DNA from: Bacillus rhizoplanae | GTDB lineage: Bacteria > Bacillota > Bacilli > Bacillales > Bacillaceae_G | DNA length: 64,000 bases | Assembly (NCBI RefSeq): GCF_917563915.1 | Contig: NZ_CAKJTI010000003.1 | Coordinates: 124,001 to 188,000, forward strand | Direction of reading: 5' to 3' | In this document: positions 1 through 64,000 of the stretch, in pieces | How the letters are laid out: each line of letters starts with the position of its first letter | How positions within the stretch are numbered: position 1 is the stretch's first letter | Position numbers and translations under genes: made by a program | The notes under the pieces: model-generated | Seen by the model: only the letters and a program-made list of their open reading frames with translations | The model's database searches: none | What the model was told of the DNA's origin: nothing

Positions 1-2
1 AT

Positions 3-716
3 GTTGAACATATTCAACATTACTTACAAGAGGCGTTAATGTCTGATTCAGAACAATATGTATTATACGAAAGAAATTATGTAGAAGCTTCTGTACCGAT
101 TGGGGGACATACTCTTCCGCCACTTCCATATCCGTATAATGCACTTGAACCGTATATTTCAAGGGAAATTATGATGCTTCATCATGATAAGCATCATCGT
201 AGTTATGTAGAAGGATTGAATAAAGCAGAGAAAATGATGGCAGAAGCACGAAAAACAAATCAATTTGATTTAATAAAGCATTGGGAGAGAGAAGCTGCTT
301 TCCATGGTTCCGGACATTACTTACACACTATTTTTTGGAACAATATGAAAAAAGATGGTGGTGGTAGCCCACATGGAGACTTATCGAGGCAAATTGAAAA
401 AGATTTTGGGAGCTTTTTACGTTTTCAAAAACATTTTACAGAAGCAGCAGCAAAGGTGGAAGGTTCTGGATGGGCAATTCTCGTTTGGGCACCTCGTTCC
501 GGGCGATTAGAGATTTTACAAAGTACACTTCATCAATTATTTACGCAATGGGATACACTCCCTCTGTTAGTACTTGATGTATGGGAGCATGCATATTATT
601 TACAATATCAAAACCGAAAGGAAGAATATATTAAGAATTGGTGGGATATTGTCAACTGGGGTGATGTAGAGAAAAGATTTGAAAGTGTAAAAGAACTTCA
701 GTGGATACCATATTAG
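3..716 (+). CDS. Fe/Mn superoxide dismutase, 5'-truncated by window edge
   Basis: The product converts superoxide to hydrogen peroxide and oxygen with an iron or manganese centre. The reading frame is open back to base 3 with no start, so the true start lies upstream; the ATG at 39 has no convincing ribosome site. An alpha-hairpin signature HHDKHH lies near residue 60 of the visible part. The second histidine region is GSGHYLHTIFW, and the C-terminal metal ligands lie in LDVWEHAYY, so all four ligands can be placed. A long N-terminal extension before the SOD fold is typical of the SodF/SOD15-type paralogues of Bacillus rather than the housekeeping SodA. The gene ends in a terminator hairpin. 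The family is certain; the metal preference is not visible. Confidence 0.9.
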   Translation, partial: VEHIQHYLQEALMSDSEQYVLYERNYVEASVPIGGHTLPPLPYPYNALEPYISREIMMLHHDKHHRSYVEGLNKAEKMMAEARKTNQFDLIKHWEREAAFHGSGHYLHTIFWNNMKKDGGGSPHGDLSRQIEKDFGSFLRFQKHFTEAAAKVEGSGWAILVWAPRSGRLEILQSTLHQLFTQWDTLPLLVLDVWEHAYYLQYQNRKEEYIKNWWDIVNWGDVEKRFESVKELQWIPY

Positions 717-738
717 ACGCATCGTGATGCGTCTTTTT
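716..738 (+). terminator. Rho-independent terminator after the superoxide dismutase
   Basis: A perfect GACGCAT/ATGCGTC stem is followed by five T. It begins on the last base of the stop codon. Confidence 0.85.
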
Positions 739-741
739 GTC

Positions 742-880
742 TCGTTATTTGTGGGCAGTAAGACCCCCACCTCAAGATTTAGAGAGAAGCGAGGAAGATA
801 GGTAGGGGATAAAAAAATCTCCCTGATGGAGTTTTCACTTTATCCCGCTGTTTGCGGGCAGTAAGTCCTCTACCTCAACT
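742..880. repeat. bcr1 repeat: two truncated copies head to tail
   Basis: Positions 742-843 match a bcr1 element that has lost its central GGTTCAACTAACC part (GGGCAGTAAGACCCCCACC at the left, TTTTCACTTTAT at the right). A second left end (CCCGCTGTTTGCGGGCAGTAAG) starts at 844 and breaks off near 880. The shared TTTAT junction suggests insertion of one copy next to another. The fragment stops just before the promoter of dacB. Confidence 0.85.
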
Positions 881-884
881 TCCA

Positions 885-913
885 TTCATATTTTAAATGT
901 CCAAGCATACACT
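885..913 (+). promoter_or_regulatory. Sigma-E-type promoter of dacB-spmA-spmB
   Basis: TTCATATT (885-892) and CATACACT (906-913) are separated by 13 bases. This is very close to the sigma-E consensus, and it is where the mother-cell promoter of the B. subtilis dacB operon would be expected. Confidence 0.75.
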
Positions 914-945
914 TGTACAAAAAGTGCCAAAAAGGACGTGAATAT

Positions 946-2067
946 ATGCGAGGAAGATGGATTGTGATAGCACTTATTATGATATGTGCAAGTATGTTAC
1001 CCAATGATACATATGCACAAATGAATAATGTTAGTGCTCGTAATGCCGTGTTGATAGAGCAGCATTCGGGGCGTGTACTATATGGAAAGTTAGAGCATGA
1101 ATCTGAAAAAATTGCAAGCATTACAAAAATTATGACCGCACTTTTGGCAGTCGAATCAGGAAAAATGAAAGAAAAGGTATCAATTAGCAATACGGCTGTT
1201 CGTGTAGAAGGATCGGCTATTTATTTAAAGCCAGGACAGAAAGTACCGCTAGAAGATTTAGTATACGGTTTAATGCTACGTTCTGGAAATGATGCAGCTC
1301 AGGCAATTGCAGAATATGTTGGCGGAAGTACGGATGGGTTCGTCTATTTAATGAATGAAAAGGCCGCACAAATTGGAATGAAGGATACACATTTTTCTAA
1401 CCCGCACGGTTTAGATGGGGATGGGACACATTATTCTTCAGCATATGATATGGCACAGTTAACACGGTACGCCATGAAAAATGAGACATTTCGTAAAATT
1501 TTTGGAACGAAAACTTATCAGTCACAAGCGTGGGATTATCCATGGAAAAATAAACATAAGCTTGTTACCTCTATGTACGAGTATGCAACAGGAGGAAAAA
1601 CTGGGTTTACGAAAAAGGCAGGTCGAACACTTGTAACAACTGCATCAAAAGATGGGCTAGATTTGATTGTTGTAACATTGCAGGCTTCGAGTGATTGGGA
1701 TGATCATAAGTATTTATTTAATGAAGGTTTTAAACAGTATATACCAACTACAGTACTAAAAAAGGGAGTACTTTCGGAAATTCAAGACAAAAAGTATACA
1801 AATCATATATATACGAAAAATGATTTGTTAGTGCCGCTAACAAAAGAGGAGTTTAAAAAGGTCACATTAAAAATTGAATTTGATAAAACAGCCAAGATAA
1901 CAGATGGAGAGAAAGTAGGACGCGCTGTTGCTTATCTAAATGGAGAAGAAATTGGAGAGCGTAATTTATTTTATAGTAAACGAAAGCTTATTGCGACAAC
2001 AGGTTTGTTTTGGAGAGATTTTAAAGAAGTATTTTCACATATGTTAGGTGTGAAAACAGATGGTTAA
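946..2067 (+). CDS. dacB: Sporulation D-alanyl-D-alanine carboxypeptidase (PBP5*)
   Basis: This penicillin-binding protein removes the terminal D-alanine from peptidoglycan stem peptides; in B. subtilis it reduces cortex cross-linking. The ATG at 946 is preferred because AAGGACGTG lies just upstream and the protein then begins with a clear signal peptide (hydrophobic residues 5-17, likely cleavage after TYA). The peptidase S11 motifs are present: SITK at about 58-61, SGN at about 113-115 and KTG near 226. The length of 373 aa fits the family. Gene order dacB-spmA-spmB, an 8 bp overlap with spmA and the sigma-E-type promoter upstream support assignment to dacB rather than dacA or dacF. Confidence 0.93.
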   Translation: MRGRWIVIALIMICASMLPNDTYAQMNNVSARNAVLIEQHSGRVLYGKLEHESEKIASITKIMTALLAVESGKMKEKVSISNTAVRVEGSAIYLKPGQKVPLEDLVYGLMLRSGNDAAQAIAEYVGGSTDGFVYLMNEKAAQIGMKDTHFSNPHGLDGDGTHYSSAYDMAQLTRYAMKNETFRKIFGTKTYQSQAWDYPWKNKHKLVTSMYEYATGGKTGFTKKAGRTLVTTASKDGLDLIVVTLQASSDWDDHKYLFNEGFKQYIPTTVLKKGVLSEIQDKKYTNHIYTKNDLLVPLTKEEFKKVTLKIEFDKTAKITDGEKVGRAVAYLNGEEIGERNLFYSKRKLIATTGLFWRDFKEVFSHMLGVKTDG

Positions 2068-2656
2068 TCTTGTCTGGGTTGCGATGGCGTTAATTGGCAT
2101 TGTTTATGCAATGTTTAATGGGACGATGGAAGAAGTAAATAAAGCAGTTTTTGAAGGCTCAAAAAGTGCTGTAACCATTTGTATTGGACTTATTAGCGTT
2201 CTTGTTTTTTGGCTCGGTTTAATGAAAATTGCAGAAGAAGCGGGACTATTAAAGAAGCTTGTTGCATTGTGTATGCCTGTTGTAAAAAAATTGTTTCCAG
2301 AAGTGCCGAAGGATCATCCAGCGATGGGGTTTATTTTATCTAATATGTGGGCAAATTTTTTTGGCTTAGGAAATGCAGCTACACCACTGGGGATTAAAGC
2401 AATGGAGCATTTAAAAGAGCTAAATGGAGGGAAAGACTTTGCAAGTCGCTCTATGATAACATTCCTTGCTTTAAATACGTCGGCTATTACGCTTATTCCC
2501 ACTACGGTTATTTCAATTCGGATGACGTATCATTCTGCAAACCCTACCGAAATTGTAGGGGTAACGTTTATCGCCCAAGTACTATCTATGATTGGTGCCA
2601 TTTGGATTGATCGTTATTTTTACCGAAGAAGAAGTAGAAAGGGGAAGAAAAAATGA
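2060..2656 (+). CDS. spmA: Spore maturation protein A
   Basis: SpmA is an integral membrane protein with a nucleoside-recognition (Gate) domain. With SpmB it is needed for normal spore core dehydration; the transported substrate is not known. The 198 aa protein has several hydrophobic helices and the glycine/asparagine-rich stretch GLGNAATPLGIKAME at about 96-110 that is typical of the family. It overlaps dacB by 8 bp and spmB by 4 bp, so the three are translated as one sporulation operon. The C-terminus is strongly basic (RRRSRKGKKK). Confidence 0.94.
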   Translation: MVNLVWVAMALIGIVYAMFNGTMEEVNKAVFEGSKSAVTICIGLISVLVFWLGLMKIAEEAGLLKKLVALCMPVVKKLFPEVPKDHPAMGFILSNMWANFFGLGNAATPLGIKAMEHLKELNGGKDFASRSMITFLALNTSAITLIPTTVISIRMTYHSANPTEIVGVTFIAQVLSMIGAIWIDRYFYRRRSRKGKKK

Positions 2657-3183
2657 GTATCGTCAATATGATTTCCCTGTGGATAATTCCGTGCGTGATT
2701 GGATTTATTTTATTATATGGGACAGTAAAAAAAGTGCCGACATATGAGTCATTTGTAGAAGGGGGAAAAGAAGGAATTCAAATTGCTGTATCTATTTTAC
2801 CATTTATGGTTGGTATGCTCGTTTCTATTTCAATTTTTCGGGCTTCAGGAGCGTTAGATGCAATGATTCATGTAATGAAACCAATGTTAGATATTATTCA
2901 TGTGCCAGCAGAAATTGTTCCGCTTGCACTTATTCGTCCGATTTCTGGATCAGCAGGACTAAGCATTACAACGGATTTAATTGCCACATATGGGCCGGAT
3001 TCGTTTATTGGGAGACTTGCTTCCACGATGCAGGGAAGTACAGATACAACTTTTTATATTTTAACAGTTTATTTTGGAGCGGTTGGGATTCGGAAAATGG
3101 GCGATGCATTAAAAGTTGGCTTATTTGCTGATTTAATTGGTATTGTGTGCTCAATTGTATTTGTTTCACTTATGTTTCAGTAA
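2653..3183 (+). CDS. spmB: Spore maturation protein B
   Basis: SpmB is the partner of SpmA, a multi-spanning membrane protein of the same Gate-domain superfamily acting in spore core dehydration and heat resistance. The 176 aa protein shows about five hydrophobic segments and the family motif LIRPISGSAGLSITTD near 98-113. Its ATG overlaps the spmA stop in an ATGA junction, and it is the last gene of the dacB-spmAB operon, closed by a strong terminator. Confidence 0.94.
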   Translation: MSIVNMISLWIIPCVIGFILLYGTVKKVPTYESFVEGGKEGIQIAVSILPFMVGMLVSISIFRASGALDAMIHVMKPMLDIIHVPAEIVPLALIRPISGSAGLSITTDLIATYGPDSFIGRLASTMQGSTDTTFYILTVYFGAVGIRKMGDALKVGLFADLIGIVCSIVFVSLMFQ

Positions 3184-3227
3184 TAATGGTTCATTTTTTA
3201 TTCAAATTAGACTATAATACGGATACA

Positions 3228-3264
3228 GCCACTATTAAGAATGCGCTTAATAGTGGCTTTTTTA
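3228..3264 (+). terminator. Terminator of the dacB-spmAB operon
   Basis: A perfect 12 bp stem (GCCACTATTAAG/CTTAATAGTGGC) with a 6-base loop is followed by seven T. Confidence 0.92.
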
Positions 3265-3473
3265 TGGATTATTTTTGACAAAACCGTGAACGTTTGTCGT
3301 AAGCAAATGGAAGGAAATAGACCATAATAAAGAAGAGAATCGTATTTTATTCCTTTATTAGCTTACAAAGTTGGCAATGTTGTTTATGGTAAGTAAGGGT
3401 AATTGTCGAGCAGGCTAGGCAGTTGCCAAGTCCTTCTAATGAAGGTAAGATGAATTTGAGGTGAAGAAACGAA

Positions 3474-4202
3474 ATGGAACGACTACAAAAGGTAATAGCA
3501 CAAGCAGGTATTGCATCAAGAAGAAAAGCAGAAGAACTCATTCAACAAGGTAAAGTTAAGGTTAACGGTAAAGTCGTGACCGAACTAGGAACGAAGGTGA
3601 GTGTGCAAGATAAAGTTGAGGTAAATAACATTCCTCTTGAAAAAGAAACACCTGCTTACTTTTTATTATATAAACCAACTGGTGTTATTTCGAGTGTAAC
3701 TGATGATAAAGGAAGAAAAGTGGTCACAGATTTCTTTGCAGAAATTCCACAGCGTCTTTTTCCAATCGGTCGATTAGATTATGATACATCTGGTTTAATA
3801 TTGATGACAAATGACGGGGATTTTGCGAACATTTTAATGCATCCCAAGTATAAGGTTGAAAAAACATACGTGGCAAAGGTAAAAGGTCAACTAACTGGTG
3901 AAAAAATCCGCATGTTAGAAAAAGGTGTCATGCTTGAAGAAGGAAAAACAGCGCCTGCACGTGTGAAAATCCTTTCTTGGGATAAACGTAAAGAGATTGC
4001 AATTGTACAATTGACAATTCATGAAGGAAGAAACCGCCAAGTGCGTAGAATGTTTGAAGCAGTTGGATGTAAAGTGATGAAATTAAAGCGTGAGCGGTAT
4101 GCCTTTTTAGAGTTAGGTAATTTACGCCCAGGAGATGCAAGAGAATTATCTCCTCATGAAGTAAAACAACTTCGTGCTCTTGCTTCAACGAAACCAAGAT
4201 AG
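3474..4202 (+). CDS. rluB: Pseudouridine synthase RluB (23S rRNA)
   Basis: The enzyme isomerises a uridine of 23S rRNA (helix 80 region by analogy with RluB) to pseudouridine. The 242 aa protein has an N-terminal S4 RNA-binding domain (residues 1-60, MERLQKVIAQAGIASRRKAE) and a C-terminal RsuA-type catalytic domain. The catalytic aspartate lies in GRLDYDTSGLILMTNDG at about 99-115, and the conserved EGRNRQVRRM motif follows near 186. The ATG has GAGGTGA upstream. In B. subtilis the same gene (ypuL) lies between spmB and resA, as here. Confidence 0.93.
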   Translation: MERLQKVIAQAGIASRRKAEELIQQGKVKVNGKVVTELGTKVSVQDKVEVNNIPLEKETPAYFLLYKPTGVISSVTDDKGRKVVTDFFAEIPQRLFPIGRLDYDTSGLILMTNDGDFANILMHPKYKVEKTYVAKVKGQLTGEKIRMLEKGVMLEEGKTAPARVKILSWDKRKEIAIVQLTIHEGRNRQVRRMFEAVGCKVMKLKRERYAFLELGNLRPGDARELSPHEVKQLRALASTKPR

Positions 4203-4223
4203 TATTTAGTAACAGGGATGAAA

Positions 4224-4259
4224 GCTTCTATCAGTAAAGAAATCTTTGCTGATAGAAGC
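4224..4259. other. Long hairpin between rluB and resA
   Basis: The arms GCTTCTATCAG and CTGATAGAAGC are perfectly complementary around AAAGAAATCTTT-like bases that extend the stem. No T run follows, so it is not a classical terminator. It may stabilise the rluB 3' end or shape the resA leader. Confidence 0.5.
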
Positions 4260-4322
4260 GAATACATAGAAAAGCTTAGTATGTGCTAAACTTACTTATT
4301 TAGTTAAGAGAGGGGAGACACC

Positions 4323-4844
4323 GTGAAGAAAAATAGGCTGTTATTTCGTGTAATCATTTTGCTCATATTAGGAGGGGCGGTAGGGTTTACGTTATATCAA
4401 AACTTTTTTGTTGATAAGGAGAAAGCACAAGTTGGAAAGGTAGCGCCAAACTTTGTTGCTACTGATTTAGAAGGTAAAAAAATTACGTTAAAAGATTTAA
4501 AAGGAAAAGGTGTTTTCTTAAATTTTTGGGGAACATGGTGTGGACCTTGTGAGAAAGAAATGCCATATATGAATGAATTATATCCGAAATATAAAGAAAA
4601 AGGTGTCGAAATAGTGGCATTAGATGCAGATGAAACAGAACTTGCTGTGAAAAACTTTGTGAATCAATATGGACTGAAATTTCCAGTAGCAATTGATAAA
4701 GGACAAGAAATTTTAAATACATATGATGTAGGACCGTTACCAACAACGTTTTTAATTGATAAGGACGGAAAGATTGTCGAAAAAATTACAGGTACACAAT
4801 CTAAAGAACAAATGGAAGAATATTTAAAGAAAATTACTCCATAA
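4323..4844 (+). CDS. resA: Thiol-disulfide oxidoreductase ResA
   Basis: ResA is a membrane-anchored thioredoxin-like protein facing the outside of the cell. It reduces the haem-binding cysteines of apocytochrome c so that ResB/ResC can attach haem. The 173 aa protein has an uncleaved N-terminal anchor (about 6-24) and a thioredoxin/TlpA fold with active site WCGPCEKE near residues 72-79, followed by the cis-proline region [13 protein letters not shown]. Start is GTG with AGAGGGGAG eight bases upstream. It heads resABC-resDE, whose c-type cytochrome clients include QcrC at 53.2 kb. Confidence 0.95.
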
Positions 4845-4943
4845 ATGAGAAATGTATAGAAAATATATTTGTACAGGTAGTATTGGTCAATTGAGGTGCT
4901 GTTTGTAATTTCAGTACCTATCAGTAAAATTCTGATTATTCAG

Positions 4944-4957
4944 TGAAAACGTTATGA
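4944..4957. promoter_or_regulatory. Possible cre-like site between resA and resB
   Basis: TGAAAACGTTATGA matches the catabolite-responsive element consensus TGWAANCGNTNWCA at all but one position. It lies in the 143 bp resA-resB gap. CcpA control here is only an inference. Confidence 0.3.
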
Positions 4958-4987
4958 AACATAGATACATAGAGAAAAGAAACGGCG

Positions 4988-6619
4988 GTGAGGGATTTGG
5001 AACAAATAAAGTGTGTTTGCGGTCATGTAAACCCAATTGGTACAATCTTTTGCGAAGCTTGCGGAAAGCCTTTTGAAGATGAGAAAGATACAAAATTATT
5101 AGATATGCGATATGAAGGAAGTGCACGGCGGTCTCTTACACATACAAAAACAGTTGTGGATAAAATTTGGAGTTTTTTCTCTTCCGTAAAAGTTGGAGTA
5201 TGGCTCATTGTTATTACACTTATCGCATCTGGAGTGGGGACGATTTTTCCACAAGAAATGTATCTCCCACCAAATGTTACGCCGGGAGAATACTATGAAC
5301 AGCAGTATGGTTTTCTTGGAAAATTGTATTACCAATTAGGATTTGACAATCTATATAGCTCTTGGTGGTATATGATGTTAATTGCATCTATCGGGGTTTC
5401 TCTCGTTATATGTAGTTTAGACCGAGTTATTCCTTTGTATAAAGCGCTGAAAAAACAAGGCGTAACAAGGAATCCGAGTTTTTTAAAGAGGCAGCGGTTA
5501 TACGGAGTAGCACTAGCAACAAAAGAAGAAATTGAATGTGTTAAGGGAAACTTGAAAAAGAAAAAATACAATGTACGAGTGGAAAATGATAACATTCTAG
5601 CAGAAAAAGGACGTTTTTCTCGTTGGGGTCCATATGTAAATCATATTGGTCTTATTATTTTCTTATTTGGAACGATGCTGCGTTTTGTCCCTGGTATGTA
5701 TGTAGATGAATCGCTTTGGCTTCGTGAAGGTGAAATGAAAGAAATCCCAGGAACAGACGGAAAGTATTATTTGAAGAATGAAAAATTCATTAAAGAAGTC
5801 TATGATAAAGGAAAAGAAAATGAAGTCTTTGATGATGCGATTGATCGAGTTGGGAATAAGATAATTCCGAAAAACTATCAAACAAATGCTGTATTATATA
5901 AAGCAGTTGGAAAAAATATTGCTGGTCAAAAGCCAAAGCTTGAGAAAGTGAAAGAGTATAACATTCGAGTGAATGAACCTCTTAAATTTGATAACTATGC
6001 TCTTTATCAAGTAGATTTTAAAGAGGGCGAATTTAGTAAAATGTCTTTTGCTTTACAAAAGAAAGAAAGTGGCCAAAAATGGGGCCCAATTACAGTTGAT
6101 CTAGCAAATCCAAAAGAAACATACGATTTAGGAAATGGATACTCTCTGCAGTTGCTAAGTTATTTTCCGGACTTTTACTTTGATGAAAGTGGAAAACCGA
6201 ATACAAAAACGAAGCTACCTAATAATCCAGCGTTTGTATTTAAAATGTTTACACCCGAAACACCAAATGGAGAAGTGAGCTTTGTTGGAATTCAACAAAA
6301 TATAGAGCCAGAAGGAAACAATTTATACAAAATGTCTTTTGCAGGTGTAGAAACGCGTAACGTTACAGCGCTTACTGTACGAAAAGATTTGACACTTTGG
6401 ATTATAGCTCTGGGAGGGTTTATTTTCATGGTCGGTGTTATTCAAGGTATGTATTGGAATCATCGACGTATTTGGATACAACGTGTTAACAATGAATGGT
6501 GGATTGCTGGGCATACAAATAAAAATTGGTATGGTTTGCGAAAAGAGATAGAAAAAGTCTTAGAAGGGACAAGCATTCCACAGCCAAATGATAAAGTCAA
6601 TGAGAAAAAAATTAGTTAA
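4988..6619 (+). CDS. resB: Cytochrome c biogenesis protein ResB with N-terminal zinc ribbon
   Basis: ResB (Ccs1 family) works with ResC as the system II haem export and cytochrome c ligation machine in the membrane. The 543 aa protein has transmembrane segments near 63-83, 124-145, 215-232 and 475-495, with a large external domain between the last two. It carries a short N-terminal zinc-ribbon-like module with two CxC/CxxC pairs ([18 protein letters not shown], about residues 9-26), absent from most ResB proteins. The start is ambiguous: GTG at 4988 is poorly preceded, whereas TTG at 4997 sits five bases after GGTGAGGG and may be the real start. It is followed closely by resC. Confidence 0.93.
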
Positions 6620-6633
6620 GGTGGGGAGAGAGT

Positions 6634-7791
6634 ATGGTAGAAATAAGTAGTAATTTCTTATTTGCTGCTTTCATATTATATTTAATTGCAACGTTGTTTT
6701 TTGGAGGTGCGATTAAAGAAAAAGGACGGAAGTGGGCAAACGTTGGGATAAGTATTACTATTTTAGGTTTTGCGGCGCAATTAGTCTACTTTGTTACAAG
6801 ATGGATTGCATCAGGACATGCGCCAGTTAGTAATTTTTTTGAATTTGGGACATTTTTCGGTATGATGATGGTTGGTGCATTTATTATTATTTACTTTATG
6901 TACCGGACAAGTATACTTGGATTATTTGCTCTTCCAGTTGCTATTTTACTCATTGCTTATGCGAGTATGTTTCCAAGAGAAATTACACCGCTTATTCCGT
7001 CATTAAAAAGTAACTGGCTACATATTCATGTAACAACAGCAGCTGCTGGACAAGCTATTTTATCAATTAGTTTTATTACCGGTGTTATATATTTACTGAA
7101 AAATGTGGACCAGTCAAAACGGAGCAAGCGAACATTTTGGCTTGAAACAGTACTGTTTACGCTTATTTGTGTTGTTGGATTTGTAGCGGTGACAACAGTT
7201 TTTTCAAGTATAAAATACGAAGCGAAATTTCAATGGATTGATAAAAATGAGCAGCAAGCAGAAATGGTGTACAATCTACCTGCTTTAGTAGGACCTCATG
7301 AAGGAAAGTTAGTCACAACCGACAAACTTGAGCCTGCAATAGAAACACCTGCTATTATTAATGCGAAAAAATTAAACACAGTGATTTGGTCGATATTTAT
7401 AGGAAGCGGATTGTACATCCTATTAAGATTGATTTTACGTAAACGAGTAGCAGCGGCGATTCAACCAGTAGTAAAAAAAGTGGATAGTGATTTACTTGAT
7501 GAAATTGGATATCGCTCTGTTGCAATTGGATTCCCAGTCTTTACGTTAGGCGCATTAATCTTTGCGATGATTTGGGCGCAAATTGCATGGACACGTTTTT
7601 GGGGATGGGATCCAAAAGAGGTTTGGGCACTCATTACCTGGCTCTTTTATGCAGCCTTTTTACATTTACGCTTGTCTAAAGGGTGGCACGGTGAAAAATC
7701 AGCATGGCTTGCAGTAATCGGATTTGCAATTATTATGTTTAACTTTGTTGTGGTAAACTTAGTGATTGCAGGCCTGCATTCATATGCATAA
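6634..7791 (+). CDS. resC: Cytochrome c biogenesis protein ResC (CcsA family)
   Basis: ResC is the polytopic haem-handling subunit of system II cytochrome c maturation. The 385 aa protein has about eight transmembrane helices and the tryptophan-rich WWD-type motif [15 protein letters not shown] near residues 323-337, which presents haem on the outer face. Conserved histidines occur near HVTTAAAGQ and close to the C-terminus (GLHSYA). The ATG follows GGTGGGGAGAG and lies 15 bases after resB. A 650 bp gap containing bcr1 repeats separates it from resD. Confidence 0.95.
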
Positions 7792-7838
7792 CAATAATTG
7801 AAGTTCAACGAGTCAAGTCGTACGATTCATTAATGCGG

Positions 7839-7996
7839 GATAAAGTGAAACTTCCATCAGTGGAGAGTTTTTTCATCTCCCACTGATGGTTAGTTGAACC
7901 AATCGGGCTTTTACGGGCAGTTATCCCCCACCTATCTTCCTCGCTTCTTTCTGAATCTTGAGGTGGGGGTCTTACTGCCCGTTAATGCGGGATAAA
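7839..7996. repeat. bcr1 repeat, full-length copy between resC and resD
   Basis: This copy runs from ATAAAGTGAAACTTCCATCAG to TTAATGCGGGATAAA. It contains the three typical inverted repeats: CATCAGTGG/CCACTGATG, GGTTAGTTGAACC, and ACGGGCAGT with ACTGCCCGT around the CCCCCACCT/AGGTGGGGG stem. The fragment TTAATGCGGGATAAA just before it (7830-7844) looks like the right end of a second, lost copy. Confidence 0.95.
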
Positions 7997-8234
7997 ATAG
8001 GAAGGTAACCGTCACTTTCCTATTTTATTTTTGTCAATTTCTTTTCTTTTTTGAGAAAAACATGACAAAGTATAAGAGAATTTTGTAAAATGATGTCGAG
8101 GACAAATTATATTGTTCAGGAAACATACATATTTTTGGAAAAACTATGAACAAATTTTATTATTTTTGTGAAACATAATGCAAAGGTGAACTTTCAATCA
8201 TGAAAGGTTTTGTCTATGAAAATGAGATAAGGGT

Positions 8235-8393
8235 AAGTTTAGGGCTCTATTCTGTTCTAATTAGCAATTAGGATATCCCCCTCACTAGATTCAGAGGAAT
8301 AGAAGGCAAGTGGGAGATAACTACTAATATGCACTTGATTAGTTCAACGAACCCTCAGTGGAAACCAAATTTGAGGAAAGTTTCACTTTATTG
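8235..8393. repeat. Strongly diverged bcr1-like sequence upstream of resD
   Basis: The order of motifs follows bcr1 (ATCCCCCTCA, AGATTCAGAGG, GTGGGAGATAACT, TTGATTAGTTCAACGAACC, CTCAGTGG, GAAAGTTTCACTTTA), with many changes and a weakened second stem. The stretch 7997-8234 before it is AT-rich and probably holds the resDE promoter, but I cannot pick one hexamer pair with confidence. Confidence 0.65.
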
Positions 8394-8444
8394 GAGAAAG
8401 GTAGGTGTGAACCGTTGTGACATTTACATGTACAGCGGGTTGCG

Positions 8445-9161
8445 ATGGAAAATGAATTAAAGATTTTAATTGTAGATGATGAAGATCGTATTCGTCGTTT
8501 GTTAAAAATGTATTTAGAGAGAGAGCAGTACATCATTGATGAGGCTGACAACGGTGAGACGGCGTTAGAAAAAGCGTTGCAAAATGATTATGATCTAATT
8601 CTTTTAGATATTATGATGCCTGGAAAAGATGGCATTGAAGTGTGTAAAGGTATTCGTGAGAAAAAAGCAACACCGATTATTATGCTAACGGCAAAGGGAG
8701 AAGAAGTGAATCGCGTACAAGGATTTGAAGTTGGTACAGATGATTATATTGTAAAACCGTTTAGCCCACGCGAGGTTGTGCTACGTGTAAAAGCTGTTTT
8801 ACGTCGCTCAGTTACAACGACATTCTTTACGCAAGATACGACAACAAAAGATGTTATTGTATTTCCTCATCTCGCAATTGATAATGACGCACATCGTGTT
8901 ACAGCTGATGGAGAAGAAGTGAATTTAACACCAAAAGAATATGAATTATTACTATTTTTAGCGAAGGCACCTGATAAAGTATTTGACCGAGAGCAGTTAT
9001 TAAAAGAAGTATGGCAGTATGAATTTTTCGGTGATTTACGCACAGTTGATACACATGTAAAGCGTCTGCGTGAGAAGTTAAGTAAAAAGTCAGCAGATGC
9101 AGCGAAAATGATTGTAACTGTATGGGGTGTTGGTTACAAGTTTGAGGTTGTGAACGATTAA
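8445..9161 (+). CDS. resD: Response regulator ResD
   Basis: ResD is the OmpR-type regulator of aerobic and anaerobic respiration genes (cytochromes, nitrate and nitrite reduction, and enterotoxin genes in the B. cereus group). The 238 aa protein has a receiver domain (6-120) with phospho-acceptor Asp near 55 in LLDIMMPGKDG, conserved Thr in MLTAKG and Lys in VKPF. A C-terminal winged helix (about 140-235) ends VWGVGYKFE. The ribosome site is weak (GGGTTGCG). Its last base is the first base of the resE start. Confidence 0.96.
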   Translation: MENELKILIVDDEDRIRRLLKMYLEREQYIIDEADNGETALEKALQNDYDLILLDIMMPGKDGIEVCKGIREKKATPIIMLTAKGEEVNRVQGFEVGTDDYIVKPFSPREVVLRVKAVLRRSVTTTFFTQDTTTKDVIVFPHLAIDNDAHRVTADGEEVNLTPKEYELLLFLAKAPDKVFDREQLLKEVWQYEFFGDLRTVDTHVKRLREKLSKKSADAAKMIVTVWGVGYKFEVVND

Positions 9162-10924
9162 TGCTTTGGAAAAGTGTAGTAGGGAAATTATGGATGACGA
9201 TTCTTCTCCTTGTTTCCTTCGTGCTTGGTTTTGTTGCCATTTTACTTTCGCAGTTTTTTGATAATTATTATGTAACAATGGGAGAAACAAGGCTTACGAA
9301 TGTTGCAACGAGTGTTTCTGAATTAATAGAAGAGGGGACGGATGAGCAGACGATAGAACATATCGCATATAAATTTGCTGACCCCCTTTCGCGTATTATT
9401 ATTGTGCAAGATAATAATGAAATATCTGCTTCTCCGGCACAAAAAGGATTGGCAACGCTAACACTAACTGATTTGAAAAATGACAAAGAGTTACAAGCAG
9501 TATTTACAGAACGTAAAAAGGTACAAAAAATTAAAACCGTCCCAGATGAAAATAATAAGAAAAATCCTGACAATGATATTATGATTGTCGGGGTTCCGTT
9601 AAAGTCGTCAAAAGATGGTGCGGTCTTTGTATATCAATCGTTACAAGTACCAAAACAAGGAATAGAAAAATCGACGGATTTTATCTTTTTATCTGCGGGG
9701 ATTGCGATTATTTTAACGACATTCTTTGCCTTTTTCTTGTCAACTCGAATTACAGCCCCACTTCGTAAAATGCGCGAAGTAGCTTTTGAAGTAGCACGCG
9801 GGAAATTCGATGCGAAGGTACCAGCGGTTTCGCAAGATGAGATTGGTGAACTTGCAACAGCTTTAAATCAAATGGGGAAACAATTGAAGTTTAATATTAA
9901 TGCGTTGCAACAAGAGAAAGAACAGCTTTCTAGTATTTTAAGTAGTATGGCTGATGGTGTTATTACGTTAAATCAAGAAGGAGAAGTTGTTGTAATTAAT
10001 CCGCCAGCAGAGCGTTTCTTACAAGTATGGTATGAAGAAAAAGAGATAGAGTTAAGTGTGAGTTTGCCATCGGAGCTTGTTGAACTGTTTCATCTCGTTG
10101 TAGAAAGCGAACAGCAACAAGTGATAGAAGTTAATTTAGAAAAAGGTAATTATGTTGTACTGATGACACCGCTGTACAATCAGACGAAGATTCGCGGTGC
10201 TGTTGCGGTACTTCGTGATATGACGGAAGAACGCCGCCTTGAAAAAATGCGTAAAGATTTTATTGCAAACGTATCGCATGAATTACGTACACCAATGGTT
10301 ATGCTGCAAGGATATAGTGAAGCAATTTTAGATGACATTGTTCAAACGAAAGAAGAAGTACATGAATTTGTGCAAATTATCTATGATGAATCTGTACGCT
10401 TAGGCCGCCTTGTAAATGAATTATTAGATTTAGCTCGAATGGAGAGCGGTCACGTAGAATTACATATATCGGAAGTAGATATTGTTCCATTTGTTGAAAA
10501 GATTGCACGGAAATTCCAAGGGATAGCAAAGGAAAAAGAAGTGCAGTTAGCAGTTGATTTTCGCACTTCTATAGAGCAGCATTCTTTTGATCCGGATCGG
10601 ATGGAACAAGTGTTAACAAATTTAATTGATAATGCTTTAAGGCATACAAATACAGGTGGTAAGGTATCACTTATTATTGATGAGAAAAGTAACGGAATTG
10701 TATTCGAAGTTGAAGATTCTGGGGTTGGTATTCCAGAAGATGATATTCCATTCTTATTTGAACGTTTTTATAAAGCGGATAAGGCTCGTACACGCGGGAA
10801 AACAGGTGGTACAGGGTTAGGACTTGCGATCGCAAAAAACATTGTACGAGGACATGATGGTAAGATTGCAGTGTCGAGTGTAGTAGATAAGGGGACAACA
10901 TTCTCTGTATATTTACCAACATAA
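9161..10924 (+). CDS. resE: Sensor histidine kinase ResE
   Basis: ResE is the membrane sensor kinase and phosphatase for ResD, responding to oxygen limitation and redox or NO signals. The 587 aa protein has transmembrane segments near 10-32 and 170-192 around an extracytoplasmic loop. A HAMP domain (about 190-242), a PAS domain (about 255-345), the HisKA phospho-acceptor in NVSHELRTPMVM near 370, and a HATPase with DNALRHT, DSGVGIPEDD and GTGLGLAIAK boxes follow. It starts ATG directly after resD (A shared). Its stop TAA lies inside the ATAAA end of a bcr1 repeat. Confidence 0.96.
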   Translation: MLWKSVVGKLWMTILLLVSFVLGFVAILLSQFFDNYYVTMGETRLTNVATSVSELIEEGTDEQTIEHIAYKFADPLSRIIIVQDNNEISASPAQKGLATLTLTDLKNDKELQAVFTERKKVQKIKTVPDENNKKNPDNDIMIVGVPLKSSKDGAVFVYQSLQVPKQGIEKSTDFIFLSAGIAIILTTFFAFFLSTRITAPLRKMREVAFEVARGKFDAKVPAVSQDEIGELATALNQMGKQLKFNINALQQEKEQLSSILSSMADGVITLNQEGEVVVINPPAERFLQVWYEEKEIELSVSLPSELVELFHLVVESEQQQVIEVNLEKGNYVVLMTPLYNQTKIRGAVAVLRDMTEERRLEKMRKDFIANVSHELRTPMVMLQGYSEAILDDIVQTKEEVHEFVQIIYDESVRLGRLVNELLDLARMESGHVELHISEVDIVPFVEKIARKFQGIAKEKEVQLAVDFRTSIEQHSFDPDRMEQVLTNLIDNALRHTNTGGKVSLIIDEKSNGIVFEVEDSGVGIPEDDIPFLFERFYKADKARTRGKTGGTGLGLAIAKNIVRGHDGKIAVSSVVDKGTTFSVYLPT

Positions 10925-11072
10925 AGTGAAACTACCATCATTGGGAGAGCATCCCAAAATGATAGTAGTTGAACCAATCGGGCACATGCCAGCAGTTATC
11001 TCTCACCTATCTTCCTCGCTTCTCTCTGAATTTTGAGGCGGGGGTCTTATTGCCCGCGAATAGCGGGATAAG
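10921..11072. repeat. bcr1 repeat immediately after resE
   Basis: The copy begins ATAAAGTGAAACTACCATCAT, with the TAA of resE inside the ATAAA, and ends GCGAATAGCGGGATAAG. It is of the TGCCAGCAGTTAT subtype. Its inner stem is intact (CTCACCT with AGGCGGG-type pairing), while the outer arm is mismatched. Confidence 0.93.
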
Positions 11073-11098
11073 TATGATGGAATTATATGCGAATTTTT

Positions 11099-11128
11099 AA
11101 GCTTATCTTTTTGATAAGCTTTTTTTAA
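11099..11128 (+). terminator. Terminator downstream of resDE and its bcr1 copy
   Basis: AAGCTTATC/GATAAGCTT stem with a short T-rich loop and a TTTTTTT tail. Confidence 0.9.
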
Positions 11129-11190
11129 TGAAAAATAAAAGGAATGTTAATATAAGAGAAGAATGAAAAAGAGAGATAAGGAGAGAAAAC

Positions 11191-11772
11191 ATGAAGCTAT
11201 ATACAAAGACAGGAGATAAGGGGCAAACAAGCCTTATTGGAGGACGCGTAGATAAAGACAATTTGCGAGTAGAGGCGTATGGAACAATTGATGAGGCGAA
11301 TTCGTTTATTGGACATGCGATGACATTGTTGCAGGGTGAATTGTTTCAAGATATTCATCAAGAACTTGAAAAAATTCAGCATGAGTTGTTTGATTGTGGC
11401 GGGGATTTAGCAATTGTGAAGAGAAAAATTCCGTATAAAGTAACAGAAGACATCATTACTTTTCTAGAGGAAAGGATTGATGTATATGTACAAGAAGCGC
11501 CGCCACTTGAGCGTTTTATTTTACCAGGAGGAAGTCAAGGAGCAGCTATTATTCACATTGCTCGCACTGTTACACGAAGAGCAGAACGTTGTATTGTTTC
11601 TTTAAAGAAACAAGATGAGATTAATGAATATGTTTTGCAATACGTAAATCGATTATCGGATTATTTATTTGCAGTTGCAAGAGTTGTGAACGCTCGTTCT
11701 AATGTGAATGATGTAGAATATGAGAGAAGCGGGATTGTATTTCGAGATAAAGAGGAGAAGAAAGAGAAATAG
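11191..11772 (+). CDS. yvqK: ATP:cob(I)alamin adenosyltransferase (PduO type)
   Basis: The enzyme transfers the adenosyl group of ATP to cob(I)alamin to make coenzyme B12. The 193 aa protein starts with the PduO signature TKTGDKGQTSLIGG (residues 5-18) for ATP binding, has VEAYGTIDEANSFIG near 28-42 and the helical bundle motif RTVTRRAER near 126-134. The ATG follows GGAGAG. It stands alone between two terminators. A B12-type binding regulator is encoded at 19.9 kb, so cobalamin use is plausible in this strain. Confidence 0.93.
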   Translation: MKLYTKTGDKGQTSLIGGRVDKDNLRVEAYGTIDEANSFIGHAMTLLQGELFQDIHQELEKIQHELFDCGGDLAIVKRKIPYKVTEDIITFLEERIDVYVQEAPPLERFILPGGSQGAAIIHIARTVTRRAERCIVSLKKQDEINEYVLQYVNRLSDYLFAVARVVNARSNVNDVEYERSGIVFRDKEEKKEK

Positions 11773-11788
11773 GCTCTTTCTTTTTTTG
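11761..11788 (+). terminator. Terminator of the adenosyltransferase gene
   Basis: AAAGAG/CTCTTT stem and seven T, overlapping the stop codon. Confidence 0.75.
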
Positions 11789-11857
11789 TATACTTTTTGC
11801 TATAATCAACCAAAATAGAGAAAGTGTGATTGTTATTTAGAAAACGGAGGATTTATA

Positions 11858-12472
11858 ATGAAAGCTTTAAAAATCATTTTGCTTTTCTTTTGTGTCTTTT
11901 TTATAGCACAAACAGAAGGTGCTGCTGAAGAAAAGCGGTGGGCGTGGCCGGTAGAGGGGAGAATTAGCGATTATTTTGGAACGAGAAATGGAAAACATTT
12001 TGGGATTGATATTGCTGCACCGATCGGCACTTCAATAGCAGCTATGCAAGATGGTGTTGTAACAAGATCTTATTTTTCTGATAGCTACGGGCATGTTGTG
12101 TTTATTAAACATGAAGATTATGAAGCTGTATATGCCCATATGAATAAGCGACTTGTGAGAGAGGGAGATGCAGTTTTAAAAGGGCAAAAAATTGGTCAAG
12201 TAGGGAATACAGGACAATCGAATGGTGCTCACTTACATTTAGAAGTTCATAAAGGGGCTTGGACGATAGCGAAAACAAATGCAGTGAATCCGCTGCAAAT
12301 GATTCAAGAAAAGCCTAATACGGTAGCATCTGCTTCTGTATATGTCGTGCAAAAAGGTGATACATTGATCAGTATTGCTAGGAAGTTTGGTACAACTGTT
12401 GAAGAATTAAAAGTGAAAAATTATTTGCAAAAAGATACAATTTATCCGTCGCAAAAATTACATATTAATTGA
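11858..12472 (+). CDS. Secreted M23 peptidase with C-terminal LysM domain
   Basis: This is probably a cell-wall endopeptidase or a regulator of one. The 204 aa protein has a signal peptide (hydrophobic 5-18, likely cleavage after EGA), then an M23/LytM domain (about 28-148). The zinc ligands are present: GKHFGIDIAA (HxxxD) and GAHLHLEVH (HxH). One LysM repeat (about 160-203) begins VYVVQKGDTLISIARKFGT and would bind peptidoglycan. The four zinc-site residues look complete, so it is likely active. The ATG has CGGAGG upstream. It is monocistronic and ends at a bidirectional terminator. No specific gene name can be given. Confidence 0.88.
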   Translation: MKALKIILLFFCVFFIAQTEGAAEEKRWAWPVEGRISDYFGTRNGKHFGIDIAAPIGTSIAAMQDGVVTRSYFSDSYGHVVFIKHEDYEAVYAHMNKRLVREGDAVLKGQKIGQVGNTGQSNGAHLHLEVHKGAWTIAKTNAVNPLQMIQEKPNTVASASVYVVQKGDTLISIARKFGTTVEELKVKNYLQKDTIYPSQKLHIN

Positions 12473-12500
12473 AAAAGAGCTAGGAAGACTAGCTCTTTCA
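12471..12500. terminator. Bidirectional terminator between convergent genes
   Basis: GAAAAAGAGCT/AGCTCTTTC has A and T runs on both sides. It serves the M23 gene on + and the membrane protein gene on -. Confidence 0.85.
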
Positions 12501-12504
12501 CTTG

Positions 12505-13188
12505 TTACCAAAAAATAAAGATACATGCAAATCCAGCAATTATTAAATAGCTATAATAATAAAACACTTTAGCTCGTGTTTTTTCTTTTGTTCTAAATAA
12601 GACAAGAGTAGGTTCAATAAGACCGATAGCAAAACAAAGAAGACCGAGCAGCATACAGCCGAGAGATAGCGAATACAAAGCAATTTGAATTTGAAATGGG
12701 AGAATCAATTTTAATAAAAATGCAATAAGCACAGTATAGCAAATAGTCCCAATATACATATTCAATGCTGTATTAGATCGATAACCAGGCAGTTTTTTTA
12801 AAAATGATCTGGAAACAATTTCTGTTTCTAGGGATGTATAAGTTTGAATAATTTTTTCTGCCTTTTTTCCTTGATGAAAAAGAGAAAGAATCCAATTTCG
12901 TTCTCCTTGAAAGACAAAATGAGTTTTTGTTAAATAATGATCAATTTTGACTTTTTTCCAGCTTTTCCATGGATGTCTTTCGCAAAGTCTTAGTTTACTG
13001 TCTGAATTTTTATCATATTGATATACACTAATGCCATCTTCATCAAAAGCAGCATAATATGTATCTCTTGAGAATTTACCTGAGTCAAGAGGACAATAGA
13101 ACAGCAATTCCTTTTTTAAATAAAAGTATTCTTTGCGAAGATTTTTTTTCATAATTTCTCGAATAGGCAGTTTTTTTTCTTTACTCAT
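12505..13188 (-). CDS. Uncharacterised membrane protein
   Basis: I do not recognise a family. The 227 aa protein has a basic N-terminal soluble half (KKEKKLPIREIMKKNLRKE region) and hydrophobic segments in its last 90 residues (roughly 143-160, 164-190 and 208-226), so it looks anchored by three or four C-terminal helices. The ATG at 13188 is chosen because GGAGG lies six bases before it; an upstream ATG in frame (13236) lacks a ribosome site. It is convergent with the M23 gene and shares its terminator. Aromatic and basic composition (repeated FYL, WKSWKK) is not diagnostic. Confidence 0.75.
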   Translation of the reverse strand: MSKEKKLPIREIMKKNLRKEYFYLKKELLFYCPLDSGKFSRDTYYAAFDEDGISVYQYDKNSDSKLRLCERHPWKSWKKVKIDHYLTKTHFVFQGERNWILSLFHQGKKAEKIIQTYTSLETEIVSRSFLKKLPGYRSNTALNMYIGTICYTVLIAFLLKLILPFQIQIALYSLSLGCMLLGLLCFAIGLIEPTLVLFRTKEKTRAKVFYYYSYLIIAGFACIFIFW

Positions 13189-13278
13189 GACATTTCCTCC
13201 ATTGTAAGAAAATGCTGTTTTTCTTAACAATATCATATCTTATCACTTTCACGTATAAATGGCTAGAGAATTGTGGGT

Positions 13279-13313
13279 AAAAAAGAACAAACACGAAAAT
13301 TTGTTCTTTTTTG
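13279..13313. terminator. Orphan bidirectional terminator-like hairpin
   Basis: AAAAAAGAACAAA and TTTGTTCTTTTTT form a 13 bp stem around CACGAAAA. No gene ends here on either strand: it lies about 90 bp upstream of a minus-strand gene and 240 bp upstream of the FMN riboswitch. Confidence 0.65.
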
Positions 13314-13369
13314 TCATATTATTTACTTATTATTAGAATGGCATGCAATTATGAGAATGTGACTGGATA

Positions 13370-13455
13370 AAGAAAATTTCCCTCAGTGGAAGTTTTCTTT
13401 ATCCCCGGCCTATCTTCTTCGCTTTTCTCTGCATCTTGAGGTGGGGGACTGCTAA
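13370..13455. repeat. bcr1 repeat, internally deleted
   Basis: GATAAAG, TTCCCTCAGTGGAAG, CCTATCTTCTTCGCTTTTCTCTGCATCTTGAGGTGGGGG and ACTGCT keep bcr1 order, but the middle third is missing. Confidence 0.8.
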
Positions 13456-13501
13456 GTATAGAAAGGTGTTGCACAATGTGAGTGAAAAAGAAGCATTTTC
13501 A

Positions 13502-13530
13502 TTCACATTGTTTTAAAATTGTTGTATAAT
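13502..13530 (+). promoter_or_regulatory. Probable promoter of the FMN riboswitch-ribU unit
   Basis: TTCACA (13502-13507), 17 bases, TATAAT (13525-13530), about 25 bp before the riboswitch. Confidence 0.6.
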
Positions 13531-13553
13531 GATGTGGAAAATAGAATATCGGT

Positions 13554-13690
13554 CTATCTTCGGGGCAGGGTGAAAATCCCGACCGGCGGTGATGAACATG
13601 TATTTTTGTTCTAAGCCCGCGAGCCGTTAAGGCAGGATTTGGTGCGATTCCAAAGCCGACAGTACAGTCTGGATGGGAGAAGATGGAGGT
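13554..13690 (+). ncRNA. FMN riboswitch (RFN element)
   Basis: The conserved RFN blocks are all present in order: CTTCGGGGCAGGGTGAAA, TCCCGACCGGCGGTGAT, AGCCCGCGAGC, GGATTTGGTGCGATTCC, AAAGCCGACAGTACAGTC and GGATGGGAGAAG. It binds flavin mononucleotide and controls the downstream riboflavin transporter; a terminator follows it, so repression is probably by premature termination. Confidence 0.97.
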
Positions 13691-13747
13691 TCGAGCGTTC
13701 AAAAAAGATAAATGTTTGAACGTCTGTTTGATGTGCCTAAAATTTCT

Positions 13748-13778
13748 CCCTTTGCGTTTCGGACGCGAAGGGTTTTTT
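13748..13778 (+). terminator. Expression-platform terminator of the FMN riboswitch
   Basis: A CCCTTTGCGT/ACGCGAAGGG stem with loop TTCGG is followed by six T. It lies between the aptamer and the ribU start, as expected for an FMN-OFF switch. Confidence 0.88.
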
Positions 13779-13854
13779 CATACAAGAATATATTTAGGCA
13801 TAGCAGAGCCTTTCCACTTTCCATGAGATGATCGATGGAAAAGGAGAGAGAAAC

Positions 13855-14433
13855 ATGAAACAACAGAAGAGTGTAGTACAAATGATGAGCGTTGCGATGC
13901 TAAGCAGCATTGCGTATTTATTAATGATGCTGGATTTTCCACTTCCAGGGCTGCCGCCGTTTTTGCAAATTGATTTTAGTGATGTCCCAGCATTAATTGC
14001 AGCCATTATTTTTGGGCCAATTTCAGGTGTAATTGTAGAAGGGATAAAAAACGTCCTGTATTATAGTATTCAAGGAGATTTAACGGGCGTACCTGTAGGA
14101 GAAGTGGCGAATTTTGTTGCTGGATGTCTCTTTATTCTTCCGGCATCTCTTTTATTCCGTAAACATCGCACAGTAAAAAGTTTAACAACAGGATTAATGT
14201 TCGGAACAATTATGATGACAGTAATTATGAGTGTATTAAATTATTTCATCATTTTTCCAGCTTACACTTGGTTCTTAGGTCAACCTGCTATGTCTAACGA
14301 TGCAATGCGTCAAATAATTGTAGCGGGAATTTTACCTTTTAATATAATTAAAGGAATTATAGTAACAATTATTTTTGTTCCTTTATTTTCTCGATTGAAA
14401 GTATGGGTATTTGCGAAAATGAAAAATGCATAA
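13855..14433 (+). CDS. ribU: Riboflavin transporter, ECF substrate-binding subunit RibU
   Basis: RibU is the membrane S-component that binds riboflavin and docks on the shared ECF energising module. The 192 aa protein has about five to six helices and the N-terminal S-component signature MLSSIAYLLMMLDFPLPGLPPFLQ-type region (about 14-37), followed by DFSDVPALIAAIIFGPISG and EGIKNVLYY. The ATG at 13855 follows AAAGGAGAGAG; an earlier in-frame ATG at 13828 lacks this. The FMN riboswitch directly upstream confirms the substrate. Confidence 0.96.
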   Translation: MKQQKSVVQMMSVAMLSSIAYLLMMLDFPLPGLPPFLQIDFSDVPALIAAIIFGPISGVIVEGIKNVLYYSIQGDLTGVPVGEVANFVAGCLFILPASLLFRKHRTVKSLTTGLMFGTIMMTVIMSVLNYFIIFPAYTWFLGQPAMSNDAMRQIIVAGILPFNIIKGIIVTIIFVPLFSRLKVWVFAKMKNA

Positions 14434-14445
14434 ATAGAAGGTTTT

Positions 14446-14479
14446 GCATCAGTGGAAGTTTTTCTGCTGATGTTTTTTT
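14446..14479 (+). terminator. Terminator of ribU
   Basis: GCATCAG/CTGATG stem and seven T. The stem resembles a bcr1 end (CATCAGTGGAAG), so the terminator may be made from repeat sequence. Confidence 0.7.
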
Positions 14480-14633
14480 ATCTCACATTAACGGGCAGTA
14501 AGACCCCCACTTCAAGATTGTGAGGAACTCGAAGAAGATAGGTGGGGGATAACTGCTGGCATACGCCCGATTGGTTCAACTAACCATCAGTGGGGGATGA
14601 AAAAAACCCCCACTGATGGAAGTTTCACTTTAT
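14477..14633. repeat. bcr1 repeat, full-length copy after ribU
   Basis: Runs from TTTATCTCACATTAACGGGCAGTAAG to GGAAGTTTCACTTTAT, with all three inverted repeats. The CCCCCACTGATGG arm pairs with CCATCAGTGGGGG. Confidence 0.95.
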
Positions 14634-14733
14634 TTCGCATAAGGAGCCGTAAGAGTCTGTTTGATGAGACTGATCACTAAATTTAGGATGAGTGACTAGT
14701 GAAAGTTGTGCTTCATAGAAGAAAATAAAGTGT

Positions 14734-14768
14734 AAAAAAATCCCCCTCATTATTTGAGGGGGATTTTT
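14734..14768 (-). terminator. Terminator of the ferredoxin gene
   Basis: On the minus strand, AAATCCCCCTCAAA/TGAGGGGGATTT is followed by T. It lies 17 bp after the ferredoxin stop. Confidence 0.92.
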
Positions 14769-14784
14769 GAAGTCAACAATAAGA

Positions 14785-15087
<303 letters not shown>

Positions 15088-15139
15088 TTATAACCTTATT
15101 GTAAAACGGTTTTTGAAACTTTTCAATACAAAATTATAA

Positions 15140-15154
15140 TGATAATTCTTATCA
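15140..15154 (-). promoter_or_regulatory. Fur-type operator upstream of ferredoxin
   Basis: TGATAATTCTTATCA matches the Bacillus Fur 7-1-7 consensus TGATAATNATTATCA at 14 of 15 positions. On the minus strand it overlaps the possible promoter TTGACA-N17-TTATCA; a second possible promoter, TTGAAA-N17-TACAAT, lies nearer the gene. The site is 107 bp from the ferredoxin start and about 100 bp from divergent ypbB. Confidence 0.65.
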
Positions 15155-15254
15155 ATTGAATGTGTCAACTAATTTCTATAGTTGTACATAAAATTTTAAA
15201 AATATCTAAATATGATGCATTTTGTTACAATGAAAGTAGAAGAAGCGTGAAAGG

Positions 15255-16328
15255 GTGGAAGAAGCGTTGCAGCTACAATATACCGTACTATACTGTTTAA
15301 AACAATTAAAAGGTGAACGAACGGTTTCTTCTATTTATCACCTTTTAAAAGGGAAACGTTCTTCACAAACATTGCAAGATGGGAATATGTTTCATCTTTC
15401 CTTTTTGTTTAGTGTACATAAATCTTTAAGACGTCATGATTATGATAAACAGATTGAAGCATTATTAAACAAGCAACTTATTACATGTGTGCATGAAAAT
15501 ACTTACATTTTATCTGAAATGGGAGAGAAACAAGTAAACGAATGGGGAAAATTCTTTTCTTTCCCGAAATATTTACACGGTTTGCAATACGGCGAACTTG
15601 GAGAGAGCTTTTGGAAAAGGTTATCCTTAATTGTGCAAACTGTATCTAATTTGCAACAGAAATATGTGAAATTCCTTCCAATTCAGCAAGATACAGAAAT
15701 CACGATGTGGGTAAAACGATTTATTATGAACTCTCCTGTTTCAAGAGGACAATTAGCGGAACAGTTATATAAAGAAATAAATTCAATATTAATGTATGTT
15801 ACCTCTCTAGAAGCAACCATTTTCGTATATCGTCTAACAGGATACCATCGTATTGGTTATACAATAGATCAACTTGGAGATATGATGAAGCAAGATGCGT
15901 TTCGAGTATATCTTTTATTTTGGGGAACGACTCATTTCATCATTCAACATGTACAAAATCATCAGCAGAATTTTCCGTTATTGGCACAAATTATTGCGTA
16001 TCCGAATGAAAAAGCAGATTTATTTAGTATATCAACACAAAAAACATATCAACTATGGAAGCAAGGACGAACTATGGAGGAAATTGCTAGGATAAGAAAA
16101 TTAAAAGTAGCGACAATTGAGGATCATATTGTAGAAATTGCATTGCGTGAAAAAGAATTTCAGGTGGAGCAATTTGTAGAAAAAGAAAAAATGAAACAAA
16201 TACAGAAAATGATTGAGCAGTTACAAACGCGGAAGCTGCGAGTCTTAAAACAAACTGCTGGAGAGCATGTTTCCTATTTTGAAATTCGTCTTGTATTAGC
16301 GCGAGTAGGGGGATTACATGAAGCTTGA
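15255..16328 (+). CDS. ypbB: YpbB, RecQ-partner protein with C-terminal helix-turn-helix
   Basis: The biochemical role is unknown, but the gene is consistently paired with the RecQ-type helicase recS. The 357 aa protein is largely helical. Near residues 258-300 it carries the HTH_40-type 'helicase HTH' domain (LWKQGRTMEEIARIRKLK, then ATIEDHIVEIAL), a module often fused to RecQ C-termini in other bacteria. Having it on a separate but overlapping protein suggests YpbB supplies this domain to RecS. Start is GTG with AAAGGG. The end overlaps recS by 11 bp. Confidence 0.9.
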   Translation: MEEALQLQYTVLYCLKQLKGERTVSSIYHLLKGKRSSQTLQDGNMFHLSFLFSVHKSLRRHDYDKQIEALLNKQLITCVHENTYILSEMGEKQVNEWGKFFSFPKYLHGLQYGELGESFWKRLSLIVQTVSNLQQKYVKFLPIQQDTEITMWVKRFIMNSPVSRGQLAEQLYKEINSILMYVTSLEATIFVYRLTGYHRIGYTIDQLGDMMKQDAFRVYLLFWGTTHFIIQHVQNHQQNFPLLAQIIAYPNEKADLFSISTQKTYQLWKQGRTMEEIARIRKLKVATIEDHIVEIALREKEFQVEQFVEKEKMKQIQKMIEQLQTRKLRVLKQTAGEHVSYFEIRLVLARVGGLHEA

Positions 16329-17844
16329 AGATGTTTTATATCAGTGGTTTGGGTACCGGACATTTCGGCCAGGGCAAAAGGAAGTCATTGCAGACTTATT
16401 AAATGGAAATTCTGTTGTAGCGATGCTGCCAACTGGAGGGGGGAAATCGCTCTGTTATCAGCTTCCAGGATTTATACAAGATGGAACGGTACTCATTGTT
16501 TCACCGCTATTGTCATTAATGGAAGATCAAGTTACACAGTTAAAATACATGGTGAAAAATCAAGTTATTGCCTTTAACAGCTTTCGAACAATGGCAGAGA
16601 AAAAAGAAGCTATGCGGCGGTTGCATTCCTATAAATTTGTATTCGTGTCTCCTGAAATGCTGCAATCAGATGTGTTGCTAAAAGAATTAAGGAAAATTCA
16701 TATCTCTTTATTTGTTGTGGACGAAGCACATTGTATTTCTCAATGGGGATATGATTTTCGAACAGATTATAAAAAGCTAGATCAAGTTATTGCATCGATG
16801 GGCCATCCTACGGTTCTTGCTTTAACAGCTACTGCTACGAAAGAAGTATTACAAGATATTATTGAAAGTTTAAATTTGAAAGATGTGAGGCAGCACTTAT
16901 ATTCGATTGATCGTCCTAATATTGCTATGAAAGTAGAATTTGTACAAACCATTCAAAAGAAAAAAGAAGTGCTGTTATCTCATGTGAAATATTTACAAAG
17001 TCCTGGCATTATTTATTGTTCGAGTAGAGCTTGGACTGAACGTCTTGCAGCGTATTTAAGAAGTGAAGGGATTGCAGATGTTGCGCATTATCATGGTGGA
17101 ATGGAACATGAAGAACGGATGTTAATTCAGCAACAATTTATGAATGATCAACTCCAGCTCGTTGTGTGTACAAGTGCATTTGGTATGGGAGTAAATAAGC
17201 AAAACACACGCTATATTATTCATTTTCATTATCCGACAAATATAGAGTCTTATTTGCAAGAGATTGGACGGGCAGGGCGAGATGGAGAGCCAAGCATTGC
17301 TATTTTGCTATGTAGTCCGCTTGATCATGAGTTGCCAATCTCCATTATTGAAGAAGAATTACCAAATGAACAACAAATACGTTTTTTATTTTCTTTATTA
17401 CGAGAAACAATGTTTCACACCCAAGTATTACCGTTAGAAGGTGTAGAAGAAATTTGCTACAATACAGCAGGATTGAGTGAACAACATTGGCGATTTATTC
17501 GGTATCATTTTGAAAAGATGAAAATCATACAACGTAGAGAATTGATGATTGAATCCTTGTCAGATGAAGCGGAGCGGAAGTTAATTGCAGAAGTGAAAAC
17601 TCGGCTTTATAATAAATACGGTCAACTAGAAACGATGAAAAAATGGATGCGACGAACAGATTGTAAAAGAGAAGCAATTCTTTCCCAGTTTGGATATGTA
17701 AAGGAAACGCAGCCGGAAAATTGCTGTGACTATTGCGGGATTCATATAGAAGATTATAAAAAAAGACAAGCGAGGCAACCTGTTTTCGACTATAATTGGG
17801 AAACAGAGTTACAATTGCTCTTCGGATTCAGAATGGAGGAATGA
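16318..17844 (+). CDS. recS: RecQ-family ATP-dependent DNA helicase RecS
   Basis: This is a 3'-5' DNA helicase for recombinational repair. The 508 aa protein has the motif GYRTFRPGQ (motif 0), Walker A LPTGGGKSLCYQL near 37-49, DEAH box VVDEAHCISQWG near 139-150, LALTATAT (motif III), HGGM and QEIGRAGRDG (motif VI). A zinc-binding RQC-type part (about 440-485) has CKREAIL, CCDYCG cysteines. There is no HRDC domain, so it is the short RecS (ypbC) type rather than full-length RecQ. It overlaps ypbB and touches ypbD. Confidence 0.95.
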   Translation: MKLEDVLYQWFGYRTFRPGQKEVIADLLNGNSVVAMLPTGGGKSLCYQLPGFIQDGTVLIVSPLLSLMEDQVTQLKYMVKNQVIAFNSFRTMAEKKEAMRRLHSYKFVFVSPEMLQSDVLLKELRKIHISLFVVDEAHCISQWGYDFRTDYKKLDQVIASMGHPTVLALTATATKEVLQDIIESLNLKDVRQHLYSIDRPNIAMKVEFVQTIQKKKEVLLSHVKYLQSPGIIYCSSRAWTERLAAYLRSEGIADVAHYHGGMEHEERMLIQQQFMNDQLQLVVCTSAFGMGVNKQNTRYIIHFHYPTNIESYLQEIGRAGRDGEPSIAILLCSPLDHELPISIIEEELPNEQQIRFLFSLLRETMFHTQVLPLEGVEEICYNTAGLSEQHWRFIRYHFEKMKIIQRRELMIESLSDEAERKLIAEVKTRLYNKYGQLETMKKWMRRTDCKREAILSQFGYVKETQPENCCDYCGIHIEDYKKRQARQPVFDYNWETELQLLFGFRMEE

Positions 17845-18455
17845 TGGATATACGCAAGACAAGTATTGAAGACATGAGTCTAAAAGAAATCCGACTTAAT
17901 TTATATATTACGCAAGCGATCATTATATGTATTGGAATCTTGTTAGCTTATATATTATTTCCGAGTATGGACGCATTTCTTGCTTTATGGAAATGGGATT
18001 TTTCATCTATTTTTCTAATAGGTGGCGGAGTAGCTTGTGTGATTGTTTTACTTGATTACATTGCGATGCATTTTTTTCCTGAATCGTGGTTTGATGATGG
18101 TGGGATTAATGATCGTATGTTTCAAGGAATGTCTGTTTTCCGCGTGTTCGCTGTCACCCTTTTAATTGGAATAGCAGAAGAATTTTTATTTCGTGGCGTG
18201 ATACAAACGTATTTTGGTTTAATTTTTGCGAGTGTTGTATTTGCAGTTTTACATATTCGTTATATTACTAAGCCGTTTTTATTTTGTTTTGTATTGATGA
18301 TTAGTAGTGTATTTGGTTTTGTATTTCAATGGACTGGTAATTTACTGATCACGATTTTTGCGCATTTTTTAGTCGATTTCATAATGGGATTGCAATTAAG
18401 AAAGCAAACGGAAGATGGTGGTGACCGATATGGCGAAGCAGACAACGGAGTTTGA
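17844..18455 (+). CDS. ypbD: CPBP-family intramembrane metalloprotease
   Basis: This belongs to the CAAX prenyl protease 2/bacteriocin-processing family of membrane glutamic/metallo-proteases. The 203 aa protein has about six hydrophobic segments, with the EExxxR motif EEFLFRGVIQ at about 111-120, a following conserved H (AVLHIRY) and a last motif NLLITIFAHFLVDF with H and D. The second of two adjacent ATGs (17844) is better spaced from GGAGG (4 bases). Its A is the last base of the recS stop. The substrate is unknown. Confidence 0.9.
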   Translation: MDIRKTSIEDMSLKEIRLNLYITQAIIICIGILLAYILFPSMDAFLALWKWDFSSIFLIGGGVACVIVLLDYIAMHFFPESWFDDGGINDRMFQGMSVFRVFAVTLLIGIAEEFLFRGVIQTYFGLIFASVVFAVLHIRYITKPFLFCFVLMISSVFGFVFQWTGNLLITIFAHFLVDFIMGLQLRKQTEDGGDRYGEADNGV

Positions 18456-18918
18456 AGAGAACATGAAAGAGTCAACGGAAAAAGAAGGAGAGGGTTTACC
18501 GCCGCGTAGTGAAGTTCATAAAGACAAGAAAAAATCAAAATTTAAAATAAAGCACTTTTTTGTTCGGATTTTAACATTATTATTTATTCTTCTTCCAATA
18601 AGTATTTTATGGTATACAGAGCGTTACATGGAGGGGAAGCAAGCGGAATCGAGTGCCAATTCTGAAAAAAGTGCATTTGAAGTTATTTCTTTTGATTCAA
18701 AAAAGAAAACCGATAATGAATCAAAGTCATCACCATCAGAGACATTTCAGTTTCATACAGTGCAAGAGGGAGAAACGCTCGAAGATATTGCAAAGAAATA
18801 TTTTCCGAATGAAGATGGGAAAGCGATTATAAAGAAATATAATGAAGTAGCAGAAGAGTTAGAACCAGGGCAAGTGTTAAAAATTCCGAAGAAGCCAGAA
18901 CCAAAACCGAAAAAATAA
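18430..18918 (+). CDS. ypbE: Membrane-anchored LysM protein YpbE
   Basis: The 162 aa protein has a charged cytoplasmic N-terminus, one transmembrane segment (about 42-60), a Ser/Lys-rich linker and a LysM domain (about 112-157) beginning FHTVQEGETLEDIAKKYF that should bind peptidoglycan. It ends in a short proline/lysine tail (PKKPEPKPKK). The ATG at 18430 follows GGTGGTGA and lies inside the end of ypbD (26 bp overlap), so ypbB-recS-ypbD-ypbE are one unit. The TAA stop lies in the ATAAA of a bcr1 fragment. Confidence 0.9.
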   Translation: MAKQTTEFEENMKESTEKEGEGLPPRSEVHKDKKKSKFKIKHFFVRILTLLFILLPISILWYTERYMEGKQAESSANSEKSAFEVISFDSKKKTDNESKSSPSETFQFHTVQEGETLEDIAKKYFPNEDGKAIIKKYNEVAEELEPGQVLKIPKKPEPKPKK

Positions 18919-18969
18919 AGTGAACCTTCCATCAGCGGGAGACCTTACTGCCCGCGAATGACGGGATGA
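18915..18969. repeat. bcr1 repeat fragment at the ypbE stop
   Basis: ATAAAGTGAACCTTCCATCAGCGGGAG is joined directly to CTTACTGCCCGCGAATGACGGGATGAA; the central 100 bp are missing. The ATAAA contains the stop codon. Confidence 0.88.
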
Positions 18970-19005
18970 AGAAAAACCTTCTACAGAAGTAGAGGGTTTT
19001 TCTTC
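18968..19005 (+). terminator. Terminator of the ypbB-recS-ypbD-ypbE operon
   Basis: GAAGAAAAACCTTCTAC pairs with GTAGAGGGTTTTTCTTC. Confidence 0.88.
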
Positions 19006-19069
19006 ACTTGCTGGGGTGATGTGTTATTATGTGGTTAGATTTTGTTAAGAGGAAAGATGAGGAAAGTGT

Positions 19070-19846
19070 ATGACATGGGGATTACTAGGTTGTTTCATAT
19101 TATGCGTTGTGATTGTTTGCTTTGTTATGATGTATAGAGAAGCGATGCGTGATACATTGTTAGAACACACCGTATCGTTTGCGGAGTTTCCAATTAGTTT
19201 TGGAGAAGTACGCATTTTTTTTATTTCGGATATTCACAGAAGAACGATTTCTCAAACTTTAATACAGCAAGTGAAAGGGAAAGTAGATCTCGTTATTATA
19301 GGTGGAGATTTAGCTGAACAAGGTGTACCGCTAACACGAGTAGTTGATAATATTAAACGGTTAAATGAAATGGGACAAGTGTATTTTGTTTGGGGGAATA
19401 ATGACTATGAAATTGATTTTCACGAATTAGACGCGTTGCTTCTTCAAAATGGAGTGAAAATTTTAGACAATACAGGGATCTTATTTGAATCAGAGTTTGG
19501 AGAAAAAATATGGTTACTAGGTGTTGACGATGTAAGTTTGAAACGTGATCGTTTAGATTTAGCATTAGCAGATTGTGAAGAAGAGGGATTTCGTATCCTT
19601 GTGAGTCATAATCCTGATATCGTATATAAATTAAATGGAACAGAAAATATCTCCTGTGTATTAAGTGGTCACACGCACGGTGGACAAATTCGGTTATTTC
19701 ATTCTACACGTTTTTTGAAAGGTGGAATTTATGAATATCCACATACGACTTTGTTTGTAAGTAATGGTTATGGAACAACACTTGTACCATTGCGTTTTCG
19801 TGCTCCTGCACAAACGCATTTGATTACATTACAAAGAAAAGATTGA
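19070..19846 (+). CDS. ypbG: Membrane-anchored calcineurin-like phosphoesterase YpbG
   Basis: This is a metallophosphoesterase of unknown substrate. The 258 aa protein has an N-terminal membrane anchor (about 3-22) and all family motifs: SDIH (near 53), GGDL (near 84), GNND (near 110), SHNPD (near 180) and SGHTHGGQ (near 200). The metal site looks complete and the enzyme is probably active. The ATG follows GAGGAAAG. It is monocistronic, between the ypbB operon and the MerR gene. Confidence 0.92.
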   Translation: MTWGLLGCFILCVVIVCFVMMYREAMRDTLLEHTVSFAEFPISFGEVRIFFISDIHRRTISQTLIQQVKGKVDLVIIGGDLAEQGVPLTRVVDNIKRLNEMGQVYFVWGNNDYEIDFHELDALLLQNGVKILDNTGILFESEFGEKIWLLGVDDVSLKRDRLDLALADCEEEGFRILVSHNPDIVYKLNGTENISCVLSGHTHGGQIRLFHSTRFLKGGIYEYPHTTLFVSNGYGTTLVPLRFRAPAQTHLITLQRKD

Positions 19847-19873
19847 CGTTGTTTTTTTAAGGTGGGAAGAGAT

Positions 19874-20773
19874 ATGCCAAGTTCAATAGGTAAATATAAT
19901 ATTAAAGTGGTGTCAAATATGCTCGGTATACATCCAGGAACATTGCGAGCTTGGGAAAGACGGTATCAAATCATTGCACCGAAGCGTAATAATGCTGGAC
20001 ACCGATTATATACAGAAGAACATGTTCAAATATTAAAGTGGCTTATTAACAAAGTGAATCAAGGGTTTACCATTGGACAAGCGGTTAGTTTATTAGAAAA
20101 TAACCAATTACAAAATCACAATTTATCAGAAATAGAATATAATAAAGTAGAACTTTTAGTAGACGATATCCTTTATTCTTTGTTAAAATTTGATGAAATG
20201 CAAGCTCTCGAGTTACTGGATGAAGCTTTTAGTATTTTTTCTATAGATAAAGTGATTGCAGATGTGTTAATAAAATTGCTTGTAAGGTTAAAGGATATGC
20301 GCTTGAATGAAAAAATAACAAGTGCAGAAGAACGGTATGCGACTTCGTTTTTACGCTCGCGTATCGGAATGATGCATCATAGTATGCCCATTAATACAGG
20401 ACTACCAAAGGTGCTTTCTATATGCGCTCCAGGGGAATTATGTGAACTTGGATTATTTATTTTTACAACATATTTGCGCCGAAAAGGTTATCCAGTAATC
20501 TATATTGGGACAGGCATAGAAGAAGTTGATATTGATGATGTAATCAAACAAGTAAATCCTAAAATCTTGTTTATTTCTTGTACGATAAAAGAAAATGTAA
20601 TGACAAGTGTTCGGCTTGCAAAGAGATTACATGAACAATATGCAAACCTTTGTGTTGGGCTTAGCGGTTTTGCCTTTGAGTTTACTTCTGATGAAGAAAA
20701 CGAAGAGACTCGTAACTGGTTTGTTGGGGATACGAAAGAAGAATGGGATGAATGGTTAAAAATGTCAGAATAG
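19874..20773 (+). CDS. MerR-family regulator with cobalamin-binding-type domain
   Basis: The 299 aa protein has the LitR/CarH architecture: MerR winged helix (about 7-75, with HPGTLRAWERRYQII and NNAGHRLYTEEHV), a helical B12-binding-2 cap (about 80-165) and a Rossmann-like B12-binding domain (about 172-290). CarH-type photoreceptors hold adenosylcobalamin through a histidine in ExHxxG; here the matching stretch reads GELCELGLF, with Cys in place of His. It may therefore bind B12 differently or not at all. The ATG at 19874 follows GGTGGGAAGAG; an in-frame GTG at 19862 is less likely. It has no evident operon partner. Confidence 0.88.
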   Translation: MPSSIGKYNIKVVSNMLGIHPGTLRAWERRYQIIAPKRNNAGHRLYTEEHVQILKWLINKVNQGFTIGQAVSLLENNQLQNHNLSEIEYNKVELLVDDILYSLLKFDEMQALELLDEAFSIFSIDKVIADVLIKLLVRLKDMRLNEKITSAEERYATSFLRSRIGMMHHSMPINTGLPKVLSICAPGELCELGLFIFTTYLRRKGYPVIYIGTGIEEVDIDDVIKQVNPKILFISCTIKENVMTSVRLAKRLHEQYANLCVGLSGFAFEFTSDEENEETRNWFVGDTKEEWDEWLKMSE

Positions 20774-20850
20774 TTGTTCGGAAAGAACCATCTATTTTCT
20801 GTTTCATATAATAAAAATTAGATGCAACGGTTGCGTAAGGAGGTTACGGG

Positions 20851-21456
20851 ATGAGGTTGGAACGTTTAAATTACAATAAAATTAAAATCTTTCTGACGTT
20901 CGACGATTTGTCAGAACGTGGACTTACAAAGGAAGATTTATGGAAAAATGCGCCGAAAGTACAACAACTGTTTCGAGATATGATGCAAGAAGCGAATAAA
21001 GAGCTCGGCTTTGAAGCGGATGGTCCAATTGCGGTAGAGGTGTTTTCGTTACAAGCACAAGGTATGGTTGTTATTGTTACGAAAGAAAATCAAGAGTCAG
21101 ATACGGAAGAAGAATTTCAAGATGAATTTATTGAAATGCAAGTTACTCTTGATGAGAGCGAACATATACTATACGAATTTGCTTCATTGGAGGATGTAAT
21201 TGCATTAGCGGGTCGTTTATATAGTCTTGGAGTAACAGGTGGAAAGCTTTATGCGTGGCAAAATCGTTTTTACCTATGGTTAGAAGAAGATTCTACTATG
21301 TTATTGAAAGAAGATATGATTGCCATTTTAGCAGAGTTTGGCAGCTCTTCTACAATTACAATTTATCGAATGATGGAATATGGAAAAGAACTTATGGCGA
21401 ATGAAGCAATTGAGCAAATATATAAGTATTTTATCACAAAAGAAAACCTCAGCTAA
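20851..21456 (+). CDS. ypbH: MecA-type adaptor protein YpbH (MecB)
   Basis: This is a paralogue of the ClpC adaptor MecA, which delivers substrates to the ClpCP protease. The 201 aa protein has the MecA N-terminal signature MRLERLNYNKIKIFLTFDDL, an acidic middle (about 90-105) and a C-terminal domain (about 115-200) for ClpC binding. The ATG follows AAGGAGG. In B. subtilis ypbH precedes gudB, as here. It is closed by a terminator. Confidence 0.93.
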   Translation: MRLERLNYNKIKIFLTFDDLSERGLTKEDLWKNAPKVQQLFRDMMQEANKELGFEADGPIAVEVFSLQAQGMVVIVTKENQESDTEEEFQDEFIEMQVTLDESEHILYEFASLEDVIALAGRLYSLGVTGGKLYAWQNRFYLWLEEDSTMLLKEDMIAILAEFGSSSTITIYRMMEYGKELMANEAIEQIYKYFITKENLS

Positions 21457-21479
21457 GTGATACAGTTGAGGTTTTCTTT
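21442..21479 (+). terminator. Terminator of ypbH
   Basis: GAAAACCTCA/TGAGGTTTTC stem followed by a T-rich tail; it overlaps the 3' end of the gene. Confidence 0.85.
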
Positions 21480-21566
21480 ATGTAAAATATTTAATCATTA
21501 TATAAAAAATATTAGTTTTTAACGTATTTCGCTTTTCTAAAAAGAATAAAAAGACTATAATGAAAT

Positions 21567-21619
21567 TGAAAACGTTTGCAAAAAATAAAAAGGTTTGTAT
21601 ATATTTGTTAGCGTTTTCT
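21567..21619 (+). promoter_or_regulatory. Two cre-like sites upstream of gudB
   Basis: TGAAAACGTTTGCA (21567-21580) and TGTTAGCGTTTTCT (21606-21619, whose complement is AGAAAACGCTAACA) each match the CcpA cre consensus at 13 of 14 positions. The second ends two bases before the presumed -35 box. Confidence 0.6.
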
Positions 21620-21620
21620 C

Positions 21621-21648
21621 TTGCATTCCTATTTTAAGAGTGTATACT
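21621..21648 (+). promoter_or_regulatory. Probable sigma-A promoter of gudB
   Basis: TTGCAT (21621-21626), 16 bases, TATACT (21643-21648). Confidence 0.65.
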
Positions 21649-21698
21649 AGGCAATGAAGGTTTACTAAACAAGTGAAATTACAGGGGGTTTACTTACT

Positions 21699-22988
21699 AT
21701 GGTAGCCGAAAAGGGAGCTCAAACACAAACACAAACACAACAAAGAGAACAACACTTCGAACTGTTGAATTCGACACAAATTGTTATTAAAGAAGCCCTA
21801 GAGAAATTGGGTTATCCAAACGAGGTATATGAATTACTTAAAGAACCAATTCGTATGATGACAGTAAAGATTCCAGTTCGTATGGATGATGGAACTGTTA
21901 AAATATTTACAGGATATCGTGCTCAGCATAATGATGCTGTTGGTCCAACAAAAGGTGGTATCCGCTTCCATCCAAATGTAACGGAAAACGAAGTAAAGGC
22001 ACTTTCGATTTGGATGAGTTTAAAATGTGGTATTGTTGATCTGCCGTATGGTGGAGGTAAAGGTGGTATCATTTGTGACCCACGTGAAATGTCTTTCCGT
22101 GAGTTAGAAAGATTAAGCCGTGGCTATGTAAGAGCAATTAGCCAAATCGTAGGTCCAACGAAAGATATTCCAGCTCCAGATGTATTTACAAATTCACAAA
22201 TTATGGCATGGATGATGGATGAATATAGCCGTATTGACGAATTTAACTCACCTGGATTTATTACAGGTAAGCCGCTTGTATTAGGTGGGTCTCATGGCCG
22301 TGAGACAGCAACTGCGAAAGGCGTAACGATTTGTATTCGTGAAGCGGCGAAAAAACGTGGTATTGACATTAAAGGTGCACGAGTTGTTGTACAAGGCTTC
22401 GGAAATGCAGGTAGTTTCTTAGCGAAGTTTATGCACGATGCGGGAGCAAAAGTAATTGCGATTTCCGATGCTTACGGTGCACTTCATGATCCAAACGGCT
22501 TAGACATTGATTACTTATTAGACCGTCGCGATAGCTTTGGTACAGTAACGAAATTGTTTAATAATACAATTTCAAATAAAGAATTATTAGAACTAGAATG
22601 TGATATTCTAGTACCAGCTGCAATTGAAAATCAAATTACAGAAGAAAATGCAGCGGATATTAAAGCGAAAATTGTTGTAGAGGCAGCGAATGGCCCTACA
22701 ACGTTAGAAGCAACAAAAATTTTAACAGAACGTGGTATTTTACTTGTTCCAGACGTATTAGCGAGTGCTGGTGGCGTAACAGTTTCTTACTTTGAATGGG
22801 TACAAAATAACCAAGGTTACTATTGGACAGAAGAAGAAGTAGAAGCTCGTTTAGAAAAAGTAATGGTAAGCTCATTTAATTCTATTTACGAAACGGCGCA
22901 AGTTCGCAAAGTGAATATGCGTTTAGCAGCTTATATGGTTGGTGTTCGTAAAATGGCAGAAGCAAGCCGCTTCAGAGGTTGGGTATAA
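21699..22988 (+). CDS. gudB: NAD-dependent glutamate dehydrogenase
   Basis: The enzyme deaminates glutamate to 2-oxoglutarate and ammonia, linking nitrogen and carbon metabolism. The 429 aa protein has the catalytic glycine/lysine region PYGGGKGGI near 110-118, [15 protein letters not shown] and a nucleotide fold [12 protein letters not shown] near 229-240. The N-terminus carries a glutamine/threonine tract from a tandem ACAAAC repeat, outside the conserved fold. The frame is intact. AGGGGG lies 11-12 bases before the ATG. Two cre-like sites suggest repression by glucose. Confidence 0.96.
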
Positions 22989-23004
22989 ACCGCTTATTGA
23001 TTAT

Positions 23005-23045
23005 GCAAACCGCAATTTCCTGTAAAGGAAGTTGCGGTTTTTTTG
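23005..23045 (+). terminator. Terminator of gudB
   Basis: AAACCGCAA-TTCC pairs with GGAA-GTTGCGGTTT, then seven T. Confidence 0.9.
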
Positions 23046-23060
23046 TAGTTATATTATAAG

Positions 23061-23149
23061 ATAAAATGAAACTTTCATTAGGGAGTTTCTCACCCTGACG
23101 GAAAGCTCTCACCAATCAGGCTCTTACTGCTCACAAGTAGCGATAGATC
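23061..23149. repeat. bcr1 repeat fragment
   Basis: ATAAAATGAAACTTTCATTAGGG, then CACCAATCAGGCTCTTACTGCTCACAAGTAGCGATA. Both ends are recognisable; the CCCCCACCT stem is deleted. Confidence 0.8.
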
Positions 23150-23493
23150 CAGCGAAACGGGTAGATGAATTAGAGAAGCGAATTGTGGATTTAAAAAAGA
23201 GACTAGAAGAAAAAATAAACGAACAAAATCAGGCCTTTTAGATACTATGGGAAGTATTTCTCCCGCATTAACGGACAGTAAGCCCCCCACCTCAAGAGTG
23301 AGAGAGAAGCGAAGAAGATAGGTGGGGGATAACTGTCCGTAAAAGCCCGATTGGTTCAACTAACCATCAGTGGGGGATGAAAAAACCCCCACTGATGGAA
23401 GTTTCACTTTATCTCTCTGTTGTTTGGCGCATTATTAGACCAGTCATTGCGGCTACAATGGTATTAATTGCATTGCTTATGAGTTACATGAAT
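23146..23493 (+). pseudogene. Decayed coding fragments split by a bcr1 copy
   Basis: Positions 23146-23241 read as an open coiled-coil stretch (DPAKRVDELEKRIVDLKK, ending NQAF and a stop) with no start codon, because its 5' side is bcr1 sequence. Positions 23419-23493 read as a hydrophobic helix (WRIIRPVIAATMVLIALL, then MSYMNL), again without start or stop. A bcr1 copy lies between them. They may be two parts of one small coiled-coil membrane protein gene destroyed by repeat insertions, but they may also be unrelated. I do not recognise the parent family. Confidence 0.35.
23257..23412. repeat. bcr1 repeat, full-length copy with compensated stem
   Basis: Runs TCTCCCGCATTAACGGACAG to AAGTTTCACTTTAT. 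The outer stem is ACGGACAGT/ACTGTCCGT instead of the common ACGGGCAGT/ACTGCCCGT, a paired change. Confidence 0.95.
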
Positions 23494-23591
23494 TTATCCC
23501 GGTATTTGCGGACAGACCCTTACCTCAAGATTTAGAGAGAAGCGAGGAAGATGGGGGGATAAAAATACCACTGATGGAAGTTTCAGTTTAT
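23491..23591. repeat. bcr1 repeat, internally deleted
   Basis: TTTATCCCGGTATTTGCGGACAG is followed by CCTTACCTCAAGATTTAGAG, GAAGATGGGGGGATAAA and CCACTGATGGAAGTTTCAGTTTAT. The central GGTTCAACTAACC part is missing. Confidence 0.88.
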
Positions 23592-23605
23592 AAAAAAACA
23601 AAAAA

Positions 23606-23640
23606 GAACACTTGTTCCAACAGAACGTTTGTGCTATACT
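23606..23640 (+). promoter_or_regulatory. LexA-type operator over a sigma-A promoter
   Basis: GAACACTTGTTC (23606-23617) fits the Bacillus SOS box core GAAC-N4-GTTC. It overlaps the -35 box TTGTTC (23612-23617), which is 17 bases from TATACT (23635-23640). The next gene downstream is the 77 aa membrane protein at 23736. Confidence 0.65.
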
Positions 23641-23667
23641 CTTCTTAGATAGAAACACGGAAACAAA

Positions 23668-23723
23668 ATAAAGTGGAACTTCCATCGGAATCCTTGATGG
23701 AAGGCTCTCACCAATCGAATAAA
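23668..23723. repeat. bcr1 repeat fragment in a 5' untranslated region
   Basis: ATAAAGTGGAACTTCCATCGG to CTCACCAATCGAATAAA, about one third of an element flanked by ATAAA on both sides. It lies between the LexA-type promoter and the gene at 23736. Confidence 0.75.
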
Positions 23724-23735
23724 GGAGAGATTAGA

Positions 23736-23969
23736 ATGAAAATGACTGCACAACAACGTTTTGTAATGCCAACAAATGTAATGGAACGAGTTGAAATTTT
23801 ACCCAAAAAGCATGTGAAACGCTCTTCCTTCCTACATACAGTGAATTGTTTCTTTGGGTTAGAAACGAAGCAAGATGAAATTTGGTTTTATGGTTTTTAT
23901 ACGGTGGCAGTAAGTGTGCTATTGTTTATGATATTTGTTTCGAATATGATGGATTTTCTGTTTTCATAA
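23736..23969 (+). CDS. Small membrane protein, possibly SOS-induced
   Basis: I do not recognise a family. The 77 aa protein has a soluble basic N-terminal half (residues 1-45, KKHVKRSSF) and one strong C-terminal transmembrane segment (about 52-72, FYGFYTVAVSVLLFMIFVSN), so the N-terminus is probably cytoplasmic. The ATG follows AAAGGAGAG. The promoter 95 bp upstream carries a LexA-type box. Small membrane proteins under LexA in other bacteria (YneA, SidA, SulA-like roles) block division after DNA damage; that role here is only inference, and there is no LysM domain as in YneA. The upstream leader includes a bcr1 remnant. Confidence 0.75.
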   Translation: MKMTAQQRFVMPTNVMERVEILPKKHVKRSSFLHTVNCFFGLETKQDEIWFYGFYTVAVSVLLFMIFVSNMMDFLFS

Positions 23970-24048
23970 TAATGTTTGCGTTAGAGTCACATCATCTGAA
24001 TACATATAAGATTAGGAAGGTGATTTTATAAGAGCGGAGATGATGTGA

Positions 24049-24579
24049 ATGGCGAAGTTTCCTATACAGCGAAATTATATTAAACACGGAGGCTCTCGAT
24101 CTGGAATTCGACTTTCAAAAGTTCGTTTTATTGTCAGTCATGATACTGGAAATCCCGGCAGCAATGCGGTTGGGAATCGAGATTATTTTAATGAAGTGCA
24201 ACCGAAAGCTTCAGCTCATACATTTATTGATGATAAAACTATATTAGAGATTATTCCAATCAATGAGGTAGCCTACCATGTTCGGTACAACGTTCCGACA
24301 GATAATGAAATATTTGGTTACAATGCTAATAGCGCAGCGATCGGTGTTGAACTTTGCTACGGTGGAAATATAAAATTTTGGGATGCGTATACACGTTTTA
24401 CTTGGTATCATGCGTATTTGTGTCACAATTTTGGTTTAAATCCAAGGAAAGCTATCGTTTCGCATAAAAAGCTTGACCCTGCTCGTAAAATTGATCCGGA
24501 ACATGTATTAAGTAATCAAGGTATACCTTTTCGACAGTTTTTAGCGGACGTCTATCGCATGTACGTATCGTATAGATGA
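24049..24579 (+). CDS. N-acetylmuramoyl-L-alanine amidase (Amidase_2 type)
   Basis: The product cleaves the bond between N-acetylmuramic acid and the stem peptide. The 176 aa protein is a single amidase_2 domain with the zinc ligands in VSHDTGNPG (near 30), SAHTFIDD (near 57) and SHKKLDPARKIDP (near 138), plus the conserved GVELCYGG. It has no signal peptide and no wall-binding repeat, so it needs lysis, a sporulation setting (mother-cell lysis amidases such as CwlH/CwlC) or a holin to reach the wall. The ribosome site is weak (GGAGATGATGTGA). The catalytic core is complete. Confidence 0.87.
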   Translation: MAKFPIQRNYIKHGGSRSGIRLSKVRFIVSHDTGNPGSNAVGNRDYFNEVQPKASAHTFIDDKTILEIIPINEVAYHVRYNVPTDNEIFGYNANSAAIGVELCYGGNIKFWDAYTRFTWYHAYLCHNFGLNPRKAIVSHKKLDPARKIDPEHVLSNQGIPFRQFLADVYRMYVSYR

Positions 24580-24614
24580 CAAATATATGAAAAATGAATA
24601 CAATAAAGATAGGT

Positions 24615-24641
24615 GCCTACTGTTGAAAGTAGGTTTTTTCT
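24615..24641 (+). terminator. Terminator of the amidase gene
   Basis: CCTACT/AGTAGG stem with GTTGA loop and six T. Confidence 0.75.
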
Positions 24642-24696
24642 TGTTTTGTAATTTTTTGTTTGGATAGAGAGCAGAAGACTAGGAGATGAGCTTTAT

Positions 24697-25677
24697 ATGC
24701 AAAAAGAAACAGCGATTATTATCGGAGGCGGGCCATGTGGATTAGCAGCAGCGATTGCCATGCAAAATGTTGGGATTAATCCACTTGTCATTGAAAAAGG
24801 AAATATTGTTAATGCAATCTATAACTACCCAACACACCAAACATTTTTTTCTTCTAGTGAAAAACTAGAAATTGGTGGAGTTGCTTTTATTACAGAAAAC
24901 CGTAAGCCTGTTCGGAATCAAGCATTAGCATATTATCGAGAAGTAGTGAAACGGAAACAGGTACGTGTGAACGCTTTTGAACGAGTAGAAGAAGTACAGA
25001 AAGAAGAGGGTTTCTTTCTTGTTAAAACAGTAAAGAGTGACGGTAAACAAGAAAAATACAAAGCAAAATACGTTATTATTGCAACTGGGTATTATGATAA
25101 TCCTAATTATATGAATGTTCCTGGAGAAGAGTTAGAAAAAGTGGCGCATTATTTCAAAGAAGGACATCCCTATTTTAATCGCGATGTTGTAGTAATAGGG
25201 GGAAAGAACTCAAGTGTAGATGCGGCATTAGAACTTGTAAAATGCGGAGCGCGTGTGACGGTTTTATATCGAGGACAAGTGTATTCTCCAAGTATTAAAC
25301 CATGGATTTTGCCAGAATTTGAAGCGTTAGTTCGTCAAGGTACGATAAAAATGGAATTTGGTGCACATGTAAAAGAAATTACAGAACATACAGCCACGTA
25401 TACAGTAGGAAACGAAGAGTATACAATTTCAAATGATTATGTCTTTGCCATGACAGGCTATCATCCAGATCATGGTTTTTTAACGAAAATGGGCGTAGAA
25501 ATTGATTCTGAAACAGGAAGACCACTGTATAAAGAGGAAACGATGGAAACGAATGTGGAAGGGATTTTTATTGCTGGTGTAATTGCTGCTGGTAATAATG
25601 CGAATGAAATTTTTATAGAAAATGGTAGATTTCATGGAGACGCGATTGTGAAAATCATTGCAGAGCGAGAACAGTAA
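24697..25677 (+). CDS. ypdA: Bacillithiol disulfide reductase YpdA
   Basis: This is a flavoprotein that uses NADPH to reduce oxidised bacillithiol disulfide. The 326 aa protein has the FAD motif IIGGGPCGLAAA near 8-19 and a nucleotide motif VVIGGKNSSVDAALE near 166-180. It lacks a CxxC active-site pair, as is usual for YpdA, and has the conserved cysteine in GGGPCG. The bacillithiol synthesis genes bshB1 and bshA are in the same window (60.2-62.0 kb). The gene converges on ansA. Confidence 0.93.
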   Translation: MQKETAIIIGGGPCGLAAAIAMQNVGINPLVIEKGNIVNAIYNYPTHQTFFSSSEKLEIGGVAFITENRKPVRNQALAYYREVVKRKQVRVNAFERVEEVQKEEGFFLVKTVKSDGKQEKYKAKYVIIATGYYDNPNYMNVPGEELEKVAHYFKEGHPYFNRDVVVIGGKNSSVDAALELVKCGARVTVLYRGQVYSPSIKPWILPEFEALVRQGTIKMEFGAHVKEITEHTATYTVGNEEYTISNDYVFAMTGYHPDHGFLTKMGVEIDSETGRPLYKEETMETNVEGIFIAGVIAAGNNANEIFIENGRFHGDAIVKIIAEREQ

Positions 25678-25704
25678 AATTTATTAATGAATGGTGACAA
25701 ATGA

Positions 25705-25762
25705 AAAACACCTCCGTCTAATTCGTAGCTTTAGGAATGCGAATTAAGGAGGTGTTTTTTTG
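25705..25762. terminator. Bidirectional terminator between ypdA and ansA
   Basis: AAAAACACCTCC/GGAGGTGTTTTTTT outer stem with an inner ATTCG/CGAAT stem. Confidence 0.9.
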
Positions 25763-25775
25763 TTACAATTGTATA

Positions 25776-26747
25776 TTAATGTTTAAACATAGCTTGAATC
25801 TCTATTTGTTCTTTTGTTACTTCTAGCCCAACAAGCAGCTTAATACGTGCTTTTTGAGCATTTAAACCATATGTGAAGATAACGCCCATGTTTTTCAATT
25901 GTTTACCGCCACCCTCATAAGAATATACATCTTGAACAATGCCGTTGAAGCAGCGAGAAACAAGAACAACTGGAATATCTTTAGCTATTAAACGTTGCAG
26001 TGCAGGAAGTGTGCGTGGCGGTAAGTTTCCTTGTCCAAGTGCTTCGATGATAATTCCATCAACCGGTAGCTGTTCAATTGCAGCTAATAACGTATCATCC
26101 ATACCTGCATATGCCTTTAATACGACAACATTTTTTGTAATTTGTGTAACGGCATATTTTTCGTGATGTACTAATGCTTGGTGAAAGACAACGCCGCGCT
26201 TCGTTACCATTCCAACTGGCCCATATTGTGGACTTTGGAATGTTGCTACGTTACTTGTATGTGTTTTTGTCACATTCGTTGCACAGTGAATTTCATCGTT
26301 TAATACGACAAGGACACCTTTTCCTTTTGCTTCTTCACTACTAGCAACTTTAACTGCTGATAAAAAATTATATAAACCGTCCGCACCTAATTCATTACTT
26401 GAACGCATTGCTCCTGTCACGACAATTGGGACATCGGCTTGTACAGTCAAGTCAAGAAAATAAGCTGTCTCTTCCAACGTGTCTGTTCCGTGTGTAATAA
26501 CAATTCCTTGCACGTTATCGTTCTTAACCTTCTCGTCAATCATGACTTGCAATTGCAGCATTTCATTTGGTGTCATGTGAGGAGATGGAAGATGAAAGAC
26601 ATCTTCAACAATTAAATCGATATCTTCTTCTAAATTTGGAATGAATTTTAAAAGTGGATTTTGCGCGCCAGGTTGAACAACCCCAGTTTCTTTATCTTCT
26701 TCCATCGCAATTGTTCCACCTGTGTGTAAAACAAGAATTTTTTTCAA
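25776..26747 (-). CDS. ansA: L-asparaginase
   Basis: The enzyme hydrolyses asparagine to aspartate and ammonia. The 323 aa protein has both catalytic threonine motifs: HTGGTIAM near 8-15 and VITHGTDTLEETAYF near 82-96, plus the conserved ADGLYNF-type region. There is no signal peptide, so it is the cytoplasmic type I enzyme. Start is TTG, supported by GAGGGGTAAAGG just upstream. It is transcribed opposite to its neighbours and is monocistronic. Confidence 0.94.
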   Translation of the reverse strand: MKKILVLHTGGTIAMEEDKETGVVQPGAQNPLLKFIPNLEEDIDLIVEDVFHLPSPHMTPNEMLQLQVMIDEKVKNDNVQGIVITHGTDTLEETAYFLDLTVQADVPIVVTGAMRSSNELGADGLYNFLSAVKVASSEEAKGKGVLVVLNDEIHCATNVTKTHTSNVATFQSPQYGPVGMVTKRGVVFHQALVHHEKYAVTQITKNVVVLKAYAGMDDTLLAAIEQLPVDGIIIEALGQGNLPPRTLPALQRLIAKDIPVVLVSRCFNGIVQDVYSYEGGGKQLKNMGVIFTYGLNAQKARIKLLVGLEVTKEQIEIQAMFKH

Positions 26748-26855
26748 TGCCTTTACCCCTCTCCAATCAATGAAAATACATTAAGAACATAACATGATTT
26801 GACTGAATTCGACAATGAAAAAGTATAAAACTTATAAGAGATTATCACAATGAAA

Positions 26856-27009
26856 ATAAAGTGAAACTTCCGACAGTGGGGGGGCTTCATCCCCACTGTT
26901 GGTTAGTTGAACCAATCGGACGTATGCCAGCAGTTATTTACAATCTATCTGCTTTGTTTCCTCAAAATCTTGAAGCGGGAGTTTTGCTGACAAAAAGTAG
27001 CGAGATAAT
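26856..27009. repeat. bcr1 repeat, complete but diverged copy upstream of ypfB
   Basis: ATAAAGTGAAACTTCCGACAGTGGG to AAAAAGTAGCGAGATAATA. First stem CCGACAGTGGGG/CCCCACTGTTGG keeps pairing with changed bases. The second arm is the CAGCA/TGCTG variant. Confidence 0.88.
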
Positions 27010-27030
27010 AAGTAAAAGGAGATGTGGAGT

Positions 27031-27204
27031 TTGAAGAAAATAGAGAAGATTTTAATTCGTTTACTTATTGGACAATGTCTTTGTCTATGTATTGTCCAAT
27101 TACTTTTAACCCAAGAGCATATAGCGAAATATGTATCAAAAGTTGTATATTATGAAGGAGTAACAAAAGGGGTTATGACAAATATTTTAGAGGTGAATCA
27201 ATAG
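27031..27204 (+). CDS. ypfB: Small membrane protein YpfB (DUF5359)
   Basis: The function is unknown. The 57 aa protein has one transmembrane helix (about 9-27) and the conserved tail YVSKVVYYEGVTK seen in YpfB proteins, which sit directly upstream of cmk in many Bacillus genomes. The TTG at 27031 gives the usual family length and lies ten bases after AAAGGAG; an in-frame ATG at 27022 is too close to that site. The nearby B. subtilis gene ypfA (motI) is absent between here and ansA. Confidence 0.82.
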   Translation: MKKIEKILIRLLIGQCLCLCIVQLLLTQEHIAKYVSKVVYYEGVTKGVMTNILEVNQ

Positions 27205-27261
27205 CTTTTTCATTTGCTTCTAAGAAGGATTATGCTACAATAGTTGAGGACTTGAAACGGA

Positions 27262-27353
27262 ATAAAGTGAAACGATTATTAGTAGGAGAATTTTTCTCCA
27301 CGTCGATCGTTAATTCAATCAATCAATCAGGCTCTTACTGCCTGTTAATGCAA
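27262..27353. repeat. bcr1 repeat fragment upstream of cmk
   Basis: ATAAAGTGAAACGATTATTAG, then AATCAATCAGGCTCTTACTGCCTGTTAATGC. The first stem is rebuilt as ACGATTATTAG...CGTCGATCGTTAATT-like sequence and the CCCCCACCT part is gone. It lies between a likely cmk promoter (TTGCTT-N16-TACAAT, 27217-27245) and the gene. Confidence 0.75.
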
Positions 27354-27433
27354 AGTGAAACAATCATGAGAGAAGCAGGGGGGACGTACCTGCTTTTCCT
27401 TCTGTTTTTATAAGTGAAAAATGGGGTGTTACA

Positions 27434-28111
27434 ATGGATAAACGAATTTCGATTGCAATTGATGGCCCTGCAGCTGCAGGAAAAAGTACGGTTGCCAAAA
27501 TTGTTGCTAAAAAACTTTCTTATGTTTATATTGATACGGGTGCAATGTATCGCGCAGTAACGTATGCGGCACTGCAGCAAAGTGTTGATATTGAAAATGA
27601 AGAAAAGTTAATGGAAGTCATAAAAAATATAGATATTAAATTTCAACATAGAGAAAATGTACAACTTGTTTTTTTAAATGGACAAGATGTGTCAGAAGTG
27701 ATTCGCACACCAGAAGTAACAAATCGTGTATCAATTGTGGCAAGACATCGTCTCGTTCGTGAAGAAATGGTACGTCGTCAGCAAGGGTTAGCAGAAAAAG
27801 GCGGCGTTGTTATGGATGGCCGCGATATTGGAACGCACGTATTGCCGAATGCGGAAGTGAAAATTTTCATGTTAGCTTCTGTTGAGGAACGAGCAGAGAG
27901 AAGACATTTAGAAAATACTCAAAAAGGATTTACATCTAATTTAGAACAACTAAAAGAAGAAATTGCGCGCCGTGATAAATTAGATTCTGAACGTGAAGTG
28001 TCTCCGTTAAAGAAAGCCGAGGATGCAGTTGAATTAGATACAACATCTTTATCTATTGAAGAAGTAGTTCAAAAGATTATGGATATTGTATCGGTAACGT
28101 TCGCAAAATAA
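27434..28111 (+). CDS. cmk: Cytidylate kinase
   Basis: The enzyme phosphorylates CMP and dCMP with ATP. The 225 aa protein has the P-loop [13 protein letters not shown] near 9-21, [13 protein letters not shown] for substrate binding, [12 protein letters not shown] near 133-144 and a C-terminal [14 protein letters not shown] follows GGGGTG. In B. subtilis it lies between ypfB and ypfD, as here. A perfect terminator separates it from ypfD. Confidence 0.96.
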
Positions 28112-28143
28112 GGGAAGAGGATAGCCTCTTTCCTTATTTTTGT
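28105..28143 (+). terminator. Terminator of cmk
   Basis: AAAATAAGGGAAGAGG pairs with CCTCTTTCCTTATTTT, then T. Confidence 0.93.
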
Positions 28144-28328
28144 TTCTTGAAACATACGATTCTTCCTGTTAATTAATGAGACAATTTCCTTGACAAATCC
28201 ATCGATTTGTTAGAAGTTAGTAAAAGAGGGTATTTTCTAAATATTTTACATACATGCAAATGGAAGCTATTGTTTCCATTTCGTATATACATAAAGATGC
28301 TTTGACATTTCAGTAGGGAGGTATTTCC

Positions 28329-29477
28329 ATGGTAGAAAAAATGAATGAAGAAGTTGTCGACACAAAGGCATTACAAGTAGGTGACATTGTTACAGGTACA
28401 GTAACAAAGGTCGAAGAAAAGCAAGTATTTGTGAATGTTGGGTACAAAACTGATGGTGTCATTCCAATTAGTGAATTGGCGAATGTCCATATTGAAAAAG
28501 CGGGCGATGTTGTAGAAGTAGAACAAACTCTTGAATTAAAAGTAATTAAATTAGAAGATGATGATCTAGTGTTATCTAAACGTGCTGTAGATGCAGAAAA
28601 AGCATGGGAAGTATTACAAGGGAAATTTACATCAGGTGAAGTATTTGATGTAACAATCAAAGATATCGTTAACGGAGGTCTAGTTGTTGACCTTGGTGTG
28701 CGTGGTTTTATTCCTGCTTCACTTGTAGAAGTGCATTACGTCGAAGATTTTACTGATTATAAAGGGAAAACATTAGCAGTAAAAATTGTAGAATTAGACC
28801 GTGAGAAAAATCGTGTTATTCTTTCTCATAAGGCAGTCGTAGAACAAGAGTTAGATACGAAGAAAAAAGCAGCGGTTGCTTCTTTAAAAGAAGGCGATGT
28901 TGTAGAAGGAACGGTACAACGTTTAACTGATTTCGGAGCGTTTGTAAATGTTGGTGGTGTGGATGGTTTAGTTCATATTTCACAAATCTCTCATGACCGT
29001 GTAGAACAACCAGCTGATGTCTTAACACAGGGACAAACTGTAAAAGTAAAAGTTTTATCTGTTGATGCTGATACACAGCGTATTTCTCTATCTATTAAAG
29101 CAGCGCAGCCAGGCCCTTGGGGGAATGTTGCAAATCAAGTAAAAACAGGCGATATATTAGACGGGAAAGTAAAACGCCTTGTTACTTTCGGAGCGTTTGT
29201 TGAGATTCTTCCTGGTGTAGAAGGGCTTGTACATGTCTCACAAATTGCAAATCGTCATGTGAAAAATCCGAATGAAGTATTAGAAATCGGAAAAGACGTG
29301 AAAGTAAAGGTGTTAGAAGTTCATTCAGAAGAAAAGCGTATTTCCTTAAGTATAAAAGAAGCGCTTGAAGAAAATAATGTAACAGAAGATTACAGTAAAT
29401 ATGAACCAGCTTCTGATTCTGCAACATTCCAATTAGGTGATATTATTGGAGAACAGCTAAAAAAATTAAAGAAATAA
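28329..29477 (+). CDS. ypfD: Ribosomal protein S1 homologue YpfD
   Basis: This RNA-binding protein is related to S1; in Bacillus it is a shorter four-domain form and not essential. The 382 aa protein has four S1 domains starting near residues 15, 100, 185 and 270 (VGDIVTGTVTKV, SGEVFDVTIKDI, EGDVVEGTVQRL and TGDILDGKVKRL), each with the F/Y-V and ISLSIK-type ends. The ATG follows AGGGAGG. An AATGGAAGC/TTTCCATT hairpin (28259-28280) lies in the leader. Confidence 0.94.
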   Translation: MVEKMNEEVVDTKALQVGDIVTGTVTKVEEKQVFVNVGYKTDGVIPISELANVHIEKAGDVVEVEQTLELKVIKLEDDDLVLSKRAVDAEKAWEVLQGKFTSGEVFDVTIKDIVNGGLVVDLGVRGFIPASLVEVHYVEDFTDYKGKTLAVKIVELDREKNRVILSHKAVVEQELDTKKKAAVASLKEGDVVEGTVQRLTDFGAFVNVGGVDGLVHISQISHDRVEQPADVLTQGQTVKVKVLSVDADTQRISLSIKAAQPGPWGNVANQVKTGDILDGKVKRLVTFGAFVEILPGVEGLVHVSQIANRHVKNPNEVLEIGKDVKVKVLEVHSEEKRISLSIKEALEENNVTEDYSKYEPASDSATFQLGDIIGEQLKKLKK

Positions 29478-29480
29478 TGA

Positions 29481-30539
<1,059 letters not shown>

Positions 30540-30642
30540 ACGAACTCTATCTAGGGGGTTTTTGGCGAAGTAAAAATAAAGTGAATCCTTAACGCTGTAT
30601 TTTTTGCATTCTGCACTGGTAGCCAGCTCTGTTAATTGGTTT

Positions 30643-30783
30643 TTTATCCTGCATTAACGGACAGTAGGACCCCCCACCTATCTTTGAGGCGTGGGGGTCT
30701 TACTGTCCGTAAAAGCCCGATTGAGCGGGCTTTCCATCAGTGGGGGATGAAGAAAACCTCCACTGATGGGAGTTTCACTTTAT
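30643..30783. repeat. bcr1 repeat, rearranged copy with a near-perfect stem
   Basis: Starts TTTATCCTGCATTAACGGACAG and ends GGGAGTTTCACTTTAT. The long loop of the second stem is shortened to ACCTATCTTTGAGGCG, so ACGGACAGTAGGACCCCCCAC faces GTGGGGGTC-TTACTGTCCGT. AGCCCGATTGAGCGGGCT forms a second hairpin. The 100 bp before it (30574-30642) may contain another remnant (ATAAAGTGAATCC). Confidence 0.85.
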
Positions 30784-30852
30784 TGTTTGATAGAGCAAGG
30801 GAAAAATCAACCGTTCGGTTGTTTTTTTGTTTATAAGATACATCTTTGAATT

Positions 30853-30895
30853 TCGAGGCAGAAATCTTACTGCTCATTAATACCGAGTAACAAAG
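30853..30895. repeat. Possible bcr1 end remnant
   Basis: TTCGAGGCAGAAATCTTACTGCTCATTAATACCGAGTAACAA-like sequence resembles the right end CTTGAGGTGGGGGTCTTACTGCCCGTTAATGCGGGATAAA with many changes. Confidence 0.5.
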
Positions 30896-30896
30896 T

Positions 30897-30930
30897 AACA
30901 GCCAACGACACGTTGGCTGTTTTTGTTTTA
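30897..30930 (+). terminator. Terminator near the ypzI stop
   Basis: ACAGCCAACG/CGTTGGCTGT stem with three-base loop. The T run is best on the plus strand, so it may end read-through from fni; on the minus strand it lies just after the ypzI stop. Confidence 0.7.
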
Positions 30931-31062
30931 ATGTTGATTTTGTTTTCGCGCTTGCTCCGGTGTATCGAACCCTGTTGCGCCCGGATATTGTAGTGACTGA
31001 CTGCGATCAGATTCTACACGTCGCGATTGTTTCAATTTTTTTTCTTGACGATCTTTACCCAT
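30928..31062 (-). CDS. ypzI: Small protein YpzI
   Basis: The function is unknown. The 44 aa protein is hydrophilic and basic at the N-terminus (MGKDRQEKKLKQSRRVESDR) with a conserved-looking GATGFDTPEQAR. It has a very strong ribosome site (AAGGAGGTGGGG) before its ATG, arguing for real translation. A gene of this length and sequence type (YpzI family) lies next to yphA in Bacillus, transcribed in the opposite direction, as here. Confidence 0.82.
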   Translation of the reverse strand: MGKDRQEKKLKQSRRVESDRSQSLQYPGATGFDTPEQARKQNQH

Positions 31063-31178
31063 GGTGTCCCCACCTCCTTAGTACAAAGTGTTGCTGTTAT
31101 TTTTAAAAATATGCAGCTGTGGAACAGGATTATTTTTCATGAAAAATCCCCATAATGGAAATAATAGGAGGTGATAAC

Positions 31179-31778
31179 GTGGAAGGAAGTTATTTTTATT
31201 TTTTAGCGTGGATGGGATGGATTGTTGCAACATTTTTTTTGAAAAAAGATACGTTTAGACTTTGTGTTAGTGCTGCCATTTTATTATTTATTAGTTGTTC
31301 GCAAACAGTGATTTCAATTTCTTCTTTTACAATCTCAGTAAATGCTCTTTTGCTGGGCGGAATTTCATTTGTTGGAATTGCAGTATATTCAGTATGGAAA
31401 AAAATCTATACTTTACTTTGTGCGCTTATAATTGCAATGCTATATACAAGTTTTTCTTTAATAGAATTATACGATCCAATTTGGATTGTCATAAATCGTA
31501 CATGGATGCTGAGTGGTATTCTCGTTTATACATCTATTTTATTGCATCGAGACCGTCTATTACGTATATGGGGATTATATGTAGGGGTTTTGCAAGGTGA
31601 GTTGTTTGTAGCTTTTGTCTTAAAGAACTTCAATTTTCCGTATCAACTGGGAAGCTTGCAGTTTTTTAATATGATTGCTGTGTCCACAATGTTCTTTAGT
31701 CTTCTATATGGCGTTGGAAAAATAATGACATACACAGGGCAATTTAAGCAAAAACAAGTGAAGGAGGGGCAAGGGTAG
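31179..31778 (+). CDS. yphA: YphA family membrane protein
   Basis: The function is unknown. The 199 aa protein has about six to seven hydrophobic segments. GTG at 31179 is chosen because AGGAGGTGATAAC lies directly upstream and the resulting length equals my recollection of B. subtilis YphA (199 aa); an upstream in-frame ATG at 31155 precedes the ribosome site. It is followed with 3 bp spacing by yphB, forming an operon. Confidence 0.86.
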   Translation: MEGSYFYFLAWMGWIVATFFLKKDTFRLCVSAAILLFISCSQTVISISSFTISVNALLLGGISFVGIAVYSVWKKIYTLLCALIIAMLYTSFSLIELYDPIWIVINRTWMLSGILVYTSILLHRDRLLRIWGLYVGVLQGELFVAFVLKNFNFPYQLGSLQFFNMIAVSTMFFSLLYGVGKIMTYTGQFKQKQVKEGQG

Positions 31779-31781
31779 TTT

Positions 31782-32675
31782 ATGAACTCATATACATCGG
31801 CCATTTTACTTGGAGTAATTGTTGGGACAGTTACACGAATTTTAATGCTTCAAACTGATACAAGGCAGTATCCAACTCGCTTGCATGGCAAGATTATTCA
31901 TATTGCAATGGGAATTACTGCGTCTGCTCTTGGGGCAGTTGCAATCCCATCTATTTTGAAGAAAGATTTCTCCGCCATTACATTTCTGACATTAGCGGCA
32001 TCGCAGTTTCGTGATGTGCGTAATATGGAGCGTAATACACTGCAGCAACTAGACGGATATGAGCTTGTCCCACGGGGTAATACATATATTGAAGGAATTG
32101 CACTTGTGTTTGAAAGCCGTAACTATTTAGCGATGTTAACATCTTTTGTAACCAGCTTTGCGTATTTAGGGTTTAAATCGTGGTATGCCGGTATTTTTGC
32201 TGGAATAATAAGTTTCTTTGTTTCGAAAATGTTAATGTCTGGTAAACGACTGCGCGACCTTGTTGAAATTGAACATGTGCCACCGCATTTTGAAGGAGCT
32301 GGTCTTTATGTAGATAATATTTATATTATGAATATTGGTTTACCAGCGAGACAAAAAGAAATTATGAAGTATGGCATGGGGTTTATTTTGAAACCAAAGT
32401 CTATTGATGCACGAATAACATTAGCGAATTTAGGTCAAAGGCAAGCCATTTTGCATGATATGTCTGTTGCACTTGGTATTTATCGAGATTCTGGAACACC
32501 AGCACTTGTACCACTTGCAAAACGGGATTTAAATGATGGAAGAATAGGTGTGTTTGTTTTGCCGCAAGATCAAGATGTGAAGAAAGCTATCCAAGTTATC
32601 GGAAATGTTCCGACGTTAGAAAGTGCGGTTCATATGGCTTCTGAGGCTCCTAACGGAAGGGGAGATAAAGGATGA
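31782..32675 (+). CDS. yphB: YIEGIA family membrane protein YphB
   Basis: This family is named after its conserved motif, present here as NTYIEGIALVFESRN near 105-119. The 297 aa protein has N-terminal and central hydrophobic segments (about 5-22, 45-65, 120-155) and a soluble C-terminal half. From the family name of the next gene, it forms a complex with a small 'capping' subunit. It overlaps the capping gene in an ATGA junction. A role connected with spores has been suggested for the family; the sequence does not show the mechanism. Confidence 0.88.
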   Translation: MNSYTSAILLGVIVGTVTRILMLQTDTRQYPTRLHGKIIHIAMGITASALGAVAIPSILKKDFSAITFLTLAASQFRDVRNMERNTLQQLDGYELVPRGNTYIEGIALVFESRNYLAMLTSFVTSFAYLGFKSWYAGIFAGIISFFVSKMLMSGKRLRDLVEIEHVPPHFEGAGLYVDNIYIMNIGLPARQKEIMKYGMGFILKPKSIDARITLANLGQRQAILHDMSVALGIYRDSGTPALVPLAKRDLNDGRIGVFVLPQDQDVKKAIQVIGNVPTLESAVHMASEAPNGRGDKG

Positions 32676-32860
32676 TATTAGAAAAATGTATTCTTGCTGT
32701 CATTACAACAATTCCAGAAAAATTCGCTGGTGGTGCTCCATTGTTTGTATGTGAGACAGTAGAAGAAATGGAGTTTGTAGCCAATAATTTAGAGGCGATT
32801 ATAGATGGAATTGCACATCGCTTACAAGAGAACTTATATATTATTGTGAAACATTCTTGA
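32672..32860 (+). CDS. Capping complex subunit for YIEGIA
   Basis: This small soluble partner of YphB is 62 aa, with the central motif GGAPLFVCETVEEMEFVANN and an apparent alpha/beta fold. AAGGGGAGATAAAGG precedes the ATG, which overlaps the yphB stop by 4 bp. Strict pairing with the YIEGIA protein supports the assignment. Confidence 0.85.
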   Translation: MILEKCILAVITTIPEKFAGGAPLFVCETVEEMEFVANNLEAIIDGIAHRLQENLYIIVKHS

Positions 32861-32912
32861 AATGTGCTATAATATGAGATGTTTTGATATGAAGAGAAAT
32901 ATTCTGGAATGC

Positions 32913-32943
32913 AAATCCCTTCTTGCACAAAGAAGGGTTTTTT
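32913..32943 (+). terminator. Terminator of the yphA-yphB-capping operon
   Basis: AATCCCTTCT/AGAAGGGTT stem and six T. Confidence 0.85.
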
Positions 32944-32980
32944 ACATAATAACAGAAGCGAATAGAAAGGATGAAAGTAT

Positions 32981-34291
32981 ATGCCAAAACCGGTAGTGGC
33001 AATAGTAGGACGCCCAAACGTTGGAAAATCTACTATTTTCAATAGAATTGTTGGGGAAAGAGTGTCGATTGTAGAAGATATTCCTGGTGTAACACGAGAT
33101 CGTATTTATAGTGCAGGAGAATGGTTAAATCATGAGTTTAACGTTATTGATACAGGTGGAATTGATATTGGGGACGAGCCATTTTTGACACAAATTCGTC
33201 AACAAGCAGAAGTTGCGATTGATGAAGCTGATGTTATTATTTTTATGACGAATGGTCGCGACGGTGTAACAGCTGCGGATGAAGAGGTTGCAAAGATTTT
33301 ATATCGTTCTAAAAAGCCGGTTGTATTAGCGGTCAACAAAATAGATAACCCAGAGATGCGCAGCGATATTTATGATTTTTATGCGTTAGGATTTGGAGAG
33401 CCATTTCCGATTTCTGGTACACATGGTTTAGGGTTAGGAGACTTATTAGATGAAGCAGCAAAACATTTCCCGAAAATTGAAGAAGAAGCATACGATGATG
33501 AAACAATTAAATTCTGTTTAATTGGTCGTCCGAATGTTGGGAAATCATCAATGGTAAATGCATTGCTTGGTCAAGAGCGTGTAATCGTTAGTAATGTAGC
33601 GGGTACAACTCGTGATGCAGTTGATACTCCGTACAGTAAAGATGGACAAGATTACGTTATCATTGATACTGCAGGAATGCGTAAAAAAGGAAAAGTATAT
33701 GAAAGTACCGAAAAATATAGTGTACTTCGCGCGCTTCGAGCAATTGAACGCTCTGACGTTGTTTTAGTTGTTTTAGATGGTGAAGAAGGAATTATTGAAC
33801 AAGATAAAAAAATCGCTGGATATGCGCATGATTCAGGTCGTGCTGTTATTATCGTTGTAAATAAATGGGATGCGGTTGAAAAAGATGAGAAAACGATGAA
33901 GGAATTCGAAGAGAATATTCGTGCTCACTTCCAATTTTTAGATTATGCACCAATCGTATTTTTATCTGCAAAAACGAGAAAACGTACACATACATTGCTT
34001 CCTGTTATTAATGAGGTAAATGCAAGTCATAGTATTCGTGTACAAACAAACGTTTTAAACGACGTAATTATGGATGCTGTTGCAATGAATCCAACACCAA
34101 CACATAATGGACAACGTTTGAAAATCTTCTACGCAACACAAGTCGCGGTGAAACCACCGACATTTGTTGTATTCGTAAATGATCCAGAGTTACTGCACTT
34201 CTCGTATGAGCGTTTCTTGAAAAACCGTCTGCGTGATGCGTTTGGTTTCGTAGGAACGCCGATTAAAGTTATTGCAAGAGCACGAGACTAA
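32981..34291 (+). CDS. der: GTPase Der (EngA)
   Basis: Der is an essential tandem GTPase for assembly of the 50S ribosomal subunit. The 436 aa protein has two G domains, each with GRPNVGKS (near 9-16 and 182-189), DTGG/DTAG and NKxD (NKID near 118, NKWD near 294), and a C-terminal KH-like domain (about 350-436). ATG follows AAAGGATG. It is followed 18 bp later by gpsA. Confidence 0.97.
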
Positions 34292-34309
34292 TGGAGAGGG
34301 TGTGATTTT

Positions 34310-35332
34310 ATGAAAAAAATCACAGTAGTAGGAGCAGGTAGCTGGGGAACGGCGTTAGCAATGGTATTAGCTGACAACGGCCATGATGTACGTCTTTGGG
34401 GAAACCGAGTAGAACTCATGAATGAAATTAATGAAAAACATGAAAATAGTCGTTATCTACCGGGGATTACATTGCCAGCCAGTGTCGTTGCCTATCCTTC
34501 CTTAGAAGAAGCATTAGCAGGGGTAGATACAGTACTTCTCGTTGTACCTACAAAAGCATACAGAGAAGTATTGCAAAATATGAAAGAACTTGTTTCGCAG
34601 CCAATTACATGGATTCATGCGAGTAAAGGAATTGAACCGGGAACTTCAAAGCGTATTTCGGAAGTGATTGAAGAAGAAATTCCGGAACATCTCATTCGAG
34701 ATGTTGTTGTCTTATCGGGACCGAGTCATGCAGAAGAAGTTGGATTGCGTCAAGCTACAACAGTTACATCAGCTGCAAAGCGTATGGAAGCAGCTGAAGA
34801 AGTCCAGGACTTATTTATGAATAGTTATTTTCGTGTATATACAAACCCAGATATTGTTGGAGTTGAACTTGGCGGAGCGTTAAAAAATATTATTGCCCTT
34901 GCTGCTGGTATTACTGATGGACTTGGTTTAGGTGATAATGCAAAGGCGGCACTTATGACGCGTGGTTTAACAGAAATTGCTCGTTTGGGTCGTAAAATGG
35001 GTGGTAATCCCTTAACGTTTGCTGGCTTGACAGGTATGGGAGATTTAATTGTAACGTGTACGAGTGTCCATAGCCGAAATTGGCGTGCTGGTAACTTGCT
35101 TGGTAAAGGTTGCTCGTTAAACGAAGTGTTAGATAATATGGGGATGGTTGTTGAAGGTGTGCGGACAACAAAAGCTGCACATGAGATGGCAAAGAAAATG
35201 AATGTAGAAATGCCAATTACAGCTGTCTTATATGATGTATTATTTAATGGAAAAAATGTAAAAGATGCTGTTGGAACGCTGATGGGGCGTGTACGTAAAC
35301 ACGAAGTAGAAGAAATTCCAGATTTGTTGTAA
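34310..35332 (+). CDS. gpsA: NAD(P)-dependent glycerol-3-phosphate dehydrogenase
   Basis: GpsA reduces dihydroxyacetone phosphate to sn-glycerol 3-phosphate for phospholipid synthesis. The 340 aa protein has the N-terminal nucleotide motif [20 protein letters not shown] (5-24), [17 protein letters not shown] near 140-148 and the catalytic lysine region [17 protein letters not shown] near 183-199. ATG follows GAGAGGGTG. It forms an operon with der and ends at a strong terminator. Confidence 0.96.
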
Positions 35333-35333
35333 G

Positions 35334-35377
35334 AAAAGCTGTACAAGTGTAAAGATACATTTGTACAGCTTTTTCTT
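35334..35377 (+). terminator. Terminator of der-gpsA
   Basis: AAAAGCTGTACAA/TTGTACAGCTTTTT, a 13 bp perfect stem. Confidence 0.93.
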
Positions 35378-35392
35378 ATTTTGGGTCTTTTC

Positions 35393-35419
35393 ACCATTCT
35401 TTTTTTTCTGCATACGATG
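35393..35419 (+). promoter_or_regulatory. Possible sigma-K-type promoter of the spoVIF-like gene
   Basis: AC (35393) is 16 bases before CATACGATG (35411-35419), near the sigma-K pattern AC-N17-CATANNNTA. Confidence 0.45.
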
Positions 35420-35449
35420 AAGTGTAGATTACAAGAGAGGGTGAACAAG

Positions 35450-35701
35450 GTGGATAATAATTTATTCAACAATATTGAAAAGCAATCGAAAGTAAATAAA
35501 GATGATATTTTTAAATTAGCTTCTTCTGTTCAAAATGCAAATTTGCGAGATGAGCAAGTATTACGTCAGTTAATTCATCAAGTTGCAACGATGGCAGGAA
35601 GAGATGTATCAAAAGAGAAAGAAGATCAAATTGTAAATGCGATTATTAATAATAACATGCCAACCGATTTTAGCTCATTAAGTAAAATGTTTAAAAAATA
35701 A
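35450..35701 (+). CDS. Stage VI sporulation protein F-like
   Basis: The 83 aa hydrophilic protein resembles SpoVIF (YjcC), a late mother-cell regulator of coat gene expression: NNLFNNIEKQSKVNKDDIF at the start and MPTDFSSLSKMFKK at the end. GTG at 35450 follows AGAGGGTGA with six bases; a longer frame from 35381 includes the terminator region and is unlikely. It lies between gpsA and yphE and has its own possible sporulation promoter. Confidence 0.78.
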   Translation: MDNNLFNNIEKQSKVNKDDIFKLASSVQNANLRDEQVLRQLIHQVATMAGRDVSKEKEDQIVNAIINNNMPTDFSSLSKMFKK

Positions 35702-35711
35702 AGTACGAGAA

Positions 35712-35820
35712 ACCACTGTTATATATATTGCATACGATATGATGAAGGAATGAATATGAGCTGTTTGTGGGAGTATTTGGTCAACCGAAGCGAAAAGGTC
35801 TCGTTCGCTTCGGTTTTTTA
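35712..35820 (+). other. Sporulation-type promoter followed by a terminator, no clear gene
   Basis: AC (35712) with 17 bases to CATACGATA (35731-35739) fits sigma-K/sigma-E patterns. A terminator with stem ACCGAAGCG/CGCTTCGGT and six T lies at 35784-35820. The enclosed 75 bases hold only a tiny frame (ATG 35751) that runs through the terminator, so the product would be a short RNA or a 3' end for spoVIF. Confidence 0.4.
35784..35820 (+). terminator. Terminator downstream of the spoVIF-like gene
   Basis: ACCGAAGCG/CGCTTCGGT stem followed by TTTTTTAT. Confidence 0.85.
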
Positions 35821-35978
35821 TTGGTTTCATTATATGTGAATGTATACCGTTAGTCCTTCGGTAGTGAAGTTTCGTCTTATTTTCAGTTTGAATGGAATAA
35901 ATAAATTGTTTCTATTTGTTTAAAAGTTATAATTTGTTAAAATAGTAGGAAAATACATTAAAATAAAGGGGTGTATAT

Positions 35979-36182
35979 ATGTCTGTTGGACTTATAAAGA
36001 TGTGGTTTTCTTTGGGAGCAATGGCTCTCATGTTTATTGCTGTTATTTTCATTTTGTTAAGTCGCCATAAAATAAAGAATACGTTTTTGAAAGGGTTTAC
36101 AGCTTTGTTTGCATATGCCTGTATGATTGTGTCGGGACTTATTATTTTTCTTGTTGTATTTAGTGGGCCAATTGAACAATAG
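35979..36182 (+). CDS. yphE: DUF2768 membrane protein YphE
   Basis: The function is unknown. The 67 aa protein is two transmembrane helices (about 7-27 and 38-60) joined by a basic loop (SRHKIKNTF). ATG follows AAAGGGGTG. In B. subtilis yphE lies between gpsA and yphF, as here; yphF starts 21 bp later. Confidence 0.87.
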   Translation: MSVGLIKMWFSLGAMALMFIAVIFILLSRHKIKNTFLKGFTALFAYACMIVSGLIIFLVVFSGPIEQ

Positions 36183-36203
36183 AAACTAAAGGACGGATTT
36201 CTG

Positions 36204-36914
36204 ATGAAGAAAACGCTAATGATTATCGTATTGTGTTGCACCAGCATGTTATCTGGGTGTCTATATCCGAAAGAAAAAGTACAACAAAATGTAGTACCAT
36301 ATGAAGATCAATTACAAGCGGTGCAAACAGCAGTTAATACATATAGAGAACAAAATGATAATATATTGCCTATTAAAACACGCGATATGAATACACCAAT
36401 CTATCAAAAATATCCAATTGATTTTCAAAAGATTACGCCTGGGCTTATGCAAGAACCACCTGGAAATGCTTTTGAAAGCGGAGGCATTTATCAGTATGTA
36501 TTAGTTGATGTAGAAACAAATCCAACTGTGAAATTAATTGATGTTCGAACGGCTGAACAGATTCAAGATTTAAAGTTGAAACTACAAATCTATCGTGATG
36601 AGCATAAATATCCACCGTTTAAAAAAATAATTACAGATGGTGTGTATGAGCTTGATTATAAAAAAATGGGATATAAAGAAATTCCTCAAGTGGAAAGCCC
36701 ATATTCTGGTAAGAATCTACCTTTTGTTATTGATGAGAAAGGTGAAGTATATATTGATTATCGCGTTGACTTATACGACATGTTACAAAAATATGGTGAT
36801 GAAGTGAAAGAAGGAGAAGATATTCGCCAGTTGCTTGTGAAACATACTCCATTTGTACCGGTGTATTCCTTACCGTATACAGTAAAGAACAAAGAACCAA
36901 TTTTTTTTAAGTGA
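36204..36914 (+). CDS. yphF: Lipoprotein YphF
   Basis: This is a predicted lipoprotein of unknown function. The 236 aa protein has a signal peptide with lipobox LSGC, so the lipidated cysteine is residue 19. The rest is hydrophilic, with IDVRTAEQIQDLKLKLQIYR (about 112-131) and SPYSGKNLPFVIDEKGEVY (about 165-183). It follows yphE in the same operon and precedes spoIVA. A DUF3939-like family assignment is from memory. Confidence 0.87.
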   Translation: MKKTLMIIVLCCTSMLSGCLYPKEKVQQNVVPYEDQLQAVQTAVNTYREQNDNILPIKTRDMNTPIYQKYPIDFQKITPGLMQEPPGNAFESGGIYQYVLVDVETNPTVKLIDVRTAEQIQDLKLKLQIYRDEHKYPPFKKIITDGVYELDYKKMGYKEIPQVESPYSGKNLPFVIDEKGEVYIDYRVDLYDMLQKYGDEVKEGEDIRQLLVKHTPFVPVYSLPYTVKNKEPIFFK

Positions 36915-36922
36915 TAAGTCAT

Positions 36923-36964
36923 GAACCTTTCTTCTAACGAATAAGTTCTAGAAGAAGGGTTTTT
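36923..36964 (+). terminator. Terminator of yphE-yphF
   Basis: AACCTTTCTTCTA pairs with TAGAAGAAGGGTT, then T. Confidence 0.8.
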
Positions 36965-37011
36965 AACTTCTTGAAACATTTGCATCGTATACAAAAAGTT
37001 CTTTTTAAATA

Positions 37012-37042
37012 GTCATATGAAATTGGGACAAAATCATATGCT
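37012..37042 (+). promoter_or_regulatory. Sigma-E-type promoter of spoIVA
   Basis: GTCATATG (37012-37019) and CATATGCT (37035-37042) fit the sigma-E pattern with 15 bases between. spoIVA is sigma-E controlled in B. subtilis. Confidence 0.6.
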
Positions 37043-37105
37043 GTACAGTCCAAACTACAAGAATAATCATGATTTATTCCCAAAAATGTTGAGGGAGGGA
37101 ATCAC

Positions 37106-38584
37106 TTGGAAAAGGTTGATATTTTTAAAGATATCGCTGAGCGTACAGGCGGTGATATTTATCTAGGGGTTGTAGGAGCTGTTCGAACAGGAAAATCTAC
37201 TTTTATTAAGAAGTTTATGGAGCTAGTTGTTATTCCTAATATCGAAAACGATTCGGATCGTCAGCGTGCACAAGACGAACTGCCGCAAAGTGCAGCAGGA
37301 CGTACAATAATGACAACGGAGCCCAAATTTGTTCCAAACCAAGCGGTTTCTATCCATGTTGATGATGGACTCGATGTGAATATCCGCTTAGTAGATTGTG
37401 TAGGTTATACTGTCCCAGGAGCGAAAGGATATGAAGACGAAAATGGACCACGTATGATTAATACACCATGGTATGAAGAACCGATTCCATTTCATGAAGC
37501 AGCGGAAATTGGGACACGGAAAGTAATTCAAGAACATTCTACAATAGGTGTAGTTATTACAACTGATGGAACAATTGGAGAAATCCCCCGCCGTGATTAC
37601 ATTGAAGCGGAAGGCCGGGTCGTAAATGAATTAAAAGAAGTAGGAAAACCTTTCATTATGATTATTAATACAGTACAGCCATATCATCCTGATACAGAAC
37701 AACTTCGTCAAAGTTTAGTAGAAGAATATGATATTCCAGTGTTAGCAATGAGCGTAGAAGGGTTAAGAGAAGGGGATGTATATAATGTACTGCGCGAGGC
37801 ATTATACGAGTTCCCAGTTTTAGAAGTGAATGTAAATCTTCCGAGTTGGGTAATGGTGTTAAATGACAACCACTGGCTTCGTCAAAGCTATCAAGAGGCT
37901 GTCCAAGAAACAGTAAAAGATATTAAGCGTCTTCGTGATGTTGACCGCGTTGTATGGCAATTTAGTCAATATGAATTTATTGATCGTGCAAGTCTTGCAG
38001 GAATTGATATGGGGCAAGGTGTTGCAGAGATAGACTTATATGCACCAGATGAATTGTACGATCAAATTTTAAAAGAAGTGGTAGGCGTTGAAATTCGTGG
38101 TAGAGATCATTTATTAAAGTTAATGCTTGACTTCGCTTATGCGAAAACGGAATATGATCAAGTTGCAGATGCACTAAAAATGGTAAAACAAACAGGATAC
38201 GGTGTTGCAGCACCGGCACTAGCAGATATGAGCTTAGATGAGCCGGAAATTATTCGACATGGATCGCGCTTTGGTGTGAAATTAAAAGCTGTTGCCCCAT
38301 CTATTCATATGATTAAAGTTGATGTGGAATCAACATTTGAACCAATTATTGGAACAGAAAAGCAAAGTGAAGAGCTTGTTCGCTATTTAATGCAAGATTT
38401 TGAAGATGACCCACTTTCTATTTGGAATTCGGACATTTTTGGGCGATCACTTAGCTCTATCGTTCGAGAAGGGATTCAGGCAAAATTATCATTAATGCCA
38501 GAAAATGCTCGTTATAAATTAAAAGAAACGCTAGAACGAATTATAAATGAAGGATCTGGCGGCTTAATAGCAATTATTTTATAA
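37106..38584 (+). CDS. spoIVA: Stage IV sporulation protein A, coat ATPase
   Basis: SpoIVA polymerises by ATP hydrolysis on the forespore surface and anchors the spore coat basement layer. The 492 aa protein has a TRAFAC-type ATPase domain with Walker A GAVRTGKST near 24-32, a switch-like DCVGYTVPGA near 97-106, and a conserved C-terminal end (EGSGGLIAIIL) needed for localisation. TTG start follows GAGGGAGG. It is monocistronic. Confidence 0.97.
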   Translation: MEKVDIFKDIAERTGGDIYLGVVGAVRTGKSTFIKKFMELVVIPNIENDSDRQRAQDELPQSAAGRTIMTTEPKFVPNQAVSIHVDDGLDVNIRLVDCVGYTVPGAKGYEDENGPRMINTPWYEEPIPFHEAAEIGTRKVIQEHSTIGVVITTDGTIGEIPRRDYIEAEGRVVNELKEVGKPFIMIINTVQPYHPDTEQLRQSLVEEYDIPVLAMSVEGLREGDVYNVLREALYEFPVLEVNVNLPSWVMVLNDNHWLRQSYQEAVQETVKDIKRLRDVDRVVWQFSQYEFIDRASLAGIDMGQGVAEIDLYAPDELYDQILKEVVGVEIRGRDHLLKLMLDFAYAKTEYDQVADALKMVKQTGYGVAAPALADMSLDEPEIIRHGSRFGVKLKAVAPSIHMIKVDVESTFEPIIGTEKQSEELVRYLMQDFEDDPLSIWNSDIFGRSLSSIVREGIQAKLSLMPENARYKLKETLERIINEGSGGLIAIIL

Positions 38585-38585
38585 T

Positions 38586-38616
38586 TGAAAGACTCCTTAT
38601 TGGGGAGTCTTTTTTT
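38586..38616 (+). terminator. Terminator of spoIVA
   Basis: AAAGACTCC/GGAGTCTTT stem and seven T. Confidence 0.9.
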
Positions 38617-38718
38617 GTTTTTCATAGAAAAACAAAATGCCATTATCTAACACTTTATAGGTGATTGTCAAGTTTCATCAGTTTTTCACATTTTCGTGGC
38701 AACATTTTCTTTAAAAAT

Positions 38719-38745
38719 ATTGAATTATAAAGGAGAATCGTATAA
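38719..38745 (+). promoter_or_regulatory. Possible sigma-A promoter of hbs
   Basis: TTGAAT, 15 bases, TATAAT in the stretch between spoIVA and hbs. The leader would be about 120 bases long. Confidence 0.45.
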
Positions 38746-38872
38746 TATAGGCCTTGATAATGATTTTATCTACATCTTTGTAGTATAGAATTTGTAAAAA
38801 TTGCCTACAAATGAAGGTAAGACTCATTTTATGATCATTATACAGTCGTATCTTTGGGAGGAGGTGAATGGC

Positions 38873-39145
38873 ATGAACAAGACAGATTTAATCAATGCTG
38901 TTGCAGAAGCAAGTTCCCTTTCTAAAAAGGACGCAACAAAAGCAGTTGACGCTGTTTTTGATTCCATCTTAGAAGCTTTAAAGCAAGGTGATAAAGTACA
39001 ACTTATCGGATTTGGTAACTTCGAAGTTCGTGAGCGTGCGGCTCGTAAAGGACGCAACCCACAAACTGGTGAGGAAATTGAAATCGCGGCAAGCAAAGTA
39101 CCTGCATTCAAACCTGGTAAAGCGCTAAAAGATGCGGTTAAATAA
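38873..39145 (+). CDS. hbs: HU-family DNA-binding protein
   Basis: This is the main nucleoid-associated histone-like protein. The 90 aa protein has [14 protein letters not shown] at the start, [20 protein letters not shown] at about 46-65 (DNA-embracing arm) and [16 protein letters not shown] at the end. ATG at 38873 follows GGGAGGAGGTG; a longer frame from 38801 is an artefact. Closed by a terminator. Confidence 0.97.
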
Positions 39146-39162
39146 TCCTTACATATTACGGG

Positions 39163-39199
39163 GAAGAAGAGTTTCCTTATTGGAAACTCTTCTTTTTGC
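39163..39199 (+). terminator. Terminator of hbs
   Basis: GAAGAAGAGTTTCC/GGAAACTCTTCTTTTT. Confidence 0.92.
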
Positions 39200-39267
39200 T
39201 TTTAAAAACATATATATGCTAGAATGTGTTCGTAGTATTTTTAGGTTTTATTCGGGAGGGCTAGCGG

Positions 39268-39837
39268 ATGGCAAATGTAAACTTAGAACAGATCGAACAT
39301 GCAGTACGTCTTATTTTAGAAGCAATTGGGGACGATCCAAATCGTGAGGGAGTATTAGATACACCAAAACGTGTTGCGAAGATGTATGCAGAAGTATTTT
39401 CTGGTATGCATGAAGATCCAAAAGAACATTTACATAAAGTGTTTGGTGAAGAGCATGAAGAGCTTGTATTGGTAAAAGATATTCCGTTCTTTTCTATGTG
39501 TGAGCATCATCTCGTTCCGTTTTATGGCGTTGCTCATGTTGCATATATTCCACGTGGTGGAAAAGTAACAGGGTTAAGTAAATTGGCACGTACAGTAGAT
39601 ACAGTTGCGCGTCGACCACAATTGCAAGAACGAATTACATCAACAGTAGCAGATTCTATTATGGAAGTGTTAGAGCCGCATGGTGTAATGGTTGTTGTAG
39701 AAGCAGAGCATATGTGCATGACAATGCGCGGTGTGAAAAAACCTGGTGCAAAAACTGTAACAACTGCAGTGCGTGGTGTGTTAGAAACGGACGCACCAGC
39801 ACGTGCGGAGATTCTATCTTTTATTAAGACTAATTAG
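39268..39837 (+). CDS. folE: GTP cyclohydrolase I
   Basis: The enzyme converts GTP to 7,8-dihydroneopterin triphosphate for folate. The 189 aa protein (MtrA in B. subtilis) has zinc ligands in [12 protein letters not shown] (near 75-86) and [11 protein letters not shown] (near 148-158), and the GVAHVAYIP and SKLARTVD motifs. ATG follows GGGAGGGC. In B. subtilis mtrB (TRAP) follows; here it does not. Confidence 0.96.
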
Positions 39838-39839
39838 TA

Positions 39840-39867
39840 GGAAAGCAGGAAACTGCTTTTCTTTTTT
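39840..39867 (+). terminator. Terminator of folE
   Basis: GAAAGCAG/CTGCTTTTC stem and seven T. Confidence 0.85.
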
Positions 39868-40020
39868 TATCCTGCTATTCGTGGGCAATAAGACCCCTCA
39901 TCTCAAGATTCAGAGAGAAGCGGAGAAGATAGGTGGGGAATAACTGCTGGCATGTGCCCGATTGGTTCAACTAACCATCAATGGGGGATGAAAAAAACCA
40001 CTGATAGAAGTTCCACTTTA
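39866..40020. repeat. bcr1 repeat, full-length copy between folE and hepS
   Basis: TTTATCCTGCTATTCGTGGGCAATAAG to GAAGTTCCACTTTA. It is the subtype with CTGCTGGCATGTGCCCGATTGG. It occupies the position where mtrB would be in B. subtilis. Confidence 0.93.
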
Positions 40021-40156
40021 TACCAATATAACGGCCAGGATAAGGGGAAATAAAGATCAATTTTTACTTTGTTTCGTTTCGTCAAGTTTTCTTTATAGAA
40101 AAATGAATGAATGTGTTATAATAGGTTTTATGAATTAGAAAACAAGGGTGATTTTT

Positions 40157-40900
40157 GTGGGTAACATCTACGGAGGGTTTACGGATATAAAGGAGCAGCT
40201 ATATAAAAAACTACGCCATCCTTATTTTATAAAGTACATTGAAGAACCAGTTATTGATGAAAAAAAATTAGCGTTCTTATATTCCATTTTAAAAAGTGCA
40301 AACTTACATAGAGAGCAAATTGAACATTACGTAGTAACCATTATGCTTGTACAAATTGCTTTAGATACACATGAGAAAGTATCAAATAAAGAGGAGACGG
40401 ATGGGTCTCATAAGCGGCGCCAACTAACAGTATTAGCAGGGGATTATTATAGTGGGCTATATTATTATTTACTTTCAATGAATCATGATATCGTACTGAT
40501 TCGTGCGTTGGCAGAAGGTATTAAAGAGATTAATGAACACAAAATTATGTTATATCAGCAAACATATGAAACGATAGAAGAAATGTTAAGCAGTGTAGGA
40601 ATGATTGAATCGGCTCTTTTACAAAAAACGTGTGATCATTTTCAAGTGAAACATGTAAAGTCAACAATTAACAATATATTTGCAATAGCTCGTTTGCAAA
40701 CTGAGTATCAAATATTCTTGAAGAAAGAATCGTCGCCAGTATTTACGGCATTTCAAAAGATTTTATCTTCTGATGATAAAACGAAAGTGGAAAACGTATA
40801 CAACGAATCGATAAAAAAGATACGAAGTCAAATTAATACTTTGATGCAAGATGATACAGGGATTGAAACATTTTTTTCCACATTGAAAGAGGCGACTTGA
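40157..40900 (+). CDS. hepS: Heptaprenyl diphosphate synthase component I
   Basis: HepS is the small non-catalytic subunit that, with HepT, makes the C35 side chain of menaquinone-7. The 247 aa helical protein carries [20 protein letters not shown] near 28-47 and [14 protein letters not shown] near 94-107, a conserved HepS core motif. GTG at 40157 follows AAGGGTGA; the first GTG of the frame (40148) overlaps that site. It is followed by menG. Confidence 0.93.
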
Positions 40901-40937
40901 GTATTTTGAATTTTACAGTTGGAAGAAGGGTAAAAGC

Positions 40938-41645
40938 ATGCAACAATCAAAAGAAGAAAGAGTACATGACGTATTTGAGAAGATATACAATAAATACGAT
41001 GTAATGAATTCAGTTATTAGCTTTCAAAGACATAAAGCATGGCGCAAAGAAACGATGCGAATTATGGATGTTCAACCTAGGAGCACAGCGCTTGATGTAT
41101 GCTGTGGAACGGCTGACTGGACAATTGCGCTTGCTGATGCGGTCGGTTCAAATGGAAAAGTATATGGATTAGATTTTAGTAAAAATATGCTTTCGGTTGG
41201 AAAAGAGAAAGTGGAAGCTTTACAATTGGATCGAGTAGAATTAATTCATGGTAATGCCATGGAACTACCCTTTGAGGATGATATGTTTGATTATGTCACA
41301 ATTGGATTTGGACTCCGAAATGTGCCGGATTATATACAGGTATTAAAAGAGATGACTCGTGTTGTAAAACCGGGTGGGAAGGTTATTTGCTTAGAAACAT
41401 CGCAGCCGACAATGATTGGGATTCGACAAGGTTATCTTTTATATTTTAAATACATTATGCCTTTATTCGGAAGGCTATTTGCTAAAAGTTATAAAGAATA
41501 TTCGTGGTTACAAGAATCAGCAAGCACATTTCCAGGAATGAAAGAATTGGCTCGTATGTTTGAAGAAGCTGGACTAGAACAAGTAAGAGTAAAGCCGTTT
41601 ACTTTTGGAGTAGCAGCAATGCACTTAGGTTATAAGCCGAAATAA
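40938..41645 (+). CDS. menG: Demethylmenaquinone methyltransferase
   Basis: The enzyme uses S-adenosylmethionine to methylate demethylmenaquinone in the last step of menaquinone synthesis. The 235 aa protein has [17 protein letters not shown] near 19-35, SAM motif [17 protein letters not shown] near 52-68 and [11 protein letters not shown]. It lies between hepS and hepT. Its TAA stop lies inside the ATAAA of the bcr1 copy that now separates it from hepT. Confidence 0.95.
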
Positions 41646-41799
41646 AGTGAAATTATCATCAGTAGGAACTGTATTCCTTGTTGATGGAAAGGTATCATCA
41701 ATCGGGCTCTAACGGGCGGTTCTCTCCCGCCTATCTTTATTTTTTTGTTTCCTCACAATCTTGAGGTGGGAGTCTTACTTCCCTTTAAAGCGGGATAAA
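41642..41799. repeat. bcr1 repeat between menG and hepT
   Basis: ATAAAGTGAAATTATCATCAGTAGG to CCCTTTAAAGCGGGATAAA, with diverged arms (CTCTCCCGCCT/AGGTGGGAG). The menG stop codon lies in its first five bases. Confidence 0.9.
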
Positions 41800-41833
41800 A
41801 ATAGAAAAGAAGTTTTAGGTTAAGGTGAACGAT

Positions 41834-42796
41834 ATGAAGTTACAACTTATGTATTCTTTTTTACGATCGGATATTGATAAAATTGAGAAAGAACTAAAAG
41901 TAGTTGTTGCTTCTGAGCAACAATTGCTGGAAGAAGCTGCGTTGCAACTGATTGAGGCCGGTGGAAAACGAATCCGACCTGTTTTCGTTCTGCTTGCGGG
42001 AAAATTTGGAGATTATAAGCTTGATGTAATTAAACATGTTGCCGTTGCATTAGAGCTTATTCATATGGCTTCTCTTGTGCACGACGATGTAATTGATGCC
42101 GCTCTTTTAAGAAGAGGGAGTGCGACTGTAAATGCAAACTGGGGCGATCGCATTGCAATGTATACAGGTGATTATTTATTTGCAAAGTCTCTAGAGTGCA
42201 TTACAAATTTAGAAAGTCCAGAAGTACATAAAGCATTATCGCATACAATTCTTGAAGTGTGTAAAGGAGAAATTGAGCAAATTAAAGATAAGTATGATTT
42301 TGGACAAAATTTACGAACATATTTACGCCGTATTAAACGAAAAACGGCACTTTTAATTGCTGCGAGTTGTCAATTAGGGGCAATTGCATCTGGTGCATGT
42401 CGTGATACAGTCAATCGTTTGTTTTGGTATGGTTACTTTGTTGGCATGTCTTATCAAATTATTGATGATATTTTAGATTTTGTGTCGACAGAAGAAAAGC
42501 TTGGAAAACCGGCAGGGGGAGATTTATTACAAGGTAATATTACACTTCCTGCTTTATATGCGATGGAAGATCCTAAACTTCGCGAGAGAATTGTTCGAGT
42601 TAATGAAAATACGCCTTCAAATGAAATGAAAGAAATTATTGAAGCGGTCAAAAATAGTAATGCAATTGATCAAGCTTTTGCATTTAGTGAAAGATATTTA
42701 CATAAAGCATTAGAAGTTATTAAGCCATTGCCTCGTGGACAGGCGAAACTGGCATTGCAAAATGTTGCAAAGTATATAGGGAAACGTAAATTTTAA
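41834..42796 (+). CDS. hepT: Heptaprenyl diphosphate synthase component II
   Basis: HepT is the catalytic prenyl transferase subunit. The 320 aa protein has both aspartate-rich motifs, LVHDDVIDAALLRRG near 80-94 and IIDDILDFVS near 210-219, as well as GGKRIRP near 44-50. ATG at 41834 follows AAGGTGA; an in-frame GTG at 41825 overlaps this site. It belongs with hepS and menG, but a 188 bp gap with bcr1 splits the operon. Confidence 0.95.
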   Translation: MKLQLMYSFLRSDIDKIEKELKVVVASEQQLLEEAALQLIEAGGKRIRPVFVLLAGKFGDYKLDVIKHVAVALELIHMASLVHDDVIDAALLRRGSATVNANWGDRIAMYTGDYLFAKSLECITNLESPEVHKALSHTILEVCKGEIEQIKDKYDFGQNLRTYLRRIKRKTALLIAASCQLGAIASGACRDTVNRLFWYGYFVGMSYQIIDDILDFVSTEEKLGKPAGGDLLQGNITLPALYAMEDPKLRERIVRVNENTPSNEMKEIIEAVKNSNAIDQAFAFSERYLHKALEVIKPLPRGQAKLALQNVAKYIGKRKF

Positions 42797-42839
42797 ATGT
42801 TTTTCGAGGAAAATAATAATCTCTCCATTTCAAAACTGT

Positions 42840-42868
42840 TGCACAATTTTGATAACGGTGATACTATG
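42840..42868 (+). promoter_or_regulatory. Probable sigma-A promoter of ndk
   Basis: TTGCAC, 17 bases, TACTAT, about 50 bp before the ndk start. Confidence 0.55.
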
Positions 42869-42918
42869 TGTTTGGGGATGTACAATTACATACATAATAG
42901 GAAGTGGAGAGATTTATT

Positions 42919-43365
42919 ATGGAAAAAACGTTTTTAATGGTAAAACCAGATGGTGTACAGCGTGCAGTCATTGGGGAGATTGTTGCTAGATTTGAAAGAA
43001 AGGGCTTTCAATTAGTTGGTGCTAAGCTTATGCAAGTAACACCAGAGATTGCTGGACAGCATTATGCTGAACATAAAGAGAGACCTTTCTTCGGTGAATT
43101 AGTAGATTTCATTACATCTGGACCTGTTTTTGCAATGGTATGGCAAGGTGAAGGTGTTGTTGAGACAGCTCGTAACATGATGGGGAAAACAAGACCAAAT
43201 GAAGCTGCACCTGGTACAATTCGCGGTGACTTTGGAGTAACTGTTGCGAAAAACATTATTCACGGTTCAGATTCTCTTGAAAGTGCAGAACGTGAAATCG
43301 GTATTTTCTTTAACAAAGAAGAGTTAGTTGAGTATTCTAGATCAATGAATGAGTGGATTTACTAA
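42919..43365 (+). CDS. ndk: Nucleoside diphosphate kinase
   Basis: The enzyme transfers the gamma phosphate between nucleoside triphosphates and diphosphates. The 148 aa protein has MVKPDGVQR near 7-15, and the active-site histidine in NIIHGSDS near 112-119. The usual ATG at 42919 follows GTGGAGAG and gives the family length. It lies between hepT and aroF, as in B. subtilis. Confidence 0.97.
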
Positions 43366-43412
43366 TTATTTTGAAATAATTTGTAAACGCTTTAAAGATA
43401 GTGAATATAGTG

Positions 43413-43457
43413 AAAAAGCGCAAGAAAGGATGTCTGAATTCCTTCTTGCGCTTTTTT
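43413..43457 (+). terminator. Terminator of ndk
   Basis: AAAAAGCGCAAGAA/TTCTTGCGCTTTTTT, 14 bp stem with a 16-base loop. Confidence 0.9.
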
Positions 43458-43532
43458 GTTTCATATTAGTTACGAATCAATAGAGGTTATGATATAGTGT
43501 TACATAAATACTGAAGTAAAGGGGAATAACCG

Positions 43533-44705
43533 ATGCGATATATAACAGCTGGTGAATCTCACGGACCACAACTAACGACAATATTAGAGGGGATTCCGGC
43601 AGGTTTACCTTTAGTAGCGGAGGATATTAATACAGAATTAGCAAGAAGACAAAAAGGGCATGGCCGTGGACGCCGCATGCAAATTGAAAAAGATCAAGTT
43701 CAAATTTTAAGTGGTGTGCGTCATGGATATACAATTGGTGCACCAATTACGCTCGTTGTCGAAAATCGTGATTTTACACATTGGACAAAAATTATGGGAG
43801 CAGAGCCGTTAACAGAGGAAGAATCAAAAGAGATGAAACGACAAATTACACGACCTCGTCCAGGACATGCAGATTTAAATGGTGCGATTAAATATGGTCA
43901 TCGCGATATGCGCAATGTATTAGAGCGTTCTTCAGCTAGAGAAACGACGGTTCGTGTAGCTGCTGGAGCTGTTGCAAAGCGCATTTTAGAAGAACTGGGT
44001 ATAAAAGTAGCAGGGCATGTAATTGAAATTGGAGGAGTGAAAGCGGAGAAGCAGTCGTATAACTCTATTGAAGAGTTACAAACGATTACAGAGGCATCTC
44101 CTGTTCGTTGTTTAGATGAAGAAGCAGCGCAGAAAATGATGCAAGCAATTGATGATGCAAAAACAAACGGAGATTCTATCGGAGGGATCGTCGAAGTTGT
44201 TATAGAAGGTATGCCAGTTGGTGTTGGAAGTTATGTGCATTATGATCGTAAATTAGACGCAAAACTTGCAGCTGCAATTATGAGTATTAATGCATTTAAA
44301 GGTGTGGAAATTGGGATTGGTTTTGAGGCAGCTCGTAAGCCAGGAAGTCTTGTTCATGACGAGATTTTATGGGATAAAGATAATGGATATACGAGACGTA
44401 CAAACAATGCAGGTGGATTAGAGGGCGGTATGACGACAGGTATGCCAGTTGTTGTTCGCGGAGTCATGAAACCAATTCCAACTTTATATAAACCGCTGCA
44501 AAGTATTGATATTGATACGAAAGAAGCGTTTCAAGCAAGTATTGAGCGTTCTGATAGCTGTGCTGTACCAGCAGCAAGTGTTGTAGCGGAAGCTGTTGTA
44601 GCTTGGGAACTGGCTACAGCCGTGATTGAACAATTTGGGACGGATCGCATTGATTTAATTCGTGAAAATATTGATAAACATAACGAATATGCGAGGGAAT
44701 TTTGA
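43533..44705 (+). CDS. aroF: Chorismate synthase
   Basis: The FMN-dependent enzyme converts EPSP to chorismate. The 390 aa protein has [18 protein letters not shown] near 7-24, [12 protein letters not shown] near 45-57, [16 protein letters not shown] near 131-146 and [13 protein letters not shown] near 335-347. In Bacillus it is named aroF (aroC elsewhere). It opens the aroF-aroB-aroH-hisC operon; its TGA shares one base with the aroB ATG. Confidence 0.97.
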
Positions 44706-45796
44706 TGAAGACAATACAGATTCAAACAGGTTCCAAACAATATAATGTGTATGTTGGAGCTCATGCATTGTTACAATTATCAAAGATTATAGAAAATATG
44801 AAACCAGCCGTTTCAAGTATTCTACTGATTTCTGATGAAACGGTAGCTTCATTCCATCTAGATGAAGTGAAAAATACTTTGCAATTAGAAAAAGATGTGT
44901 TTTCATTTGTTATTCCGAGTGGTGAAAAAGAAAAATCGTTTGAAAATTATTATGCGGTTCAAACGTTTGCGCTTGAAAAAGGCTTAGATCGTCATTCGCT
45001 TATTATTGCACTTGGCGGTGGAATGATTGGAGATTTAGCGGGATTTGTTGCAGCAACGTTTATGAGAGGTATTCGATTTGTACAGGTACCAACAACGTTA
45101 CTTGCCCATGATAGTGCAGTTGGAGGTAAGGTTGCAATCAATCATCCGCTTGGGAAAAATATGATTGGTGCATTTCATCAGCCAGAGGCAGTGATTTATC
45201 ATACTCCGTTTTTAAATTCTCTTCCAGAAAAAGAATGGCGCTCTGGTTTTGCAGAAGTAATTAAACATTCGTTTATTGGGGATGTAAAATTATATCATTG
45301 GCTGCGTGAAGAAGTGAAAACATTGACTGATTTAAGGGATGATAAGTTAATTTATACACTGCAGCGCGCGATTCCAGTAAAAGCAAAAATTGTTGCAGAG
45401 GATGAAACCGAAAAAGGTGTTCGTGCTTACTTAAATTTTGGGCATACACTTGGACATGCTCTGGAAAAAGAGATGGGATATGGAAATATAACACATGGTG
45501 ATGGTGTTGCAATCGGCATGTTATTTGCCATCTTTTTAAGTGAACAAATATATGAAAAAGACCTTCAATATAAGGAGATTAAACGGTGGTTTACTGCATA
45601 TGGCTATCCGAGCATGCCAAGTAAACTTGATGTGAATCGCCTCGTTCAAGTGATGAAACAAGATAAAAAAGCGAATGGTGGAACAATTCGTATGGTCGTT
45701 ATGCAGGAGATTGGGGTAGTGGATGTCGTATCTATTTCAGATGAGACCGTCCGAACGGCTTTAGAAGCATTTCAAAGAGAGGAGGAGTCTATTTGA
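44705..45796 (+). CDS. aroB: 3-dehydroquinate synthase
   Basis: This is the NAD- and metal-dependent cyclase of the shikimate pathway. The 363 aa protein has GGGMIGDLAGFVAATFMRG near 102-120, metal ligands in RSGFAEVIKHS (E near 184) and NFGHTLGHALE (H near 247) and in THGDGVAIGM (H near 264). ATG at 44705 follows GAGGGA. It overlaps aroF by 1 bp and aroH by 4 bp. Confidence 0.97.
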   Translation: MKTIQIQTGSKQYNVYVGAHALLQLSKIIENMKPAVSSILLISDETVASFHLDEVKNTLQLEKDVFSFVIPSGEKEKSFENYYAVQTFALEKGLDRHSLIIALGGGMIGDLAGFVAATFMRGIRFVQVPTTLLAHDSAVGGKVAINHPLGKNMIGAFHQPEAVIYHTPFLNSLPEKEWRSGFAEVIKHSFIGDVKLYHWLREEVKTLTDLRDDKLIYTLQRAIPVKAKIVAEDETEKGVRAYLNFGHTLGHALEKEMGYGNITHGDGVAIGMLFAIFLSEQIYEKDLQYKEIKRWFTAYGYPSMPSKLDVNRLVQVMKQDKKANGGTIRMVVMQEIGVVDVVSISDETVRTALEAFQREEESI

Positions 45797-46155
45797 TTCG
45801 CGCGATTCGCGGCGCAACTACAGTCGATTGTAATGAAATAGAGGAAATATTGACTGCAACAGAGCGTTTAGTGAAAGAAATGGCAAGCAATAATAGAGTT
45901 TCTCCTGTTGATATTGTATCTGTATTAATTTCCACAACAGCAGATATAAATGCATGTTTTCCGGCAGCTGTATTAAGGCGTATTAAGGGTTGGTCTTATG
46001 TACCGGTCATGTGTATGCAAGAAATAGAAGTGCCAAATGCTCTTGAGAAATGTATTCGCGTTATGATGACGGTTATGACCAATAAACTACAGCATGAAAT
46101 TCATCATATCTATTTAGAGAAAGCGGTGCAGCTAAGGCCCGATTTACAAAAATAA
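45793..46155 (+). CDS. aroH: Chorismate mutase (AroH class)
   Basis: The enzyme rearranges chorismate to prephenate. The 120 aa protein is the monofunctional AroH type ([12 protein letters not shown] start, [17 protein letters not shown] near 43-59, and CIRVMMTV near 89). TTG start overlaps the end of aroB and follows GAGGAGG. In B. subtilis the trp operon is inserted after aroH; here hisC follows directly. Confidence 0.96.
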
Positions 46156-46169
46156 TAGGGGGAATTCCA

Positions 46170-47282
46170 GTGAAAGTAAAAGAGCAATTATTGTCGTTAA
46201 AGGCGTATGTGCCAGGTAGAAATATTGAAGAAGTAAAGAGACAATATGGGTTATCTAAAATTGTAAAGCTAGCATCAAATGAAAATCCATTTGGATGTTC
46301 AAAACGTGTAGCTGAAGCTTTGGCATCGTTAGATGGGCAATATGCGCTCTATCCAGACGGTGCAGCGTATGCTCTTCGTGAAAAATTAGCAGATCACCTT
46401 CATGTAAAAAAGGAACAAATTTTATTTGGTAGCGGCTTAGATGAAGTGATTCAAATGATTAGCCGTTCTCTGTTACAAGAAGGAACAAATGTTGTCATGG
46501 CAAAGCCGACATTTTCACAATATCGTCATCATGCAGTAATTGAAAAAGCAGAAGTACGTGAAGTACCTTTAAAAGAGGGTACACATGATTTAGAGGCAAT
46601 GCTTGCACAAGTTGATGAGCATACACGTATCGTATGGATTTGTAACCCTAATAATCCAACAGGAACGTACGTTTCAATGGAGCGGTTACTTTCATTCTTA
46701 GAGGCAGTTCCGAAAACAACACTTGTTATTATGGATGAAGCATACTATGAGTATGCTGGGGCTAAAGATTATCCGCAAACATTACCACTTCTAGAGAAGT
46801 ATGAAAATCTTATGGTACTACGCACATTTTCAAAAGCATACGGATTAGCATCATTTCGCATTGGTTATGCGGTAGGAAATGAAAGCTTAATGCGTTCGTT
46901 AGAGGTAGCAAGATTACCATTTAATACGTCATCAATTGCACAGGTAGTTGCACAAGCGGCTATAGAAGATCAAGCGTTTTTACAAGAGTGTGTGAAAGTG
47001 AATAATAAAGGATTACAGCAATATTATGATTTTTGTGAGAAGTATCAAGTGTTTTATTATCCATCACAGGCGAATTTTATCTTTTTAGAGCTTGGTCTTC
47101 CAGGAGATGAAGTATTTGAAAGGCTACTACAAAAAGGATACATCGTTCGTTCCGGTGGTCCACTTGGTTTACCGAACGGTATTCGGATTACGGTTGGAAC
47201 GAAAGAAGAGAACGCGGAGATTATTGCGGTGCTTACTGAACTTGTAGAAGAGAATTTGAAAAAAGAAGAGACATATTCATAA
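46170..47282 (+). CDS. hisC: Histidinol-phosphate aminotransferase
   Basis: This PLP enzyme serves histidine synthesis and, in Bacillus, also tyrosine and phenylalanine synthesis. The 370 aa protein has [12 protein letters not shown] near 33-44, [10 protein letters not shown] near 155-164, the DEAYYEYAG motif, and the PLP lysine in [16 protein letters not shown] near 219-234. GTG start follows AGGGGG. It ends with a strong terminator. tyrA, which follows in B. subtilis, is absent. Confidence 0.94.
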
Positions 47283-47283
47283 G

Positions 47284-47320
47284 AAAAGAAACGACTCCAT
47301 CATTAGGAGTCGTTTCTTTT
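47284..47320 (+). terminator. Terminator of the aroF-aroB-aroH-hisC operon
   Basis: GAAACGACTCC/GGAGTCGTTTC, 11 bp perfect stem, TTTT tail. Confidence 0.9.
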
Positions 47321-47356
47321 CATCCTATTTGCGTAAAGAAGAAGGAAAGAAGTACA

Positions 47357-47447
47357 ATAAAGTGAAACTTCCATCAGTGGACGTTTTATCCCACTGATGG
47401 TTAGTTGAACCAATCGGGCTCTTACTGTCCAAAAATAGCGAGATAAA
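47357..47447. repeat. bcr1 repeat, truncated copy between hisC and aroE
   Basis: ATAAAGTGAAACTTCCATCAGTGG to CCAAAAATAGCGAGATAAA. It keeps the first stem and GGTTAGTTGAACC but has lost the CCCCCACCT stem. It occupies the tyrA position. Confidence 0.9.
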
Positions 47448-47486
47448 GAAAGAATACATACGTGAACATTAATAGAGGTGATAGAG

Positions 47487-48770
47487 GTGAAACAATTAAC
47501 AAAGCTTAAGAATGAATTAAACGGAACGATTTTTGTTCCTGGAGATAAGTCTATTTCGCACCGCGCTGTTATGTTTGGGGCAATTGCAGAAGGAACAACG
47601 AAGATTACAAATTTTCTTCAGGGTGAAGATTGTTTAAGTACGATTGCTTGTTTTCAACAGTTAGGAATTAAGATTGAGCAAAAGGGTAACGATGTCACTG
47701 TATATGGAAAAGGATTACAAAGACTAGTAGAACCGACGGAAGTATTAGATGTTGGAAACTCAGGAACGACAATTCGGTTAATGCTTGGTATACTATCAAA
47801 TGCATCGTTTCATTGTACAGTTATCGGAGATTCTTCAATTGGAAAGCGTCCGATGAAACGTGTTACAGAACCTCTTCGTCAAATGGGTGCTAAAATTGAT
47901 GGAAGAGAAGATGGACAATTTACGCCTCTTTCTATTCGAGGGGGAAATATAAAAGGCATACATTATCGTTCTCCCGTTGCAAGTGCACAGGTGAAATCAG
48001 CTATTTTACTTGCAGGACTGCAAGGAGAAGGCGTGACAACAGTGACAGAACCATTACAATCTCGTGATCATACAGAGCGTATGTTACGTGCATTTGGTTG
48101 TTGCGTTACTGTTGACGGATTAACTGTTTCATTAGAAGGCGGTCAAAAGCTTTCTGCAGTGAATATTGAGGTGCCGGGAGATATTTCTTCAGCTGCTTTT
48201 TTCTTAGTAGCAGGTGCAATTGTGCCAAAGAGTAAGATTGTGTTGAAAAATGTTGGGTTAAATCCTACAAGAACTGGAATTCTTGATGTGTTATCACAAA
48301 TGGGTGCGAATTTGTCAATAGAGAATATTCGCAATGAAGAATTTGAGCCAAGCGGTGATATTACAATTGAAACCTCACAATTAAGAGGAATAGAAATTAG
48401 CGGTGCGCTCATCCCAAAATTAATTGATGAAATTCCAATTTTAGCACTGTTAGCAACGCAAGCAGAAGGGACAACTGTGATTAAAAATGCGGAAGAATTA
48501 AAAGTAAAAGAAACGAATCGTATTGATTCAGTTGTAAATGAATTGAAAAAACTAGGAGCACATATTGAAGCAACAGAAGATGGTATGATTGTGCATGGTA
48601 AAACGCAATTACATGGAAACGTGGTAAATAGTCATGGTGATCATCGTATTGGTATGATGTTAGGGATTGCATCGTGTATAGCAGATGGAGAAGTTACGAT
48701 TGAAAATAGCGAGGCAGTAGCTGTGTCATATCCGAACTTCTTTGAACAGTTACATATGCTGCAAAACTAA
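47487..48770 (+). CDS. aroE: 3-phosphoshikimate 1-carboxyvinyltransferase (EPSP synthase)
   Basis: The enzyme joins shikimate 3-phosphate and PEP. The 427 aa protein has [20 protein letters not shown] near 17-36, the [17 protein letters not shown] motif near 88-104, KRPMKRV near 120, and [13 protein letters not shown] near 166-178. Named aroE in Bacillus (aroA elsewhere). GTG at 47487 lies five bases after AGAGGTGA. It may now use its own promoter, since a terminator and a bcr1 fragment lie upstream. Confidence 0.95.
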
Positions 48771-48806
48771 AAGAATCTTTTCTTTTTGAGAAGGTTCTTT
48801 TCTTCT
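48771..48806 (+). terminator. Terminator of aroE
   Basis: AAGAATCTTTTCT/AGAAGGTTCTTTT, imperfect stem with T tail. Confidence 0.75.
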
Positions 48807-48879
48807 TCACACTGTTGCTTACACGGAAACAGTTGTTTATTATGGAATTTACATAAGTATTTAGATAAAGGAGCTAGTT

Positions 48880-50142
48880 ATGCAAAAGTTTGAACAAGCT
48901 GTTACATATATTGAAAGCGGAGAAACAGAGAAAGGATTACAACTATTAGCAGAGCAAGTAAAACAAGGTACGGATGAAGAAAAGTATGAAATTGCTCGTT
49001 ATTATTATACACTAGGGTTTGTAGATCAAGCGCTAGAAATAGTAGAGGATTTACGGTTGCTATACCCAGAAGAAAGTGAATTCACGTTATTTTTAGCAGA
49101 GTTATATATTGATTTAGACAAAGAAGATGAAGCAATTGAAGTACTTCACGACATTCAAGAGAATGATGAATTATATGTTCAATCTCTCCTCCTTGCATCT
49201 GATTTATATCAAATGCAAGGTTTTGACGAAGTAGCAGAGCAAAAATTATTAAAAGCGAAAGCGATGATGCCAGATGAGCCGGTAATTGCTTTCGGGCTTG
49301 GGGAATTGTATAGCAGTAAAGGAGAAGATAGTAAAGCAATTCCATATTATGAATCATTACTTCCAGAACATAAAGTGATGGGCGGTGTTGTTGTTCCGCT
49401 TCGATTGGCTGAAAATTTAAGCGCACTTGGGCAATGGAGTGAAGCAATTTCTTATTATGAGGAAGGTTTAGAGGAGCAGAAGGATATTCATTCTTTATTT
49501 GGATTTGCGTTTACGTTGTATCAAGGAGAACAGTACCAAAGAGCAATCAGTGTATGGGAAGAATTAAAAGAATTAGATCCAGAATATGCATCTTTATATA
49601 TGTATTTGGCGAAATGCTATGAAAAAGAAGGGATGCTTCAAGAAAGTTATGAAACGCTTCAAGAAGGAATAAAAATTGACGAACTATCAATACCATTTTA
49701 TGTAGAGTTTGCTAATGTTGCAGCGAAGCTAGGGAAAAGAAATGAAGCAGAAGATTCGCTTAAGAAAGCATTAGAGCTTGATCCGTCGCATTTAGGGGCT
49801 ACCTTAAAGTATTCATACATCTTAAAGGAAGAAGAAAGGTATGAAGAGGTGATTGCTGTTATAGAAAAAGCCATTGATAATGGGGAAACGGACACGCAAT
49901 TACTTTGGGATATTGCACATGCGAAAAAACAATTAGAATTGTATTCGGAAGCATTAAATCATTACCAAAGCGCATATACTTCTTTTAAGAATCATCCAGA
50001 TTTCTTGGAGGAGTACGGTTACTTCTTGTTAGAAGAGGGATTGCGAAAAGAGGCGAAAGAAGTATTTACACGTTTATTACAGCTAGATCCGACACAAACT
50101 CATATTGAAGAATTATTATATAATTTAGAGGATTTTTCATAA
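48880..50142 (+). CDS. ypiA: TPR-repeat protein YpiA
   Basis: This is a soluble tetratricopeptide protein; in B. subtilis YpiA acts with ReoY in ClpCP-dependent turnover of MurA. The 420 aa protein is composed of about ten TPR units (for example AIPYYESLL, AISYYEEGLEEQ, ESYETLQEGIKID and EALNHYQSAYTSF). ATG follows AAGGAG. It is followed by reoY, matching B. subtilis. Confidence 0.92.
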   Translation: MQKFEQAVTYIESGETEKGLQLLAEQVKQGTDEEKYEIARYYYTLGFVDQALEIVEDLRLLYPEESEFTLFLAELYIDLDKEDEAIEVLHDIQENDELYVQSLLLASDLYQMQGFDEVAEQKLLKAKAMMPDEPVIAFGLGELYSSKGEDSKAIPYYESLLPEHKVMGGVVVPLRLAENLSALGQWSEAISYYEEGLEEQKDIHSLFGFAFTLYQGEQYQRAISVWEELKELDPEYASLYMYLAKCYEKEGMLQESYETLQEGIKIDELSIPFYVEFANVAAKLGKRNEAEDSLKKALELDPSHLGATLKYSYILKEEERYEEVIAVIEKAIDNGETDTQLLWDIAHAKKQLELYSEALNHYQSAYTSFKNHPDFLEEYGYFLLEEGLRKEAKEVFTRLLQLDPTQTHIEELLYNLEDFS

Positions 50143-50214
50143 GTTGGAAGGAAACTGAATACTGCTTCTTGAATGTAAAAAGAAAAAAGAAGGACAGAGG
50201 AGGGATTAAGCGCT

Positions 50215-50751
50215 ATGAATACCCCTGTTTCTGTGAATGAAAAGAAAGATTTTGTAAAATGGTTTTTAAATAATTACCAACTGAAACAGCGAGAATGTGT
50301 TTGGATTTTAAATTATTTAATGAGTCATGATCAATTAATGGATAAGGTGCATTTTGTAGAGCATGCGAAATATTGTCCGCGTGGGTTGGTAATGTCAGCG
50401 AATTGCGTGAAAGATTTACCGTTTCATTTTTATAAACAAAATGTAATGACGACTGATGCGGAAAAATCATTTCATGATATTCGCTTAAACAGAGATGAAG
50501 ATATTTATATTCAGCTCAATTTTAAATCATCTTTTCAAAATGCGAATTATGTGGCAGTGCTAGAAGAAAATCCATATTTACCGAAGAATATCGATGTAAA
50601 TGAAAAAGATCGTTTATTAGCAGAGCGATTTTTAGAAGAAAGCGTATATTCGTTTCGGAAAGAACGACTTTTGAAATTAATTGACGAAGCGCTTGATACT
50701 CATGATGAAGAAACATTCCGCAAGTTAACAGACGAGTTAAAATGCTTATAA
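50215..50751 (+). CDS. reoY: ReoY (YpiB), proteolytic degradation factor
   Basis: ReoY belongs to UPF0302 and controls degradation of the peptidoglycan enzyme MurA by ClpCP in Gram-positives. The 178 aa protein has a helical N-terminus ([20 protein letters not shown], about 10-29) with [14 protein letters not shown] near 48-61, and a C-terminal IDEAL-type motif ([19 protein letters not shown], about 155-173). ATG follows AGAGGAGGG. It is 73 bp after ypiA. Confidence 0.92.
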
Positions 50752-50795
50752 ACTTATCTGTGAAAAGTAATTATGAAAATTTTTAGACTATTGCA

Positions 50796-50834
50796 AAGAA
50801 AAACCATCTTTTATAGATGGTTTTTCTTTTTTTA
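50796..50834 (+). terminator. Terminator of ypiA-reoY
   Basis: GAAAAACCATC/GATGGTTTTTC stem with T-rich tail. Confidence 0.9.
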
Positions 50835-50859
50835 CCTTTATCTGTATGGTTTAATAGAA

Positions 50860-51335
50860 ATAGAGTGAAACTTTCTTTATGATTAGGTCAACTACCCACC
50901 GCTTAAATGCTAACGCGTTTTGAAGTGAGGGCTTGTAAAAAGCTCTGGTTGCCTAGCCGTAGTCCTATGTGGACTACGTTCGTAGGCTGCATACCCAAGA
51001 ATGATTCCCTAGTTCTTGGCTCTATTGTGGCTCTGTAACAGTTCTGATTGGGAAGGAACGGTCAACCACAAGCCTTCTTTCATAAGAAGTTGCTAACACC
51101 TACAAACATTGGCGAAGGGAAACTACATCCTTATATGGATGGGCAAAACATGTGTGTATTTGCCAGGAATTACTTTAGGCTGTGCCTAACCGAATTTCAT
51201 CCCCACCTTACCGCTGGGCTATTGCCCTTCACATGTTTGAAAATGGGGACTTCTTTCAGAAATAATTTAAATCAATTAAGCTCTTATGGGTAAGTAGTAT
51301 GGGGGTGAGGTCATACTGTCCATTAGAGTGGGAGT
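50860..51335. repeat. bcr1 repeat interrupted by another element
   Basis: The left part (50860-50886: ATAGAGTGAAACTTTC, then ATGATTAG) and right part (51267-51335: TTAAATCAATTAAGCTCTTATGGG, then GGGGGTGAGGTCATACTGTCCATTAGAGTGGGAGTAA) match the two sides of a decayed bcr1 copy, with the junction at the GGTTAGTTGAACCAATCGGG region. Confidence 0.75.
50887..51266 (-). mobile_element. Non-autonomous IS200/IS605-like element with omegaRNA-like end
   Basis: This 380 bp insert in bcr1 is more GC-rich than its surroundings and highly structured. On the minus strand it ends AAGCGGTGGGTAGTTGAC after the hairpin CCCTCACTTCAAAA/TTTAAGCGGTGGG with loop CGCGTTAGCA. This form is typical of right ends of TnpB-encoding IS200/IS605 elements, where the reRNA/omegaRNA scaffold ends. 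Further hairpins are GTAGTCC/GGACTAC (50959-50977) and CCAAGAA/TTCTTGG (50995-51019). A decayed TnpB C-terminus may remain (minus strand from 51083, MKEGLWLTV). The opposite end lies next to TTTAA (minus strand 51271-51267), which resembles target motifs of such elements. There is no transposase. Confidence 0.6.
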
Positions 51336-51359
51336 AAGGGAAAAAGGGGGCTATTAAGT

Positions 51360-51818
51360 GTGAAATGGGCTGTAGCAGATGTATTGCAATACGAACAAGC
51401 TAGAGAGTATATTGATACGGGAATTATACCACTTCTTTCAATTTCGCTTGAAAAGGGGATGAAGGAAGCTGCTGTAGAAGGAGAATTTATTTCTGCTTTA
51501 ACAAGAGAGTTAGAGAGGGAGTATAAAGGTAGAGTATTTTTATTACCCGCATTTACGTATGTAGAAGGGGCATATGTAAGTGAGAAGCATCGTTTACAAG
51601 AATGGACGAACTATTTGAAAGAACAAGGTTTGCAGCATATTGCGTTGATCACAAGTGATTTTTCTTGGAAAGAAATTGAACATGAATTGACAGAAAAACT
51701 ATTTTGTTTACCAGCACTACCGCTAGAACAGCTTAGTGATCAAGCGAAAAGAGAAATAATTCAAGCGCAAATAAAAAATATTATGGAAAAATTAACTGAA
51801 AAGTGGGAAAATAAATAA
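51360..51818 (+). CDS. ypiF: YpiF (DUF2487)
   Basis: The function is unknown. The 152 aa soluble protein has ADVLQYEQAREYIDTGIIPL near 6-25 and a C-terminal helical part ending LTEKWENK. GTG start follows AAGGGGG. It precedes qcrA as in B. subtilis. The 608 bp before it hold only a terminator, the split bcr1 and the IS-like insert. Confidence 0.88.
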   Translation: MKWAVADVLQYEQAREYIDTGIIPLLSISLEKGMKEAAVEGEFISALTRELEREYKGRVFLLPAFTYVEGAYVSEKHRLQEWTNYLKEQGLQHIALITSDFSWKEIEHELTEKLFCLPALPLEQLSDQAKREIIQAQIKNIMEKLTEKWENK

Positions 51819-51855
51819 TAAATTGATAGTTTTAATAATTGTGATTAGTATGATA

Positions 51856-51884
51856 TTGACCAATGTAGTAGGGTATTATATCAT
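51856..51884 (+). promoter_or_regulatory. Sigma-A promoter of qcrABC
   Basis: TTGACC (51856-51861), 17 bases, TATCAT (51879-51884), about 75 bp before the qcrA start. Confidence 0.65.
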
Positions 51885-51958
51885 GATAGTGTCCTAGTTT
51901 TTATCTTTTATATTAGTTTTTCACGGGGGACAATTTCTGATAGAGGGGGGAAATTTTC

Positions 51959-52471
51959 GTGAGTGAGAAAGAACACAAGGTGTCAAGAAGACAGTTTTTA
52001 AACTACACTCTTACAGGTGTAGGGGGATTTATGGCAGCTGGTATTCTAATGCCAATGACGCGCTTTGCGCTTGATCCAGTTTTAAGGAAAGAAGCAGGGG
52101 GAGAGATGGTTGCAGTCGCACAGGTAAAGGATATTACGACTGAACCGAAGCGTTTCGACTTTAAAGTAAAACAAGTTGACGGCTGGTATAAATCAGAAGA
52201 ACCAAAGTCAGCGTGGGTTCACAAAGATGAAAGCGGAGACATTGTAGCATTCTCTCCAGTTTGTAAACATTTAGGGTGCACGGTGAACTGGAATTCGGAC
52301 AAGTCACATCCAAATGAATTCTATTGTCCGTGCCATGGAGGACGTTATACAAAAGATGGTATAAATGTAAAAGGAACACCGCCTCTTGCTCCGCTTGATG
52401 TGTTTCAATCACAGGTGAAAGATGGAACGCTTTATTTAGGTAAAGCGAAGCCAAGAGGAGGTGCGAAATAG
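51959..52471 (+). CDS. qcrA: Menaquinol:cytochrome c reductase iron-sulfur subunit
   Basis: QcrA is the Rieske protein of the b6c-type bc complex. The 170 aa protein has a Tat-type N-terminus (SRRQFLNYTLTGVGGFMAAG, about 8-27) that stays as a membrane anchor, and cluster-binding motifs CKHLGCTV near 101-108 and CPCHGG near 124-129. GTG start follows GAGGGGGG. Directly followed by qcrB. Confidence 0.96.
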   Translation: MSEKEHKVSRRQFLNYTLTGVGGFMAAGILMPMTRFALDPVLRKEAGGEMVAVAQVKDITTEPKRFDFKVKQVDGWYKSEEPKSAWVHKDESGDIVAFSPVCKHLGCTVNWNSDKSHPNEFYCPCHGGRYTKDGINVKGTPPLAPLDVFQSQVKDGTLYLGKAKPRGGAK

Positions 52472-53146
52472 ATGTTAAATAAAATTTACGATTGGGTAGA
52501 TGAACGGTTAGATATTACCCCTTTATGGCGCGATATTGCCGATCATGAAGTACCGGAACATGTAAATCCAGCGCATCACTTTTCAGCTTTCGTGTACTGT
52601 TTTGGAGGACTTACGTTTTTTGTTACAGTTATTCAAATTTTGTCAGGTATGTTTTTAACAATGTACTATGTACCAGATATTAAAAATGCGTGGGAATCTG
52701 TCTATTACTTACAAAATGAAGTGGCATATGGACAAATTGTTCGCGGTATGCATCACTGGGGTGCAAGTCTTGTTATCGTTATGATGTTTTTACATACACT
52801 TCGAGTTTTCTTCCAAGGTGCTTATAAAAAGCCTCGTGAATTAAACTGGATTGTTGGAGTACTTATTTTCTTTGTTATGCTAGGATTAGGTTTTACAGGA
52901 TATTTATTACCATGGGATATGAAAGCATTATTTGCAACAAAAGTAGGGCTTCAAATCGCGGAGCAAACACCGCTTATTGGATCTTATTTAAAAACGTTGC
53001 TTGCCGGCCACTCCGAAATTGTCGGTGCCCAAACACTAACTCGCTTCTTTGCTATTCACGTATTCTTCTTGCCAGCCGCACTTCTCGGATTAATGGCAGT
53101 TCACTTCATCATGATTCGCAAACAAGGTATTTCCGGTCCGCTATAA
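52472..53146 (+). CDS. qcrB: Menaquinol:cytochrome c reductase cytochrome b subunit
   Basis: QcrB is the cytochrome b6-type subunit holding two b haems. The 224 aa protein has four helices with haem ligands in RGMHHWGASLVIVMMFLHTLR (H near 94 and 108, split here as HHWGAS and FLHTLR) and the later FFAIHVFFLP and MAVHFIMIRK (H near 195 and 210). ATG is one base after the qcrA stop, with GAGGAGG upstream. Confidence 0.96.
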   Translation: MLNKIYDWVDERLDITPLWRDIADHEVPEHVNPAHHFSAFVYCFGGLTFFVTVIQILSGMFLTMYYVPDIKNAWESVYYLQNEVAYGQIVRGMHHWGASLVIVMMFLHTLRVFFQGAYKKPRELNWIVGVLIFFVMLGLGFTGYLLPWDMKALFATKVGLQIAEQTPLIGSYLKTLLAGHSEIVGAQTLTRFFAIHVFFLPAALLGLMAVHFIMIRKQGISGPL

Positions 53147-53193
53147 GATGTTACTAGATTATAAGGGAAGAACATAATTAAAGGAGGGAGATT

Positions 53194-53961
53194 ATGCATC
53201 GTGGCAAAGGGATGAAGTTTGTCGGAGATTCGCGAGTACCTGCTGTTAGAAAACCGAATATTCCGAAAGATTACTCCGAATATCCAGGGAAAACAGAAGC
53301 ATTTTGGCCAAACTTTTTATTAAAAGAGTGGATGGTTGGTGCAGTCTTTTTAATTGGCTATCTTTGTTTGACAGTGGCGCATCCATCACCACTTGAAAGA
53401 ATTGCAGATCCTACAGATACAGGGTATATCCCACTTCCAGACTGGTACTTCTTATTTCTGTATCAATTGTTAAAGTATTCTTATGCATCTGGTCCATATA
53501 CTGTTATTGGAGCATTTATTATGCCAGGTATCGCATTTGGCGCGTTATTACTTGCTCCGTTTCTTGATCGAGGACCGGAACGCCGTCCATTTAAACGCCC
53601 GGCCGCAACAGGTTTTATGCTTTTAGCATTAGCATCCATCGTTTTCTTAACGTGGCAATCTGTTGCAACACATGACTGGGCAGCTGCGAAAAGACAAGGT
53701 GCGATTGTAAAAACGGTACAAGTTGATAAAAATGATGACGGTTATAAAATTATGCAAAAAAATACATGTTTAACATGTCACGGTGATAACTTACAAGGGG
53801 GAGCAGCTGCACCTGCACTGCAAAACTTGACATTAAAGCCGGAGGAAATTGCGAAAATCGCAAAAGAGGGAAAAGGTGCAATGCCAAAAGGTGTCTTTAA
53901 AGGCACAGATGAAGAGTTGAAGAAAGTAACAGAATTTATCGAGAAATATAATAAAAAGTAA
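53194..53961 (+). CDS. qcrC: Menaquinol:cytochrome c reductase cytochrome b/c subunit
   Basis: QcrC is a fusion of a subunit-IV-like membrane part and a cytochrome c domain. The 255 aa protein has three helices (about 45-65, 105-130, 143-160) and a C-terminal c domain with haem site CLTCHGDN near 190-197 and distal Met in GAMPKG near 228. Haem attachment depends on ResABC, encoded in the same window. ATG follows AAAGGAGGG. Confidence 0.96.
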   Translation: MHRGKGMKFVGDSRVPAVRKPNIPKDYSEYPGKTEAFWPNFLLKEWMVGAVFLIGYLCLTVAHPSPLERIADPTDTGYIPLPDWYFLFLYQLLKYSYASGPYTVIGAFIMPGIAFGALLLAPFLDRGPERRPFKRPAATGFMLLALASIVFLTWQSVATHDWAAAKRQGAIVKTVQVDKNDDGYKIMQKNTCLTCHGDNLQGGAAAPALQNLTLKPEEIAKIAKEGKGAMPKGVFKGTDEELKKVTEFIEKYNKK

Positions 53962-53965
53962 ACGA

Positions 53966-53996
53966 ATGCTGACTGCAATTTTGCAGTCAGTTTTTC
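53966..53996 (+). terminator. Terminator of qcrABC
   Basis: GCTGACTGCAA/TTGCAGTCAG stem and five T. Confidence 0.88.
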
Positions 53997-53999
53997 TAG

Positions 54000-54165
54000 T
54001 TTATCCCGCATTAACGGGCAGTAAGACCCCCACCTCAAGATTCAGAGAAAAGCGAAGAAGACACTGCCCGTAAAAGCCCGATTGGTTCAACTAACCATCA
54101 GTGGGGGATGAAGCCCCCCACTGATGGAAGTTTCACTTTATCCCGCTATTCACAGACTGTAAGAT
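54000..54165. repeat. bcr1 repeat plus start of a second copy
   Basis: TTTATCCCGCATTAACGGGCAG to AAGTTTCACTTTAT (54000-54141), with a 13 bp deletion on the right side of the second stem. TATCCCGCTATTCACAGACTGTAAGATA right after it looks like a further left end. Confidence 0.9.
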
Positions 54166-54246
54166 ATACACCTATAGAAATTGCACTGTATATAGGTAAA
54201 TTTGCTATAATATGACTGTATGTTAAGAAAGTTGAGGGATCAAAAC

Positions 54247-54837
54247 GTGACATTTTTATATTTGATATTGAGAGAACGCACCTTTTTATGGCTTTTACTC
54301 ATTGTAAACATTTTTGGAACGATATATGGATACATATGGTATCAATATCAGTTAATTGAAACGCCTTTTATATTTTTGCCATTTGTTCCAGATAGTCCAA
54401 CAGCTAGTTTGTTTTTTGTATTTGTATTAATCGCTTTTCTTCAAAGGAAAAATTGGGGATTGATGGAGGCTCTGGCAATTGTAACTTTATTTAAATACGG
54501 TGTATGGGCTGTTGGAATGAACATATTGCTGCTTATTGTACAAGGAGATATTGGGTGGTCAGGATATATGCTGATTGTGTCTCATGGTGCAATGGCTATC
54601 CAAGGTTTACTGTATGCTCCATTTTACCGCATAAAGCGTTGGCATTTTGTAGTTGCAGCTATTTGGACGCTGCATAATGACATCATTGATTATGTATTTA
54701 GACAAATGCCGCGGTATGGTGTGCTAGATATGTACTATCAACCAATTGGTTATTTCACATTTTGGCTCAGTATAATAGCTTTAGGAATTACATACTACCT
54801 TTGCATGCGGGAGCGTCGTCTTCAGCTTTCACTGTAG
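54247..54837 (+). CDS. ypjA: DUF1405 membrane protein YpjA
   Basis: The function is unknown. The 196 aa protein has about six transmembrane helices and conserved NIFGTIYGYIWYQYQL near 20-35 and HNDIIDYVFRQMPRYG. GTG at 54247 follows GAGGGAT and matches my recollection of the family N-terminus; the in-frame ATG at 54220 lies only nine bases after the likely -10 box TATAAT (54206-54211). Upstream of ypjB, as in B. subtilis. Confidence 0.85.
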   Translation: MTFLYLILRERTFLWLLLIVNIFGTIYGYIWYQYQLIETPFIFLPFVPDSPTASLFFVFVLIAFLQRKNWGLMEALAIVTLFKYGVWAVGMNILLLIVQGDIGWSGYMLIVSHGAMAIQGLLYAPFYRIKRWHFVVAAIWTLHNDIIDYVFRQMPRYGVLDMYYQPIGYFTFWLSIIALGITYYLCMRERRLQLSL

Positions 54838-54909
54838 TAAATGAATCTCTCTGTTCTATTCTTGTCCCACTCTACATATTTTGTATTAGAAGCTATAGGG
54901 GGGACAAGA

Positions 54910-55692
54910 ATGAAAAGAGTATTAGCTGGAATCATAGCGTTTATGTTTATATTGTTTCCTGTTCGTATATATGCAGCTAATTGGAATGAGCTAAATGGAT
55001 TATTAGATGACTCGTTGCAGTTTGTAAAACAAGAAGAATACGACAAAGCGACGCAAATATTAACACATTTTTCACAGCAGTTTTTAACGGTCAATCAAAC
55101 AAAGAAAATAGAGCCTGAGCATATTCGCGTTATTTCGCTTGCTTATGAGAAAGCACTGAAATCTTTAGAAGGACAAGAAATAAGTAAACAAATAAAGATA
55201 GATAATGTGCTAGCACTTCGTCTCGTGTTAGATGCAGAAGTATCGAAATATCAGCCGCTTTGGATGGAGCGGGAAGAAAATGTAATGAGTGCATTTGGAC
55301 AAATCGAAAACGCAATGCAAAAAGGAGAACATGATCGTTTTCAACAATCGTTAAATGTATTTTTGCATGAATTTGATATTATTTATCCAAGTTTAATGAT
55401 TGCCTTGCCGGAAAAACAATTGCAACGTGTGAATTCTCATTTGTCGTATTTAGATGAATTTCGTTATATGATGATCCAAAATAAGAGTGGTCAAACACAA
55501 GTGGGAATTATAAAAGATGATTTAAATAAAATTTTTCGCCTGGCGAAAAGGGACGAGGTAGATTCTTCGCTTATATGGTTTATGACTGTAACAGGAGGTA
55601 TTATCATTTTTACATTAACGTATGTTGGTTGGAGAAAATATAAAGGGGAAAAAGAAAAACAAAAAAGTGCAATGCATTCGAAGAATAGATAA
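54910..55692 (+). CDS. ypjB: Sporulation protein YpjB
   Basis: The role is not defined; in B. subtilis the gene is expressed in the mother cell. The 260 aa protein has a signal peptide (about 5-20, cleavage after YAA), a helical extracellular domain and one C-terminal transmembrane segment (about 221-241), ending in a basic tail (WRKYKGEKEKQK). ATG at 54910 follows AGGGGGGAC; an in-frame ATG at 54841 lacks a ribosome site. Confidence 0.87.
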   Translation: MKRVLAGIIAFMFILFPVRIYAANWNELNGLLDDSLQFVKQEEYDKATQILTHFSQQFLTVNQTKKIEPEHIRVISLAYEKALKSLEGQEISKQIKIDNVLALRLVLDAEVSKYQPLWMEREENVMSAFGQIENAMQKGEHDRFQQSLNVFLHEFDIIYPSLMIALPEKQLQRVNSHLSYLDEFRYMMIQNKSGQTQVGIIKDDLNKIFRLAKRDEVDSSLIWFMTVTGGIIIFTLTYVGWRKYKGEKEKQKSAMHSKNR

Positions 55693-55813
55693 AATTGTTT
55701 TTCAAACGAAGTGAAATATAGAACCTCTGTTGTAAGGTTTCTTTGTTGACAATGTTACGAGAAGAAAATAGAATGGTTATTACTATATGACATAACTTTA
55801 TTGGAGGTTCATG

Positions 55814-56497
55814 ATGGGTTTTTACTTAATTTACTTTGCTATCATCATGATCATACCGTTGTATGCACAGTCTCGAGTACGCAGCGCATATAGTAAATAC
55901 TCACAAGTGTATTCAACTTCTGGTATGACAGGTGCGGAAGTGGCTCGTAGAATTTTAGATGAGAATGGTTTGTACAATGTAGCGGTAGAAGAAACACCAG
56001 GACATTTATCTGACCACTATGATCCAAGATCGAAAACAGTTCGTTTATCAACAGACAATTATTATGGACATTCTGTTGCTGGGACAGCGGTAGCTGCACA
56101 CGAAGTTGGGCATGCGATTCAAGATGCAAAAGATTATAGCTTTATGCGTTTCCGTCATTCGCTTGTTCCTGTTGCAAATTTTGGTTCAAATATGTCGTGG
56201 ATTTTCATTATGATCGGTATGTTTGCACGTATGTCAAATTTATTGTTATTAGGAATTATCCTAATGGCAGCAGGTGTGTTATTCCAACTTATTACATTGC
56301 CAGTTGAATTTGATGCATCAAAACGTGCAATGAAGCAAATTGAAGCGCTTAGCATTGTATCAACGGACGAATATGGCCAAGCTCGTAAAGTATTAAATGC
56401 AGCAGCTCTTACGTATGTCGCAGCAGCGGCAGTTGCAGTATTTGAACTGCTTCGTCTTTTATTAATTTATACAGGTATGCAGCGTAATGATGATTAA
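55814..56497 (+). CDS. Membrane zinc metallopeptidase, YugP family
   Basis: This is a predicted membrane protease. The 227 aa protein has an N-terminal helix (about 2-18), the zinc-binding HEVGHAIQDA near 95-104, two central helices (about 132-165) and a C-terminal helix. The family motif SGMTGAEVARRIL lies near 35-47. Of two adjacent ATGs, the second (55814) is better spaced from GGAGG. It is not in the B. subtilis ypj cluster, so its presence here is a lineage feature. Confidence 0.88.
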   Translation: MGFYLIYFAIIMIIPLYAQSRVRSAYSKYSQVYSTSGMTGAEVARRILDENGLYNVAVEETPGHLSDHYDPRSKTVRLSTDNYYGHSVAGTAVAAHEVGHAIQDAKDYSFMRFRHSLVPVANFGSNMSWIFIMIGMFARMSNLLLLGIILMAAGVLFQLITLPVEFDASKRAMKQIEALSIVSTDEYGQARKVLNAAALTYVAAAAVAVFELLRLLLIYTGMQRNDD

Positions 56498-56526
56498 AGA
56501 CTATCAGTTTTGATAGTCTTTTTTAT
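56494..56526 (+). terminator. Terminator of the YugP-family gene
   Basis: AAAGACTATCA/TGATAGTCTTT stem and T run. Confidence 0.9.
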
Positions 56527-56665
56527 TTTGTATTTTTGTTTTCATAATTATTGAAGTTCTTGTGATGGGTTTTATTAATAAATGTGTGTAATTTGAGAAG
56601 TTTGTGTAAGGATAATTGAAGAGTTAGCTGTTTCAATACAAATGAGACAAGCAGAGGTGCTAAAC

Positions 56666-57298
56666 ATGGAATTTCCAGAGTTATTAGTGAAGCAAGCGAA
56701 AGAGAGAATGGCCCCCTATCCTGTTGAAGGTTTTGTATATGGACAAGGACCACAAAATCCCAAGATGATGCTTGTAGGAGAAGCGCCGGGCGAAACAGAA
56801 ATTCATAATGGGATACCTTTTAGCGGAAGAGCTGGTAATCAGCTCATGGATTTTCTAAAGCGGGTTGGTGTGACAAGAGAAGAAGTATACATTACTAGTG
56901 CAGTACGTAGTCGGCCATATAAATGGGGGGAGAAACGAGAGCGAAGCGGAGAAATAGTGAAACGTAAATATAATCGTACGCCGAATCAACAGGAAATACT
57001 TGCCCACGCTCCAATTTTGGATTATGAAATAGAGCATATTCATGCACCTATTATTGTTACACTAGGAAATATTGCGCTCAAACGTTTAGCTGGTTCAGAC
57101 AAAAAAGTGTCAGAGATGCATGGTCAAGTGTTTACGCAACCTGTTCGGCGACTAGCAGATCCTAATCATGCAACTTATACTTGGACAGAGAAAGCCTATA
57201 CAATTTTCCCGACATTTCATCCTGCTTCAATTTTTTATAATCGTAGTTTATTGGATTTGATCCATGAGGATTTAGAAAAGTTGAGAGAGCATATTTAG
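56666..57298 (+). CDS. Uracil-DNA glycosylase family protein without Fe-S cysteines
   Basis: The protein is related to family 4 UDG and UdgX. The 210 aa sequence has motif A LVGEAPGETEIHNGIPFSG near 37-55, a central VTLGNIALKRL and motif B FPTFHPAS near 185-192. It contains no cysteine at all, so it cannot hold the [4Fe-4S] cluster typical of those families. An insert VKRKYNRTP aligns with the UdgX loop KRRIH-KTP, with Asn in place of the catalytic His. ATG at 56666 follows AGAGGTG. It probably acts in base excision repair, but activity is uncertain. Confidence 0.8.
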   Translation: MEFPELLVKQAKERMAPYPVEGFVYGQGPQNPKMMLVGEAPGETEIHNGIPFSGRAGNQLMDFLKRVGVTREEVYITSAVRSRPYKWGEKRERSGEIVKRKYNRTPNQQEILAHAPILDYEIEHIHAPIIVTLGNIALKRLAGSDKKVSEMHGQVFTQPVRRLADPNHATYTWTEKAYTIFPTFHPASIFYNRSLLDLIHEDLEKLREHI

Positions 57299-57390
57299 TT
57301 TAATATTTCGACATCTAAGTCGCTGCTATACAGAATACAACAGGACCTGCACTCGCTTTCTCTCTTTGTTTTAAAACCTCGTATGTGGTA

Positions 57391-57430
57391 GAAAAAAGCC
57401 CTGACCGCTTCTATGCACGGCCAGAGGCTC
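57391..57430 (-). terminator. Terminator of ypjC
   Basis: On the minus strand, GAGCCTCTGGCC pairs imperfectly with GGTCAGGGCT and is followed by six T. Confidence 0.7.
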
Positions 57431-57436
57431 TCGTCC

Positions 57437-57461
57437 TCCCCTAAAAAGAAAGGGGTTTTTA
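57437..57461 (+). terminator. Terminator downstream of the UDG-family gene
   Basis: CCCCT/AGGGG stem with AAAAGAA loop and five T on the plus strand. Confidence 0.65.
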
Positions 57462-57485
57462 AGTTATTTTTAAGAACATGTATAG

Positions 57486-58367
57486 TTAATTGTGTAACGG
57501 ATTTTTATTCTCATCGAGCGTAAATCCTTCGCCAACAACATCATGCACATCACTTACAGCAACGAAAGCGTGTGGATCAACAGATGTAATAATACTTTTA
57601 AGTTTTACAATTTCATTTTTAGCAACAACGCAATATAAAACATTTCGTTCAATTTTTGTGTATGTACCAATTCCTTTTAAGAAAGTTGCTCCGCGATCCA
57701 TTTCGGATAAAATTTTTGCGGCAATTTCATCATTTTTCTCAGATATAATTGTTGCTCCTTTTGCAGCGTACGCTCCCTCTTGCATAAAATCAATAACCTT
57801 TGCTCCGATAAACACGGCAACTAATGTATACATTCCTTGTTGGTATGATAAATATGTAAGGATTGATAAGATAATGACAACGGCATCAAACATGAACATA
57901 GTTTTCCCCATGCTCCAGCCGATATATTTATGAGCTAGCCGTGCAATAATATCGACTCCACCTGTTGTGCCGCCATACTTGAAAATAATTCCTAACCCAA
58001 CACCAATAAATAAGCCAGCAAACAAAGCGGCTAACATCATATCATTTTGTAAGTTTAAATGTATATTAAATATATCATAACGCTGAAAAATCCAGAGAAA
58101 TAACGAAACACTAAATGTCCCTATTAATGTATATAAAAATGTCGTACGACCGAGCATTTTCCAACCTATAAAAAAGATAGGTATATTTAAGATTAAGTTT
58201 GTATAAGACGGGTCTAGTGAAAAGAGGAAATAAAGAAGTAATGTAATTCCAGTAAAACCACCTTCTGCTAAATGATTTTCAATATTAATATTAACGATGC
58301 CAAATGAGAAAATAGCAGAACCAATCAGGATAAAAAGAATATTTTGTATTTTTAAGTTTAATTTCAT
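57486..58367 (-). CDS. ypjC: YitT family membrane protein YpjC
   Basis: The function is unknown. The 293 aa protein has five or six transmembrane helices (DUF161) with the conserved GLGIIFKYGGTTGGVDIIARL near 124-144, and a C-terminal soluble DUF2179 domain (about 205-290, with GATIISEKNDEIAAKIL). ATG follows AGGGGGA. It is transcribed against its neighbours, as ypjC may be in other Bacillus. Confidence 0.88.
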   Translation of the reverse strand: MKLNLKIQNILFILIGSAIFSFGIVNINIENHLAEGGFTGITLLLYFLFSLDPSYTNLILNIPIFFIGWKMLGRTTFLYTLIGTFSVSLFLWIFQRYDIFNIHLNLQNDMMLAALFAGLFIGVGLGIIFKYGGTTGGVDIIARLAHKYIGWSMGKTMFMFDAVVIILSILTYLSYQQGMYTLVAVFIGAKVIDFMQEGAYAAKGATIISEKNDEIAAKILSEMDRGATFLKGIGTYTKIERNVLYCVVAKNEIVKLKSIITSVDPHAFVAVSDVHDVVGEGFTLDENKNPLHN

Positions 58368-58638
58368 GCAAATCCCCCTAGTATGTAGTCATCACCTTAT
58401 CTTGTTCTTATTGATAGTATACGTAATTTATCGGAAAATTGGCAAGAAAACTCCACGCGTGTTATGCATTTATGAAAGGTAATACATGGGGAAACTCCCA
58501 TTTGAAGATTTAAAGGGGAACGGGAGTTTTCATAGTGTATCCTCAAAAACGTGGCAAATAAGAGATAACATGCGATAATATTTGTCAAATCGTCATGAAT
58601 TGGCTAACATGATAAAAGAAGGATTAGAGGTGAATAAC

Positions 58639-58983
58639 ATGGAACAAAAAACAATGAAAGATATGCAAAAGGAAGTAGATGCATATATTGGTCAATTTAA
58701 AGAAGGATATTTTAGTCCACTTGCTATGCTAGCTCGTTTAACAGAAGAGATGGGAGAGCTAGCGAGGGAAGTTAATCATTATTATGGTGAAAAGCCAAAG
58801 AAAAGCACAGAAAAAGAACGCACAATTGAAGAAGAGCTTGGCGATGTGTTATTTGTTATGATCTGTATGGCAAATAGCTTAAACATTGATTTAGAAACAG
58901 CTCATAATATAGTTATGGAAAAATTTAACACACGTGATAAAGATCGCTGGACACGTATTGAAGAGGGAGAGAAGATGGAATGA
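58639..58983 (+). CDS. ypjD: MazG-like nucleotide pyrophosphohydrolase YpjD
   Basis: This enzyme is predicted to hydrolyse nucleoside triphosphates to monophosphates. The 114 aa protein has the MazG metal motifs [13 protein letters not shown] near 31-43 and [11 protein letters not shown] near 61-71. ATG at 58639 follows GAGGTGA; an in-frame start at 58582 has no ribosome site. Overlaps dapB (ATGA) and opens the dapB-birA operon. Confidence 0.92.
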
Positions 58984-59780
58984 ATGAGATTAAAGTAATT
59001 ATTGCAGGGCCACGAGGACGTATGGGGCAAGAAGCAGTACTTCTTATGGAGAGAACACCACATTTCAATTTAGTTGCTGCTATTGATTACAAACACGGTG
59101 GCAAGAAAATTTCTGACATTGCTGGATTACCTAACATAGATGCTCCAATTTATGCGGATTTACATACTTGTTTAGATGAAGTGGAAGCAGATGTTTTGCT
59201 TGATTTAACAACACCAGAAATCGGAAAGAAACACGTAACACTTGCGGTAGAGCGAGGAATCCGTTCTGTTATCGGAACAACAGGTTTTACAGAAGAAGAG
59301 CTGCAAAAATTGATAGAAACAACAAAAGAGAAACAAGTTGGTACAATTATTGCGCCAAACTTTGCAGTTGGAGCTGTTTTAATGATGAAGTTCTCTCAAA
59401 TGGCAGCGAAATATTTCCAAGATGTTGAAATCATTGAATTGCATCATGATCAAAAATTAGATGCTCCGTCTGGTACAGCTGTGAAAACAGTAGATTTAAT
59501 TCGTCAAAATCGTGAACCGAAACAACAAGGGCATCCAAATGAAACAGAGCAACTAGAAGGTGCACGCGGGGCAAATGTTGATGGTATCCATATTCATAGC
59601 GTACGGTTACCAGGATTGATTGCACACCAGGAAGTACTATTTGGCGGGGATGGACAAATGTTAACGATTCGTCACGATTCCTTTAACCGTGCATCATTTA
59701 TGTCAGGAGTAAAACTTTCTATTGAAACAGTGATGCAATTAGACCATCTCGTATATGGTTTAGAAAATATTATTGACTAA
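58980..59780 (+). CDS. dapB: 4-hydroxy-tetrahydrodipicolinate reductase
   Basis: The enzyme belongs to the lysine and dipicolinate (spore) pathway. The 266 aa protein has the nucleotide motif [12 protein letters not shown] near 8-19, the ligand motif [15 protein letters not shown] near 154-168 and [14 protein letters not shown] near 202-215. It follows ypjD with a 4 bp overlap. Confidence 0.96.
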
Positions 59781-59794
59781 AGGGGAAAATAAAG

Positions 59795-60190
59795 ATGAAG
59801 ATTGCCTTAATTGCCCATGATAAAAAGAAAAATGATATGGTCTCGTTTGCGCATGCATACCAACCTATTTTAGAGAAACATATGTTATTTGCAACAGGAA
59901 CAACAGGTCTTCGAATTATGGAGGCGACAGGTATGTCTGTGACAAGATATCAATCTGGTCCGCTTGGGGGCGATCAAGAAATTGGTGCAATGATTGCAAA
60001 AAACGACTTGGATATGGTGATCTTCTTCCGTGATCCATTGACATCGCAGCCACATGAACCGGATGTGAATGCGCTCCTTCGCTTATGTGATGTATATTCA
60101 ATTCCACTTGCAACCAATATGGCAAGTGCGGAACTTTTAATGCATGCCTTAAAACGGGGCGATTTAGATTATCGAAAGCTACGAAAATGA
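59795..60190 (+). CDS. mgsA: Methylglyoxal synthase
   Basis: The enzyme converts dihydroxyacetone phosphate to methylglyoxal and phosphate. The 131 aa protein has the substrate motifs AHDKKKNDM near 7-15, [21 protein letters not shown] near 63-75 and the catalytic [13 protein letters not shown] near 87-99. ATG follows AAGGGGAAA. Operon position between dapB and bshB1 as in B. subtilis. Confidence 0.96.
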
Positions 60191-60200
60191 GGGGAACGAC

Positions 60201-60905
60201 ATGAACGGATTACATATTTTAGCTTTTGGTGCCCATGCCGATGACGTTGAAATCGGCATGGCGGGTACGATTGCGAAATATACAAAACAAGGGTATGAAG
60301 TTGGAATTTGTGATTTAACAGAGGCGGATCTTTCTTCTAATGGAACGGTAGAACTGAGAAAACAGGAAGCGCTAGAAGCAGCTAGCAGGCTTGGTGTACA
60401 GAAGCGCATGAATCTAGCGATGCCAGACCGCGGCCTATATATGAAAGAAGAGTATATTCAAGAGATTGTGAAAATTATCCGTACATATAAACCGAAGCTT
60501 GTCTTCGTACCATTTTATGAAGATCGTCATCCAGATCATGCAAACTGTGCAAAACTTGTAGAAGAAGCCATCTTTTCAGCGGGAATTCGTAAATATATGC
60601 CGGAGCTTCCACCGCATCGCGTTCAATCACTCTATTTTTACATGATTAATGGCTTTCGTAAACCGGATTTTTGTATTGATATTAGTTTATATATTTCTGA
60701 TAAGATTGCTGCGCTAGAAGCATATGAAAGTCAATTTACAAAAGGAGTAAACGGTGTAAAAACCCCATTGACAGAAGGGTATGTAGAAACGGTTGTAGCG
60801 CGTGAAAAAATGTTTGGAAAAGAAGTTGGCGTGACATATGCAGAAGGGTTTATGAGCAAAAGGCCACTTCTATTAGATGAAGATTTAATAGGAGGAGTAA
60901 AATGA
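60201..60905 (+). CDS. bshB1: Bacillithiol biosynthesis deacetylase BshB1
   Basis: The enzyme removes the acetyl group of GlcNAc-malate in bacillithiol synthesis. The 234 aa LmbE-type protein has zinc motif [11 protein letters not shown] near 11-21 and a second [10 protein letters not shown] near 108-117. Overlaps bshA by 4 bp, so the two steps are translationally coupled. Confidence 0.95.
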
Positions 60906-62047
60906 AATTAAAAATAGGGATTACTTGTTATCCTTCTGTTGGCGGTTCTGGAGTGGTTGGAACGGAATTAGGAAAGTTGTTAGCAGAGCGAGGACATGAA
61001 ATTCATTTTATTACATCAGGATTGCCATTTCGTTTAAATAAAGTATATCCAAATATTTATTTTCATGAAGTAACAGTTAATCAATACTCTGTTTTTCAAT
61101 ACCCGCCGTATGACTTGGCGTTAGCAAGTAAAATGGCAGAAGTAGCGCATAGAGAAAAGTTAGATGTATTGCATGTGCATTATGCAATTCCACATGCGAT
61201 TTGCGCATATTTGGCAAAGCAAATGATTGGAGATAATATTAAAATTGTAACAACATTACATGGAACAGACATTACCATATTAGGATCGGATCCTTCTTTA
61301 AATAATTTAATTCGTTTTGGAATTGAACAATCAGATGTTGTGACAGCTGTATCCCATTCACTCATTGAAGAAACATATGAATTAGTAAACACGCAAAAAG
61401 AAATTGAAACGGTTTATAATTTTATTGATGAGCGTGTGTATTTTCAACGAGATATGTCACAGTTAAGAAAAGAATATGGTATACAAAAAGATGAAAAAGT
61501 ATTAATTCATATTTCGAACTTTCGCAAAGTAAAGCGTGTTCAGGATGTGGTACAATCATTCGCGCTCATTGTAAAACAAGCAAAAGTAAAACTATTGCTT
61601 GTTGGTGATGGTCCTGAATTTTGTACGATTGTGCAGCTCGTGAAAAATTTAGGAATTGAAGATCGTGTCCTATTTTTAGGAAAACAAGATAATGTAGCTG
61701 AGCTTCTGGCAATGAGTGATGTAATGCTATTGTTATCGGAGAAAGAAAGTTTTGGGCTTGTACTGCTTGAAGCAATGGCGTGCGGTGTCCCTTGTATTGG
61801 TACGCGTATTGGCGGTATTCCTGAAGTCATTCAGCACGGAAAAACGGGATATACATGTGGAGTAGGAGATATAGAAGGCGTTGCGCAGCAAGCAATACAG
61901 CTTCTTCAAGATGATACATTACATGCTAAAATGGCCAAACGTTCAATGCAAGTGGCGTATGAACAATTTGGCTCAGAAAAGATTGTTTCACAGTATGAAG
62001 CAATTTATTATGACATATTAAGGGATGACAAATATGAAACGATTTAA
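60902..62047 (+). CDS. bshA: N-acetyl-alpha-D-glucosaminyl L-malate synthase BshA
   Basis: This is a GT4 glycosyltransferase, the first step of bacillithiol synthesis. The 381 aa protein has the glycine-rich [14 protein letters not shown] near 11-24, HVHYAIPHA near 95-103, VGDGPE and the EX7E motif [20 protein letters not shown] near 282-301. ATGA overlap with bshB1; its end overlaps cca by 14 bp. Confidence 0.96.
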
Positions 62048-63227
62048 ACGAGCGGTTCCAATTATTAATACGTTAACACAAAATGGCTTTGAAGCGTATT
62101 TTGTAGGTGGGAGCGTGCGCGATTATATAATTGGAAGACCAATTGGTGATATCGATATTGCAACATCAGCTTTGCCCGAAGATGTAATGCGTCTATTCCC
62201 GCGTCACGTGCCTGTTGGAATTGAACACGGTACGGTCATTGTTGTACAAGAAGATGTTCCATATGAGGTAACGACATTTCGAACAGAGGGAGACTACGAA
62301 GATTTTCGTCGCCCGAGCAGTGTTCAATTTGTTCGTTCGTTAGACGAAGATTTGCAGCGTCGTGATTTTACAATGAATGCAATTGCTATGACGGAGACCG
62401 GAGAAATAGTTGATTTATTTGGCGGACAACAAGCCATTGCTAAAAAGGAAATTGCAACTGTAGGAAATGCAGCAGATCGTTTTCAAGAAGATGCTCTTCG
62501 TATGATGCGCGGTATTCGCTTTGTTAGTACACTTGGATTTACATTAGAAGCAGGAACAAAACAAGCCATTATAAAGTATGGACATTTACTTGAACATATA
62601 GCAATTGAGAGAATTACAGCCGAATTTGAAAAACTACTTGTCGGTACATATTGCGCAAAAGCACTTCAGCTGTTAGTAGAAACGAAATTATATGAGCATT
62701 TACCTTATTTACAAATGTGCGGAGACTTTATTTCAAAATCGGCAGAGTATGATTGGAGCTTTTTCAAAAATGACACTGAGGCGTGGGCGTTCTTTTTATA
62801 TTGCATTAGAGAAGAACATCCATCTGTTTTTTTACGACAATGGAAATTCTCGAATAAAAAAATAAAAGATATTGTATCCGTTTTATTATATGTGAGAGTA
62901 CGAGAAAAACAAGGATGGAATGTATTTTTATTATATAAAGCTGGGAAAGATATTGCTCTTATGGCAGAGCGTGTATACGAAGCTGTCATGAATACATATT
63001 CAAATTCGAATGTTAAGAGTGTAGAAAAGGTATATGAAGATTTACCAATTCATAATCGTCAGCAATTGCAAGTCAGCGGGAATGATTTATTATCATGGAC
63101 AAATGAACAAGCAGGGCCGTGGGTTGCTAATGTATTACAAAAAATTGAAGAAGAAGTAGTATACGGACGACTAGAAAATGAGAAAGAGCGTATAAAGGAG
63201 TGGCTGCATAGATGCAATCTTCTATAA
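62034..63227 (+). CDS. cca: CCA tRNA nucleotidyltransferase
   Basis: The enzyme adds or repairs the 3' CCA of tRNAs. The 397 aa class II protein has [20 protein letters not shown] near 23-42 (catalytic DxD), [14 protein letters not shown] near 79-92, [10 protein letters not shown] near 107-116 and the RMMRGIRF motif. ATG at 62034 follows AGGGATGAC and lies in the end of bshA. Its length and sequence match the Bacillus Cca type. Confidence 0.96.
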
Positions 63228-64000
63228 GAAAACAGTTATTGCAAATTTTTTCTGAAGCTGATGGCGAATTTCTATCGGGACAAACGATTAGCGAAAAGCT
63301 TGGATGCTCAAGAACAGCTGTATGGAAGCATATGGAAGATCTAAGGAGTGAAGGGTATGAATTAGAGGCCGTACGGCGCTTAGGATACCGCATTGCAAGT
63401 AAACCGGACAAAGTCACGGCAAATGAAATTCATCTTGGTTTGCAAACAGAGTTTTTAGGAAGAACGGTATTCTTTGAAGAATCGGTAACATCTACGCAGC
63501 AAATTGCAGCACGTCTTGCGTATGAGGGAGCAGCTGAAGGAACCATTGTTGTTGCTGAGGAGCAAACAGCAGGACGCGGACGATTGAGTAGAAAGTGGTA
63601 TTCACCAAAGGGGACAGGAATTTGGATGAGCATTATTTTACGCCCAACAGTTCCGATTCATCAAGCACCACAATTAACATTGTTAGCTGCCGTTAGCGTA
63701 GCGCAGGCAATTGAAAAATGTACAAATCTTTCTGTTGGAATTAAATGGCCGAATGATATTTTAATTAACGGGAAGAAGGTAGTTGGGATTTTAACAGAAA
63801 TGCAGGCAGATCCTGATAAAATTAATGCTGTTATTATTGGAATTGGCATTAATGTGAATCAAAAACAAGAACATTTTTCCGAAGAGATCCAGCACATTGC
63901 GACATCTTTAGCAATCAAAGCCGAAAAACCGGTTGTACGAGCTGAACTTATGCAGCAAATCTTCTTGCAGATGGAAAAGTTATATAAAGAATATTTAGAT
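63212..64000 (+). CDS. birA: Bifunctional biotin ligase/repressor BirA, 3'-truncated
   Basis: BirA attaches biotin to carboxylases and represses biotin genes. The frame runs off the window after 263 codons; the family has about 325. It has an N-terminal helix-turn-helix (about 15-45, SGQTISEKLGCSRTAVWKHM), the ligase motif TAGRGRLSRKWYSPKGTG near 122-139, and KWPNDILINGKKVVGIL near 175-191. ATG follows GGAG and overlaps cca by 16 bp. No internal stop is seen. Confidence 0.95.
   Translation, partial: MQSSIRKQLLQIFSEADGEFLSGQTISEKLGCSRTAVWKHMEDLRSEGYELEAVRRLGYRIASKPDKVTANEIHLGLQTEFLGRTVFFEESVTSTQQIAARLAYEGAAEGTIVVAEEQTAGRGRLSRKWYSPKGTGIWMSIILRPTVPIHQAPQLTLLAAVSVAQAIEKCTNLSVGIKWPNDILINGKKVVGILTEMQADPDKINAVIIGIGINVNQKQEHFSEEIQHIATSLAIKAEKPVVRAELMQQIFLQMEKLYKEYLD

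Follow-up and report, generated by a model that had tools for sequence, protein, structure and literature searches.

Identity and extent of the element

Between ypiB and ypiF, Bacillus rhizoplanae carries a block of DNA lodged in a decayed bcr1 repeat, and this locus raises the question of what the block is, which strand encodes its RNA, and whether that RNA could still guide a nuclease. We analyzed it within a stretch of 64,000 nt (NZ_CAKJTI010000003.1, positions 124,001 to 188,000, forward strand), referred to here as the window. The initial annotation had described a GC-richer block of 380 bp at 50887 to 51266 and had read it as an IS200/IS605-type remnant bearing an orphan omega RNA of the TnpB class on the minus strand. 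Its extent is borne out by the bcr1 junctions, which place both ends precisely, and the composition agrees as well (45% G+C in the element versus 37% in the window). The element is present as a single copy within the window.

From the features collected in Table 1, the element is very probably a non-autonomous mini-element of the IS200/IS605 superfamily, namely a deleted IscB element with a plus-strand RNA, inserted in bcr1. This grading covers identity in those three respects; activity stands outside it. The element is a further example of an already known kind and does not constitute a new system. A literature search of titles and abstract openings returned no description of this element among the matches listed.

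TABLE 1 Features of the element and its flanks, in window coordinates
Feature	Position	Strand	Basis
Terminator-like hairpin between ypiB and the element	50795..50829	+	
Left part of the interrupted, decayed bcr1	50857..50886	+	Shuffle-tested alignment
Putative 5' guide, 16 nt of bcr1 flank	50871..50886	+	Directly 5' of the scaffold; length assumed
IscB-type omega RNA scaffold (HEARO)	50887..51126	+	cmscan; 87% identity to L055 4056-4297; 55/67 pairs
Weakened palindrome, other transposase end, overlapping the omega RNA start	50893..50934	-	Folding compared with L055; L002 alignment
iscB start stub, seven codons (MCVFARN)	51150..51170	+	By-eye alignment with L067 and L055
Deletion junction and iscB stop remnant TACTTTAG	51171..51178	+	By eye against L055 and L069
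Right end of the iscB element, with hairpin; homologous to the IS605 end that lies upstream of tnpA	51173..51266	-	84% identity to L002; 84% to L058
TTAAA, transposase target (TTTAA on minus) and candidate target-adjacent motif	51267..51271	+	Same beside the right ends of L055, L058, and L002, by eye
Right part of the interrupted bcr1, end approximate	51267..51340	+	Shuffle-tested alignment

An IscB-type omega RNA on the plus strand

Searching Rfam with cmscan identifies a match to the full HEARO model (RF02033, positions 1 to 211) on the plus strand, scoring 91.2 bits against a curated gathering cut-off of 83 bits. HEARO is the only family over its cut-off when both strands of the element are scanned. 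The covariance-model search that the initial annotation proposed does find an omega RNA, but one of the IscB class, on the plus strand, with nothing over the cut-off on the minus strand; neither the TnpB class nor the minus-strand orientation is upheld. Folding of 50867 to 51286 as RNA gives a z score of -3.9 for the plus strand (0 of 100 shuffles as stable) and -2.9 for the minus strand (1 of 100). HEARO ORFs and IscB are described as one family in PMC9755519, which gives RF02033 hits in 65% of the 5' untranslated regions of that study's HEARO nucleases.

The closest relative among the matches listed lies at locus L055 of genome G049, with 87% identity over 240 bases of the RNA; the search covered 397 genomes of the order, two candidates being scored per genome, and G049 gave the sole strong RNA match among those listed. 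Standard pairing is retained at 55 of the 67 model pairs in the window RNA and at 58 in L055, three of the others involving a gap in each case. Relative to L055, the window RNA has lost four pairs, gained one, and kept one through changes on both sides. Two iscB-linked RNAs, L001 (141.7 bits) and L055 (106.7 bits), outscore the window RNA, whereas two iscB-linked RNAs of genome G399 (86.1 and 85.6 bits) fall below it, so that the score alone is no sign of decay.

Locus L055 reads, in order, omega RNA, an inserted ORF (4454-5683, which we take to be an IS110-type transposase), an open iscB frame, a right end homologous to that of the window element, and TTAAA. The frame matches NCBIfam guided_IscB with 377 bits (cut-off, 175) and the Pfam families RRXRR and HNH. 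An Anoxybacillus plasmid carries a further relative, with 74% identity over the first 176 bases, immediately upstream of an annotated iscB. Relatives of the window RNA lie upstream of iscB and on the same strand in L001, L055, L067, and L069. Where the initial annotation had proposed looking for full-length relatives with tnpB, the relative at L055 carries iscB. The window copy shares with HEARO/IscB omega RNAs the full-length sequence and structure, with GTCAACTACCC at the element end, and differs in lacking a downstream iscB: directly 3' of the RNA there is only a seven-codon stub, followed by the right end, which makes this an orphan omega RNA, as the initial annotation had supposed. Its statement that no tnpB is present also agrees with our search, in which one tnpA, one tnpB, and one iscB query gave no match in the window at an E value of 0.1.

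HEARO is uncommon. A match is found in 4 of 120 genomes of the order and exceeds the cut-off in 3, with search filters that lose weak matches, and 2 of the 19 genomes of the family around genome G068 contain one.

Internal deletion of iscB

The stub 3' of the window RNA (ATG TGT GTA TTT GCC AGG AAT) aligns by eye, over this short stretch, with the starts of the iscB-linked frames LRVFVRN (L067), LRVFVMN (L069), and MLVFVQN (L055). After it comes TACTTTAGGCTGTGCCTAACCG, whose transition to the right end matches, by eye, that of the stop region in L055 and L069: the L055 frame ends in CCTTTAG, followed by the same right end, and L069 likewise has TTGTAGGCT. Given the start stub and the continuity with the stop region, an internal deletion took out iscB from codon 8 nearly to the stop and kept the RNA and both ends.

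Transposon ends shared with a tnpA-tnpB element

Both ends of the element resemble those of the tnpA-tnpB IS605 element at L002, as judged by alignment, and the IS200/IS605-type assignment stands. For the right end, the counterpart is the end upstream of tnpA, aligned with a score of 122 (no shuffle control), minus-strand TTTAA included. The left end (50887 to 50936) aligns with the stretch downstream of tnpB with a score of 41, compared with a shuffle maximum of 26 (0 of 500 reaching it). The TnpB-type right end proposed by the initial annotation is therefore a real resemblance, explained by the ends that the element has in common with a tnpA-tnpB element; the IscB RNA, however, starts at that point and runs the opposite way. 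The IscB RNA begins where a TnpB RNA would end, and the transposase ends are common to both. A TnpB omega RNA ending at 50887 was considered and rejected: Rfam, which does not hold every TnpB RNA, gave no minus-strand match over the cut-off, and the one TnpB query was unmatched.

The minus-strand hairpin with its CGCGTTAGCA loop and GTGGGTAGTTGAC end is present as the initial annotation had described, but when folded as single-stranded DNA it does not surpass shuffles (-3.3 kcal/mol; z = 0.13), compared with -9.3 kcal/mol and a z score of -3.88 for the same hairpin in L055. For the right-end hairpin folded as DNA, the z score is -0.91, with 36 of 200 shuffles as good.

Among nine related right ends compared by eye, four (the window, L055, L058, and L002) have TTAAA immediately outside. 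L059, L060, and L062, all in G049, instead have TTTAT, TTAAT, and TTTAT on the minus strand, and the boundary could not be placed by eye in L001 and L069. In L058, one extra base separates the motif from the hairpin. Non-autonomous IS200/IS605 elements are a known class that uses TTTAA-type targets and inserts without duplication. The window element has these properties, with two IS605-like ends, no duplication, and a TTTAA target, and differs from that class in carrying a guide RNA.

The element interrupts a decayed bcr1 repeat

The junctions read TTAG, element, TTAAATCAAT, and at seven bcr1 sites of the window TTAG is followed directly by TTGAACCAAT. There is no duplication at the TTAG and TTAAA junctions, and bcr1 has TTGAA where the flank has TTAAA. 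The TTTAA that the initial annotation saw abutting this end is thus in place, on the minus strand. Its proposal of an insertion in a decayed bcr1 copy is likewise supported, since both flanks and the rejoined site score above nearly all dinucleotide shuffles when five window copies serve as reference: 30 for the left flank (1 of 500 shuffles reaching it), 32 for the right flank (1 of 500), and 37 for the joined empty site (2 of 500). The ypiB-ypiF gap measures 608 bp in the window versus 104 to 195 bp in the four best flank matches (L025 to L028), but it ranges from 93 to 646 bp at 25 measurable loci of 26 others, which makes gap length alone weak proof of insertion. The best flank identity to genomes of the order, among the matches listed, is 82%.

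PMC6542083 describes the bcr1 repeat as confined to the B. cereus group, and bcr repeats of this group are characterized in PMC3446304 as short and intergenic, some with conserved structure. The element has these traits in common with bcr1-bcr18; the difference is that bcr1 is here the repeat that received it. Of the 19 genomes in the family around G068, 6 have bcr1 matches, two of them many (41 and 25).

The window contains at least 12 full or partial bcr1 segments, e.g., at 7839-7996, 14477-14633, 23257-23413, 39860-40021, and 54000-54142. These start with ATAAAG and several end with GATAAA, giving terminal TTTAT, the same letters that lie outside some of the IS605 ends in G049. An FMN riboswitch was also detected in the window, at 13552-13688 (117.6 bits).

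Guide, expression, and state of the copy

In IscB systems the guide is located 5' of the scaffold, and the guide of the window RNA would therefore be bcr1 flank. It is the same flank that the initial annotation had named as guide, now directly 5' of a plus-strand scaffold. For IsrB, a relative of IscB, PMC9581776 places the target-adjacent motif 3' of the target. The putative guide is CTTTCTTTATGATTAG, with TTAAA as its motif. Compared with the seven window sites of the form TTAG followed by TT(G/A)AA, the bcr1 sites that this comparison covered, the guide has 6, 7, 7, 7, 8, 8, and 8 mismatches out of 16; with TT(A/G)AA alongside, the best site in the window has 5. Guidance to bcr1 today, as the initial annotation had envisaged, is thus unsupported within the window, and for the seven sites compared we reject it. 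When the element inserted, the decay of that bcr1 copy may have been less advanced.

The nearest promoter-like site (50855 to 50883) would start transcription inside the element, and a search of the region for promoter-like sites revealed none placed to include the guide. PMC3446304 reports transcription of intergenic repeats in two B. cereus strains (84 of 165 and 62 of 155 copies), so that read-through into the element is possible. Given the weakened hairpin, the upstream terminator, and the lack of a guide-including promoter in that search, activity has probably been lost and the element is probably a fossil.

Comparable mini-elements and searches for further copies

Anoxybacillus tepidamans (G002) has five HEARO matches, of which L007 and L011 have iscB and L009, L013, and L015 lack it. 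In these three, which occupy sites with different flanks, an L007-type iscB passes, by eye, from its first eight codons (MVFVLDTN; MVFILDIN in L015) straight to its last ~22, and the junction is the same in all. Over about 245 bases they differ from L007 at 18 (L009), 35 (L013), and 45 (L015) positions, and their scores are 145, 121, and 109 bits, respectively, versus 158 bits for L007. The genome also contains two iscB frames without stops. Like the window element, these copies keep the omega RNA, the iscB start, and the end, with the coding region deleted. They differ in belonging to another IscB lineage, in their shared junction, three copies, and two accompanying iscB frames, and in having an outer flank other than TTAAA. 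They are the better case for a mobile omega-RNA mini-element. Standalone omega RNA loci have reportedly been described, by Altae-Tran in 2021, in Ktedonobacter racemifer, in many copies and with IscB in the same genome; they share with the window element an omega RNA lacking its own iscB, whereas only one copy of the window element is seen.

An exact pattern of both ends recovers the window copy and nothing in 100 window shuffles. The same pattern, which misses diverged copies, is found in 0 of 397 order genomes, 0 viral contigs, and 0 of 108 loci, and a search for a second copy in 19 family genomes gave partial matches only. In phages, blastn found no match at 1e-5; in viral contigs, words of 31 bases (left end), 20 bases (RNA), and 25 bases (right end) each gave zero matches. 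Two plasmid records matched by blastn, each at a single end, and the right flank had no plasmid match. Among the best 40 of 74 plasmid records for the IscB protein, none named a B. cereus group species. A pattern search of the genome collection returned two loci, both in Anoxybacillus.

Origin of the element and alternative explanations

We favor an origin in which an internal deletion in an iscB-bearing element spared the omega RNA, the start stub, and both ends, after which the Y1 transposase of an IS605-type element, acting in trans, would have inserted the product as single-stranded DNA into bcr1, beside TTCAA/TTTAA on the minus strand, as the ends and flanks suggest. Movement would then have followed the deletion. 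Against this explanation are the lack of a second copy in the searches described above, the four pairs lost and one gained relative to L055, the higher scores of the iscB-linked L055 and L001 RNAs, and the failure of either end hairpin to beat shuffles as DNA. The reverse order, in which an iscB element entered bcr1 whole and shed iscB there afterwards by plain decay, never moving as a mini-element, is a serious contender that we place somewhat short of an even chance: it fits the single copy in the window, with none elsewhere in the searches, and the weakened left hairpin, but it sits less easily with a clean deletion that kept the RNA and both ends, and with the same architecture at three A. 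tepidamans sites.

Other readings fare worse. That the RNA is an orphan TnpB omega RNA on the minus strand is scarcely credible; the similarity of the left end to the stretch downstream of tnpB in L002 speaks for it, but HEARO lies on the plus strand with nothing on the minus strand over the gathering score, the relatives precede iscB on the same strand, and the iscB start stub is on the plus strand. An active system in trans, with the orphan RNA expressed and guiding an IscB encoded elsewhere in the genome, seems distinctly unlikely: the RNA outscores the two iscB-linked G399 RNAs and many intergenic repeats are transcribed in the B. cereus strains of PMC3446304, but a terminator lies upstream, no promoter was seen placed to include the guide, and HEARO exceeds the cut-off in only 3 of the 120 order genomes. 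Slightly more doubtful still is a retained host element serving downstream genes, for example through a promoter-like site at 51237-51266 directed towards ypiF and qcr. This site at the right end is the best promoter-like match of the region (10/12), and five such sites were found where 1.8 were expected, but it is a consensus match only.

A plus-strand transcript initiated outside the element would carry the bcr1 flank as a 5' guide. For TnpB elements, PMC11870625 describes a guide that is a record of the flank and a motif identical to the target of the transposase, with the result that element-free DNA is cut. By analogy, an IscB supplied in trans could cut the element-free allele and so favor retention of the element, and a mini-element with an IscB RNA could use both IscB and TnpA in trans.

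The locus shows that, in a bcr1-containing genome, an IscB guide RNA can persist when its nuclease gene is gone. The annotation of the locus is corrected in class and strand. Together with the A. tepidamans copies, the locus suggests that iscB has been lost with RNA and ends kept more than once, and it opens the testable question of whether such RNAs parasitize IscB in trans. A broader idea, which we consider unlikely as it stands, is that of guide-only transposons: clean internal deletions would time and again strip IscB elements of the nuclease gene while sparing the omega RNA and ends, and a mobile guide rewritten at each new site would suffice to exploit IscB and TnpA in trans. If so, insertion into bcr1, a high-copy repeat, or into others like it would at one time have provided a guide against many places in the same genome.

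Further loci

Three other loci may be further mini-elements. L108 (G105:C1:1153376-1153606) has a HEARO match of 93.7 bits; its genome gave no IscB match at 1e-10, and no right end was seen. L078 (G400) has a low HEARO score of 48 bits, under the cut-off, and may represent another iscB deletion; L079 is also under the cut-off and runs into N. In G001, an iscB start, according to the IscB profile, lies beside 8 of 14 HEARO matches, and the other six reach a contig end less than 280 bases from the RNA start. At L074 (G400), a locus with no iscB match within it, an omega RNA adjoins a Y1 transposase frame at 1181-1747 (Pfam, 2.4e-23; profile positions 11 to 121 of 121).
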